A stretch of DNA of 40,412 nucleotides from a virus, in the IMG/VR virus record IMGVR_UViG_3300042887_000795, positions 1 to 40,412 of that record; one strand, written 5' to 3'. A program made the translations under genes and the position numbers. The first letter of the stretch is position 1. The number at the start of each line of letters is the position of its first letter. Below are positions 1 to 40,412 of the stretch, in pieces. Under the pieces are notes generated by a model. It was not told the origin of the DNA, did no database searches, and saw only the letters and a program-made list of their open reading frames with translations.

Positions 1-127
1 GCCACGGCAGCAACCGGGGCCGGAGTGGATGGCTCGCGCATGGTAGCAGACTGGACCGCCACCTTGAGGGCCGTGAGCCCGGACGCCTTCGGCACCGACG
101 GCTCCGGCGGCAGCGGCTTGCCCGCTC
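1..127. repeat. Terminal direct repeat, left copy (circular closure)
   Basis: Bases 1-127 are identical to 40286-40412. A 127-base overlap at contig ends is the usual sign of a circular molecule closed at the assembler's k-mer length, so it is probably not a biological terminal repeat. It lies inside one continuous reading frame (the annealing protein), which supports true circularity: joining 40285 to 1 restores the frame. The real packaging ends of the virion DNA cannot be inferred from it. Confidence 0.95.
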
Positions 128-608
128 CCGGGATGGTCTCGACCTCGGTCTCGTCGAGGAACCCCAGCCCGCAGATGGAGAGCGTCAGTCGGCGCTTGGC
201 CTTCGTCTCGCACTTCATCAGGGCGTTGGCGAGCGCCTCGCCCTTCAGCCCGCCGATCGAGAGGACCGCCGAGGACTCGTCCTCGCGCCCGGTCTTGTCC
301 CGGCCGCGTGCCACGACCTCGAACAGGCCCATCTCGGCGATGTGCCGCCGCTCCAGCGCCAGCACCGACACCGAGTTGATCTTCCGCAACTGCTCGGAGC
401 AGGCGCGGGTCGCGTAGCACACCAACTTCCCGTTCAGCGGGATGAACTCGAAGGGCCGCGTCAGCGGGTTGAGCCCGAGGCTCTCGCACAGGCGGTTGAC
501 GTACGACACGCGCTGCTCGGCGGTCAGCCGCGACAGGTCTCCGCCGACCAGCACCTGCTCGATCGACTGCGCGGCCGACTGGCCGCTGGTTCTCATCAGT
601 TCAGACAT
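1..608 (-). CDS. RecT/Red-beta-like single-strand annealing protein, N-terminal part (gene continues across the contig junction)
   Basis: The gene starts with ATG at 608, runs leftward to base 1 and continues at 40285 down to a stop at 39910, giving 327 residues. The start overlaps the exonuclease stop (ATGTCTGA), implying translational coupling. Residues 20-165 carry the conserved features of a phage family found beside RecE-type exonucleases: a GLNP..RPF.F..LNGKL block near residues 45-62, QLRKI, DESS, GLKGEALANALMKCETKAKRR, then TLSICGLGFLDE. The family is often annotated RecT-like, and the neighbouring exonuclease supports a role in annealing ssDNA during recombination-dependent replication. 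The family assignment is from memory of conserved motifs; annealing activity is inferred. After residue about 175 the protein becomes a Pro/Ser/Ala-rich linker. Confidence 0.75.
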   Translation of the reverse strand, partial: MSELMRTSGQSAAQSIEQVLVGGDLSRLTAEQRVSYVNRLCESLGLNPLTRPFEFIPLNGKLVCYATRACSEQLRKINSVSVLALERRHIAEMGLFEVVARGRDKTGREDESSAVLSIGGLKGEALANALMKCETKAKRRLTLSICGLGFLDETEVETIPGAGKPLPPEPSVPKASGLTALKVAVQSATMREPSTPAPVAAV

Positions 609-1458
609 TGCAGTTCTCCTCTGCTTGGATGCGTGCGAGAGCCCACGACGGGATCCCGATCTCTGTGACGCCCTCGTACCCCTTCGGACCATCCGACAGG
701 TAGGAGCGGTACTTCTCGACAAGCCTCATCATCGTCGGCTCGAATGAAGCAACTACTTCATCCTTGAACCGATACACGGCGACCGCGTGCGGTGCCGCCT
801 TCTCCACCACCACGAACACGAAGTGCTTCGGGTCGAGCCCGCACAGGCGTGCCATGTGCAGGTAGAAAGAGCATTGCAGGCCGTAGCCGAAGTTCCACAC
901 CGACCGCTCGAACTCGTCCTTCGAGGCGCTGCCGCTGGTGGTCTTCACGTCCACGATGATTCCCTCTCCTCCGACCTCGACGTAGCGATCGAACCGTGCC
1001 TTCGCCTTGATGCCAGAGACCTCGGCGAAGAGCGAGAGTTCCGCCTGCCCTTCGAGTTCCCGGCATACCTGCGCTGCATCTGGGTTCGCCATCACGGCGG
1101 CGCTCATCGCCGCAACCTCGTCACCTTGGTCCGAGGTCAGCACGGTCTTGCTTCCCGTGGTCATCAGGAAGTTGTCGTAGATCGCCTTGCCTTCCTTGGT
1201 CCGGCGGTCAACCTTGGGTGCCTCGGCGAAGTCCCGGCCCCACAGGTGTGGTGTCAGGACAAGGCTGTGGAGCGCACGGCCGACGGCGAACGCCGGGCTG
1301 TCGGCTGGGTTGGCGATCTCGTGGGCGAGGTGCAGGCTGGTGGCACGGTCCAGCACCTTCAAACGCGATGCACTCATCGCGTCGTACCCGTGGTAAAGTG
1401 CTTCGGGCAGGCCGCGCTCGATGTGCGGCCACGATTCAGGCTCGAATCTCAAATTCAA
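601..1458 (-). CDS. RecE/exonuclease VIII-like PD-(D/E)XK exonuclease
   Basis: A 285-residue protein of the phage RecE-like (PDDEXK-like) family that would resect dsDNA ends for the annealing protein encoded next. It opens with a family-typical stretch (YHGYDAMSASRLKVLD), has the AVGRALHSLVL helix, and the nuclease core IKAKARFDRY followed by IIVDVKTT; candidate metal ligands are D157 and D170 with K172. The C-terminal QCSFYLHMARL helix matches the family's Q-x3-Y motif. I prefer the TTG at 1458, preceded by AGGAGA eight bases upstream; a GTG at 1503 in the same frame would add 15 residues encoded by a hairpin and has no good ribosome-binding site. It follows the RHH gene and overlaps the annealing gene by 8 bases. 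Confidence 0.85.
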   Translation of the reverse strand: MNLRFEPESWPHIERGLPEALYHGYDAMSASRLKVLDRATSLHLAHEIANPADSPAFAVGRALHSLVLTPHLWGRDFAEAPKVDRRTKEGKAIYDNFLMTTGSKTVLTSDQGDEVAAMSAAVMANPDAAQVCRELEGQAELSLFAEVSGIKAKARFDRYVEVGGEGIIVDVKTTSGSASKDEFERSVWNFGYGLQCSFYLHMARLCGLDPKHFVFVVVEKAAPHAVAVYRFKDEVVASFEPTMMRLVEKYRSYLSDGPKGYEGVTEIGIPSWALARIQAEENCNV

Positions 1459-1474
1459 AGTGACTTCTCCTCTC

Positions 1475-1503
1475 GTGCCGTGTGGCTTCACAGCCCACGG
1501 CAC
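1475..1503. other. Hairpin between RHH gene and exonuclease gene
   Basis: GTGCCGTG and CACGGCAC form perfect 8-bp arms, and with the inner GGCT/AGCC the stem reaches 12 bp with one bulge and a TCAC loop. It begins 4 bases after the RHH stop codon and ends just before the exonuclease ribosome-binding site. There is no U-tract, so it looks more like an mRNA processing, stability or attenuation element than a full terminator. Confidence 0.5.
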
Positions 1504-1506
1504 TTC

Positions 1507-1704
1507 TCATTTCTTCTTGGCGGGTGCGGGCGAAGCGGCTTCGGCCGTCGCCTCCTTCAGTTCATGCTCGTACTGGTCGAGCAGCATGGAGACGAGCGCG
1601 GACTGGGTCCATCGCCCGGCCCGGGCGAAATGCTCGATCCGCTGCTTGACGTGACGGGGAACCGTCAGCGTCGCGTGCCGTCGGGGGGCGGGTTGTGTGT
1701 CCAT
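1507..1704 (-). CDS. Ribbon-helix-helix DNA-binding protein, putative regulator of the phage
   Basis: A 65-residue protein. Residues 10-45 (ATLTVPRHVKQRIEHFA followed by WTQSALVSMLLDQYEHEL) fit an Arc/CopG-type ribbon-helix-helix: a short beta strand with alternating residues, then two helices. The tail is Ala/Lys-rich. ATG at 1704 is chosen because AAAGGAGGT lies six bases upstream; a longer frame reaches into the promoter. The gene is first in the recombination operon. A perfect dyad (1721-1740) sits in its leader, just after a promoter, as expected for RHH autoregulation. The same dyad occurs at three other places, so it may control all the transcription units. The fold is a recognition by pattern; ligand assignment is inferred. 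Confidence 0.75.
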   Translation of the reverse strand: MDTQPAPRRHATLTVPRHVKQRIEHFARAGRWTQSALVSMLLDQYEHELKEATAEAASPAPAKKK

Positions 1705-1720
1705 GAGGCATACCTCCTTT

Positions 1721-1740
1721 CTGTGGTGAATGCACCACAG
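1721..1740. promoter_or_regulatory. Operator dyad 1 (RHH/recombination operon)
   Basis: CTGTGGTGAATGCACCACAG: perfect 8-bp arms around a 4-base centre, immediately downstream of a sigma-70-like promoter and upstream of the RHH start codon. It matches the dyads at 32201 (17/20), 26907 (17/20) and 37679 (15/20). Likely site of autorepression by the RHH protein (inference). Confidence 0.7.
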
Positions 1741-1773
1741 ATACAAGGTACGCACCACTCAGGCGGCTGTCAA
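1741..1773 (-). promoter_or_regulatory. Putative sigma-70 promoter for the recombination operon
   Basis: On the minus strand a perfect TTGACA (1773-1768) is followed after 17 bases by TACCTT (1750-1745), a weak -10. The -35 box contains the TGA stop of the giant gene. The operator dyad starts five bases after the -10, so a bound repressor would cover the start site. Confidence 0.5.
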
Positions 1774-4700
1774 GGGCTCGGCTGGGTGGCTTTGCGGATT
1801 CTTTCGAGCCGCTCCAGTTCCGCCATCCGGCGGCGCTGGGCAGGGGTCAGGGTGCCTTCCCGCTCCCGCTTGCGGTACTCGGTGAGGAGCCTCGACGCCG
1901 GGGGACGGACCTGCTCCGCCGTCCGCACGATCGTCCTGATCGGGCTCACCACCGGGATGCCGCCCAGTTGCAGCGTGGTCCCGGTCACGTCGGCGAACCC
2001 ACGGGCGCGGTTGCGCCTGAGTTCAGGGATGCGAGCCCGCTCCGTCGGCGTGAGCGTCCCCTCGCGCTCCTTGCGTTCGTACTCCATCAGGGTGGACGTT
2101 GCTTGCGTTGCGCCTGCTGCCTGCTTTGCGGCGTCGCCGATCATGCGGATGGCGAGCGGCTCCATCACGTCGTCGGCCATCTCCGGGCTTGACATCGCCG
2201 CCTCGACGAGGCCCGAGGCGATGATGCCGCTGTACCCGGCCACCGACGAGACGGCGTCCGCCGCCAGCCCCGAGGCCGAGTACTTCATCTCGCGCTCCAT
2301 CAGCATCCGGCGGATGATCTCCTCGTCCTCCTCGTCTCCGCCGAACAGGTTGGCGACGGCGAGCCCGGCGAGCGCCCACAGCGGGTTCACCGCAGCGGCA
2401 AGCGCCATGTTCCCGGCGATTCCCGCCGTCGTGCGCCCGATCTGCACCGGGTCGCCCGACATGATCGCACGACGCAACTGGTTGTGGCCCTTCAGCGGGT
2501 CCGACGAGAACGGGAACAACACGCGGCCGATGCCCTTGTTGAACTTGTTGACGGCCGCATACAGCGTGTCGTCGAGCGCGTCGCTCACGTTCTGCGTCCT
2601 GCGGAAGGCATCCTCCGCCATCTGCGCCGCCATCCGGTCCACCTGCGCGTCGGCCATGCCCGGGTTCCGGCGCTTCAGGTCAGCACGGAATCCCTCGAAC
2701 GCGACCAGCATGATCTGCCGATCGACCGCACGGATCACGCCGTCGGCGCTCCGCGAGATCTTGCCGACGGTCATCGTCCCCTCTCGCAGCGCCTGCGCGG
2801 CACGCATGAAGTCGCCTGCCGCCGCCGACTCGCCGAGCGTCGCGAGGCTCCGGCCCGTCGCCTGCATCGCAGTCACCCACTGCTCGGTCCCGGTGCGCGG
2901 GTCGCCGATGACGTTGGCGAAGATTCCGATCTGGCTCCGGCGGTGGCGATCGTACAGGTATCCGTTCAGCCCCTCGATGTAGGCGATCCGTTCCTTGCGC
3001 TGGGCCAGCGTCATCGCCAGCGACCGCGCCGATCCCTCGGCCAGCGCCGTCGGCGACATCTCGCTCGACAGCCTGAACGCGCCGCCCAACTGGCGGATCC
3101 ACGTCTTCGGGTTGAGAGTGATCAGGGCACCCGACACGTTCGAGTTCAACTTCTCGATCAGGTCGTTCGTCGGCCGTCCCGACAGCCCGACGCCGTTCAG
3201 CACCAGTTTCCGCACGGCGTCGTTCGCGCCGTCGCCAAGCACCCGCTCCATGCTCGTCCGCACGGGCGTCGTCTTCAGGACGCTCATCGCGTACCTGAGC
3301 GGCAGCGACAGGTGGATCAGCCGCAGCGACTCGTCAATGTGCGAGTCCATCGTCCGCATCAGGCCGGACACCACGAGCGTGGACCGCGCCGCGACGCGCT
3401 CCTTCAGGAACCCGGCGTTCGACAGCATCGTCGAGACCACCTGCGTCGGGTCCATGTTGATGTCGATGTTCGCGTCGCCGATCTCGTCGCCGAGGCGCTG
3501 GCGCGGGAAGTACCCGACCACCGTGTCCGGCTGGCGTCCGTTGATCTGGAAGTAGATCTCGAACGCCATCGGCCGGATGCGCTCTTCGAGGATCGCCTTC
3601 ATGTCCTCGATCAGCGCACGCTGCTCGGCGGTCAACCCGGCGACGATCGCCGCGTGTTCCTGCTGCGTCAGCAGGATCGGGTCGCCCTTTCGGTAGGTCG
3701 AGAACACGATCGGCGAGCCACGGCTCTCCGGGTCGTTGGCGTCGGTCAGGAGCGACACCGTGTCCTCGTCGAACGCGGCGATATTCAGCATCATGTCCAC
3801 CGGGATCATCCGGTCCACGCCGCCCATCCGCACCGTCACCGTCTCGGCGGACGTGTCCCCGTACAGCCCGGCGGCGCGGGCCGCATACCCGTCGTACCCG
3901 GCGTACCCGGCACGGCGCAGCGACCCGTCGATCGACTCGTCGATGGCCCGGCGTGCCACCGTCATGGCGTTCTTGCCAGCCTTCAACTGGTTCCACATCT
4001 TGCCCAGCACCCCTGACTCGCCACCTTCGAGGCGCTGCATCAGGGTGTAGGCGTCCATGTTCATGAACTCGGTCAGCAACTGGCGGACGATCCCGGGCTG
4101 CGGAGCCTGCGACGCCGTGGGCTGCGCCGGGAGCGGCGTCAACGTGTTGATCGTCGCGCCAAGCACCGCCGAGTCTGCGGCCACCTCCTCGGCACGCCCA
4201 TCGCGCCCGGCCCGGTACTCCTCGCGTTCGAGGTCGAATGAATCCTGCGCGTTCGCGAGCGCCTGCCTCGCGGAGATGATCCGGTTCCGCAGGTCGATCG
4301 AGTCGGTGAACGGCAGCAGCCGCTTCTTGCCCGTCGCCAGCAGGCCGAACGCCGTGTCGAGTTGCGCCTTGATCGCGGCACGGGTGTCCGCCCGCAGACC
4401 GACCTTCTTCACCCGCTTCCGCAGGCGGTTGATGTCCGACACCGTCTCGATCGCCTCGGCGCGGTACAGATCCTGCATCACCCGGCGGGCGACCACGGCG
4501 ACGCCGCTCGGCGTCCGCATCGTGGCGAGCGCATCGACATACTTGCCGCGCATCGAGCGAGGCAGCGACGAGATGATCTCCGCCGCCTGCTTGCGGATCT
4601 CGACCATCTCCTTCTTCGCCTCGGCCCATCCGGCGGCAGCGCCCTTTGCCTGCCCGGCGAACCACGCCCGCAGCGCCTTGCGCTCGGCACGCTCCGCCGC

Positions 4701-7700
4701 CTCGTCCCTCCGCAGTTCTGCCAGCCTGCGGGCACGCTCCATCCGCACGCGCAGCGCATCGTTGCGGGCGACCTCGCGGTCCAGCCGCTCGTTGAACGCG
4801 GCCATCCGGTTCTTGAACTTCGAGCGCAGTTCATCGCGCTTGGCGGCTGCCTTGGCCTGCTCGACATCGCGCACCTCGCGTGCGGCCATCTTGCGGCCCT
4901 TCATCACGCCAGCGACTTGCCCGGCACGGCGGCCGATCGCGAACGCCAGAGACGGCGCGTCGATCTTGCCGACCGAGCGCAGCCCGCGCAGCGCGGCCTT
5001 GAACTCCTTGCGTGCGTCGGCGATCTTCGCCTCGTCCCCGGTCTTGCGTGCCGCTTCGAGCGCGACGCGGGCGGCGGTCAGGCGCTTCCCGGCGTCCTTG
5101 ATCTCGCCAGCCGGGACGCGGCGGCGGGCGGCGCGAAGGCCGGGAGCCTGCGTCGGACGCTCGTTGAAGATTGACTTGGCTTGGTTGGAATCGAAGATTC
5201 CGTAATTGATGACGCCGCGTTCCTGCGTAACGATGCCGTCATATCCGAGATTCCTGATGAACTCGACGAAGGTTGGTTCTTCAAGAACGTCCCAATCGCC
5301 GCGCATAGCACGAAACTTCCAATCCTCAGTCGCTCCCCATTGGTTCAGGATGGTCTCTGCTTCTTCTGTATTTCTGACATCGAACGGCTTCCGAATGTTC
5401 AGATATACGGGAATCAACCGTGCCGAGTAATTGACTCGCTTGCCGTCAACCTCGCGATACTTCGCAAACGCGAACTCAGAGGCTACGTCTGGCGATGTCG
5501 AAAAGAATGCAAGCAGCCCACCACGATCTTCGACCTTTCGACCGTAATCCTCAAACTGGTCGAAATCTTCCTGAGACATTGTCCCGTGGTACACGACCAG
5601 CGGCCTGCCCTGCTCGTCCACGACCTTGCTGTCGCCGAACCACGCACGCCACTCGGGCGTGAACTCGGAGAGTTCGCGGGGGCGGCGGGCCATGCGGATG
5701 TCCGTCTCTGCCACGTCGAAACGGCGCGAGAGCGGAATGACGTTGCCCTGATCGTCGTAGGTGAAGGGGTCGGCGGACTTGAACTGCTCCGGCCTGAACA
5801 CGACGTAGTGCGTCGATGGCTCGGTCGGGTCGATCAGGTTCTTGAAGATGACACCATCATGTCCAGCGGCAATCGCTGCCTGAATCTTCGGCGTGAGCGC
5901 GAATTCGGCAGGAGTCTTGCCTTCAGCGTCATAGATCGCCGGGTTGTCGATCTTCGCCAGCAGGTGAAGAACGCGGCGGTTCGGCAGCGCGTCCGACACA
6001 CGCTCATACAAGAACTGCGTCAGCGCATTTCGCGTTTCGCCTACTTTGCTCTGCGCTTCTTTCAGGCGCGGCGTGTTCCACCAAGAATCCGAAGACCTTG
6101 CACTATTGACGAATTCGTCTAGTTCACGATTGCGAACAATTGGATCTGGCGACAGGATGTCAGCCAACTTGTCCGCGAATATCTGCCGTGTTTCAGCGGC
6201 CCGCGCATCGATTGCTGCTTGAAGTTCGTCCAAGGCATCCTGATGCACGGCCTTCAGGCGCTTGCCTTCATCCGTGTTCGCGGCCTCGTCTCGAAGCGCG
6301 GAAATTGGTCCGCCGAACGCAAGGTCGAACACTCCACCCATGCCGATGTTGCGCGAGTATTCCTCGGCGACCTTTGGGTTGTCCGTGGCGAACATCCCGA
6401 TTTGCGCCGATTCCGCCCCGGTCTTGGACCCGCCCTTCTCGATGTCAAACACCGTGAAATTAGGACCGTTGGTCCCGTGGTAGACCTCGAACCGATATCC
6501 GGCAGCAGCCCCTGCCTCGATCGCCATCCGCTGCCCGGTCGCCGTATCGCCGCGTGCGGCGGCGGCTAGGTATTCGGCGTCTGAGGCGCGGCGGCGGGCG
6601 GAGACTGTGCCGGAGACGACTGCGGTCGGACCCCATCCGTACTTGGCATCGAAGTCGCGGTTGACGGCCTCGACACGGGAACGAAGATCTGCGACCCGCT
6701 GGAGAAGATCGGGTCGCTGGGACTGAATTCGGCTTCGATAATCTTCACCATTTGGACTCCTCTGCCAGTCGTTTCCGATGTAGTCGCCATCGGAACGGAA
6801 ACTGCGCGTCGTGACTGTACCACCGCCAAACGTGTCAGGCAAGGATTCGAGAACCTCTCGGACCCCACGCTGGAAGTCGGCGTTGGCAATGTCCGTGAAG
6901 TTCAGGATCCTCGCTCCGTCAGGGCGGTATGCGGGCGCAAGTTCCTGCGTGTTGAACTTGGCGATCACCGCCGAGTACAGCGCCTGCATCTCCTGCTGGT
7001 CGAGCGGACGTGCCGTCGTCAACTCGATGCCGTTGTGCCGGATCTTGGCGTCGTCGAAGACGGGCGTGTGGTAGACGACCGCGTCCTGCTCCATCACCAA
7101 TCCGCGGATCGCGGCAGCGAGATCGAGCAGCGCCGTCGCCGCAGGCTTGATCTTTCGAGACTTGCCAGCCCCGGCAGACGGCACGGGCACGAACGTCTGC
7201 GCCCCGGCACCAATGTCGCCGAGCCACGCGCTGAACCCATCGACCGTCGTGCCCTGCGGCAGGCCGACCATGTCCGCGATGGCGTCGCGATTGTTTTCGG
7301 TCAGCGCCGCCTTGACGGCCTGCAAGTACTCGAACTTCTGCGCGAGCGGAGCGGCGTGGATGCCCGGCAGCGACCGCCCGGTCGATGTGCTTGGCGTCGC
7401 CTCCCATGACATCTGCACCATGCGCTCCCGGAGCGCGTCGCTGAAGTCGTACTTGCTCTGCTCGATGTCCGCCGTGTTCAGCGCATACGCCATGCCCATC
7501 TCGTGGGCAAGCCTGTAGTGCCTGTACCTGTTCTCTGCCGGGATGACGAACTTTTCCGTCTCCTTCCCGGTCTTTTTGTCGATCTCCTTGGTGACGGTGC
7601 CGATCCCTTCGTCGATCTCGCGCTCGCGCAGCGCACCGCGAATCGGGTCGATGCGGCCCTTCATGGCCGTCCAGATCGCCGCCTGCACCTGATGCGCCTT

Positions 7701-10700
7701 CCAGCCGAGTTCGTCGGCGAGGCGCTGGATCTCGCGCTCCGCGAACTTGTACTTCGGCCCTTGGTCGAGCGCCTTCGACCCGTAGTCAAACGCGATCGCC
7801 ATCCACATGTCCATCGTCGCCACGCCCGGGTCGAGTTTGGACGGGTCGATCTCGACCATCAGGTTCTGGTAGAACGAGTTCGTCTTGATGCCGCTCCACA
7901 TCTGGCCGCGCACGAGCAGCGCCTCGGCCTTGCGGTCGGCGACGGAGAACCCGGCATCGATCGGCATCCCGGCCTTCCACTGGAAGTACGCCGTCAGCGC
8001 CATCGACGTGTTCGCCGGGACCGTCGCGTTCGGCGAGTAGAGCGCGATCAGGGCGACGATCCGCTCCGCCTCCTCGACATCTCCTCCGGTGATCTCAAGG
8101 ATCGCACGGCTGGAGTTCTCGTACCACATCCGGCCAGCCTCGCCTTCGACGGCGAGTTGGCGCAACTTGGTGCGGAGCGTCTTCAACTTGGCGGGGCTGC
8201 CGCCGACCCAGTCCGGCGCACCGACGTACCGCCCGGTCGCCTTCTCGCGCTTGTGGCCGATGTCGCTGGCGGGCCTGCGGGCGCGAGCCCACATCGACCG
8301 GAACTCCGGCCCGAACTCGGCGTACATCTCCTGCTGGAGCCTGCGCCCGATCTCGCGGTCCTCCTCGGACAGCGACGCCGGGTCGCGCTCCATCGCCTCC
8401 ATGATCGGGTAGATCCGCTTGCCCTTGGCGAACTTCTTGTCCGACGCCCGGATGTTGTTCACGGCGAGGTTGACCATCGCCTTGAAGTCGGGCGTCTCGG
8501 CTGCGGCAGCCTCGGCGGCGGTCATGCCCGATGCGCCCACCGCCGGAGCGGCAGCCGGAGCGGCCGCTGGCACAGCGGTGGGAGGCACCGGAGCGGGTGC
8601 GGACGGCGCAGGAGGGGCCGCAGGGGCCGCTGCTGGCGCTGGCGTCGCACCACTGGGGGCGGGCTGGGCGCGGCGCTTGGCCTCCGCCTCGACACGCTGG
8701 AAGGCTGCAATGCCTTGCTGGGCCTCGCGCAGACGCCCGGCCATCTCGGTCGGGGCCGGGGCCGCACGCTCCCGCTTCAGCATCGCGTCGTAGACCTTCA
8801 GGGCCGTGGCAGCCTGACGGCCACGCAGGCCCGTCCGGGCCAGCACGCGGCCAAGCAGGCCCGGCGCACGGCCCGTCCTGAACAGGGTCGTGATCCCGTC
8901 GCGGATGTGGTTGGCCGTGCCCTCGGCGTCGGTCAGCGCCGTTCCCCACCGACGCATGATGTGGTCCACGTTGCCGCTGCGGTCGCCGTTCAGGGCCGCC
9001 GCCGCAGACGCCACCGCCACCCGGTCCTCGGCCGTGACCTGCGGCCCGAAGTAGTTGACCGCCGCCTCCAGCACCGACCGCTCGTCGAACGAGTTCCGAA
9101 GCGCCTGCCACAACTTGCCGTCGGTCAACTGGATCGAGTGGATCGCCTCCTCGAACCCGATGCCGATCACCTCGCCGAGCGTCTGAGCGTCGTTCCCGGC
9201 GCGGATGTAGAGCGTGTTTGGCGTCGCCGGGCTGAAGAACGCCTGACGGTCGGCATTGGCGTCGTCGTAGAACACCACGTCGTAGCCGAGCGACGACAGT
9301 TGCTTCATCGCCGCAACGTCGGCTTCCGTCGTCGGGTTGGCGGCAGTCACCTGCTCGACACGCATCACGTCGTCCATCGACATCACCCGGCGCGGCTGGC
9401 GCTGGGCCATGAACGCCGTCGCGGCCGCAAGCCTCGTGTCCGCTGCCACCTTGTCCGCCGCCAGCACCGCCATGTCCTTCTGGTGCTGGGCGATCTCGGT
9501 GACGATCGCGTTCATCTCCTGCTCCGCCGCCTGCACCCCGGCGTCGTCCTTCTTCCTCTTGGCGGTGGCGATCTTCTTGGCCGCGTCTGCCTGCTTCTGG
9601 ACGAGCATGGCGGCCTTCTGCTGGGCGACGGCGATGTCGCCTCGCGCCTGCACGGCCGCCTCCTCGGACGCCTGCACCTCGACCATCCGTTCTGCCTCGG
9701 TCATCCCCTGCATCGCGCCAACGGTCGTCGGGGCGATCCGCTCCCAGTAGGCGGGATCCGAGTACTCGGTCTGGCTCTTGGCGAGCGCGTCGCTGATCCG
9801 GCGTCGGACGCGGCTCTCCTGCCCCATCGCGATCGGCACGCCGACGACCTGAGCGCCCGCACCGCCGACGCTGCCGTAGAGGCTGTCGTACCACGCCTCC
9901 TCAAGCGCAGGGCCGAACGCCTTCATCTTCTCGCCGGAGATTGGCTTGCGGAGGTAGTTCGTGGACAGGCTCGCAGCGCCTTCCTCAATTCCTTCGGTCA
10001 CAGCGCCGCCAGCAAAGCCCTTGACCGCACGGCCTGCCGCCGTCCTGCCGACGCCACGGGCAAGGAACTCCGCCGCAGTCGTGCGTGCGAACCCGGCAGC
10101 GACCTTGCCGCCGATCATCTCGGTGGCAGACTCGATGCCGCCTCCGACAGCGGCACCGAGATACTGCCGTGCCCGTGAATAGGGCATCTCCCCGGCCTTG
10201 GCGGCCTCCTCGATCTGGAACGCGCTCGCGCCCGCGCCTTCGAGGAAGAACGACGCCGATGCCAGTGCCGTGCCAGCGATCGGGACGCGGGACAGCAGCA
10301 TGTACTCGGCCATGCTGGTCGGCCCCTGAGTCACGGCCGATGTCAGGTTCGTCATCACGTCGTCCGAGCCAAGCACCGTCGTCTGCTGGGCACCGCGTGC
10401 GAATGCCTCCAGCCCGCGATCCTGCTCAAACGACGCAAGCGACGCCAGCATCCCGGCACCACGCAACTTGGCGGCGGTCTTGGCCGCGATCGTCCCGACC
10501 ACTGCCTCTGCCGTGGTCGTCCCGCGACGGGCACGCTCCTCGACCGACATGCGAGCCGCCTGCTCGATCGTCACCCCGGCGGGTGCCTCGCCCATCACGG
10601 CCTTGGAAACAACCTCGGTGACGGGGCCACCCTCGCCACCGAGCGTCTCCATCGCCAGCGACCCGGCGATCTGCCCAAGCGCCAGCGCACCCTGCTCCTC

Positions 10701-10826
10701 CGGCTGCCCGCCGGGCAACTGCGCCTCCACCTCTCGGGAGACGCGCTTTCGCATCGCCGCCGCGAACGGGGACTCGACCTTGCCCAACTTGGCCTGAACG
10801 GCCTTGGCAAACCGGGATTCAGCCAT
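1770..10826 (-). CDS. Giant 3018-residue polyvalent ejection/internal virion protein with two ADP-ribosyltransferase-like domains
   Basis: Last gene of the late operon, after the smaller internal virion proteins, so probably packaged and injected with the DNA. Visible parts: N-terminal helical, Gly/Ala-rich region (1-380); coiled coil (about 385-470); a zincin-like motif reduced to EEAIH (H563); Pro/Ala linker (about 715-768); a long uncharacterised domain (about 780-1250); two ART-PolyVal-type domains beginning at YHGT (Y1449) and YHGT (Y1746), each ending in a Y-x-x-F...Q-x-K-S element typical of such modules; a charged coiled coil (about 1880-2100); and a C-terminal region with FPFSSDPLKGHNQLRRA (about 2769) of the kind seen in large polyvalent proteins, then a hydrophobic stretch near 2800. 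A 30-residue motif containing REGTLTP is duplicated near 2912 and 2981. Base composition is AT-richer in the ART region (5160-6830). Enzymatic activity and substrate are unknown. Confidence 0.8.
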   Translation of the reverse strand: MAESRFAKAVQAKLGKVESPFAAAMRKRVSREVEAQLPGGQPEEQGALALGQIAGSLAMETLGGEGGPVTEVVSKAVMGEAPAGVTIEQAARMSVEERARRGTTTAEAVVGTIAAKTAAKLRGAGMLASLASFEQDRGLEAFARGAQQTTVLGSDDVMTNLTSAVTQGPTSMAEYMLLSRVPIAGTALASASFFLEGAGASAFQIEEAAKAGEMPYSRARQYLGAAVGGGIESATEMIGGKVAAGFARTTAAEFLARGVGRTAAGRAVKGFAGGAVTEGIEEGAASLSTNYLRKPISGEKMKAFGPALEEAWYDSLYGSVGGAGAQVVGVPIAMGQESRVRRRISDALAKSQTEYSDPAYWERIAPTTVGAMQGMTEAERMVEVQASEEAAVQARGDIAVAQQKAAMLVQKQADAAKKIATAKRKKDDAGVQAAEQEMNAIVTEIAQHQKDMAVLAADKVAADTRLAAATAFMAQRQPRRVMSMDDVMRVEQVTAANPTTEADVAAMKQLSSLGYDVVFYDDANADRQAFFSPATPNTLYIRAGNDAQTLGEVIGIGFEEAIHSIQLTDGKLWQALRNSFDERSVLEAAVNYFGPQVTAEDRVAVASAAAALNGDRSGNVDHIMRRWGTALTDAEGTANHIRDGITTLFRTGRAPGLLGRVLARTGLRGRQAATALKVYDAMLKRERAAPAPTEMAGRLREAQQGIAAFQRVEAEAKRRAQPAPSGATPAPAAAPAAPPAPSAPAPVPPTAVPAAAPAAAPAVGASGMTAAEAAAAETPDFKAMVNLAVNNIRASDKKFAKGKRIYPIMEAMERDPASLSEEDREIGRRLQQEMYAEFGPEFRSMWARARRPASDIGHKREKATGRYVGAPDWVGGSPAKLKTLRTKLRQLAVEGEAGRMWYENSSRAILEITGGDVEEAERIVALIALYSPNATVPANTSMALTAYFQWKAGMPIDAGFSVADRKAEALLVRGQMWSGIKTNSFYQNLMVEIDPSKLDPGVATMDMWMAIAFDYGSKALDQGPKYKFAEREIQRLADELGWKAHQVQAAIWTAMKGRIDPIRGALREREIDEGIGTVTKEIDKKTGKETEKFVIPAENRYRHYRLAHEMGMAYALNTADIEQSKYDFSDALRERMVQMSWEATPSTSTGRSLPGIHAAPLAQKFEYLQAVKAALTENNRDAIADMVGLPQGTTVDGFSAWLGDIGAGAQTFVPVPSAGAGKSRKIKPAATALLDLAAAIRGLVMEQDAVVYHTPVFDDAKIRHNGIELTTARPLDQQEMQALYSAVIAKFNTQELAPAYRPDGARILNFTDIANADFQRGVREVLESLPDTFGGGTVTTRSFRSDGDYIGNDWQRSPNGEDYRSRIQSQRPDLLQRVADLRSRVEAVNRDFDAKYGWGPTAVVSGTVSARRRASDAEYLAAAARGDTATGQRMAIEAGAAAGYRFEVYHGTNGPNFTVFDIEKGGSKTGAESAQIGMFATDNPKVAEEYSRNIGMGGVFDLAFGGPISALRDEAANTDEGKRLKAVHQDALDELQAAIDARAAETRQIFADKLADILSPDPIVRNRELDEFVNSARSSDSWWNTPRLKEAQSKVGETRNALTQFLYERVSDALPNRRVLHLLAKIDNPAIYDAEGKTPAEFALTPKIQAAIAAGHDGVIFKNLIDPTEPSTHYVVFRPEQFKSADPFTYDDQGNVIPLSRRFDVAETDIRMARRPRELSEFTPEWRAWFGDSKVVDEQGRPLVVYHGTMSQEDFDQFEDYGRKVEDRGGLLAFFSTSPDVASEFAFAKYREVDGKRVNYSARLIPVYLNIRKPFDVRNTEEAETILNQWGATEDWKFRAMRGDWDVLEEPTFVEFIRNLGYDGIVTQERGVINYGIFDSNQAKSIFNERPTQAPGLRAARRRVPAGEIKDAGKRLTAARVALEAARKTGDEAKIADARKEFKAALRGLRSVGKIDAPSLAFAIGRRAGQVAGVMKGRKMAAREVRDVEQAKAAAKRDELRSKFKNRMAAFNERLDREVARNDALRVRMERARRLAELRRDEAAERAERKALRAWFAGQAKGAAAGWAEAKKEMVEIRKQAAEIISSLPRSMRGKYVDALATMRTPSGVAVVARRVMQDLYRAEAIETVSDINRLRKRVKKVGLRADTRAAIKAQLDTAFGLLATGKKRLLPFTDSIDLRNRIISARQALANAQDSFDLEREEYRAGRDGRAEEVAADSAVLGATINTLTPLPAQPTASQAPQPGIVRQLLTEFMNMDAYTLMQRLEGGESGVLGKMWNQLKAGKNAMTVARRAIDESIDGSLRRAGYAGYDGYAARAAGLYGDTSAETVTVRMGGVDRMIPVDMMLNIAAFDEDTVSLLTDANDPESRGSPIVFSTYRKGDPILLTQQEHAAIVAGLTAEQRALIEDMKAILEERIRPMAFEIYFQINGRQPDTVVGYFPRQRLGDEIGDANIDINMDPTQVVSTMLSNAGFLKERVAARSTLVVSGLMRTMDSHIDESLRLIHLSLPLRYAMSVLKTTPVRTSMERVLGDGANDAVRKLVLNGVGLSGRPTNDLIEKLNSNVSGALITLNPKTWIRQLGGAFRLSSEMSPTALAEGSARSLAMTLAQRKERIAYIEGLNGYLYDRHRRSQIGIFANVIGDPRTGTEQWVTAMQATGRSLATLGESAAAGDFMRAAQALREGTMTVGKISRSADGVIRAVDRQIMLVAFEGFRADLKRRNPGMADAQVDRMAAQMAEDAFRRTQNVSDALDDTLYAAVNKFNKGIGRVLFPFSSDPLKGHNQLRRAIMSGDPVQIGRTTAGIAGNMALAAAVNPLWALAGLAVANLFGGDEEDEEIIRRMLMEREMKYSASGLAADAVSSVAGYSGIIASGLVEAAMSSPEMADDVMEPLAIRMIGDAAKQAAGATQATSTLMEYERKEREGTLTPTERARIPELRRNRARGFADVTGTTLQLGGIPVVSPIRTIVRTAEQVRPPASRLLTEYRKREREGTLTPAQRRRMAELERLERIRKATQPSP

Positions 10827-10829
10827 GTG

Positions 10830-12326
10830 TCACTCCTGACCCTGAAGTTGGCGGAGAGCCTGAGCGGCGGCGAGAATCGCCTGCCGCTGCGCTGGGTCGT
10901 ACGGGAACTGGGACCAGTCGCCCGTGTACTCGCGTGCCTTGATCGCTTCCTCGATGTTCAGGATGCGATCGACGATCTGTTCCGGCTCCGCGCCTTCCAT
11001 GCCGAGGGCACGCGCTCCAGCCATGATCGCCTCGTCGCCTCCTCCGGCAGGCTGGCCGGGCGCGGACGGTGCCATGCCCGCACGCTCCTGCTGGCGCATC
11101 TTGGCCGTCTGCACCGATGCGGGCTCGACCACCTGCGATGCAGGCAGCCGGGGCAGGACGCCGTCCGTCTTGTTGGCAATGTTCAGCGCATCGACCATCG
11201 TCGCCAGACCCGGCTCGTCCACGGCAAGCACCGGACCCCAGCCGAGGTTCTCGGAGACCATGTTGAACGTGTCGAGGAACGACATGATCTCGTCCGGGTT
11301 GTACTGCCCGTCCTGCGTCGGGCGCGGAAGCGTCACCGGGGCAGGAAGGAACGGCAGCATCCCGGGCGTCTTCATCGCCTGCATCAGGTTCACGAGCGGC
11401 ATCACGCCTCCGCCTTGCCCGCGCAGATTGTCGATCACCGTCGTCGCCTGCGGCTGAAGAACGTCAGCCGGGCTGCGGTTGAGCGCACGGACGCCCTCCA
11501 GCATCGCAAGCCCGTACGGCTTGTCCTGAAGCCCGCGTGCCATCGCGTCGTACTGGCGCATCTTGCCGTCGTACATGACGGTGTACATCTCCTGCGCCGT
11601 CTGCGCGAACTCGGCCGGGACGGCCTTGCCGTGCCACATCGTCCGGGCGTCCTTGTTCTTCATGAACGACCCAAGTTGGTTGATCGCCATCTGCGGGTCG
11701 AACTCGTACATCATCGTTAGGTAGGCGTTGATCTCCGGGTCGGAGTACTCGCTCACCTTCTTCGCCATCGCGTCGAAGTACGGGGCGAACGCCTGCTTCC
11801 GGGCGATGAGATCCTGCACCTGCCGGAACTGCTTGCGTGCCTGAGACCGAGACTCGATCGCGCCGAACCACTGCGGCACCGTCAGGCGGATCACCTGCCT
11901 CTGGCCGTCCTCGTCGGTGAATGCGACCGCCGGGGTGCCGTCGGCGACGGCCCCGAACTCCAGCATCTCCAGCCCCTCGTAGTCGCCGTTCTCGATTCCC
12001 TGCACCGCCTGCATGAACGACGGCCTGCGCGGAACAGACGGGTTCGGCGCATACATCGCCTTGTCCTCGTCGGCACGGCGGACAAGGTCGTTGACGAAGT
12101 TCGGAAGTTCGTCCTCGGTCAGCGTGCGCTGTTCGAGCGTCACCCGCTGGCCGACATCGTCTCGACCGGGCCTGTATTCCATCGTCCGGGGCGGGCCGAC
12201 CTTGTCTTCGCCCGGCCTGTATTCCATCGTCCTCATGTCGCTCCCGGGCACGGCGAACACCGAGGTCCGGTCGGAGTTCACGCGAAACGGCGGCTGAGGC
12301 GAGAATTGGGTGTCCTGTCCGTTCAT
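10830..12326 (-). CDS. Putative internal virion (ejection) protein, 498 aa
   Basis: A mostly helical, Gln/Ala/Met-rich protein located between the nozzle/ejection genes and the giant protein, with only 3 bases between its stop and the giant gene's start. That position is the usual one for ejection proteins of short-tailed phages. Near the N terminus a 15-residue unit (RTMEYRPGEDKVGPP, then RTMEYRPGRDDVGQR) is repeated in tandem from residue 32. The middle (residues 130-300) is charged and helical; the C terminus is Gln-rich. No catalytic motif is seen. Function is assigned from position only. Confidence 0.6.
   Translation of the reverse strand: MNGQDTQFSPQPPFRVNSDRTSVFAVPGSDMRTMEYRPGEDKVGPPRTMEYRPGRDDVGQRVTLEQRTLTEDELPNFVNDLVRRADEDKAMYAPNPSVPRRPSFMQAVQGIENGDYEGLEMLEFGAVADGTPAVAFTDEDGQRQVIRLTVPQWFGAIESRSQARKQFRQVQDLIARKQAFAPYFDAMAKKVSEYSDPEINAYLTMMYEFDPQMAINQLGSFMKNKDARTMWHGKAVPAEFAQTAQEMYTVMYDGKMRQYDAMARGLQDKPYGLAMLEGVRALNRSPADVLQPQATTVIDNLRGQGGGVMPLVNLMQAMKTPGMLPFLPAPVTLPRPTQDGQYNPDEIMSFLDTFNMVSENLGWGPVLAVDEPGLATMVDALNIANKTDGVLPRLPASQVVEPASVQTAKMRQQERAGMAPSAPGQPAGGGDEAIMAGARALGMEGAEPEQIVDRILNIEEAIKAREYTGDWSQFPYDPAQRQAILAAAQALRQLQGQE
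12169..12232. repeat. Tandem 45-bp repeat in internal virion gene
   Basis: GGCCTGTATTCCATCGTCC occurs at 12169-12187 and again at 12214-12232, a period of 45 bases, encoding the duplicated RTMEYRPG unit in frame. Confidence 0.85.
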
Positions 12327-12333
12327 TGGTTCC

Positions 12334-12927
12334 TCACATTCCCATGCCGAACATGATCCGCCGTGCCCGTTCGCTCGCCATCGACTCCCGTGCGGACTGC
12401 AATCCCTGCTGGGCCACGAACATCTTGCCGTAGGGGTTCATCTGCGACAGCCCGGCGCGAAGGCCCATCGGGTTCTGCTCCTCCTGCATCTGCTGCTCGA
12501 TGCTGCTCATGGGCTGCATCGCGGTGCCCTGCACCCCGGCGGCGATTCCCTTGAACGTGCCACGGTCCTCCTCGGCCTGACCGAGGATCTCCTTGCGGCG
12601 CTGCGCGGAAGCCTGCTCTTCGCGTGCCATCTGGTCACGGAACATCGCCTCCTGACCGACCCGGGACATCATCTGGCCCGTGGCGACGTTGGCAGGCTGC
12701 ATCCCGCCCATGATCGACGCGCCAGCGCCGACGAACGGGTTGCGGAGGTCGGTCTGCGAGAGACCCGCACCGATGCCTTGGGCCATTCCGGTCCCAGCCA
12801 TCATCGCGAACCGACCGAGGTTCTGCATGAACGTCATGTCCTGCTGCTGCCTGCGAAACGCCTGCATCTCGTCCCACGACCGGGATCCGCCGCCCATCGG
12901 GCTCTGCTGCATCGGTGAAAGTGCCAT
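12334..12927 (-). CDS. Putative internal virion protein, 197 aa (Met/Gln-rich)
   Basis: Met-, Gln- and Gly-rich, with an N-terminal helix (WDEMQAFRRQQQDMTFMQNLGRF), a small hydrophobic Gly/Met/Ala stretch (about residues 41-55), and a charged helical middle (REEQASAQRRKEILGQAEEDRG region, split by short loops). The composition and position between two other internal virion candidates suggest a DNA-ejection or core protein. I recognise no family. ATG 12927 follows the 320-residue gene by about 20 bases. Confidence 0.55.
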   Translation of the reverse strand: MALSPMQQSPMGGGSRSWDEMQAFRRQQQDMTFMQNLGRFAMMAGTGMAQGIGAGLSQTDLRNPFVGAGASIMGGMQPANVATGQMMSRVGQEAMFRDQMAREEQASAQRRKEILGQAEEDRGTFKGIAAGVQGTAMQPMSSIEQQMQEEQNPMGLRAGLSQMNPYGKMFVAQQGLQSARESMASERARRIMFGMGM

Positions 12928-12948
12928 TGTGTCTCCGTCCTTTCGTTG

Positions 12949-13911
12949 TCAGTATGGTCTGAGAGCGCCGCCGTACAGCCCGAACAGGCCCGACGCGATG
13001 CCGCCGCCGACGCCTCCGGCGATCGCCGCAGCCGTCTGGTATCCGGCACCCGCGTACTGCGCGGCCGCCTCCTTGCCTCCGAGGACGCGGGCGACGCGCT
13101 CGCGCTCGACGTTGACCTGTGCCTGAAGGAAGTCCGAGCCGAGGCCGATGACCTGACGCGCCGTCTCCTCCTGCGTGGCAAACCGCTGCTGGCCGAGTTG
13201 CTGCCGCATCTGGAGACCTCCGGTCACCCGCTGGCCCATCAGGCCCATCTGCCCGGCAAGCCGCTGCTGCTGCAACTGGGTCATGCCGGAGACGGCCGCC
13301 TGCTCGATGCCCGCCAACTGGCTCGCGTACTGCTCCTCGACCACGCCGCGCTGGAGCGCCCCGGCACGCTGCTCGGCGGCCAGAGCGGCCTGACCGAACG
13401 TCGTCCCGCCGAGGCCCGTGAACGCCTGTGCCTGAGTGAGCCTGCGAAGGTTCGACTCGGTGGCCGAGTCGATCGCCGCGAGCGTGTTGACCCGTCCGAC
13501 CTCGGCCGTCGCCCGGACCCGGCCCATGCCCTCGCCGAACCGCTGCTCGACCTGCTGCGCCTGCTGGGCATATGCGGTTTCGAGTTCGCGGTATCGGGTG
13601 TCGTAGTCTGCGATCAGGGTGTTGTAGTCCTGCGTGTACCGATCGAGGTTCTGGCTGCGTGCGGACACGAACGTGTTCAGGAGATCCTGCTGCGCGGCAC
13701 GCTGGTAGTTGGCAAGGTCGCCGTACTCGTACTGCGTCCACTGCGTCATGTTGCGGATCTGCCGGGCCTTGGCGTCCGCAGCCTGCTTCGCAAGCACGCC
13801 TGATGCGATGCTTCCGACGCCAGCGGCGATGCCACCGACGGCAAGCCCGGTGCCGACGGCCGCCGCCGCGCTTCCAAGACCGATTCCGATGAGCGATGAG
13901 AACAGTGCCAT
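12949..13911 (-). CDS. Putative ejection protein with Gly-rich membrane-active ends, 320 aa
   Basis: Residues 5-42 form a Gly/Ala-rich hydrophobic segment (SLIGIGLGSAAAAVGTGLAV and onward) and the last 40 residues another (AAAIAGGVGGGIASGLFGLY). Between them is a long Gln/Ala-rich coiled-coil region rich in QQ pairs. This layout is typical of short-tail phage internal proteins that insert into the envelope to form an ejection channel. It lies directly after the acetyltransferase gene, with a few bases between them. Role inferred from architecture and synteny. Confidence 0.6.
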   Translation of the reverse strand: MALFSSLIGIGLGSAAAAVGTGLAVGGIAAGVGSIASGVLAKQAADAKARQIRNMTQWTQYEYGDLANYQRAAQQDLLNTFVSARSQNLDRYTQDYNTLIADYDTRYRELETAYAQQAQQVEQRFGEGMGRVRATAEVGRVNTLAAIDSATESNLRRLTQAQAFTGLGGTTFGQAALAAEQRAGALQRGVVEEQYASQLAGIEQAAVSGMTQLQQQRLAGQMGLMGQRVTGGLQMRQQLGQQRFATQEETARQVIGLGSDFLQAQVNVERERVARVLGGKEAAAQYAGAGYQTAAAIAGGVGGGIASGLFGLYGGALRPY

Positions 13912-13912
13912 G

Positions 13913-14365
13913 TCAGAGTTCCTTGATGTGAGACCTCTCGACCATCCGGTAGCCCATGCGGCCGACCAGAGCGCCGACCGGGGATTCGCCTTGGATGATC
14001 AGGTCGGAGATTGAGACGGCAACCGCGTTCTGCTCGCGTGCCCATTCCTCGAACGCCTTCACCAGCATGATCCCGCCGCGCCCGGCGCGGCTTTCCTCGT
14101 TCACCCACCACAGGAGTTCGGTGGCGATCACGTTCGTCGGCGACATCCAGAACGGCGTGAGGATTCCCGCCAGCATGCCGACGGCCTTGCCGTCCTCGTC
14201 GATGACAAACAGAACCCCGTTCTGGATGATGCCAGCCACCGTCTGAGCCATCTCAGCGACAGATGGATGCACAAATCCCCGGAACTCGGAATAGGCGATG
14301 AACTTCTGCCCCATCTCAATGATGTCGGCAATGTCATCCGGCGTTGCCTTCCTGATGATGCTCAT
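13913..14365 (-). CDS. GNAT-family N-acetyltransferase
   Basis: 150 residues starting MSIIRKATPDDIADI, the usual GNAT opening, with a central strand (VLFVIDEDGKAVGMLAGI), the acetyl-CoA-binding region around SRAGRGGIMLVKAFEEWAR (degenerate Q/R-x-x-G-x-G/A), and a C-terminal GALVGRMGYRMVERSHIKEL resembling the family's GF/GY-x3-E end. ATG 14365 overlaps the nozzle stop (ATGA). Acetyltransferases of this kind often sit between nozzle and ejection genes in short-tailed phages; the substrate is unknown, possibly a virion protein or a host target. Confidence 0.8.
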   Translation of the reverse strand: MSIIRKATPDDIADIIEMGQKFIAYSEFRGFVHPSVAEMAQTVAGIIQNGVLFVIDEDGKAVGMLAGILTPFWMSPTNVIATELLWWVNEESRAGRGGIMLVKAFEEWAREQNAVAVSISDLIIQGESPVGALVGRMGYRMVERSHIKEL

Positions 14366-16497
14366 GTCGGGTCCACCACGCCGCGACGCGGCCCAAGCGG
14401 GTTGGCGTCGATTCCGACGCGCTCCATCGCGAACGGGTAGCCGAGAGATGAGATCCGAAGGAACGCAGCGTTCCCGCGCACCCGGCACCGCAGGCGGTTG
14501 TTCACGCCCTCCTCGATGTCTCCAAGTTCGGTGACGGTCGCCTCGTCGAAACCCTCCTGAGTGACCTCGACGGAACTTGACGTGTCGGTGTCAAGCACGG
14601 TCGCGTCGTCGTCGGTGACAATGTGGTCGTACAGGGCAATCGTCGGATCGGTGATGTTGGTCTGGGAATCGACCGTGCGCTGGAGGTAGACGACCTGCGG
14701 CCCGCCCGTCTCGGGAGGAACCACGAACCGGACCACCCAGCGGAAATTGCTGCTGGCCACCGGATCTTCCCACACACGAGTGATCTCGTACCTGTTGATC
14801 GAATCTCGGTAGACGCGGTCGGCCTCGGCCGTGAACGTCTCCTGCACCGTGTACACGTCGATCACGCTCTTGGCGAACTCGCCGCTGACGTAGTCGGCGA
14901 ACGATGCTCCGTTGGCACCATTGTCAAGAGTGGACGCCCAACTCGTGGTAGATGCGCTCCCGCCGTCATACTCGCGCTCGGTCTCCGAAAGCACCTGCAA
15001 CGTGTTGATCGTCGTGCCGATGGCGATCTGTGCGGTGTCTGCCGTCCTGAGCGTCACGGCCGGAAGATCCGCGTCGCCCTTCACGTTCGTGTTCGGGGTG
15101 TACACGTCTGCCCCGAGTTCGACCTGAACCTCCTTGATCATCACGAGATTCGGCTGCGAATTCAGGATCGGACCCATCGATACGCGGGTCGGGATGCGCT
15201 GCGAGGCGCGGTCGCCGCTCGGCGGGTTCAGGTTCTGGTCGTACCCGGCTGCCGCGTAGCCGTCCATCGCGCAAGTGATCTTCTGGTCGAAGAACCCGAT
15301 CATGCCCTGCTTGCTTCCGTAGACGGCGACTTGGTTGCGCCCGTCCTCGGTAACGAACTGGGCCGCGCTCTTCGCGCCACGGAAGTCAGGATCGACCATC
15401 TTGAACGGGAAGAACCCGTCGGTCTGGTCAGAATAGAACAGGTGCGTGCTGGTGGACGGCAGCAGGTTGTCGTTCATCCAGCACATCAGGCCGCGCCGTT
15501 CGATGTCGTAGAACAGCACCGTCTCCATGTTCTCCCACCGAACTTGGTTGAAGAACGAGTCAAGCCTGTTGAGCGAGATGAGCGACCCACGGTCCACGTT
15601 GAAGTCGTTCGGTGCGATCCGGTAGAGCCCTTCCTGAGCCATCAGGTAGATGGACTTCTCCGGCCCGTTCGACCACGCACGCGGGCCGACGATGCCGATG
15701 TTGCGGCTCATCTGCACGAGTGCGGCACGGTCATCGGTTGCCGGGTCGGAAGTCAGGTATGTCAGCGTCCGCTGCCCGGCAAAGATGATCCCGGTCTGGC
15801 CGAACGGGATCAGCGCCACGATCTCGTCGCCGGGCGAGCCGATCGTCCCGGTGTTTCCGGCGATGGCGTCGCCGATCGTCGTGCTTGGAGTCCAGTCGTC
15901 GGCATTGACCACGTCCGACATGAACCAGATGTTCTCGATGCCCTTGACCCCAGCGAGGACGATGCGGCTGCCGTACAGAACGATCAACGTCGCCTTGTAT
16001 GCCGTGCCGCCGATCGTGTTGGTGACGGTCGCGTTCGGACCTGTCCATGCTTCCCACACGGGGGGCTCGACGGACAAGTCGATCCGCCTGTAGTTGAGGC
16101 CATCGACGAGGTAGATGTACTTTCCCCTCTGCACCGCCTCGACGTTGGCGGTGGTTGACACCGCAGCGCCGCTCCCGCCGCCGGACTGTAGAACCTGAGA
16201 CGAGGTCGTCGCCCCGATGGCAAGCGAGTAGATCTTGCCATCAGCGACGTAGTAGATCCGGTCCTTGACGGTAGGAGGCGTTCCGCTGTAGGCGATGCCG
16301 CGCACGATGCACTGCACCGCATGGGTCGTGTCGAGAATGCGGTTGAAGCCCGGTCGCGTGCCGAGGCGAACGCGCCTGCGGTAGGTGTCCGCAGGGAACA
16401 TGTTGATGATGTCGTGCGTGTAGCCCTCCGGAATCCCCGCATACGCGAAGTCCGTGTGCCAGCCCTTCAGGGGGATGATGGCGGGGGCGTAGGGCAA
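14362..16497 (-). CDS. Tail nozzle/stabilisation protein (P22 gp10/T7 gp12-like), 711 aa
   Basis: The N terminus (PLKGWHTDFAYAGIPEGY followed by INMFPADTYRRRVRLGTRPGF) has the 'G...D.......DA.NMfP...G....R.G' pattern common in podovirus nozzle proteins. The body consists of repeated beta blades (for example YYVADGKIYSL, YIYLVDGLNYRRID, LYGSRIVLAG, RTLTYLTSDP), suggesting a beta-propeller. It would close the tail below the adaptor. It sits directly downstream of a fibre-like gene and overlaps the acetyltransferase gene by 4 bases. Assignment is from fold-like pattern and synteny. Confidence 0.7.
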   Translation of the reverse strand: MPYAPAIIPLKGWHTDFAYAGIPEGYTHDIINMFPADTYRRRVRLGTRPGFNRILDTTHAVQCIVRGIAYSGTPPTVKDRIYYVADGKIYSLAIGATTSSQVLQSGGGSGAAVSTTANVEAVQRGKYIYLVDGLNYRRIDLSVEPPVWEAWTGPNATVTNTIGGTAYKATLIVLYGSRIVLAGVKGIENIWFMSDVVNADDWTPSTTIGDAIAGNTGTIGSPGDEIVALIPFGQTGIIFAGQRTLTYLTSDPATDDRAALVQMSRNIGIVGPRAWSNGPEKSIYLMAQEGLYRIAPNDFNVDRGSLISLNRLDSFFNQVRWENMETVLFYDIERRGLMCWMNDNLLPSTSTHLFYSDQTDGFFPFKMVDPDFRGAKSAAQFVTEDGRNQVAVYGSKQGMIGFFDQKITCAMDGYAAAGYDQNLNPPSGDRASQRIPTRVSMGPILNSQPNLVMIKEVQVELGADVYTPNTNVKGDADLPAVTLRTADTAQIAIGTTINTLQVLSETEREYDGGSASTTSWASTLDNGANGASFADYVSGEFAKSVIDVYTVQETFTAEADRVYRDSINRYEITRVWEDPVASSNFRWVVRFVVPPETGGPQVVYLQRTVDSQTNITDPTIALYDHIVTDDDATVLDTDTSSSVEVTQEGFDEATVTELGDIEEGVNNRLRCRVRGNAAFLRISSLGYPFAMERVGIDANPLGPRRGVVDPT

Positions 16498-17613
16498 CTA
16501 TGCGGTCCTCACGCCGACGGCAAACAACACATTTACGCCGATTACCACGGTTGTTGAGGTGGTGGTGATTTGAGCCACAGAACCAGAAGAGATGGCTCCA
16601 GAATTGTTCACGGATGCCCAAACAACCGTCCACGTCCCGGCAGTGGATCTCAGATATCTGGTGCCGCCTGACGTTCCGACGGCAAACGATCCTGATGGAT
16701 ATTCCAAGACTCCCGAACCACTCGTGATCCATACGAGTCCGATGCATCCGACCTTCGTGTTGTCCGTATGCACGAACCCGCTATTGTTGATCTGGGCATA
16801 GACCTGTGCCGGAGTGAGCGCAGTCACCGCTCCGGCAGCCGTGTTTCCGAGCAGCCCGGACGCGGCCATGTTCACCAACTTGTCGAGTCCCACCGTGTTG
16901 GTCGGAAGCATCCCATTCGTCAACTGACCGAACGACAGCGTGTCCGAGACACGTCGGAACAACGTGTCGTTCGAGGCGGCCGCGATGTCGGCCGGGTCGC
17001 CTGACGAGTTTGCGCTGCGGCCGATCACCGACACCGCTGCACTGTCGCGGATCTTTGCGTCGGTAATGGCGTTGTCAGCGATCTTCCCGGTGGCGACTGC
17101 GAGGTCATCGATCTTTGCAGTCGTGACCGCGAGGTTGTTGATCGACGCCGTCACCACCTCGTTCGGGCTGATGTGCGCCGTGGACTGCCATGCCGAGTAT
17201 GAGGACGCACCAGAGTCGTACACGCGCACCCATGACTTCGTCGCGCTTCCGCTCGTCACGAACTGGGTCAGTTGCTGGAGGAACCATGCGGTTGACGACT
17301 CCATGTGCCTCGTGACGAGAAGGACGCTCTCGCCGTCCCCTGCCGTCATGTCCGAGGGCAGGTTCGTCCACGACCCGCTTGGCGTGTTGAGGTAGAAGCG
17401 GCCCTGCTTCCGGTACTCGGAATGGTTGGCGTCTGTCTGTGCCGACGACAGGTTCGCGATCGCGACGTAGTCGAGGCTCGACCACTGGGTCGATCCATCG
17501 CCGACCTTGAGGTTCCCGGTGTCGGTCTCGTAGGCCACCTCGCCCGAGGCGAGGACAAGCGATGACGACCAGTTCGCCTTCAGGTCGCGCCTGACTTGGA
17601 TTCTCGTTGCCAT
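16498..17613 (-). CDS. Tail fibre/adhesin with pyocin-knob-like domain, 371 aa
   Basis: Residues 1-52 (MATRIQVRRDLKANW, then LASGEVAYETDTGNLKVGDG, then WSSL) form the same virion-anchor module as the 725-residue fibre at 19972-22149. Residues about 66-150 (GRFYLNTPSGSWTNLP, LLVTRHMESSTAWFLQQ, WVRVYDSGASSYSAWQ) look like a pyocin-knob domain, known from carbohydrate-binding tail fibres. A middle region of ASINNLAVTTAKIDDLAVATGKIAD-type short beta repeats follows, and a beta-rich C terminus. It lies between the small membrane proteins and the nozzle gene. Receptor binding is inferred. Confidence 0.7.
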   Translation of the reverse strand: MATRIQVRRDLKANWSSSLVLASGEVAYETDTGNLKVGDGSTQWSSLDYVAIANLSSAQTDANHSEYRKQGRFYLNTPSGSWTNLPSDMTAGDGESVLLVTRHMESSTAWFLQQLTQFVTSGSATKSWVRVYDSGASSYSAWQSTAHISPNEVVTASINNLAVTTAKIDDLAVATGKIADNAITDAKIRDSAAVSVIGRSANSSGDPADIAAASNDTLFRRVSDTLSFGQLTNGMLPTNTVGLDKLVNMAASGLLGNTAAGAVTALTPAQVYAQINNSGFVHTDNTKVGCIGLVWITSGSGVLEYPSGSFAVGTSGGTRYLRSTAGTWTVVWASVNNSGAISSGSVAQITTTSTTVVIGVNVLFAVGVRTA

Positions 17614-17634
17614 CGCTTGTCTCCTGCCTCTGGG

Positions 17635-17748
17635 TCAGAACTGCTTCTTGCCACGGATGAAGTACCCGGCACCGAATCCCACCACGCCGCAGAGCAGCGC
17701 GAAGAACACCGAGCCGAGCCAACTGGACATGTCAGCGAGAATCGCCAT
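17635..17748 (-). CDS. Small single-span membrane protein, 37 aa (possible holin)
   Basis: The sequence has one strongly hydrophobic segment (WLGSVFFALLCGVVGFGAGY, residues 10-29) followed by a basic tail IRGKKQF, an N-out or pinholin-like arrangement. ATG 17748 lies inside the end of the upstream gene (17 bases overlap). Together with two neighbouring membrane genes it forms the only credible lysis cluster of the genome, but no family is recognised, so the lysis role is a guess from size, topology and location. Confidence 0.5.
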   Translation of the reverse strand: MAILADMSSWLGSVFFALLCGVVGFGAGYFIRGKKQF

Positions 17749-18232
17749 TGGACTTGCCTTTCTTGAGCCGTCGCCACGCGAGATCGAATTCCGCCGAGGA
17801 CGCACGCCGCGCAGCGACATACTCGCGCACGTCCTCCTTGTTCTCGGGATCGAGCATCCCTGCCGCGAGTTCGGCGTCATTGACGACCCGGCGGGGCAAC
17901 CACCCGATCGCCACCCTTACGGCCGTACCGAGCCCGGTCTGCCACAGGATCACCACGATGCACACGGCGACCACGGCCGCCGCCACCCACCAGAACGTCA
18001 CCGCCCACTGGCTCACCTTGTCCTGCACGCCGGAGAGGTCGTCGTGGATCGTCGCCGCCAGCGCCTCGATGCGCCCGGCACGCTCGACCACCACGGGATC
18101 GCCGATCGCCTTGCCGTGGTCGGACAACGCACTGGCCTCGCCACGGATCTCGTTGGCGGTGCCGGAGATGCGTTCGACGGCCGAGCAGCCGCCGAGCATC
18201 AGCAGAGGGATGGTCCTAGCGATTGCGCTCAA
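17732..18232 (-). CDS. Putative lipoprotein with internal membrane segment, 166 aa
   Basis: With the TTG start at 18232 (GGAGAAGA just upstream) the protein opens with LSAIARTIPLLMLGGC, a lipoprotein signal peptide with lipobox LGGC and lipidated Cys at about residue 16. A helical region follows, then a membrane segment (WWVAAAVVAVCIVVILWQ, about residues 85-105) and a charged C terminus. The frame stays open further upstream, but those residues would overlap the preceding gene by a further 33 bases without a ribosome-binding site. A lipoprotein plus membrane span is reminiscent of spanin-type lysis proteins, but the order is unusual. Confidence 0.5.
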   Translation of the reverse strand: MSAIARTIPLLMLGGCSAVERISGTANEIRGEASALSDHGKAIGDPVVVERAGRIEALAATIHDDLSGVQDKVSQWAVTFWWVAAAVVAVCIVVILWQTGLGTAVRVAIGWLPRRVVNDAELAAGMLDPENKEDVREYVAARRASSAEFDLAWRRLKKGKSNGDSR

Positions 18233-18416
18233 TCTTCTCCTCGATCTTGAGCAGCCTGTACTCAATCATTTCCTGCTGAGTCATCATCCGGGTAAGCATC
18301 CGGTCGTGGTGCAGGTACGCCATGAGGAAACTTCCCATGATTCCGACCGTGATGCCCACGATCGAGATCCAGTCACGGGCGGAAAGACGAACGACGTTGT
18401 TCTTTTCGAGGGTCAT
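18216..18416 (-). CDS. Small membrane protein with cytoplasmic coiled coil, 66 aa
   Basis: ATG 18416 gives 66 residues: a short basic N terminus, one hydrophobic segment (WISIVGITVGIMGSFLMAYL, about residues 16-35), then a charged helix (MIEYRLLKIEEKIERNR). The start lies almost directly after the preceding stop. Topology is similar to i-spanin or small holin-like phage proteins; it precedes the putative lipoprotein gene and overlaps it by 17 bases. Lysis function is inferred. Confidence 0.55.
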   Translation of the reverse strand: MTLEKNNVVRLSARDWISIVGITVGIMGSFLMAYLHHDRMLTRMMTQQEMIEYRLLKIEEKIERNR

Positions 18417-18417
18417 G

Positions 18418-19416
18418 TCAGTAGCCCGTAGTGAGGGCCACGCGGCCCCATGTGTTGACGGCATAGCAGTAGTAGAGGTAAGGGGTTCCGCTGACGACGC
18501 CGAAGGCGACCTGCCCCGGGTTTCCCGTGGCATTGCTCGCCGGAGTGGCGGTGTTTCCGATCGTCAGGTCGCCGATGTTCGCCGACGACGACTGCATGTC
18601 CAGCGTCACGGTGACGTTGCCGGAGGCATCCCACGATGGAGCCCCGGTGGACAACTTGGCCGGGCTGACGACGCCGTTGTCGATCGTCCACGTCCCGCCG
18701 TTCGACGACACGGTGATGTCGCCCTTGTCGCCGTTGAGAGAGGTGTTCTTCCAGACCGAGTTCGCGTTGTCCCACGTCAGGAAGTCGTTCGCCGCCTTGG
18801 TGCCGATCAGCACGTCGGACAGTTCATCCAGTTCCTGATAGTTCTGGATGTTGATGAAGATGCTGCCCGCGCCTGCGCCCGCCTTCTTGACGAGGAAGGC
18901 CACCCGAACGCCGTGCTTGGGCTGCGTGGGAAGGGTGGATTCCATCTCTCCCGGCGTGGACGAAAGGTAAAGCGGCGTGCCCTCGGCACCGGAATAGGTG
19001 TTGGTCCTGATCCCAGTCAGGTAGCCGAACACCTGAATGAACCCGGTCGAGTTGTTGGCGATGTTCTCTGCCGCCACGCCGATCGTGTCGGCGCTCGTCG
19101 CTTCCGTGTCCGCGTCGGCACGGGCAACCAGCAGTTCCGTCAGGGCGTGCGAACCAGAGATGTAGACCACCTCGCCCTTCTGCAACTGCGTCCCGGTCTG
19201 GTTTCGGCCGCGCTTGTACAGCGTCTGGCCCATCTTCTGGTTGACGCCGGAAGTCAGGCCGATGGACGGAGAGTTGTAGGTCGTGTCCCAGTACATCCGG
19301 CCGATCGCGTCCGTCTGTGCGGGCGGAGACGTGTTGAAGTCAATGCGATCGACATTGATCTCCTCGACGGTGATCTCCTTCGGCAGGCGGAGTTTGAATG
19401 GCTGGGGACTCGACAC
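18418..19416 (-). CDS. Tail fibre/spike-like structural protein, 332 aa
   Basis: Begins (GTG at 19416, GGA eight bases upstream) with SSPQPFKLRLPKEITVEEIN and a beta-rich N-terminal section containing IGRMYWDTTYNSPSIGL, a pattern common in phage fibre shaft proteins. The middle resembles a small beta domain (TGTQLQKGEVVYISGSHA, then AADTIGVAAENIA-like strands) seen in fibre proteins; the end is Ser/Gly/Thr-rich with short beta repeats (GDLTIGNTATPASNATGN). An ATG at 19458 would give a 14-residue longer form overlapping the upstream gene by 35 bases. No enzymatic motif is visible. Confidence 0.6.
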   Translation of the reverse strand: MSSPQPFKLRLPKEITVEEINVDRIDFNTSPPAQTDAIGRMYWDTTYNSPSIGLTSGVNQKMGQTLYKRGRNQTGTQLQKGEVVYISGSHALTELLVARADADTEATSADTIGVAAENIANNSTGFIQVFGYLTGIRTNTYSGAEGTPLYLSSTPGEMESTLPTQPKHGVRVAFLVKKAGAGAGSIFINIQNYQELDELSDVLIGTKAANDFLTWDNANSVWKNTSLNGDKGDITVSSNGGTWTIDNGVVSPAKLSTGAPSWDASGNVTVTLDMQSSSANIGDLTIGNTATPASNATGNPGQVAFGVVSGTPYLYYCYAVNTWGRVALTTGY

Positions 19417-19423
19417 GTCGAAA

Positions 19424-19666
19424 TCATCCGATCCAGTCGAGGCCGCGTGCCGCCGCATCCGTGAACGGCTTCAGGTCCGCGCCGCTCTCCTTGATGTGCT
19501 TCATGGCGCACATGATGGCGATGTGGCGGACGCTGCGGTCCATCTCGTCCAGCGCCTCCGGGGTGCGCTCGTTCGCCTCGATGAGGCGGTCGATGACGGC
19601 CACGGAGTGCGGCAGGGCTGCGAGGTGTTCTGCGGTCTGCTCGGGGGAGAAGGTGGGTTCGGTCAT
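19424..19666 (-). CDS. Conserved-type small helical phage protein, 80 aa
   Basis: ATG 19666, with CAGGAGTG upstream, yields a helical, acidic protein (PTFSPEQTAEHLAALPHSV, then IDRLIEANERTPEALDEMDR). It sits three bases after the 82-residue gene's stop and before the fibre-like 332-residue gene. Similar small helical proteins accompany fibre genes in many phages and can be chaperones or assembly factors; function here is unknown. Confidence 0.55.
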   Translation of the reverse strand: MTEPTFSPEQTAEHLAALPHSVAVIDRLIEANERTPEALDEMDRSVRHIAIMCAMKHIKESGADLKPFTDAAARGLDWIG

Positions 19667-19668
19667 GG

Positions 19669-19917
19669 TCACTCCTGCGCCGGGGGCTGGATGGACGCCT
19701 GATACGCGGCGATGACCTCCGGGGTGTGGATGGCCGCGCAGAGGGCCTGCACCTTGGGGTCTTCCTGCGAGTAGTCCTGCCCGGGCACGACGACATGGCG
19801 GTGGAAGGACTGGGACAGCACCTTGCCGTCCTCCATGATGCGGGTGGCCTTTCGCACCTGAACGCATCCGTTCTCAATCACTTCCATGAGGTCAACGACG
19901 GTTTCCTTGGTCAGCAT
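19669..19917 (-). CDS. Small protein downstream of the YadA-like fibre, 82 aa
   Basis: Starts MLTKETVVDLMEVIENG and contains VQVRKATRIMEDGKVLSQSFHRHVV followed by VPGQDYSQEDPKVQALC and HTPEVIAAYQA. I recall this combination (an 'R.......dG...s.syhR.v..PGdd' strand pair and a 'TPEVI.AY' helix) from small genes beside tail fibre genes of many phages, with no known function. Start chosen at 19917, from which AAACGAGATG reads; the frame continues open upstream. Confidence 0.6.
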   Translation of the reverse strand: MLTKETVVDLMEVIENGCVQVRKATRIMEDGKVLSQSFHRHVVVPGQDYSQEDPKVQALCAAIHTPEVIAAYQASIQPPAQE

Positions 19918-19971
19918 CTCGTTTCCTTGTGTTGAATGTCCACCGCAGGCATCCGCCCACGGCAATCAAAG

Positions 19972-22149
19972 TCAGACGAAGTAGGTGGCGGTAAAGATCA
20001 GATTGTTGCGTCCAGCATTTGCACCAGTGGTGAAGTCGGCAGGAACCATGTTTGCCATATCTCCATTGGCTGCGGCCCGCTTCATCATGTTGATGACAGT
20101 GCTTCCGGTTTCGACATACATCGCAGTCGGTGTGCCGTTTGCTCCCCAAAGCAATGCGTACCCAACGGAACCAGCACTAAATCCGTTGCTGGACGATCCA
20201 TTGGAAGTGAACGGAAGACCAGAAACTCTGATGTTCCCGGTAGCGCCAGCAGTATCGACGTTATCCGTGGCTATGTACGCCCGCACAGTGACCTGCCTGC
20301 CAACCTTCGTGTAGGTAGCAGAGAGAACACTCATTGTCATGGTCGTAAAGCCAACTCCGGTCGTAATGTACGCAGGCGTCCACGTTCCCTCCTCGTAGTC
20401 GGCCAGCAGTTCGCTGGTCATCGTGCCGCTGCCGTCAGAGGTCGCGCTGAAGTCGATGCCCTTGCCGGAGGTGGACAGCACCAGATTGCCGTCAGCGATG
20501 GAGATGTTTCCATCCGTGCCGATTGTGGCCCTCGTCGTGACGTTTGTACGCAACTGCAACGAATGGTTCGTGGTCGTACCGACAAAGCACTGTCCATCGT
20601 TTCCAGCAGCAGGGATAAGAGCAACGATTCGAGATGAATCGGAACTATTGGCAAACACCCCCTTCTGAGATCCGTTGCCTGAGGTATTGACTGCTCTCAG
20701 TACCCCGGCTTGCACCACCATGTCGCCAGCCGGGATGTACGTCGCCGTGGTGCTGCTGTTGCCGATGGTCGTGGTGTTGGAGCCGTTGCCGATGGCCTCG
20801 TATCCGATCACGACCTGATTGCTTTGACCGCTTGCAGACGGCCATGCGCGATATCCAACGAACACGCTGTTGCTTGCAGAAGTGATTTGGGTGCTGCCGT
20901 TGCTTGCATACCGCCCGGATTCTGCGCCGATTGACACGCTTTCAGATGCGGTGGTTGCAAAGCCGAGGGCATTCTCTCCGATTGCGACAGAACGCGCCGC
21001 AGTGGTTCCTGATCCGGCGGCGTTCGTGCCAATGGCAACCGTGGAGGAAACCCCGGTAGATCCTGCGTCAAGGGCCGCATATCCGATTGCAACAGTGTTG
21101 CTCGATGTCGTGATTGCAGCCCCCGCAAGGGCACCAACAGCAACGTGCTGTCCTCCATCCGTGTTCGCTCCCAGCGCATTGCGGCCAATGGCGGTGTTTG
21201 ATGCACCCGTGGTGTTCGCATCCAGCGCACCGGAACCGATGGCGGTGGTGTCATCTGCGGTGTTCACCAGTGCAGCATTCGTGCCGACAGCCGTGGCATT
21301 GCTTCCGGTGTGAGCGTTCAGCGCAGCCCGACCAACAGCCGTGTTGCTGCTTCCGTGATTGGAGGCAAGCGCATATGTGCCGAGAGCGGCATTGCTGTTA
21401 CCTGCCGTAGTAAGGCCAGCACCGCCACCGACAAACGTGTTTTCCGTTCCAGTGGTGACGTTCAGCCCAGCGCTGGCACCGACAGCCGTGTTGTTTGTCG
21501 CCGTGGTATTTGCTCCAAGCGCGTTTCGCCCGACAGCGGTATTGCCAGTACCCGTGGTGTTCGCGTCAAGAGCACCGGAGCCGATGGCAACGGTGTCGTT
21601 GGCGGTGTTCAGCAGGGCTGCATTGGTTCCAACAGCCGTGACATGGCTATAACTTCCTAGCGCCTGCTGTGCATTCAGGCCGACCATTACGTTTTCGGTT
21701 CCAGTCAACAAATTCTGGCCTGCGTTTGTGCCAACGGCAGTATTGTTGCCGCTGCTTGTAGCCGACAAAGCGCTTGCCCCAACAGCAACATTGAAGAAAG
21801 CGTTTTGAATTTGAGCCAACGCGCTTCGACCAATCGCGGTGTTGTAGCCACCAGTAGTGACGTTTGTTCCCGCATTCAGGCCAATCAACGTGTTGTCCGT
21901 TGCCCCAGACTGCATCGCATCGCCTGCCGCGCTGCCCATCACCGTGTTGGTGGTGGGGGCCGATGCGGTGCCTGCGCGGTATGGGTTGATGTACGGCAGC
22001 GAGGTCCACGCGGTCGCACCGTCACCGACCTTCAGGTTGCGCGTGTCGGTCTCGTAGGCGATCTCGCCGAGGGCAAGCGTGGGGTTCGCGCTGGTGAAGT
22101 TCGCGGCGGTGTCGCGGCGGATGCAGATCTGTGCCTTGGTGGTGTACAT
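19972..22149 (-). CDS. YadA-head-like trimeric tail fibre, 725 aa
   Basis: N-terminal anchor (MYTTKAQICIRRDTAANF, then LALGEIAYETDTRNLKVGDG) shared with the 371-residue fibre. Residues about 55-425 consist of more than twenty 14-16-residue repeats of the NTAVGxxALxxNTTG type, the signature of the left-handed beta-roll head of YadA-like trimeric adhesins. After a middle region (residues 425-570) comes a C-terminal domain opening GTWTPAYITTGVGF, like phage fibre tip domains. It presumably binds the host surface as a trimer. The repeat array carries a 94-bp segmental duplication (21206 and 21551), and the gene is less GC-rich than its neighbours, so it is probably fast-evolving or exchanged. Confidence 0.8.
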   Translation of the reverse strand: MYTTKAQICIRRDTAANFTSANPTLALGEIAYETDTRNLKVGDGATAWTSLPYINPYRAGTASAPTTNTVMGSAAGDAMQSGATDNTLIGLNAGTNVTTGGYNTAIGRSALAQIQNAFFNVAVGASALSATSSGNNTAVGTNAGQNLLTGTENVMVGLNAQQALGSYSHVTAVGTNAALLNTANDTVAIGSGALDANTTGTGNTAVGRNALGANTTATNNTAVGASAGLNVTTGTENTFVGGGAGLTTAGNSNAALGTYALASNHGSSNTAVGRAALNAHTGSNATAVGTNAALVNTADDTTAIGSGALDANTTGASNTAIGRNALGANTDGGQHVAVGALAGAAITTSSNTVAIGYAALDAGSTGVSSTVAIGTNAAGSGTTAARSVAIGENALGFATTASESVSIGAESGRYASNGSTQITSASNSVFVGYRAWPSASGQSNQVVIGYEAIGNGSNTTTIGNSSTTATYIPAGDMVVQAGVLRAVNTSGNGSQKGVFANSSDSSRIVALIPAAGNDGQCFVGTTTNHSLQLRTNVTTRATIGTDGNISIADGNLVLSTSGKGIDFSATSDGSGTMTSELLADYEEGTWTPAYITTGVGFTTMTMSVLSATYTKVGRQVTVRAYIATDNVDTAGATGNIRVSGLPFTSNGSSSNGFSAGSVGYALLWGANGTPTAMYVETGSTVINMMKRAAANGDMANMVPADFTTGANAGRNNLIFTATYFV
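21206..21644. repeat. Duplicated 94-bp segment within the fibre repeat array
   Basis: Bases 21206-21299 and 21551-21644 are clearly homologous, both starting CCCGTGGTGTTCGC, 345 bases apart. They code equivalent blocks of the beta-roll, so the array probably grew or recombined by in-frame duplication. Confidence 0.7.
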
Positions 22150-22160
22150 GTCTTCCTGCC

Positions 22161-22382
22161 TCAGTAGGTGATGAGCGCGTCGTCGCCGTCGAGCAGAACC
22201 TCGTAGGCGGCCTCGCTCGCGTTGCTTCCGTCGAAGATGACCTCAAGTTCCGCGCCCCAGCCGGATGCATCGCCGCCGCTGACGAACTCGTCTGCGAACA
22301 CCTGCTCGGCGAACGAGCGGATGCGGGACCGCTGGACCCGGAACTCCATCGTCTCAAGGTTGGCGAGACGAATGCGGATCAT
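22161..22382 (-). CDS. Small virion-module protein, 73 aa
   Basis: The sequence opens MIRIRLANLETMEFRVQRSRIR, with acidic regions following (VFADEFVSGGDASGWGAELEV, ending DGDDALITY). It is encoded between the 178-residue protein and the YadA-like fibre with almost no spacing, starting at ATG 22382, which overlaps the upstream stop at 22384. No family is recognised; probably a minor structural or assembly protein by position. Confidence 0.55.
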   Translation of the reverse strand: MIRIRLANLETMEFRVQRSRIRSFAEQVFADEFVSGGDASGWGAELEVIFDGSNASEAAYEVLLDGDDALITY

Positions 22383-22383
22383 G

Positions 22384-22920
22384 TCAGATCAGCGAGATCA
22401 GGGCGTTCCCGGTCACGGTGCCGCTGGCGACCGTCATCACGATTTCCACGCGCTCGTAGCCGAGGATGTCAACAAGGATGCCGCCGCCGTTGCAGATGGC
22501 CGCGTTGCCGTTGAAGATCTTGCAGTCGCCGTTCACCTTGCTGTAGGTCAGCCCGGGGAACAGGGTCGCGGCGTTGATCGTCTGCCCGGTGCCGGAGCCG
22601 GACGCGGTCACGTTCACCGTGCAGAGGAGCATCGGGCGGTAGGTCGAGTCGTCGGCGCGGCTGAACCCGACGACGTGCATCACGAACGCCTGAGAGGCAA
22701 CGTTCACGAGCGGCTGGATCTTGGCGTAGTTGAACCGACCGCTGAAGACGATCCCCGCGCCGTTGCCGCTGGTCGAGGTCTCCGGCATCGTGGCCGTGGC
22801 GTTGATCACCGTCGCCGACGCCGTCGCGGGCAGGGTGATGTTGGCCGTGTGCGCGATGCGGAATCGGTCCATGACCGAGTCGAGCGCGGAGAGGGTCTGC
22901 TGGTATCCGATGACGCTCAT
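22384..22920 (-). CDS. Putative virion protein, beta-rich, 178 aa
   Basis: Beta-rich and Thr/Ala/Ser/Gly-rich (ANITLPATASATVINATATM, then NGAGIVFSGRFNYAKIQP and YRPMLLCTVNVTASGSG), ending VEIVMTVASGTVTGNALISLI. Composition fits an exposed head or tail decoration or a baseplate-hub-type protein. It follows the adaptor gene by about ten bases. No homologous family can be named from sequence alone. Confidence 0.55.
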   Translation of the reverse strand: MSVIGYQQTLSALDSVMDRFRIAHTANITLPATASATVINATATMPETSTSGNGAGIVFSGRFNYAKIQPLVNVASQAFVMHVVGFSRADDSTYRPMLLCTVNVTASGSGTGQTINAATLFPGLTYSKVNGDCKIFNGNAAICNGGGILVDILGYERVEIVMTVASGTVTGNALISLI

Positions 22921-22930
22921 GTCTGGTCTC

Positions 22931-23671
22931 CTAGTTCGGGTTCTGGACGTAGCCGTAGTCCGGGCGGGTCCAGTTGGTCATGTGCGGGGCACGGCTCGGG
23001 CGCAGCCTTCCGAGGTCGCGCTGGAGCAGGCCGTCCTTGGTGCTTGCCGTGGCGAGGATCGGCCCGGCCTCGATCTCGGCGAGGCGCTGGGTGAGCCCTT
23101 CGTCCTCGTACGCCTGCGCGAAGGCGCGGACATACGCGATGAACAGGGCGTCGCAGTACTTGGGGATCGGGATCTCCCACGAATCCGCCGCGTCCTGCGC
23201 GATCTGGACCCACCCGGCGCGGTAGCGGATCGCGATCGAGTCCGTCACGTCCGCAGTCGGGCTGGGGTAGATGTCGAGGCGAACGGCCGGGAGGGCCGCC
23301 CCGTCGGCCGGGGGCGTGCGGGCGAACGTGGCATGGGTCACGCCCGGCCCGGTCATGGTCAGCCCGAGTTCACGCAACTGCTGCATGTGGTCCGGGGTGA
23401 CCATCTCGATCAGGTAGCCGAGCGATTCCCGGCTGATGATCGACAGGATCTCCTCGCAGTCCGACGGCAGCGCCACCCACGACTGGCCGTTGACGAGGGA
23501 AACGAACTTGCTGGTCCGCTCCCTGAACCGCCACGGCCTGCTGAACAGGTGCTGCCCCGCCTGATTGACGATCTCGGCGAGGCGTGCGTTGCGCGTCTGC
23601 CCCGGCGCGAGCGACGGATAGCCGCCGACGGACAGGATCGCGTGGTTCTTGGCTTCCGAGAAGGTCGGCAT
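22931..23671 (-). CDS. Head-tail adaptor (gp4/gp11-like), 246 aa
   Basis: Helical N terminus (FSEAKNHAILSVGGYP then QTRNARLAEIVNQAGQHLFSRPWRF), a beta section with SWVALPSDCEEILSI, and a helical C terminus (YCDALFIAYVRAFAQAYEDEG). The 'N..G..L....W.W' element followed by LPsD is what I associate with podovirus adaptor proteins that sit under the portal and bind the nozzle. Position between capsid and tail genes supports this. A GNRA-loop hairpin precedes it (23678-23705). Confidence 0.65.
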   Translation of the reverse strand: MPTFSEAKNHAILSVGGYPSLAPGQTRNARLAEIVNQAGQHLFSRPWRFRERTSKFVSLVNGQSWVALPSDCEEILSIISRESLGYLIEMVTPDHMQQLRELGLTMTGPGVTHATFARTPPADGAALPAVRLDIYPSPTADVTDSIAIRYRAGWVQIAQDAADSWEIPIPKYCDALFIAYVRAFAQAYEDEGLTQRLAEIEAGPILATASTKDGLLQRDLGRLRPSRAPHMTNWTRPDYGYVQNPN

Positions 23672-23677
23672 CGAATT

Positions 23678-23705
23678 CCGCCCGGGGGGTTTCCCCCCCG
23701 AGCGG
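23678..23705 (-). other. Strong GNRA-loop hairpin between decoration-like and adaptor genes
   Basis: On the minus strand CCGCTCGGGGGG pairs with CCCCCCGGGCGG (12 bp, one G-U pair) around a GAAA loop. There is no U-tract; it probably modulates transcript stability or partial termination between the very abundant capsid messages and the adaptor. Confidence 0.6.
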
Positions 23706-23723
23706 GTGAGTTCAAGTCACGAA

Positions 23724-24227
23724 TCAGACATCCGCGTAGAACCACAGGCCCGAACCGACCAACACGTTGACCGTGGTGGTGTTTCCGGCCGTCACCGACC
23801 CGAGCGAGATCGCCGCCGGGTAGGTGCTGGTGGCCGCAGCCGGGTTGCCGAACGCGCCAGCGCCGTCGGAGATCGACAGGACGGTGCCCATGACCACGTT
23901 GGCCGTGGTCGCGGTCACCTTCGCTGCGACGACTCCTCCGAACTGGACCGTCACTTCGGTGCCGATCCCGCCAGCCTCCGATCCGAGTTCGGTCACCACG
24001 CCGATGTAGCCCGGCGTGGAGGTGTTGCCGTCGGCGAGGACGACGCAGGCGAACGGGGTGAGGGACTGCTGGGCGACCGTGGTCGCCGGGTAGACGGCGC
24101 TGGTGTGGGCAAACGAGGTCACGACCACGTCGCCGATGGCGAGCGCGGCAGCGGCCTTGTTGATCACGCGGGCCGTGTGGCCGTGCGGCTGGACGCCGAC
24201 CGGGCCGTTGGTGGGAGCAAGGATCAT
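23724..24227 (-). CDS. Putative capsid decoration/head protein, 167 aa
   Basis: A small, beta-rich, Val/Thr/Ala/Gly-dominated protein directly after the major capsid gene. Elements such as HTARVINKAAAALAIGDVVV, then YIGVVTELGSEAGGIGTEVT and VMGTVLSISDGAGAF resemble the repeated 'aG..V.kG.vV..' strands of capsid cement proteins (DUF2190-type). Decoration is inferred from place and composition; it may alternatively be a head-completion protein. Confidence 0.6.
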   Translation of the reverse strand: MILAPTNGPVGVQPHGHTARVINKAAAALAIGDVVVTSFAHTSAVYPATTVAQQSLTPFACVVLADGNTSTPGYIGVVTELGSEAGGIGTEVTVQFGGVVAAKVTATTANVVMGTVLSISDGAGAFGNPAAATSTYPAAISLGSVTAGNTTTVNVLVGSGLWFYADV

Positions 24228-24253
24228 TGTGTGTGCCTTTCTATTGGGAGATC

Positions 24254-24279
24254 GTGGGGGCGGCCGGGGCCGCCCCCAC
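24254..24279 (-). terminator. Hairpin after major capsid gene
   Basis: GTGGGGGCGGC and GCCGCCCCCAC form an 11-bp all-but-perfect GC stem with a 4-base loop, 8 bases after the capsid stop codon. No U-run follows, so it may be a partial terminator or a 3' stabilising structure that sets the high capsid-to-tail transcript ratio. Confidence 0.5.
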
Positions 24280-24287
24280 GGGGTTCA

Positions 24288-25598
24288 TCACGCGAGGTCG
24301 CGCTTGAGCGGGGCGACGATGCCCATGCGCTGGCGGCTGTTGCAGAACAGGTTCCACCAGCAGTCCACCACCTGAACGTAGGTGAAGGGCTGGTTGGGGT
24401 GCTTCATCACGTCGTGCTTCGAGAAGTAGCGGCGGCTGTGGTAGATCGGGGTCAGGTAGTTGCCGTTGACCCAGTAGTACCGCGCACCCGGGTCGGTCGC
24501 CGCCGTCTCGGTGGCACCAGCGGTGGCGCTTGCCGCAGCATCCAGCGCGCCCGTGGATGATGTGCGTACGGCCGTTCCGGGGAAGATCGCCGCCGTGTCG
24601 AGGTTCGAGCAGTACATCAGTTCGATGCCCGAGTACGACGGGTTGTTGTACGCCGGATCCTGATAGGAAACCAGCGTGTCGTTCGACGCCCGCAGCGCCT
24701 GCTTGTACTGGTTGATGCCCAGACGCGAGCAGAGGATCATCTGCCGCTGGAGGCTGGGCTTCTCGAAGTACTCCTGCTTGGTGCTGGGGGGCGTGAACTG
24801 GACCTTCAGGAACATGTCGTCGAACGCCGTGATGAGGCCACCGCTCTCGGCCGAGTAGGTCGTCGCGGTTTCGTCACGGACGTTGTCGATCCCCGACACG
24901 GTCTCGCGGGCCTTGTTGGGCGTCGCGGCCGTGTTGTAGTAGGAGATCTGGTTCGTCCAGCGGTCCTCGCCCGTCGTCGTGGACGACGTGTGGTTGTTGG
25001 ACAGGTTCATCACGCTGGTCCAGCCCATCGGCGTCGAGCCACGGATGCCGAAGGCGTTGTTGAAGTCCGGCACCTCGGTGATGAACGCGGGCAGCGAGAA
25101 CGGCAACTTGCCGCCCGAGCCCTCCATCTCCGCGAAGTTCCCGAACGGCGTCCGCCACAGGTCGTCCTCGAAGCCGTTGAGCAGCGAGGTCCACATCCGC
25201 TGCTCCTTCTGCCGCTTCAGGCGCTTGTACTGCGCCTTGACGTAGTCGCGCCCGGCACCCTCGCCGGAGTTCAGTTCGACCTCGTGGTCGGTCCACGACA
25301 TGTGGTCGATCGAGAAGCGCCACGGGCACTTGATCGTGTCCAGCACCTGCGCGTTGCGCCAGTTGAACGTGTCGTTCGGCAGGTAGTGGTCGTAGGTGGA
25401 CGAGTCATCGAACATGATGACATCGCGGATCTCGTTGCCGCCCTGAATGGTGGCCTCCGAGGTCTTGTCCTTGAGGAGCCGCGAGAACGCATAGGTGTTC
25501 TTGACGGCCTCGTTGATGACGGCATCGGCCGAGGTCAGGTAGGTCGGCCCGGTGGCCGCCATGAAGTCATTGAAGGTCTGGAGGGGAGTCCCTGCCAT
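24288..25598 (-). CDS. Major capsid protein, 436 aa
   Basis: The size, position directly after the scaffold gene and character (MAGTPLQTFNDFMAATGPTY opening, a long helix around KAQYKRLKRQKEQRMWTSLL near residues 128-147, then a mix of strands and loops) fit an HK97-fold coat protein. Residues 180-240 have loops with many Asn/Thr/Ser that could be an insertion domain. The gene is followed by a strong hairpin and then a decoration-like gene. Which coat family it belongs to (P22-like versus others) I cannot decide by reading. Confidence 0.8.
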   Translation of the reverse strand: MAGTPLQTFNDFMAATGPTYLTSADAVINEAVKNTYAFSRLLKDKTSEATIQGGNEIRDVIMFDDSSTYDHYLPNDTFNWRNAQVLDTIKCPWRFSIDHMSWTDHEVELNSGEGAGRDYVKAQYKRLKRQKEQRMWTSLLNGFEDDLWRTPFGNFAEMEGSGGKLPFSLPAFITEVPDFNNAFGIRGSTPMGWTSVMNLSNNHTSSTTTGEDRWTNQISYYNTAATPNKARETVSGIDNVRDETATTYSAESGGLITAFDDMFLKVQFTPPSTKQEYFEKPSLQRQMILCSRLGINQYKQALRASNDTLVSYQDPAYNNPSYSGIELMYCSNLDTAAIFPGTAVRTSSTGALDAAASATAGATETAATDPGARYYWVNGNYLTPIYHSRRYFSKHDVMKHPNQPFTYVQVVDCWWNLFCNSRQRMGIVAPLKRDLA

Positions 25599-25605
25599 TG
25601 GAGTT

Positions 25606-26541
25606 TCACTTTCTTGTCAACCGCACTGCCTCGTCCCGGGTCTTGCCCTCCAGAAGCGCATCGAGGATCGCGTCCTCGGCATCGAACGGCGTCTTCGGGC
25701 GCTCCGAGCGAGACACGCCGCGAACGGCGGTCGGCTGCGTTGCCTTCCGTGCCTGTGCCGGGGATGCGACCTGTCCTGCGAGGCTGGAGAACGCCTCCTG
25801 AGCGAGGTGCATGACGGTGGGGTAGGTTCCGGGTTTCGATGCCCCGAGGCGGTCCATCTCGGCGATCACGGCTTCCCGCGTGGGGGACTTGCCCCCGTAC
25901 TGGGCCGTGAACCACGAGACGGCTGAATCCACCTGAGACATCAACGATTGCTCCGCCGCCTTCTGCTGCGCGGTGCGGAGTTCGGCGAGTTCGGCACGCA
26001 TCGCCTTGAGGGGCTTTGCGGCTTCCTCGCCAAGCAGTTCCGTGACCTCGGAGAACGGGTCTTCCGCCTCTTGGGACTCGGCCTTCGGCTTCGAGGGTTC
26101 GGCGTCGTCAACGTCGTCCTCGATGTCGTCGTCCTCGCCCGGCGGCTCCGTGCCTGCCTTGGCCTTCAACTGCTTCTCCAACTCGGCCATCTTCTTGCCG
26201 TAGCCATCGACATCCTTCTGCCGCTTGGAAGCCTTGTCGGCCCAAGCGCGGAGGGTTGCGTCGTCGGCGGACATGATGACCTGCTCGGGCACGCCGTCCC
26301 TCTTCAGGACGCCTGCCCACTTCTCCCGGTCGGGCGACGCGATGGTCGCCACCGGGATCTCATCGCGTGGTTCGACGGGGGCAGGAGCCTCATCGGGCTC
26401 CTCGATCGCCTCCGGTTCGTCGTCACGCGACAGCAGCCGATCAAGAATGGCGTCGTCGTGATCGACGGCGCTGGCCTTGTCGGCCACGATGGGGTTCGCC
26501 TCGGCTGGTGCCTCGGCCTCGATGACGTTGGGTTCACTCAT
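25606..26541 (-). CDS. Scaffold protein, 311 aa
   Basis: Very acidic (runs such as EDDDIEDDVDDAEPS) with a helical central section (KASKRQKDVDGYGKKMAELE, then KAMRAELAELRTAQQKAAEQS) and a basic C-terminal helix (AILDALLEGKTRDEAVRLTRK), as expected of a scaffolding protein that binds coat protein by its basic C terminus. It is encoded directly before the coat gene and overlaps no gene; ATG 26541 is 6 bases after the upstream stop. Confidence 0.8.
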   Translation of the reverse strand: MSEPNVIEAEAPAEANPIVADKASAVDHDDAILDRLLSRDDEPEAIEEPDEAPAPVEPRDEIPVATIASPDREKWAGVLKRDGVPEQVIMSADDATLRAWADKASKRQKDVDGYGKKMAELEKQLKAKAGTEPPGEDDDIEDDVDDAEPSKPKAESQEAEDPFSEVTELLGEEAAKPLKAMRAELAELRTAQQKAAEQSLMSQVDSAVSWFTAQYGGKSPTREAVIAEMDRLGASKPGTYPTVMHLAQEAFSSLAGQVASPAQARKATQPTAVRGVSRSERPKTPFDAEDAILDALLEGKTRDEAVRLTRK

Positions 26542-26547
26542 GGTGTC

Positions 26548-26844
26548 CTAGTCCTTCTCAAATCCATGCTGTGCCATGACGTTGCGCTCATGGCGGCGCG
26601 ACTCGATGATGGGCTTGCCCTGACGGTTCGTCCTGCACCCGGGCAAGCGCCGGGGAAGGGCGTTGGAGACGTACGGGTACTGCGACCTGTTCGTCGCCGA
26701 ATCGACCTGAAATGCGGAGATGAGCCGCGTCAGACGCACACCATCGACCTCGACGGTTGATCCGATCGCTGGCGCAGCGGCCATCGAGAAGTGCCTCTCG
26801 ACCACGCGCCCCGTGGCCTCGTCGCGGAAAGCATAAATCGGCAT
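26548..26844 (-). CDS. FmdB-like small protein between portal and scaffold, 98 aa
   Basis: Starts MPIYAFRDEATG, reminiscent of the FmdB zinc-ribbon opening MPxYxYxC, but with the first Cys pair missing. The C-terminal half (YPYVSNALPRRLPGC, then GKPIIESRRHERNVMAQHGF) has the 'SdalG......GrPv..SRr.r......G' pattern known from portal-adjacent phage genes. A possible zinc-free derivative of that family. AGGGGAAAG precedes ATG 26844. Function unknown. Confidence 0.6.
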   Translation of the reverse strand: MPIYAFRDEATGRVVERHFSMAAAPAIGSTVEVDGVRLTRLISAFQVDSATNRSQYPYVSNALPRRLPGCRTNRQGKPIIESRRHERNVMAQHGFEKD

Positions 26845-26846
26845 CG

Positions 26847-28577
26847 CTACTTTCCCCTGTTTCTTCCAAGAACTTGTGCAATCGACTCGGACGGCGACTT
26901 GCCGCCCTGTGGTGCAGACACCACAGGCTGCTGCTGCATCTGCTGCACCTTCTGGTCGTCGATCATGTCGGCGAGGTTTGGGATGTTCATGGCGTCGCCG
27001 ACGATCGACATGACTTCCTTCCACTTGACGTGGGGGCTCGCCACCACCGCCTGCGACAGCGTCCCCACCAGTTGCAGGAGTTCCATCGCCCGCTTCTGCA
27101 TGACGATGTCGGATACCCGCTCCATGCTCATCACGTCGATGTCGATGTCGAGGTCGTCGAACAGCCCGACCATCGCCCGTGGGCTGAAGATCGGCTCCGG
27201 CTCACGCATGATCACCATACCGTCCTCGCCGAGCGGGAACGTCACCTTCTGGTCGTGGAACAGGAACCACGCCACGTTCCTCATCACCTCGTTCACCTGC
27301 TCGCTGAACTGGCGCTTCAGGTGCGCCATCCGCAGGCCGCTGGCGCTCTCGGCGATCGAGATCTCCGTCGCCGTCGCCTGACCCGTCACGTTCCCGCGCA
27401 TGGCGTCGTGGATGCCGCTGACGCGGTCGAGCCTGTCCTGCGCCATCCCCGAGTACTGCACCTGCTGGGCCGTGATCCCGCCAACCTCAAACGGCACCAC
27501 CTGCGTGGGGTCGATGCCGTCGGCAAGCACGACATAGAGGTCGTCCCTGTCACGCAAGTCCTGAGCCAACTTGGAGTTACGGCTGTCAACGGCCACCACG
27601 CGCTTGTATGCGCTCGCCGAGTACCGCATCGAGCGAAGGTGCGCGTTGACATCGTCCATCTGCGGCACGATGCACACGATCGGCGACAGCGGGTACGGGT
27701 CGTCCGGCACCGTGTACGCCCCGAAGACCGTGTACGGACCCGTCCTCGGCCCCCAGTAGGGGCGCGGCGCACGCACGAACCCGACGTTCGCCGCCTCGCC
27801 CTTCGCCTGCCCCTTCAGCATGGTGTAGATCGTGCCGTTGAACATCGAGAGCCCGGTCGCCTCGTCCACCTCCTCCGAGTCCTCGTCCCTCACCTCCGGC
27901 ACGAAGACCTCGTAGACGACCAGTTCCTTGCGGTCGGGGATCTCGCGCTTGCGGCCCTCGTCCGCCCGGACCTCGTCAACGCCCGCGTTCTCGCCGATGG
28001 CGACGATCGCGTCCATGTCCCAGCCCTCCTCGCGCTGGGCCTGCTCGACGAGATCGTCCTTGTCCACCACCCAGCAATGGCCCATGTACCGAACGTCCTC
28101 GACGTTCGACGCCGCCGGGTCCATGAAGAACCTGTCCGGGCTGATGCGGTAGACGCGAGGAAGCCACGGATCCTGACCGTCAGGCGACCTGTAGCCCTTG
28201 CGGGGCTCGTTCACCACCATCGCCACGCCATACCCAAGCAGCATGTCGGTGGCGATCCGCTCCAGCGTGTTGCGGAGTTTGGTCATCTTCGTCCAGCGGT
28301 TCAGGCCGACCTGAAGCACGCCAGCCGTCAACGACTGCGACACCGGACGGGAGGACCGCACCCGGACCTTCGGCGAGTCGTGGATGATCCTCGGCAGGAT
28401 CAGCGACACGTACTCATGCACGAAGTTCTCCGGGTCGTCCTGCCCGTCCGCCGTCCCACGGAACGCAGGCCCGTGGTACCGCTCGATCAGACGCCGCCAC
28501 TCCGTGAGGTGCTGGTCGCGGAAATCCTCCGCAGCCTCCACCTCCCGCATCAACGAACGAAGATCGAGCCGCAGCAT
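26847..28577 (-). CDS. Portal protein, 576 aa
   Basis: Placed between the terminase/basic-protein cluster and the scaffold. The long, mostly helical protein opens with RSLMREVEAAEDFRDQHLTEW, contains SLILPRIIHDSPKVRVRSSRP (like portal wing segments), ISPDRFFMDPAASNVEDVRYMGHCW, and a conserved portal stem/clip region (GIHDAMRGNVTGQATATEIS, residues about 390-420), typical of P22-type portal proteins that use an 'ATE' helix. It ends in a Gln-rich tail. Operator-like dyad 26907-26926 lies within its last codons. Confidence 0.85.
   Translation of the reverse strand: MLRLDLRSLMREVEAAEDFRDQHLTEWRRLIERYHGPAFRGTADGQDDPENFVHEYVSLILPRIIHDSPKVRVRSSRPVSQSLTAGVLQVGLNRWTKMTKLRNTLERIATDMLLGYGVAMVVNEPRKGYRSPDGQDPWLPRVYRISPDRFFMDPAASNVEDVRYMGHCWVVDKDDLVEQAQREEGWDMDAIVAIGENAGVDEVRADEGRKREIPDRKELVVYEVFVPEVRDEDSEEVDEATGLSMFNGTIYTMLKGQAKGEAANVGFVRAPRPYWGPRTGPYTVFGAYTVPDDPYPLSPIVCIVPQMDDVNAHLRSMRYSASAYKRVVAVDSRNSKLAQDLRDRDDLYVVLADGIDPTQVVPFEVGGITAQQVQYSGMAQDRLDRVSGIHDAMRGNVTGQATATEISIAESASGLRMAHLKRQFSEQVNEVMRNVAWFLFHDQKVTFPLGEDGMVIMREPEPIFSPRAMVGLFDDLDIDIDVMSMERVSDIVMQKRAMELLQLVGTLSQAVVASPHVKWKEVMSIVGDAMNIPNLADMIDDQKVQQMQQQPVVSAPQGGKSPSESIAQVLGRNRGK
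26907..26926. promoter_or_regulatory. Operator-like dyad 4, inside the portal gene
   Basis: CTGTGGTGCAGACACCACAG; extended by one base each side the arms are 9 bp. It matches dyad 1 in 17 of 20 positions, differing only in the centre. It encodes the tail of the portal protein (QQQPVVSAPQ). I see no clear promoter boxes next to it, so it may act as a roadblock or silence capsid-gene expression early. Confidence 0.5.
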
Positions 28578-28579
28578 CG

Positions 28580-28732
28580 TCAGCGCCCCTTCCTTCCGCC
28601 ACCCATGCCACCGCCCATGCCGCCGCCCTTGCCACCGCCCATCCCGCCGCCGTGGCCGTAGCGGCTACCTGCCGACTTTCCGCCTCGGGAACGGGGGGAC
28701 GACTTCATCGACTTCTTCTTGCTTCCGTACAT
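28580..28732 (-). CDS. Gly/Met-repeat basic mini-protein, 50 aa
   Basis: Basic N-terminal half (MYGSKKKSMKSSPRSRGGKS) and a C-terminal run of GGGMGGGK-type repeats (residues 28-46). GAAGGAAGAG precedes ATG 28732. It sits just before the portal gene and ends 3 bases before it. It may be an unstructured nucleic-acid-binding or membrane-interacting peptide; no family is recognised. Confidence 0.6.
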   Translation of the reverse strand: MYGSKKKSMKSSPRSRGGKSAGSRYGHGGGMGGGKGGGMGGGMGGGRKGR

Positions 28733-28928
28733 GGCTCTCTTCCTTCGCGGGCTGCGCCCGCACCTTGGGTTCCTCAAGCACCAGCGCACGCAACGCCCTC
28801 GCGTCCGCGCCGCTGCACACGAACCGATCGCGGTCGCCGACGAACACGACGATCGCGTCTCCGTTGTCCTCGCACCACTTCACCGAAGCGAGCGGCACGA
28901 GGATCCTGCCTGCACAGCGGATCAGCAC
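28665..28928 (-). CDS. Small unknown protein, 87 aa
   Basis: From GTG 28928 it reads LIRCAGRILVPLASVKWCEDN, then AIVVFVGDRDRFVCSGADARAL, then a charged, Glu/Lys-rich C-terminal part. The N-terminal half looks like a small beta fold with three Cys residues. The end overlaps the Gly/Met gene by 68 bases. The frame is open upstream to 28988 through a basic stretch, so the start is uncertain. No family recognised. Confidence 0.5.
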   Translation of the reverse strand: MLIRCAGRILVPLASVKWCEDNGDAIVVFVGDRDRFVCSGADARALRALVLEEPKVRAQPAKEESHVRKQEEVDEVVPPFPRRKVGR

Positions 28929-28956
28929 TTCTTGCCGCCCTTCTTCTTGGACTTCT

Positions 28957-29094
28957 TCACTTGCGGCCTCCCTTCTTCTTCGCGACACGCTCCGGCAGGC
29001 GCTTCGTGGACGAGGTCTTCTTCGCCCACTTCTTCGCCGTCTTCGGCATCGTCGCGAACATGAACCGCTGCTGGGCCTTGCTCTTGAAAGGCAT
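28957..29094 (-). CDS. Tiny basic phage protein, 45 aa
   Basis: MPFKSKAQQRFMFATMPKTA and onward, ending ERVAKKKGGRK. This 'PFKS.AQ.R.MFA..PK.A..WA' pattern is common in short genes near terminase or portal genes of many phages. Its start ATG overlaps the previous gene's stop. A DNA-associated virion role is likely but undemonstrated. Confidence 0.65.
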   Translation of the reverse strand: MPFKSKAQQRFMFATMPKTAKKWAKKTSSTKRLPERVAKKKGGRK

Positions 29095-29204
29095 CAGCGG
29101 CCCTTCTTCTTCGCCATCGACTTGCCAGTCTTCTTGGCGTAGGCCGCAGCCTGCATCTTGCCCATCTTCGTGTACGGGAACGACTTCTTTCCTACCTTCG
29201 GCAT
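29094..29204 (-). CDS. Tiny basic phage protein, 36 aa
   Basis: MPKVGKKSFPYTKMGKMQAA and onward to MAKKKGR. The 'KKFPYT..G...A..YAKKTGK' pattern is well known from small phage genes. Start and stop overlap those of its neighbours (TGATG), which argues for real translation. Confidence 0.65.
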   Translation of the reverse strand: MPKVGKKSFPYTKMGKMQAAAYAKKTGKSMAKKKGR

Positions 29205-29335
29205 CACTTGCTCTTCTTCCAGCCGCTCTTCATGGCGGCGTATGACTTCGCGCTCACGGTTGACTGCGACTTGGGGCGCGAGATCCCAAGACGCTTGCGA
29301 CGGTTGATGTTGCCCACCAGCGAGTTCTTCGCCAT
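29204..29335 (-). CDS. Tiny basic phage protein, 43 aa
   Basis: MAKNSLVGNINRRKRLGISR followed by PKSQSTVSAKSYAAMKSGW and KKSK. This opening is familiar from very short phage genes of unknown function near the terminase. Ends exactly where the next tiny gene begins. Confidence 0.65.
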   Translation of the reverse strand: MAKNSLVGNINRRKRLGISRPKSQSTVSAKSYAAMKSGWKKSK

Positions 29336-29336
29336 G

Positions 29337-29681
29337 TCATTGCACCTTCTGCACGAGATTCATCGGAACCGACGAGAACGGAGACTTGCCCTCCGACATC
29401 ATCTTGCGGGCATGGGCGATCGCCTTGCGGATGATCGCCTCGTTGGGCATCTCGCCGTACTCCGATGCCACGAGAACCTGATCGATCTCCTCGCGGCTCA
29501 TGCCCGGGACCAGCGTCGGAATCTGAACCTCCTTGCCGTCGATGTCCACGCCGACCGAGTACTCGGTGACCTCCTCGCCCGACTTGTTGCGGAACGGGCC
29601 AAGCCATCCGGCACCCTTCGCCGTGCCGTCGGCACGCTGCGTCTGCGGGTCGAACCTCGCGATCATCGGCGGTATCTGCAT
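29337..29681 (-). CDS. Phage structural-module protein, 114 aa
   Basis: Central block WLGPFRNKSGEEVTEYSVGV, then DGKEVQIPTLVPGMSREEID and AIIRKAIAHARKMMSEGKSP. This 'G.yLG....p.G...tE.SiGV..dGke..iPtLvP.lt..E...l' pattern is seen as a stand-alone gene or inside large polyvalent proteins of many phages. Function is not known. GTGGGGGT lies upstream of ATG 29681, two bases after the preceding stop. Confidence 0.65.
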   Translation of the reverse strand: MQIPPMIARFDPQTQRADGTAKGAGWLGPFRNKSGEEVTEYSVGVDIDGKEVQIPTLVPGMSREEIDQVLVASEYGEMPNEAIIRKAIAHARKMMSEGKSPFSSVPMNLVQKVQ

Positions 29682-29682
29682 C

Positions 29683-29916
29683 TCAGCACCCCCACCTCTT
29701 TCTCGCGGCCTTGCCGCGCTCGCCCGTCCACGACCTCGACCTCGCACAGAACGACTTGTGCCTCGGATTGTCCTTGTCCTTCGTCGGTGCCTGCAACTTC
29801 GAGCCCGTGGCACGGTTGTACCGCGCCCGGCCCTTCGCCGTCAGGCCCGCACCCTTGGAAACAGGCAACTTCTCCCCGCGACCCACCGCCAGACTCGGCC
29901 CGCGCTTCCTAGCCAT
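29683..29916 (-). CDS. DUF6321-like small protein, 77 aa
   Basis: Contains GLTAKGRARYNRATGSKLQAP and HKSFCARSRSWTGERGKAAR, a combination I recognise as the small DUF6321-type phage family (no known function; basic, one Cys motif SFCAR). ATG 29916 overlaps the terminase stop (ATGGCTAG), implying translational coupling to the large terminase, so it may assist packaging. Confidence 0.7.
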   Translation of the reverse strand: MARKRGPSLAVGRGEKLPVSKGAGLTAKGRARYNRATGSKLQAPTKDKDNPRHKSFCARSRSWTGERGKAARKRWGC

Positions 29917-31654
29917 TGATGACCTCCTCGTGCTTCAGGATGCTCCCCAACGTGTCGCCACCGTACATCGGCTCCTCCTCAACCGGGGCTCCCGCCTCGT
30001 CGCAAAGCAGCAGCGCCCCAGCACACGCGATCACACGGTCGCCGTGCGACTCCCTCGCCCCGCTCGAATCGTCACGCCTCGACCCCGCCTCGATGCTGCC
30101 ATCGTCAAGCACCACATATTCGAGCATCTCGTCGAGGCACTCGCCGCTCGGCACCACACACTCGCCCTGAGCGATCGCCCGGCTGAGCCCGCCAAGCAGC
30201 GCCCGCTTCGCCCGCTTCGTGCTCGTCCAGCCCACCCGCATCGTCCGGCGCTCGTCCTTCGTCCCGTCCACCCGCTGGCGGTAGATGTTGCGCCACCCGG
30301 CGCGCTCGAAGTCGTGGAACAACGACGCCCCGGGACCGTTCGTCTCCCAGCCGATCAGCGCCTCGCGCCGACCACGCCACACCCGGCGCATCGCCTGCGC
30401 CACCTCCAAGGCAAGGTCGTAGGTCGGGATGTTCGGATCCACGAACTCCGCCACCACGCGCCGGGCCTGAGCGTCCATGACACACGCCACCGCGTTCGCG
30501 CTGCCCGTCCCGTACGACGGGTCGAGGAACACCACATAGTCCGCCACGCGGTCAGGCTCGCCCCACACGCGCCACCTGCCCTGCGGCGACGGCTCCAGCC
30601 TGCCCTTCACCACCTCGCACCGCCTCGGCTCGGCGGCGTTCTCGTCGCGGTGGTTCGTGATCGCCAGCGCCGAGAAGAACGACGCGCCGCTGCCGATGTT
30701 CTCGGCGAACACGTTCTGCGCGAGGTCGATGCGGTCGCGGCGCGGCAACTGGTCCGCGAGCCACGGCGTCCACACATACCGCGCACCGACGAACCCCGTC
30801 ACGCTGCCGTCGATGTCCTCGCGGTCCTCGCGGCCCGCGCCCTTCTCGGGGTGCTGCCAGTACATCAACTCGACGAGCCGTGGATCGCCGGAGGTCCGCG
30901 CCTTCGACACGAGCCGTGCGTACTCGGTGCCCGCGCCGATCGGCGTCGAGACGGCGATGCGGCACGATGTGGTGTCGGCGGCGGAGCGCCACGCGGCGTC
31001 CGCGTTGTCGAGCGCGGCGAACTCGTCGAACACCACGAGCGTCCGGCGGTCGCCGCGCCCGATGTGTTCGGTGCTGGCCTGCCCGGTGATCGTCGCGCCG
31101 CTCTCGGGGTGACGCAGCATCAGGTGCTGCCTGTACGCGCCGCCCTTCTTGAACTCGTCCGCCTTCGCTGGCAGCAGCCACCCGGGCTGCGAGGCGAGGA
31201 GGTAGTCCAACTTCCAGTACAGCGAGCCGGGGTCGCCCGTGCGATCGACGAGATCCTCGACACGCGACACCATGAGCGCCTGCCATGCGTGGAACTGCCA
31301 GCCCCACAGCGAGACGGCGGAGAGGAGCCACGACGCGCCCATGTCGCGTGTCTTGCGAACGATCACATCGCGGCCCTCGCGGACGCACTCGATGATCGAG
31401 TCGGCGGCGGCGACCTGACACGGCCACAGGACGAACGGCGTGTGCGGGTACTCGACCGGACGCTCGCGTCCATCGAGCGCGATCTCCTTCACGCGGTATG
31501 TCCACGCGCACGACTCGCACCACAGCGCGAAGTCCGATGCGAACGCGGCGCGTAGATGCGGCTGCTCCTTCGCGGTCGCGCCGTACACGCGCTCGCGCAG
31601 CGCCTTGATCCGCTCGTGTTCAGTTTGCGGTCGAGGTGATGCGGCCACGCGCAC
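29909..31654 (-). CDS. terL: Terminase large subunit, 581 aa
   Basis: Motor of DNA packaging. ATPase: Walker A-type RKTRDMGASW at 100-109, Walker B LVVFDE at 206-211 (catalytic E211), coupling motif STP at 236-238. RNase H-like nuclease: D378 in FLDPSYGTG, E437 in GWETNG, D539 in SHGDRV. Both domains are complete. It overlaps the small subunit by 35 bases. Packaging strategy (headful or cos) cannot be told from sequence. Confidence 0.95.
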   Translation of the reverse strand: MRVAASPRPQTEHERIKALRERVYGATAKEQPHLRAAFASDFALWCESCAWTYRVKEIALDGRERPVEYPHTPFVLWPCQVAAADSIIECVREGRDVIVRKTRDMGASWLLSAVSLWGWQFHAWQALMVSRVEDLVDRTGDPGSLYWKLDYLLASQPGWLLPAKADEFKKGGAYRQHLMLRHPESGATITGQASTEHIGRGDRRTLVVFDEFAALDNADAAWRSAADTTSCRIAVSTPIGAGTEYARLVSKARTSGDPRLVELMYWQHPEKGAGREDREDIDGSVTGFVGARYVWTPWLADQLPRRDRIDLAQNVFAENIGSGASFFSALAITNHRDENAAEPRRCEVVKGRLEPSPQGRWRVWGEPDRVADYVVFLDPSYGTGSANAVACVMDAQARRVVAEFVDPNIPTYDLALEVAQAMRRVWRGRREALIGWETNGPGASLFHDFERAGWRNIYRQRVDGTKDERRTMRVGWTSTKRAKRALLGGLSRAIAQGECVVPSGECLDEMLEYVVLDDGSIEAGSRRDDSSGARESHGDRVIACAGALLLCDEAGAPVEEEPMYGGDTLGSILKHEEVING

Positions 31655-32117
31655 CCCACTCGGCGAGGAAGCGCGAGCCCTGCGTGGACTCGCCGCTCTC
31701 GATCTTGATCGCGCCGCCGTTGGCCCCGGTGTGTTCGAGCGACACGCGCTCGCGGTACTTGTGCGGCTTCAACGCCTTGAGCCGGAAGATCAGCAGCGTC
31801 ATCGCGCTGCGGTCCATCTGCCGCTGGCCGTGGATCGCCTGCTCGGCAATCTTCTCCAGCCGATCTCCGATGTCGCGATCGAGTGCTTCGAGCCGGGCGT
31901 GGAACTCGGGATCGCTGCGCCACCGGGACGGCGTGGTGGTCGCGACCCCGGCCATCGCACACGCCGTGTCCCAGCCGTTCTCGACCAGCGCCGAGAGGAA
32001 GACCTCTTTAGCGTGTGCAATTTCCCCTGCCGCGCTCTTGGGAGGACGCCCCGGCCCTCGCTTCTTCAGCGGGCTCGCAGGCTGTGCTGGGCTGGTCTCG
32101 GCCATGCCGGGCTGCAT
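31620..32117 (-). CDS. terS: Terminase small subunit, 165 aa
   Basis: N-terminal Pro/Lys/Ala tail, then an HTH (EVFLSALVENGWDTACAMAG, then TTPSRWRSDPEFHARLEALD), a helix-rich oligomerisation part and a Gly/Ser-rich C terminus. This is the first gene of the late operon, in front of TerL. The start is ambiguous: 32117 and 32105 (MAETSPAQ) both lack a clear ribosome-binding site. The upstream 90 bases include the divergent operator 32201-32220. Confidence 0.8.
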   Translation of the reverse strand: MQPGMAETSPAQPASPLKKRGPGRPPKSAAGEIAHAKEVFLSALVENGWDTACAMAGVATTTPSRWRSDPEFHARLEALDRDIGDRLEKIAEQAIHGQRQMDRSAMTLLIFRLKALKPHKYRERVSLEHTGANGGAIKIESGESTQGSRFLAEWGARGRITSTAN

Positions 32118-32162
32118 ACCACGATTCTGGAGAAATCTTGGAATTTCGTTGGAAAGTTGGGG

Positions 32163-32191
32163 TTGCACGGTGGCGCATCCCGATCTATGCT
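32163..32191 (+). promoter_or_regulatory. Putative sigma-70 promoter of the plus-strand operon
   Basis: TTGCAC (32163-32168) and TATGCT (32186-32191) are separated by 17 bases, within a locally AT-richer stretch. The predicted start site is within the tandem TTGTGGTG half-sites of operator 2. Confidence 0.5.
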
Positions 32192-32220
32192 TGTGGTGCA
32201 TTGTGGTGAAGGAACCACAG
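32191..32220. promoter_or_regulatory. Operator 2 (plus-strand operon) with an extra half-site
   Basis: TTGTGGTGAAGGAACCACAG at 32201-32220 matches dyad 1 in 17 of 20 positions. Just upstream TTGTGGTGCA (32191-32200) repeats the left half-site in tandem at a 10-bp step, a pattern RHH proteins use for cooperative binding. Lies directly after the promoter and between divergent operons. Confidence 0.65.
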
Positions 32221-32248
32221 GCACTCACCCCTGACCGAGGACACGACC

Positions 32249-32641
32249 ATGACGATCACCGCTGCCCACCTCGCCCCGCCCGCCACCGTCGAGACCGCCA
32301 AGGTCCGCTACCGTCTCGCGACCCACATCAGGTGCCGAATCAGCCGCTGCGTGAGCCTGAACGCCCGCGACAACTTCGCGGCGATCGACTACGCGCAGGC
32401 CGAGTTCCGGGGCGCGATCGACCTCGCATTCGAGATCGGCGCGATCGACTGGCACACCCGCGTCGAGTTGATCGGCATCAACGACCGGATGGCGCGTCTG
32501 CACGGCGCGATCGTCAAGTGGCACCGCCGCAAGGTCGCCGAGCGCGGCGTTCGCCCCGATGCCAGCATGGTCTCCGCCGATGCGCTGGTGGGAGCCAAGC
32601 GCCTTGCCCGCCAACTCGACCCCACCACCACCACCGCCTGA
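32249..32641 (+). CDS. Unknown early protein, 130 aa
   Basis: First gene of the plus-strand operon, 28 bases after operator 2. It is helical and basic (TAKVRYRLATHIRCRISRCV, then LAFEIGAIDWHTRVELIGIN, then KWHRRKVAERG). No motif or family is recognised. GAGGACACGACC precedes the ATG. Position suggests expression right after infection. Confidence 0.65.
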   Translation: MTITAAHLAPPATVETAKVRYRLATHIRCRISRCVSLNARDNFAAIDYAQAEFRGAIDLAFEIGAIDWHTRVELIGINDRMARLHGAIVKWHRRKVAERGVRPDASMVSADALVGAKRLARQLDPTTTTA

Positions 32642-32672
32642 CACCACACGCACCACACACGAGGACACGACC

Positions 32673-32783
32673 ATGTTCGCCCTGATCCTGATCACCTTCG
32701 CCGCCTCCTGCGCTGCCCTCGCGGCCTTCGCCATCGTCTACCCCATCGCCTCGGACGCCGTCCGCAGCATCCGCACCCGCTGA
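32673..32783 (+). CDS. Small membrane protein, 36 aa
   Basis: A single hydrophobic span (FALILITFAASCAALAAFAI, residues 2-21) and a short basic tail (VRSIRTR). GAGGACACGACC precedes the ATG. Perhaps an early membrane-acting protein such as a superinfection-exclusion factor; no family is recognised. Confidence 0.6.
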   Translation: MFALILITFAASCAALAAFAIVYPIASDAVRSIRTR

Positions 32784-32798
32784 CTGTGCCCTGCGCCT

Positions 32799-32818
32799 CC
32801 CCCCGTGCGAGCGGGGGG
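32799..32818 (+). other. Intergenic hairpin in the plus-strand operon
   Basis: CCCCCCG and CGGGGGG enclose a 6-base loop (TGCGAG). No U-tract; likely an RNA-stability or partial-termination element between the mini membrane gene and the 155-residue gene. Confidence 0.45.
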
Positions 32819-32868
32819 CTGGCGCTCGTCACCGTGACGCGCACCACACCCTGACCGAGGAGACACCC

Positions 32869-33336
32869 ATGACCTTCATCACGGACCCGCAGATCACCCT
32901 GACGCTCGACGCGTACTTCGTGCAGGACCTCCGCCTGCGCTGGATGGCGACTAGCGCCCGCCGGGCGCTGGCCTACGCCCGTGCCACGCTGTACGTCCGC
33001 ACCGACTTCTACCGCGAGACGATGAGCCGCCTCCCGTGCGGGGATCAGGACGCCGCTGCCGAGCGCATCGAATCGCTGGAATACGGCCACGAAGCCGCGC
33101 TCGAACACATCAAGATCCTGACCACCGCCATCGAGTCCGCCGGGCTTGTCCCGGTCGATTCGACCACCTCGGGCTTCGGCGGCGACATCGTCACCCAGCA
33201 CGAGGCGGCGATCGAACTGCTCGCGCTGGCCCTCGCGCTGGCCTCGGTGAAGGGCGAGAACCACAAAGCCCTGACCGACGCCGTCACCCACCAGCAGGCG
33301 CTGCTGGAGCGCGTCATCGCCCGAGCCGGATTCTGA
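32869..33336 (+). CDS. Unknown early protein, 155 aa
   Basis: Helical throughout; basic Arg-rich N-terminal part (DLRLRWMATSARRALAYARA) and a C-terminal helical segment (AAIELLALALALASVKGENH, then TDAVTHQQALLERVIARAGF). GAGGAGACACCC precedes the ATG. No family recognised. Confidence 0.65.
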   Translation: MTFITDPQITLTLDAYFVQDLRLRWMATSARRALAYARATLYVRTDFYRETMSRLPCGDQDAAAERIESLEYGHEAALEHIKILTTAIESAGLVPVDSTTSGFGGDIVTQHEAAIELLALALALASVKGENHKALTDAVTHQQALLERVIARAGF

Positions 33337-33371
33337 CACCACGCACCACACACCACGAGGAGACACACACC

Positions 33372-33803
33372 ATGCCACGCACCACCAAACTCGACCGCCT
33401 CCGCGCCGAACGCACCAAGGCGCTCGCCATGGTCAAGGCTTGCGAGGACGGCCACCGCCGTGCCGTCGCCGCCCTGCCCGAGACTGCCATGCTGGCCGAC
33501 GCCCGGCGCGAACACGAGGCCGCGTCCATCGCCTACATCCGCGAGCATGAGCGAGCCCAGCGCCGTGCCGAGATCCGCACCGAGTACGAGGTGCGCGAGA
33601 TCGACGAGGACGGGGACGCGATCGACTGCTGGATGTTCTCCTCCCGGGAGGATGCCATCCGCCAAGCGACCCGGCTGCACGGGCGCAGCCCTTCCGATCA
33701 CGCCGTGACCGTCGAGCGCGAGCGTGACGGTGACCGGAAGACCATTTGGCGTCGCGGCTCCGATGCCGCCCTCGAAGCATGGGAGGGCAACGCGACGGCG
33801 TGA
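33372..33803 (+). CDS. Unknown early protein, 143 aa
   Basis: N-terminal helical coiled-coil-like region rich in Arg, Glu and Ala (LDRLRAERTKALAMVKACED, then AAVAALPETA), followed by a beta-type domain (YEVREIDEDGDAIDCWMFSS and VTVERERDGDRKTIWRRGSD). Start is fixed by GAGGAGACACACACC. No family recognised. Confidence 0.65.
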   Translation: MPRTTKLDRLRAERTKALAMVKACEDGHRRAVAALPETAMLADARREHEAASIAYIREHERAQRRAEIRTEYEVREIDEDGDAIDCWMFSSREDAIRQATRLHGRSPSDHAVTVERERDGDRKTIWRRGSDAALEAWEGNATA

Positions 33804-33815
33804 CCCACGCGCAAC

Positions 33816-33866
33816 GCCCCACCTCCCGGCGCGAGCCGGGGGGACGGGGCGGGTCGCGTGACCCGC
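33816..33866 (+). other. Two intergenic hairpins in the plus-strand operon
   Basis: The first has arms CCCGGC and GCCGGG around a GCGA tetraloop (33825-33840), extended by outer GCCCC/GGGGC pairing (33816-33850). The second is GCGGGTC-GCGT-GACCCGC (33849-33866). They fill the longest gap between the early genes before the 196-residue gene. Confidence 0.5.
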
Positions 33867-33892
33867 ATTCACACCTGACCGAGGAGAACGCC

Positions 33893-34483
33893 ATGAAGAC
33901 CGTCCGAATCCGATTCACCACCGACACACAGTTGACGATCGATGCCAGGATCGACCTCTCGTCCGACCGGGGGCACGAGCCCCTGACCCTGACGGTGGCC
34001 GTGTCCGTTTGCGGAGATCCCGTCTGCTGCCTCGACGAGGATCTCGAACACCTCCGCCCGATCTACCGCGCCACGGCATCGACGCTGGTCGCCGCCGCCC
34101 GGGCGCTCGATGACGCCCGCGAACTGTTCAACCACGGCGAGAGCGGCATGGAGGATGGCATCCGCGAGGCGCTGTGGGAGATCGTCCGCAATACCGTCGC
34201 CGGGCTGCTGATGGATCTCGGCGACACCGACGGCATCCGGCTCAAGGGTCGCCAGTTGCTCGGCTGCATCGTCACCGACATCATCAGCGTTCAGGAAACC
34301 GACCACGACAACGCCATCGACACGGGCGCTCTCGTGGCATGGGAGCGCGGGGAACTCGATGACGATCAGACCGCACGGCTGTTCCAGCGCCTGATCGACA
34401 CCGGGACCATCGGGCACCTTCAGGGCTGCTACCAGCGCGAGGCCATGCGCCTCGTCGCCCACGGCACGTGCCGGGGCCGCTGA
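33893..34483 (+). CDS. Early protein with C-terminal DUF7417-like motif, 196 aa
   Basis: The first half is beta-rich (MKTVRIRFTTDTQLTIDARID), with a helical middle (ATASTLVAAARALDDARELF, then IREALWEIVRNTVAGLLMDL). Residues about 155-192 carry ALVAWERGELDDDQTARLFQ and LIDTGTIGHLQGCYQREAMR, the 'GEl......LFQ.LIDTG....LQG.Y.R.A..L' motif found in many phage proteins (DUF7417-like) without known function. Confidence 0.65.
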   Translation: MKTVRIRFTTDTQLTIDARIDLSSDRGHEPLTLTVAVSVCGDPVCCLDEDLEHLRPIYRATASTLVAAARALDDARELFNHGESGMEDGIREALWEIVRNTVAGLLMDLGDTDGIRLKGRQLLGCIVTDIISVQETDHDNAIDTGALVAWERGELDDDQTARLFQRLIDTGTIGHLQGCYQREAMRLVAHGTCRGR

Positions 34484-34510
34484 CACCACACCACACGAGG
34501 AGACCCAGCC

Positions 34511-34699
34511 ATGAAGACCGACACGCACCCCACCTGCGCCCTGTGCCTGCAACGCCTCGAACGCCGCCGGGACGGGCTCGACGCCCGCGCCATCGGCGTG
34601 TGCCAGCCCTGCTACGACGGCACCAGCGACACCGCCCGCAGGCTGCACACCGAGTCCGCCGTCCGCACCATCCGCAAGGCGCGAAGCGTTCGCGCCTGA
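34511..34699 (+). CDS. Mini zinc-ribbon-like protein, 62 aa
   Basis: Two Cys pairs, CALC (residues 9-12) and CQPC (about 31-34), could bind one zinc ion; the remainder is basic (RRLHTESAVRTIRKARSVRA). GAGGAGACCCAGCC precedes the ATG. Possibly a nucleic-acid- or RNA-polymerase-binding early factor; function unknown. Confidence 0.6.
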   Translation: MKTDTHPTCALCLQRLERRRDGLDARAIGVCQPCYDGTSDTARRLHTESAVRTIRKARSVRA

Positions 34700-34724
34700 C
34701 ACACCACACGAGAGGAGACACACC

Positions 34725-34955
34725 ATGAACCCCATCGCACGATCCGAAGCGCAACGCCTGTTGCAGGCCCAGCGCGACTACGCGAAGACCCAAGCGGAGA
34801 TCCGCGCCCGGGTCGATGCCGAGATCGCCCGCCGCGCCGAGCATGACCGCCTGCACCCGCAGCCGGGCATCATCAACTCGTGCCCGCATTGCGGGCGCGA
34901 CTGCGAGCCCGGGGAGTCGCTGTGCGGCGATTCCGATTGCCCCCGTCACGACTGA
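34725..34955 (+). CDS. Mini zinc-ribbon-like protein, 76 aa
   Basis: Helical basic N-terminal part (RSEAQRLLQAQRDYAKTQAE) and a C-terminal zinc-ribbon-like set of Cys: CPHC, then C-x-P-G, C-G and CPRHD near residues 53-74. The second of three consecutive genes with paired Cys. Function unknown. Confidence 0.6.
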   Translation: MNPIARSEAQRLLQAQRDYAKTQAEIRARVDAEIARRAEHDRLHPQPGIINSCPHCGRDCEPGESLCGDSDCPRHD

Positions 34956-34979
34956 CACCACACCACGAGGAGACACACC

Positions 34980-35438
34980 ATGACCGATCACCAGTTCGAG
35001 ATCGAAGTTCGCGTCCAGTTCGCGATCGTCCACCGCGCCACGCTGAAGGACCGCTGCCATGACGGCGCGGCGCTCGAAGCGCGGGCCATCACCCAGCGAC
35101 ACGGGCGCGGCGCAGTCGGCAGCGTGTTCATGCTCGCCGACAACGGGGAGTGGCTCCACGCCTACACCGTGGTCGGCGAGGAGATCGCGCCCGGCCCCGA
35201 CTACGACGCCGTCGAGCGCCTGAACGCGGACGGGCCGCGCTGGTGCGACCATTGCGGGCAGCGCGTGTATCCGCACACGGCGCGGTTCGTGCCATCGCTG
35301 CGGGTGCCGATCGACTCCGCGAACGCGGGCGAGAGCGCCATGCTCTGCCGCAAGTGCCATGCAACCCACGAGGAAGGCGGCACGTTGCTCGCCGACCGCG
35401 ACCCCATCACGGGAGCCGAGTACGGCTCGCTCACCTGA
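34980..35438 (+). CDS. Early protein with Cys-pair domain, 152 aa
   Basis: Beta-rich N-terminal section (HQFEIEVRVQFAIVHRATLK, then GSVFMLADNGEWLHAYTVVG) followed by CDHC (about 89-92) and CRKCHATH (about 122-129), which could form a zinc site. Start at 34980 has GAGGAGACACACC. No family is recognised; third of the Cys-pair genes. Confidence 0.6.
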   Translation: MTDHQFEIEVRVQFAIVHRATLKDRCHDGAALEARAITQRHGRGAVGSVFMLADNGEWLHAYTVVGEEIAPGPDYDAVERLNADGPRWCDHCGQRVYPHTARFVPSLRVPIDSANAGESAMLCRKCHATHEEGGTLLADRDPITGAEYGSLT

Positions 35439-35464
35439 CCCAACACACTCACGAGGAGAACGCC

Positions 35465-35920
35465 ATGAAGACCATCACGATCAAGACCGCCAACGCCTGC
35501 CACCCGCTCGCACCCGCCGTGCTTCGCCAACTGGGCGGGGGGAGGGAGGCGATCAGCGCCGCCCTCGACGCCGCCAAGCACGGTGCCGACGCCGGGTTCC
35601 CCGGGTTCACCTACTGCGCCGACACCACGGCATTCGCCATTCGCAACCGCCTGAACATCGGCTACTCGCTGGCCCAGCAGGCGGAGGAACTCGGCGAGGA
35701 CGGCCCGGTGTCGCTGGTGCGCGAGTTCCGGTGCCTGAACGACCTCTCCAAGACCGACCGCCTGCCGTCCGAGCGGGCGATCGCACTCGCCATCTACGGC
35801 GGGCGCATCCGCCCCGGCGACGACGACCTCGCCGACGAGGTGGGCTACATCCTCAACGCCATCGCATGGTGGGCGCTCGAAGAGGTCGGTCGCGCCATCG
35901 AGGCGGAGGCGGAGCGATGA
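35465..35920 (+). CDS. DUF7222-like early protein, 151 aa
   Basis: Contains AISAALDAAKHGADAGFPGF followed by TYCADTTAFAIRNRLNIGY, LAQQAEELGEDGPVSLVREF and a C-terminal helix (YILNAIAWWALEEVGRAI). The 'HGAD.GF.GF.Y..DT..F...NR..I' signature is one I associate with a phage family called DUF7222, with no known function. GAGGAGAACGCC precedes the ATG. Confidence 0.65.
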   Translation: MKTITIKTANACHPLAPAVLRQLGGGREAISAALDAAKHGADAGFPGFTYCADTTAFAIRNRLNIGYSLAQQAEELGEDGPVSLVREFRCLNDLSKTDRLPSERAIALAIYGGRIRPGDDDLADEVGYILNAIAWWALEEVGRAIEAEAER

Positions 35921-36015
35921 GCCGCCTCGCACTCGCCGTCACGCTTTCGTTTCACTTCGCCCGGCTCGCCCGGGTCCGCACCACACGCGGCAGCAGCCGC
36001 AGGAGACACTCGTGA
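35917..36015 (+). CDS. Possible 32-residue basic peptide
   Basis: ATGA overlap with the preceding stop; encodes MSRLALAVTLSFHFARLARV and a basic tail. It could be a bridge peptide that couples translation to the next gene, or chance. Ends by overlapping the start of the secreted protein gene (GTGA). Confidence 0.3.
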   Translation: MSRLALAVTLSFHFARLARVRTTRGSSRRRHS

Positions 36016-36386
36016 AGTACCTCGTTTCGTTCGTTTCGCTCGCCCTCGTCGCCGCCCCGTCGGCGGCGCAGGATCTCGCCATCCCCGTCGGCAGCACGTG
36101 GTTCGTGAATGGCAAGCCCGTGTCGGACTTCGGCTGGTTCGTCATGTGGCCGGGCGGGGCGGTCAACCGCTACCCGGGCGGGATGATCGGCGGGCACGGG
36201 CTCGACACGGTCCCGGGCATCCTGCCGGGCAACCCGTGGGGGCTGGCCCCCGTTTCCCCAGCAGCGGCCCTAGGATCGCCTAGGATCGATCCGCAGCCGT
36301 GGTACGGGCCTCCGGCCATCGCCGAGCCCCTGACGCGCTGGAACGGTCCTAGCGCCTTTGACGCGAGCCTCTCGTGGCGGTGGTGA
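36012..36386 (+). CDS. Secreted small protein with Sec signal peptide, 124 aa
   Basis: Starts at GTG 36012 (AGGAGACACTC upstream). Residues 1-20 (MKYLVSFVSLALVAAPSAAQ) form a signal peptide with an AXA cleavage site. The mature part is Gly/Pro/Trp-rich (FVNGKPVSDFGWFVMWPGG, then MIGGHGLDTVPGILPGNPWG) with no recognised motif. An exported early phage protein might act at the cell surface or envelope, e.g. against superinfection (inference). Last gene of the operon. Confidence 0.6.
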   Translation: MKYLVSFVSLALVAAPSAAQDLAIPVGSTWFVNGKPVSDFGWFVMWPGGAVNRYPGGMIGGHGLDTVPGILPGNPWGLAPVSPAAALGSPRIDPQPWYGPPAIAEPLTRWNGPSAFDASLSWRW

Positions 36387-36417
36387 CCCGGTCACCCGTC
36401 CGATCCAACCTCCTCGG

Positions 36418-36490
36418 GCCGTAAGTCCCTACGACGGGATCCCTTACGGCAGGCAGCGCCCGGTGTCATGGCCGGGCGTTGCTGTTTCTA
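36418..36490 (+). terminator. Tandem hairpins/terminator after the plus-strand operon
   Basis: First hairpin: GCCGTAAG (36418-36425) and CTTACGGC (36443-36450) with an inner TCCC/GGGA pairing. Second: CAGCGCCCGG / CCGGGCGTTG (36454-36481), 10 bp including one G-U pair, followed by CTGTTTCT. The second is a plausible intrinsic terminator for the plus-strand operon; it lies between converging genes (the nuclease gene ends at 36538). Confidence 0.6.
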
Positions 36491-36537
36491 TGCCCGGACG
36501 CGACCGGGGCTCGCGCCCATAGCCACGAGGCACCGGG

Positions 36538-36954
36538 CTAGAAGACCTTGAACGCCTCGACCGGGATCAGCGCCACGCGCTCGATGTCGGCGGGGTCGTT
36601 TCGGTCCCGGCGGCCCCCGGCGGCCACCTCGTGGGGGGCGTCGGCAAGGTTCACCCAGCCCCGGGCATCGGACCACGAGACGAGGAGGATGGGTGCGATG
36701 GTCCGGGCGGACGCCTCGGCGAGCATGGCCTCGACCTTCGCGTGGCTGATGAGGTAGGTGGGGTAGGCGTTGATGCCGTTCGTGCGGCACTTCACCTCGA
36801 CGATCGCGACCACGTCGCCGTCGAGGGTGGCCTCGAAGTCCCAGTTGCAGAGCGGCGGGCACTCGTGGGCTTGGCACCCGTAGGACTGGCAGAACCAGCC
36901 CATGACGGTGCGCTGCCTGTTCCGGTCCTCGGCTCGTTCGTAGGTGGGTCGCAT
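36538..36954 (-). CDS. Small PD-(D/E)XK nuclease-like protein, 138 aa
   Basis: Contains WDFEATLDGDVVAIVEVKCRT: D39, E53 and K55 form a PD-(D/E)-x-K core, as in VRR-NUC, Holliday-junction-resolvase-like and restriction nucleases. Four Cys (22, 27, 32, 36) just before it may bind a zinc ion or an Fe-S cluster. Start at 36954 is preferred because the ATG at 36999 has no ribosome-binding site; it sits 5 bases below a 9-bp inverted repeat (36960-36989). Next to RusA, it belongs to the recombination or end-processing set. Confidence 0.65.
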   Translation of the reverse strand: MRPTYERAEDRNRQRTVMGWFCQSYGCQAHECPPLCNWDFEATLDGDVVAIVEVKCRTNGINAYPTYLISHAKVEAMLAEASARTIAPILLVSWSDARGWVNLADAPHEVAAGGRRDRNDPADIERVALIPVEAFKVF

Positions 36955-36959
36955 GGAAA

Positions 36960-36989
36960 GGGATCCCGACGGCCAAACGCCGGGATCCC
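36960..36989 (-). other. 9-bp inverted repeat before the nuclease gene
   Basis: GGGATCCCG and CGGGATCCC enclose a 12-base loop. On the minus strand the hairpin is followed by TTTCC and then the ATG. It may be a terminator for the RusA gene or a structure that blocks the start codon region. Each arm contains the palindrome GGGATCCC. Confidence 0.45.
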
Positions 36990-37011
36990 ATAGGCCCACG
37001 CTTCGGGTGCG

Positions 37012-37404
37012 TCAGTCACCGTGGCGTGGTTCGGCGGGCATCGTACTGGCCTCGATCTCCAGTAGCCCGCGCTTCTCGCCGGGCGGCAGCACCGAGATCT
37101 CGACGCACCGCACGACGGCATCGTCCTTCCACCACCCGGCGTCGGTGAGGCCGTCGATGTAACTCTTGCAGCGCGAGAGGGCGTTGTCGCAGTCGAGGAG
37201 GCGGCGGGTCGGGCAATGCCAGCGAATGACCAGCCGCACGGCGTCGAGCGGCTCGCCACGAGGCACCGCCTGCGCGGCGATGAACGCGGTCATGCGGTCG
37301 GCGTTCGCGGCGCGGTGGCGCACGACCCAATGCCCCCGCGAGTTCGCGCCCTTCAAGGCCGGAAGCGGCAGTTCAACGCGAAGGCGGCTGGTACTCGTCG
37401 CCAT
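37012..37404 (-). CDS. rusA: RusA-family Holliday junction resolvase, 130 aa
   Basis: Contains the RusA signature: LPLPALKGANSRGHW near the N terminus, then DCDNALSRCKSYIDGLTDAG and WWKDDAVV (D71, D73, N74, K80, D94/D95), matching the metal-binding Asp and catalytic residues of E. coli RusA. It resolves branched DNA produced during phage recombination or before packaging. It overlaps the preceding gene by 32 bases. Confidence 0.9.
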   Translation of the reverse strand: MATSTSRLRVELPLPALKGANSRGHWVVRHRAANADRMTAFIAAQAVPRGEPLDAVRLVIRWHCPTRRLLDCDNALSRCKSYIDGLTDAGWWKDDAVVRCVEISVLPPGEKRGLLEIEASTMPAEPRHGD

Positions 37405-37657
37405 TTGCGATCCGCTCCATCGCCTGCTTCATGTGCTGGTGGAGTTTGGCGACGTTGCGCTTCGCGACCGGGCCGCAGGCTTCGAGCCCGCCGAGGTACT
37501 GCAACTTGAACATGACGTAAGTCGCGAGTTCGTCGAGGCTTGACGCGGCGAGCGCGTGCGCCGACTCCCTCGCGATCGACTTGTCGAGTTGGTTCTTGAG
37601 GTGCCGCGCATACGCCTGCGGCCCCATCACCGCCATCGTTTCCTGTGTGGTGTCCAT
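37373..37657 (-). CDS. Small protein preceding RusA, 94 aa
   Basis: Helical: TQETMAVMGPQAYARHLKNQ, then ALAASSLDELATYVMFKLQY, then ACGPVAKRNVAKLHQHMKQA. First gene of the operon that includes RusA and the small nuclease; AAGGAG lies upstream of ATG 37657, and operator 3 sits 21-40 bases before the start. Function unknown. Confidence 0.6.
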   Translation of the reverse strand: MDTTQETMAVMGPQAYARHLKNQLDKSIARESAHALAASSLDELATYVMFKLQYLGGLEACGPVAKRNVAKLHQHMKQAMERIANGDEYQPPSR

Positions 37658-37678
37658 GACCCTTCTCCTTGGCATGAA

Positions 37679-37698
37679 GTGTGGTGATTGTACCACCT
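37679..37698. promoter_or_regulatory. Operator-like dyad 3 (RusA operon)
   Basis: GTGTGGTGATTGTACCACCT matches dyad 1 in 15 of 20 positions. On the minus strand a -10-like TACAAT (37692-37687) lies within it, so a bound protein would block the promoter directly. It sits between the intrinsic terminator (37701-37731) and the first gene of this operon. Confidence 0.5.
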
Positions 37699-37700
37699 CG

Positions 37701-37731
37701 AAAAAGAAATCGCCCCGCCTTGCGACGGGGC
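37701..37731 (-). terminator. Intrinsic terminator ending the upstream minus-strand transcript
   Basis: On the minus strand GCCCCG-TCGCAAGG-CGGGGC (37731-37712) is followed by GATTTCTTTTT, a classical stem plus U-rich tail. It closes transcription from the recombination operon or the small RNA candidate just before the RusA operon. Confidence 0.75.
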
Positions 37732-37782
37732 TTGCGTTTGCACTCGGCTGGCGGCTAGAGTGCTGGTTCCTCAACCAAACGC
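37701..37782 (-). ncRNA. Candidate structured small RNA with three-way junction and terminator
   Basis: On the minus strand, bases 37782-37734 fold as GCGTTT/AAACGC closing a junction with two hairpins: GGTT-GAGG-AACC, and GCACTC-12 nt-GAGTGC. The intrinsic terminator hairpin and its U-tract (37731-37701) follow without a break. A -10-like TATGAT at 37794-37789 would put the transcript start at about 37782, exactly at the first base of the junction; no good -35 is visible. No family recognised. A DNA cruciform (origin or recombination site) is the main alternative. Confidence 0.45.
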
Positions 37783-38061
37783 GCTCGCATCATAGCGCAC
37801 GAGCCTCGCGGGGCGATGATGCCGCAGACGATCCCGGCGCGGTAGGGGATCAGGGTGATAGACGCAGGTGCTGACCCTACCCTGCGCCAGTCCTTCGGAC
37901 TGCGCTCCTCGACGATGGCAGCGGCTGGTTGACCCCCAGCGAAATGGTGAGAATCGTCGCAACGGGAAACCTCGCATGGCTCCGGCCGGGCTGAGAATCC
38001 TGAGACCTCGGATGCCCGGGGTCTCGGTGTTCCTGCACCCACCAGCCGAACTGGAAGCGAG
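37733..38061. other. Non-coding region, 330 bases
   Basis: The only long gap without a credible gene in an otherwise tightly overlapping genome. It contains the three-way-junction RNA candidate (37734-37782) and further hairpins: CAGTCC-TTC-GGACTG (near 37890), CGCAGG with CCTGCG (about 37865-37888), and GAGACCTCGG-ATGC-CCGGGGTCTC (38002-38025, 10 bp with one G-U pair). Open frames here have no ribosome-binding site or composition bias that I trust. Confidence 0.6.
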
Positions 38062-38505
38062 TCAGGCACGGCGGGGGTGCTTCCGGCAGTAGTCGATGGC
38101 CGAGGCAAGCGCCTTCGGGGTGACGAGTGCCATGTCAAACCTCCTCCTCACCGCCTGAATCTCCTCCGCGCTCGCTTCCGCCACCGTCTTCTCCGCCCAG
38201 CGTTGAAACTCCTCCTCCTCCGCCTGTGATGGGCCTTGGACGGACACGAACCGTGCCTCCGGCGGACGGCCGACGGCAGGGCGGAGGTGGGTGGTGCGCT
38301 CGCAATACTCCGCATGGATCCGGGTCAGGTCGGGCACGGCCTGACGCACGAGGCGGTGTCCCTCGATGATGGTGCGGAGGATGTCCTGATGGAGCGATCC
38401 CCACCGCTCGTTGAGGATCCTCCCCTCCGCATCGGACGGCTTCCACTTCGGCCACAGCGCCGCCATCAGGCGCTTGTTGTCGTTCCATGTCGGCTTGTCA
38501 TCCAT
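38062..38505 (-). CDS. Unknown helical protein, 147 aa
   Basis: Starts MDDKPTWNDNKRLMAALWPK and is helical, with SLHQDILRTIIEGHRLVRQA, an acidic run (EEEEFQRWAEK) and a C-terminal helix ending HPRRA. ATG 38505 overlaps the upstream stop by 8 bases. Last gene of the recombination operon before the non-coding gap. Possibly a helicase-loader or anti-host protein; no family recognised. Confidence 0.6.
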   Translation of the reverse strand: MDDKPTWNDNKRLMAALWPKWKPSDAEGRILNERWGSLHQDILRTIIEGHRLVRQAVPDLTRIHAEYCERTTHLRPAVGRPPEARFVSVQGPSQAEEEEFQRWAEKTVAEASAEEIQAVRRRFDMALVTPKALASAIDYCRKHPRRA

Positions 38506-38770
38506 CGCCCATCGCCTCCTCGATCATGTCGATCCTCATCCGGTTCACCCACAGGGGAGTCGCCTCCCCGACGTACGCGCCGACCACGTTGAACTCCATG
38601 TGTTCGGTCGCCTCCTCCTCGGTCATCTTGTCCCGGCGCATGAAGTGCTTCACGGCCTTGTCGTAGTCGTAGACGGCACGGACATGGCCGCTCCACTCCC
38701 GCGTCAGGCCGATGAATGCGCGGTCGAGCCCCATCACGAGCATGATTTGCTTCTGTTCCTTCGCCATCAT
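38498..38770 (-). CDS. Conserved-type phage protein (DFNV.GAYVGE motif), 90 aa
   Basis: Contains MGLDRAFIGLTREWSGHVRA, YDYDKAVKHFMRRDKMTEEE and EFNVVGAYVGEATPLWV. I know this 'LD.A..G......vA.YD..k....m..dgM..eEA.e...FNv.GAYvGe.TP' pattern from many phages, function unknown. ATG 38770 overlaps the previous stop (ATGA). Confidence 0.65.
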   Translation of the reverse strand: MMAKEQKQIMLVMGLDRAFIGLTREWSGHVRAVYDYDKAVKHFMRRDKMTEEEATEHMEFNVVGAYVGEATPLWVNRMRIDMIEEAMGDG

Positions 38771-39048
38771 CCTTCTCCCGAGTAGAGGGTGCGTTCCAGT
38801 TCCGCGAATCCCATGCTCGGCATCCGCTTCACGAGCCAACGATACTTCTCCTGCATCCGGTTCAGGCGGTCGCAGACGAGCCAAGCGTTGTGGCGGCAGT
38901 CGAGGTCGAACTGCTCCTGTTCCGATTCCTGATCGCTGTAGCGCACGAGGTGCCGGACCACGTCGCCCGGCAGCGCCGCGTACTCGGTGACGGTCCAGCG
39001 CGGCAGCGTGAAGCCCTGCTCGTCCGCGTGTCGGTCATAGTTTGTCAC
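38767..39048 (-). CDS. Unknown small protein, 93 aa
   Basis: GTG start at 39048 with AAAGGAC upstream is preferred; it lies within the end of the preceding gene. Sequence begins TNYDRHADEQGFTLPRWTVT, with a helical acidic and basic C-terminal half (CRHNAWLVCDRLNRMQEKYR, then MPSMGFAELERTLYSGEG). No family recognised. Confidence 0.55.
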   Translation of the reverse strand: MTNYDRHADEQGFTLPRWTVTEYAALPGDVVRHLVRYSDQESEQEQFDLDCRHNAWLVCDRLNRMQEKYRWLVKRMPSMGFAELERTLYSGEG

Positions 39049-39253
39049 AGAAGTCCTTTCTGTCCCAGCAGTCCCAGCCGCGATCCTCGGCGCACTCACG
39101 CGGCGGCTGCGTCGATGCGTAGCACACCTCGCGCCGTGCCGCATCGCGCTCGGCGGTGAGGGTCTCGATGGTGTCGGCGGCTGCACGCATCAGCGCCGCG
39201 TCGAGACCTCCCGTCTCGCGCAGCCGCTTCACGATGTGTTCCATGTGTGTCAT
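39035..39253 (-). CDS. Small protein with C-terminal RGWDCW motif, 72 aa
   Basis: An N-terminal helix (MEHIVKRLRETGGLDAALMR) and coiled-coil segment (ADTIETLTAERDAARREVCY), then PRECAEDRGWDCWDRKDFC. The 'R.EVC........A..RGWDCF' end is common in small phage proteins. The ATG overlaps the upstream stop (ATGA) and has GCAGGAGG before it. Confidence 0.6.
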   Translation of the reverse strand: MTHMEHIVKRLRETGGLDAALMRAAADTIETLTAERDAARREVCYASTQPPRECAEDRGWDCWDRKDFCDKL

Positions 39254-39603
39254 GCCAGCACCTCCTGCACGGGGTCGGAGACGAGCCAGTCGCACAGCGC
39301 CTTCGAGATGGTGGCTGGCTGCGTCCACGCATCGTCGCGCTCGCACACGATCGAGAACCTCGCCTTGCGCTTGCCTCGCACGACCTCGATGAAAACCACC
39401 TTGCGCTCGCCGTCCGGCAAATCTTCGAGCGCAGGCTGCACCTGTCTCGCGTGGACCATGCCGATGTCGAACGCGGCGATCACGAGTTCCGCCTCCAGCA
39501 GCGCCGACTCGTGCGTCGCCTTGAAGGCGATCACGACGCTCGTCAACTTCTTCCCGTCGCGCCAATGCTGGAAGTCGATCGACCACTTGGGCCTGCGTCT
39601 CAT
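39250..39603 (-). CDS. Unknown protein, 117 aa
   Basis: Beta/alpha mix starting MRRRPKWSIDFQHWRDGKKL, with AFDIGMVHARQVQPALEDLP and GERKVVFIEVVRGKRKARFS, then a C-terminal helix region (PATISKALCDWLVSDPVQEV). ATG 39603 overlaps the upstream stop (ATGA) with GGGAGG upstream. No family recognised. Confidence 0.6.
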   Translation of the reverse strand: MRRRPKWSIDFQHWRDGKKLTSVVIAFKATHESALLEAELVIAAFDIGMVHARQVQPALEDLPDGERKVVFIEVVRGKRKARFSIVCERDDAWTQPATISKALCDWLVSDPVQEVLA

Positions 39604-39929
39604 TCCGTGCCTCCCATCGGGAACAGGGTCATCGCCGTCGCCGGGACGCACACGATCCGGGGACGCCCGGCCGTGCCCTTTCGGACACGGCCGGAGTCCA
39701 CGATCAGCCCGAGCGAGCGGAGTTCGCTGCAACGCTTCCACCAGCAGCCGCCGACCCCGGCGACCGCAGCGGCCTCCTCGTCGGTGAGCCCGTCCGGGTG
39801 CTGCTCGAACGCACGGAGGATGGTCTCCCGCTGGGTGACCGCCGCCTCGCGGATGCTTCGATCCGCGTAACTGCTGGTCCACGGGTCGGTGACACGGACG
39901 CACGCGATGTCAGAACGGGATTTCGTCAT
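39600..39929 (-). CDS. Winged-helix DNA-binding protein, 109 aa
   Basis: Residues 30-95 (QRETILRAFEQHPDGLTDEE, then AVAGVGGCWWKRCSELRSLG, LIVDSGRVRKGTAGRPRIVC) form a winged-helix domain of the type often found in phages and mobile elements ('R...L..l....glTd.E.a...g......R..eL...GlI...G..R.t..GR...vw'). ATG 39929 overlaps the annealing gene's end by 20 bases; AAGGAC upstream. May regulate or recruit to phage DNA. Confidence 0.7.
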   Translation of the reverse strand: MTKSRSDIACVRVTDPWTSSYADRSIREAAVTQRETILRAFEQHPDGLTDEEAAAVAGVGGCWWKRCSELRSLGLIVDSGRVRKGTAGRPRIVCVPATAMTLFPMGGTE

Positions 39930-40285
39930 CGGACAAGTCCTTGTGCGGCCCGGACTGCGCTGCGCTGGAGGCGACTGGGACGCGACGCATCTCGGTGATC
40001 TTGGCCTTCGCCGCCTTCGGCGCGTCGGCCGGGGGCTGCTCGACCACGATCGACACCTCGCTGCCGACGGCGTCGTGCAACGCCTCGAACAGGTCGGGGT
40101 TCCACACGTTGAAGCGGCCGCCGCTCGTCGTGACCGCCATGAACGGCGACCGCGACTTGTTGTTGGCGACCTTCTCCTCGACGCCCTCGATCACGACGGT
40201 CATGTACTCGCCGTCCCCGTCCCCCGCCGGGAGGGAGGAAGCACCAGCCGAAGCGGCGCTCCCTCCCCTTCCGGGGGACTGATCA
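39910..40285 (-). CDS. RecT-like annealing protein, C-terminal part with SSB-type acidic tip (continuation of the gene at 1-608)
   Basis: Continues the frame that starts at 608; together 327 residues. This part contains a Pro/Ser/Ala-rich linker, then a small beta-rich domain (EYMTVVIEGVEEKVANNKSR, then GGRFNVWNPDLFEALHDAVG and SEVSIVVEQPP) that could be OB-fold-like, then a flexible Ala/Ser-rich stretch, ending SDDEIPF. The last six residues match the acidic DDD-IPF tip of bacterial SSB, used to recruit host repair and replication factors. The SSB tip is visible in sequence; its role here is inferred. Confidence 0.7.
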
Positions 40286-40412
40286 GCCACGGCAGCAACC
40301 GGGGCCGGAGTGGATGGCTCGCGCATGGTAGCAGACTGGACCGCCACCTTGAGGGCCGTGAGCCCGGACGCCTTCGGCACCGACGGCTCCGGCGGCAGCG
40401 GCTTGCCCGCTC
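40286..40412. repeat. Terminal direct repeat, right copy (circular closure)
   Basis: Identical to 1-127. See the left copy. Genes should be counted once only: the frame of the annealing protein runs through this copy. Confidence 0.95.

Follow-up and report, generated by a model that had tools for sequence, protein, structure and literature searches.

The window, meaning the whole stretch of DNA analysed (40,412 bases), carries a 127-base direct terminal repeat (1-127 and 40286-40412) of the kind typical of the assembly overlap of a circular genome, and it therefore very probably represents a complete circular map. A portal of the SU10 type (PF23899), a terminase, a 3018-aa protein, a RecE-like exonuclease and RusA are encoded in it. 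No match among named phages was obtained for the capsid, the portal or the RHH protein, no relative of the RHH protein was returned by the genome_contigs search, and no lysogeny genes were recognised among the window proteins examined; the virus family is previously undescribed. The late genes are located on the minus strand, the series extending from the small terminase gene down to 1770. The recombination operon, also on the minus strand, starts with the RHH gene (1704) and continues across the circle junction, and the plus strand carries the early operon, which starts at 32249. The terms "early" and "late" are presumptive and were derived from gene content. The main features are as follows.

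601-1458, minus strand: RecE/exonuclease VIII-like gene, directly downstream of the RHH gene (PHROG 412, E 3.5e-63)
1507-1704, minus strand: gene of the RHH (CopG-like) regulator, 65 aa (PDB, Pfam and PHROG matches with shuffles)
1721-1740, no strand: dyad 1, CTGTGGTG-AATG-CACCACAG, perfect 8-bp arms (9 bp with flanks)
26847-28577, minus strand: portal gene
26907-26926, no strand: dyad 2, CTGTGGTG-CAGA-CACCACAG, perfect arms, in the 3' end of the portal gene
32191-32220, no strand: dyad 3 with an in-phase extra half-site, TTGTGGTGCA then TTGTGGTGAAGGAACCACAG
32249-32641, plus strand: first gene of the plus-strand operon, function not recognised
37679-37698, no strand: dyad 4 (weak), GTGTGGTGATTGTACCACCT, holding a minus-strand TACAAT

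Recurrence and symmetry of the four dyads

A 20-bp dyad recurring at four places had been reported in the first-pass annotation, and all coordinates and match counts were found to be correct: the word at 1721 was matched at 20/20 positions by itself, at 17/20 at both 26907 and 32201, and at 15/20 at 37679, while 0.01 occurrences with three or fewer mismatches were expected from 100 dinucleotide shuffles. The window contains precisely four copies of the core GTGGT-N6-ACCAC (1723, 26909, 32203 and 37681), while 300 shuffles gave 0.027 copies on average and never more than 1, which disposes of the objection that the dyad might be equally common in shuffled sequence. Over spacings of 0-20 bp the inverted pair occurred only at 6 bp (n=4) and 16 bp (n=1), the latter being the extra in-phase half-site at the early promoter; the 6-bp spacing corresponds to a 10 bp repeat, with half-sites about one helical turn apart. 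The longest word common to the RHH upstream and early/late intergenic regions was 11 bp (TGTGGTGCATT, other strand), and this extent of sharing with the RHH upstream region was reached by 0 of 550 other windows.

The four copies were of unequal quality. Dyads 1 and 2, with identical perfect 8-bp arms, were the matching pair among the perfect 9-bp-arm inverted repeats of the genome and ranked first in an unbiased repeated-dyad search. In dyad 3 the arms differ at two positions, and a further half-site lies 10 bp away. Dyad 4 had four arm changes and kept only the exact 5-bp core; its arm score of 12/16 was close to the best background value of 11, so the case for it rests on the exact core and the location, and it is counted as a probable real copy.

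Several other repeated sequences were recorded in the window. Most genes of the plus-strand operon are preceded by a repeated leader, roughly (TGA)CACCACAC..CACGAGGAGACACACC-ATG, which is alike in kind to the start-associated sequences of Cluster K mycobacteriophages (PMC3203893). Its copies are located at

32642-32672, plus-strand operon: repeated leader
32842-32868, plus-strand operon: repeated leader
33337-33371, plus-strand operon: repeated leader
34484-34512, plus-strand operon: repeated leader
34702-34724, plus-strand operon: repeated leader
34956-34979, plus-strand operon: repeated leader

and the 7-fold over-representation of CACCACA in the window (16 against 2.2 expected) is largely due to this leader, not to the dyad. 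The strongest inverted repeat of the genome, CGTGGGGGCGGCC-GG-GGCCGCCCCCACG (24253-24280, 13-bp perfect arms, 2-bp centre), lies just downstream of the major capsid gene and is probably a terminator or mRNA hairpin. Amid the minus-strand genes, about 300 bp (37755-38061) hold no convincing gene and gave no Rfam match, with a terminator (37712-37731) at the end of the gap. A GNAT-type acetyltransferase is encoded within the structural operon at 13913-14488 (PHROG 1249, E 1.4e-22).

Putative promoters beside the dyads and the adjacent RHH gene

For three of the four copies a gene start follows within about 50 bp, and two of these copies are directly at the boxes of putative promoters.

1740-1773, minus strand: putative RHH promoter TTGACA-17-TACCTT, ending just upstream of dyad 1 (best-scoring hexamer pair)
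32163-32191, plus strand: putative early promoter of the plus-strand operon, TTGCAC-17-TATGCT (from sequence; unchanged in the close relative G001)

On the minus strand, dyad 1 was found in the arrangement TTGACA-17-TACCTT-GTAT-CTGTGGTGCATTCACCACAG-AAAGGAGG, with the start codon 10 bases further; the dyad itself is placed immediately before the RHH ribosome-binding site and 16 bp from the start codon, which bears out the earlier remark that an RHH gene lies directly downstream of the first site. The promoter spacer holds an extra half-site, GTGGTG, two turns (20 bp) away from that of the dyad. Dyad 3 reads TTGCAC-17-TATGCT-TGTGGTGCAT-TGTGGTGAAGGAACCACAG, and at both promoters the site starts 0-4 bp past the presumed -10 box. 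Dyad 4 occupies the roughly 50 bp between the intrinsic terminator and the start of the 37373-37657/RusA genes; no sigma-70 promoter was recognisable for the RusA operon, the only -10-like word being the TACAAT within dyad 4. Dyad 2 falls within the final 80 bases of the portal gene, with no recognisable promoter beside it. Accordingly, of the three sites that had been assigned to putative promoters, those of the RHH/recombination and plus-strand operons are supported by good -35 and -10 boxes, and that of the RusA operon, with its lone TACAAT, is plausible. The statement that the dyad marks all transcription units was overstated, the copy at 26907 being inside the portal coding sequence.

The copy inside the portal gene, away from promoters, would suit a role of the dyads in replication, packaging or partition instead of transcription. 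MatP, for example, is an RHH protein that binds palindromes on the chromosome, and it was a weak PDB match of the RHH protein of the relative G011. The positions upstream of gene starts and at promoter boxes argue against this role, as does the finding that the dyads of another relative, G017, were all at promoters, and we regard it as very improbable.

The positions past the -10 boxes are also compatible with 5'-terminal mRNA hairpins, in which the dyads would be transcribed at the 5' end and the stem-loop would protect the message or tune translation with no DNA-binding protein involved. This is the main rival to the operator reading. The folding energies were -16.8 kcal/mol for the dyad-1 leader (z -3.9) and -18.5 kcal/mol for the dyad-3 leader (z -1.9), and in RNA the outer T-G of dyad 3 might pair by wobble. 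However, plain hairpins need no common sequence, whereas both 8-bp arms are exactly the same in dyads 1 and 2 and almost the same in dyad 3; dyad 4, holding a -10-like word, would fall outside the transcript, and the in-phase half-sites are left unexplained.

The protein encoded next to dyad 1 was compared with three libraries. The only PDB match was CopG (ungapped, residues 9-47, E 0.22, phmmer), the best Pfam match was RHH_5 (E 0.14) and the best PHROG match was a CopG-like repressor (E 0.07); one named class was thus returned by all three, each match being below curated cut-offs. An ungapped alignment to CopG as good as the observed one was obtained in 0 of 2000 shuffles of the RHH protein, a count that is not a corrected probability as CopG had been chosen as the PDB match. 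From this alignment, the DNA-reading strand is RHATLTV with contact positions H10, T12 and T14, opposite R4, T6 and T8, the DNA-contact positions of CopG. The AlphaFold monomer showed an extended N-terminus followed by two helices (pLDDT 66.8), and no fold match was given by Foldseek with this low-confidence monomer model; the RHH fold forms only as a dimer. With caution, the 65-aa product appears by its sequence to have an RHH domain, and the earlier assignment was upheld by these individually weak top matches.

The dyads in related phages

In G001, whose terminase is 96% identical to that of the window, the early promoter was the same base for base, and dyad 3 was a perfect GTGGTG-GAGT-CACCAC (GTGGTG-N4-CACCAC). 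The few changes near the promoter were in the dyad spacer and edge and made the arms symmetric. The 32249-32641 gene was swapped for an unrelated gene precisely downstream of the kept promoter, operator and leader, which argues against the first early gene encoding the binder. Dyad 2 was retained in G013, which says little because the entire segment is nearly identical. A further 99 viral stretches with TGTGGTG-N4-CACCACA were set aside because, as we estimate, chance would give about as many; the informative ones were G013, G001 and near-identical records only.

More distant relatives were sought with the exonuclease, which gave three loci only, and with a RecT-like protein, which gave 67, the useful ones being G017, G018 and G019. 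In lineages at about 70% portal or about 50% exonuclease identity the RHH position is occupied by a small gene; that of G011 and G003 encodes MSTSKRYTALMILT..., and that of G017 encodes a relative of the G011 protein at 32-35% identity. The GTGGTG dyad was absent from the promoters of the G011, G003 and G017 lineages. In G017, a dyad unrelated to that of the window, GTACGATACA-N3-TGTATCGTAC, was common to the RHH-position and early promoters.

G017, 9964: copy at the promoter of the RHH-position gene, 3/20 mismatches, N4 spacing
G017, 18859: copy at an early promoter, 1 of 20 mismatches
G017, 20795: copy at an early promoter, 2 of 20 mismatches

The next-best places in the G017 contig had 6-7 mismatches, the same as in shuffles. 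The site overlapped the spacer or -10 box in all four promoters examined, and the GTACGATACA/TGTATCGTAC dyad was also paired in G018, G019 and two further fragments. Since the shared G017 dyad, in the spacer and -10 box, would be upstream of any transcript, it argues against mRNA hairpins.

When 18 window proteins from the recombination, RusA and early regions were compared with G017, only the exonuclease, an SSB-like protein and RusA were recognisable besides the RHH-position gene, and therefore no other shared candidate binder was seen. This comparison bears on a different assignment, in which the dyads would be operators of a host regulator or of another phage protein, for example the winged-helix-like product of 39600-39929. 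Adjacency of the RHH gene is no proof of binding, and the 39600-39929 product may, judged by eye, be a small DNA-binding protein; but no counterpart of it could be recognised in G017 or G011, whereas the gene in the RHH position is still present and has a promoter dyad of its own. Unless the hosts differ, a host factor does not account for the complete turnover of the operator between sister lineages that retain the layout. We consider such a binder improbable. The G017 protein is linked to RHH only via that of G011, which was itself weak against CopG (132/2000 shuffles); no library match for RHH was obtained with the G017 protein, and its AlphaFold model was one long helix of low confidence without the RHH shape.

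For G011 and G003, a search for a dyad common to the RHH and early promoters had a negative outcome; in G011, 107 of 442 windows shared an equally long word with the RHH upstream region. The suggested refutation, that relatives keep the RHH gene and lack the sites, is literally true of these two genomes; it was not counted as such because the divergence of the RHH protein and of its DNA-reading strand is too great there, the contact positions being H, T and T in the window and Y, A and M in G011. The proposed search for the same sites in related phages gave an uneven result: the early site was kept in G001 and the same layout was present in G017 with another dyad, while none was shared in G011 and G003. 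In all, the same operator was seen at several promoters in two of the three lineages (window/G001 and G017; not G011/G003).

In G011 (stretch L119, 15889-15906), GTCGGCA-N3-TGCCGAC was found right after the putative early -10 box; it was also present in G002 and G006, and its symmetry was kept in 3/4 relatives with a varying centre. A symmetry kept at this position speaks for mRNA hairpins; weighed with the points above, they are nevertheless an unlikely explanation of the window dyads. Another candidate for a conserved operator, CGTGGTGGAAGCACCACG (G002, G004, G006 and G011), was rejected since it is inside the small-terminase coding sequence.

A candidate autorepressor and known systems

The dyads are probably operators of the 1507-1704 RHH protein, which would repress its own recombination operon and the early genes. 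Two RHH dimers could sit side by side on the half-sites TGTGGTG, about one helical turn apart, and a protein so placed on dyads 1 and 3 would block RNA polymerase at the transcription start. The recombination operon would be repressed by its own first product, and the early genes would be switched off once the protein accumulates; further dimers could be held by the in-phase extra half-sites (at 10 bp in the early promoter and 20 bp in the RHH promoter). Judged from sequence, the window and G017 lineages share one wiring scheme built on unrelated operators, and operator and DNA-reading strand would have diverged together between lineages. Of the compact one-protein switch first proposed, the RHH/recombination and early promoters are supported, with G017 as an independent parallel, and the extension to all units does not. 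The suggested control of late genes was not supported, all that bears on it being a single site within a gene and a single divergent region that is shared.

The RHH protein probably binds the portal-gene site as well. We can only speculate that the protein, bound at the portal 3' site, blocks or attenuates the elongating polymerase and so sets the ratio of packaging to capsid genes, with a specificity replaced wholesale between sister lineages. An intragenic copy of this kind would be unusual if functional, and such a roadblock, if true, would amount to an RHH repressor used in the manner of a stoperator. The arrangement provides a compact, testable regulatory map for a phage lineage for which no cultured relative was found, and it may offer a natural case in which a repressor and its DNA word change together while the wiring stays.

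This type of switch is already familiar from Arc/Mnt, CopG and SvtR-like regulation. Autoregulation via a dyad with half-sites about one turn apart is typical of the RHH fold, as in CopG and in Arc/Mnt of phage P22, and dyad 1, at the RHH gene's own promoter, has this form. CopG (1b01), a plasmid copy-number repressor, was the sole PDB sequence match, ungapped over the RHH core; unlike CopG and Arc/Mnt, the system described here has the half-site TGTGGTG and several operators spread over a phage genome. It also differs from E. coli RelB/relO, in which RelB belongs to a toxin-antitoxin pair with a co-repressor, whereas the neighbour of the window RHH gene is an exonuclease and not a toxin.

Repeated sites in other phages were also compared. 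Cluster O mycobacteriophages have a 17-bp dyad, TGTTCGG-N3-CCGAACA, at intergenic and coding places (PMC4351075), which resembles the present one as a short repeated palindrome with fixed arms and a variable centre. It occurs in more than 30 copies, mostly off promoters, and a transcriptional role is doubted by its authors (PMC4351075), whereas the window has four copies with two to three at promoters. The stoperators of Cluster A mycobacteriophages are repressor sites at promoters and across the genome (PMC9283540), and the window sites are likewise at promoters and elsewhere. Stoperators, however, are asymmetric, numerous, oriented with transcription, and used by another kind of repressor in lysogeny, and the window has four symmetric sites. 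The likeness to SvtR of SIRV1 was in regulation, with archaeal promoters (TATA/BRE) and another binding sequence on the SvtR side: SvtR, a small RHH protein of an archaeal virus, acts as repressor of its own promoter and binds a few further sites, of which the strongest is at a structural gene (PMC5569661), and the window similarly combines a small viral RHH protein, a site at its own promoter and a further site in a structural gene, that of the portal.
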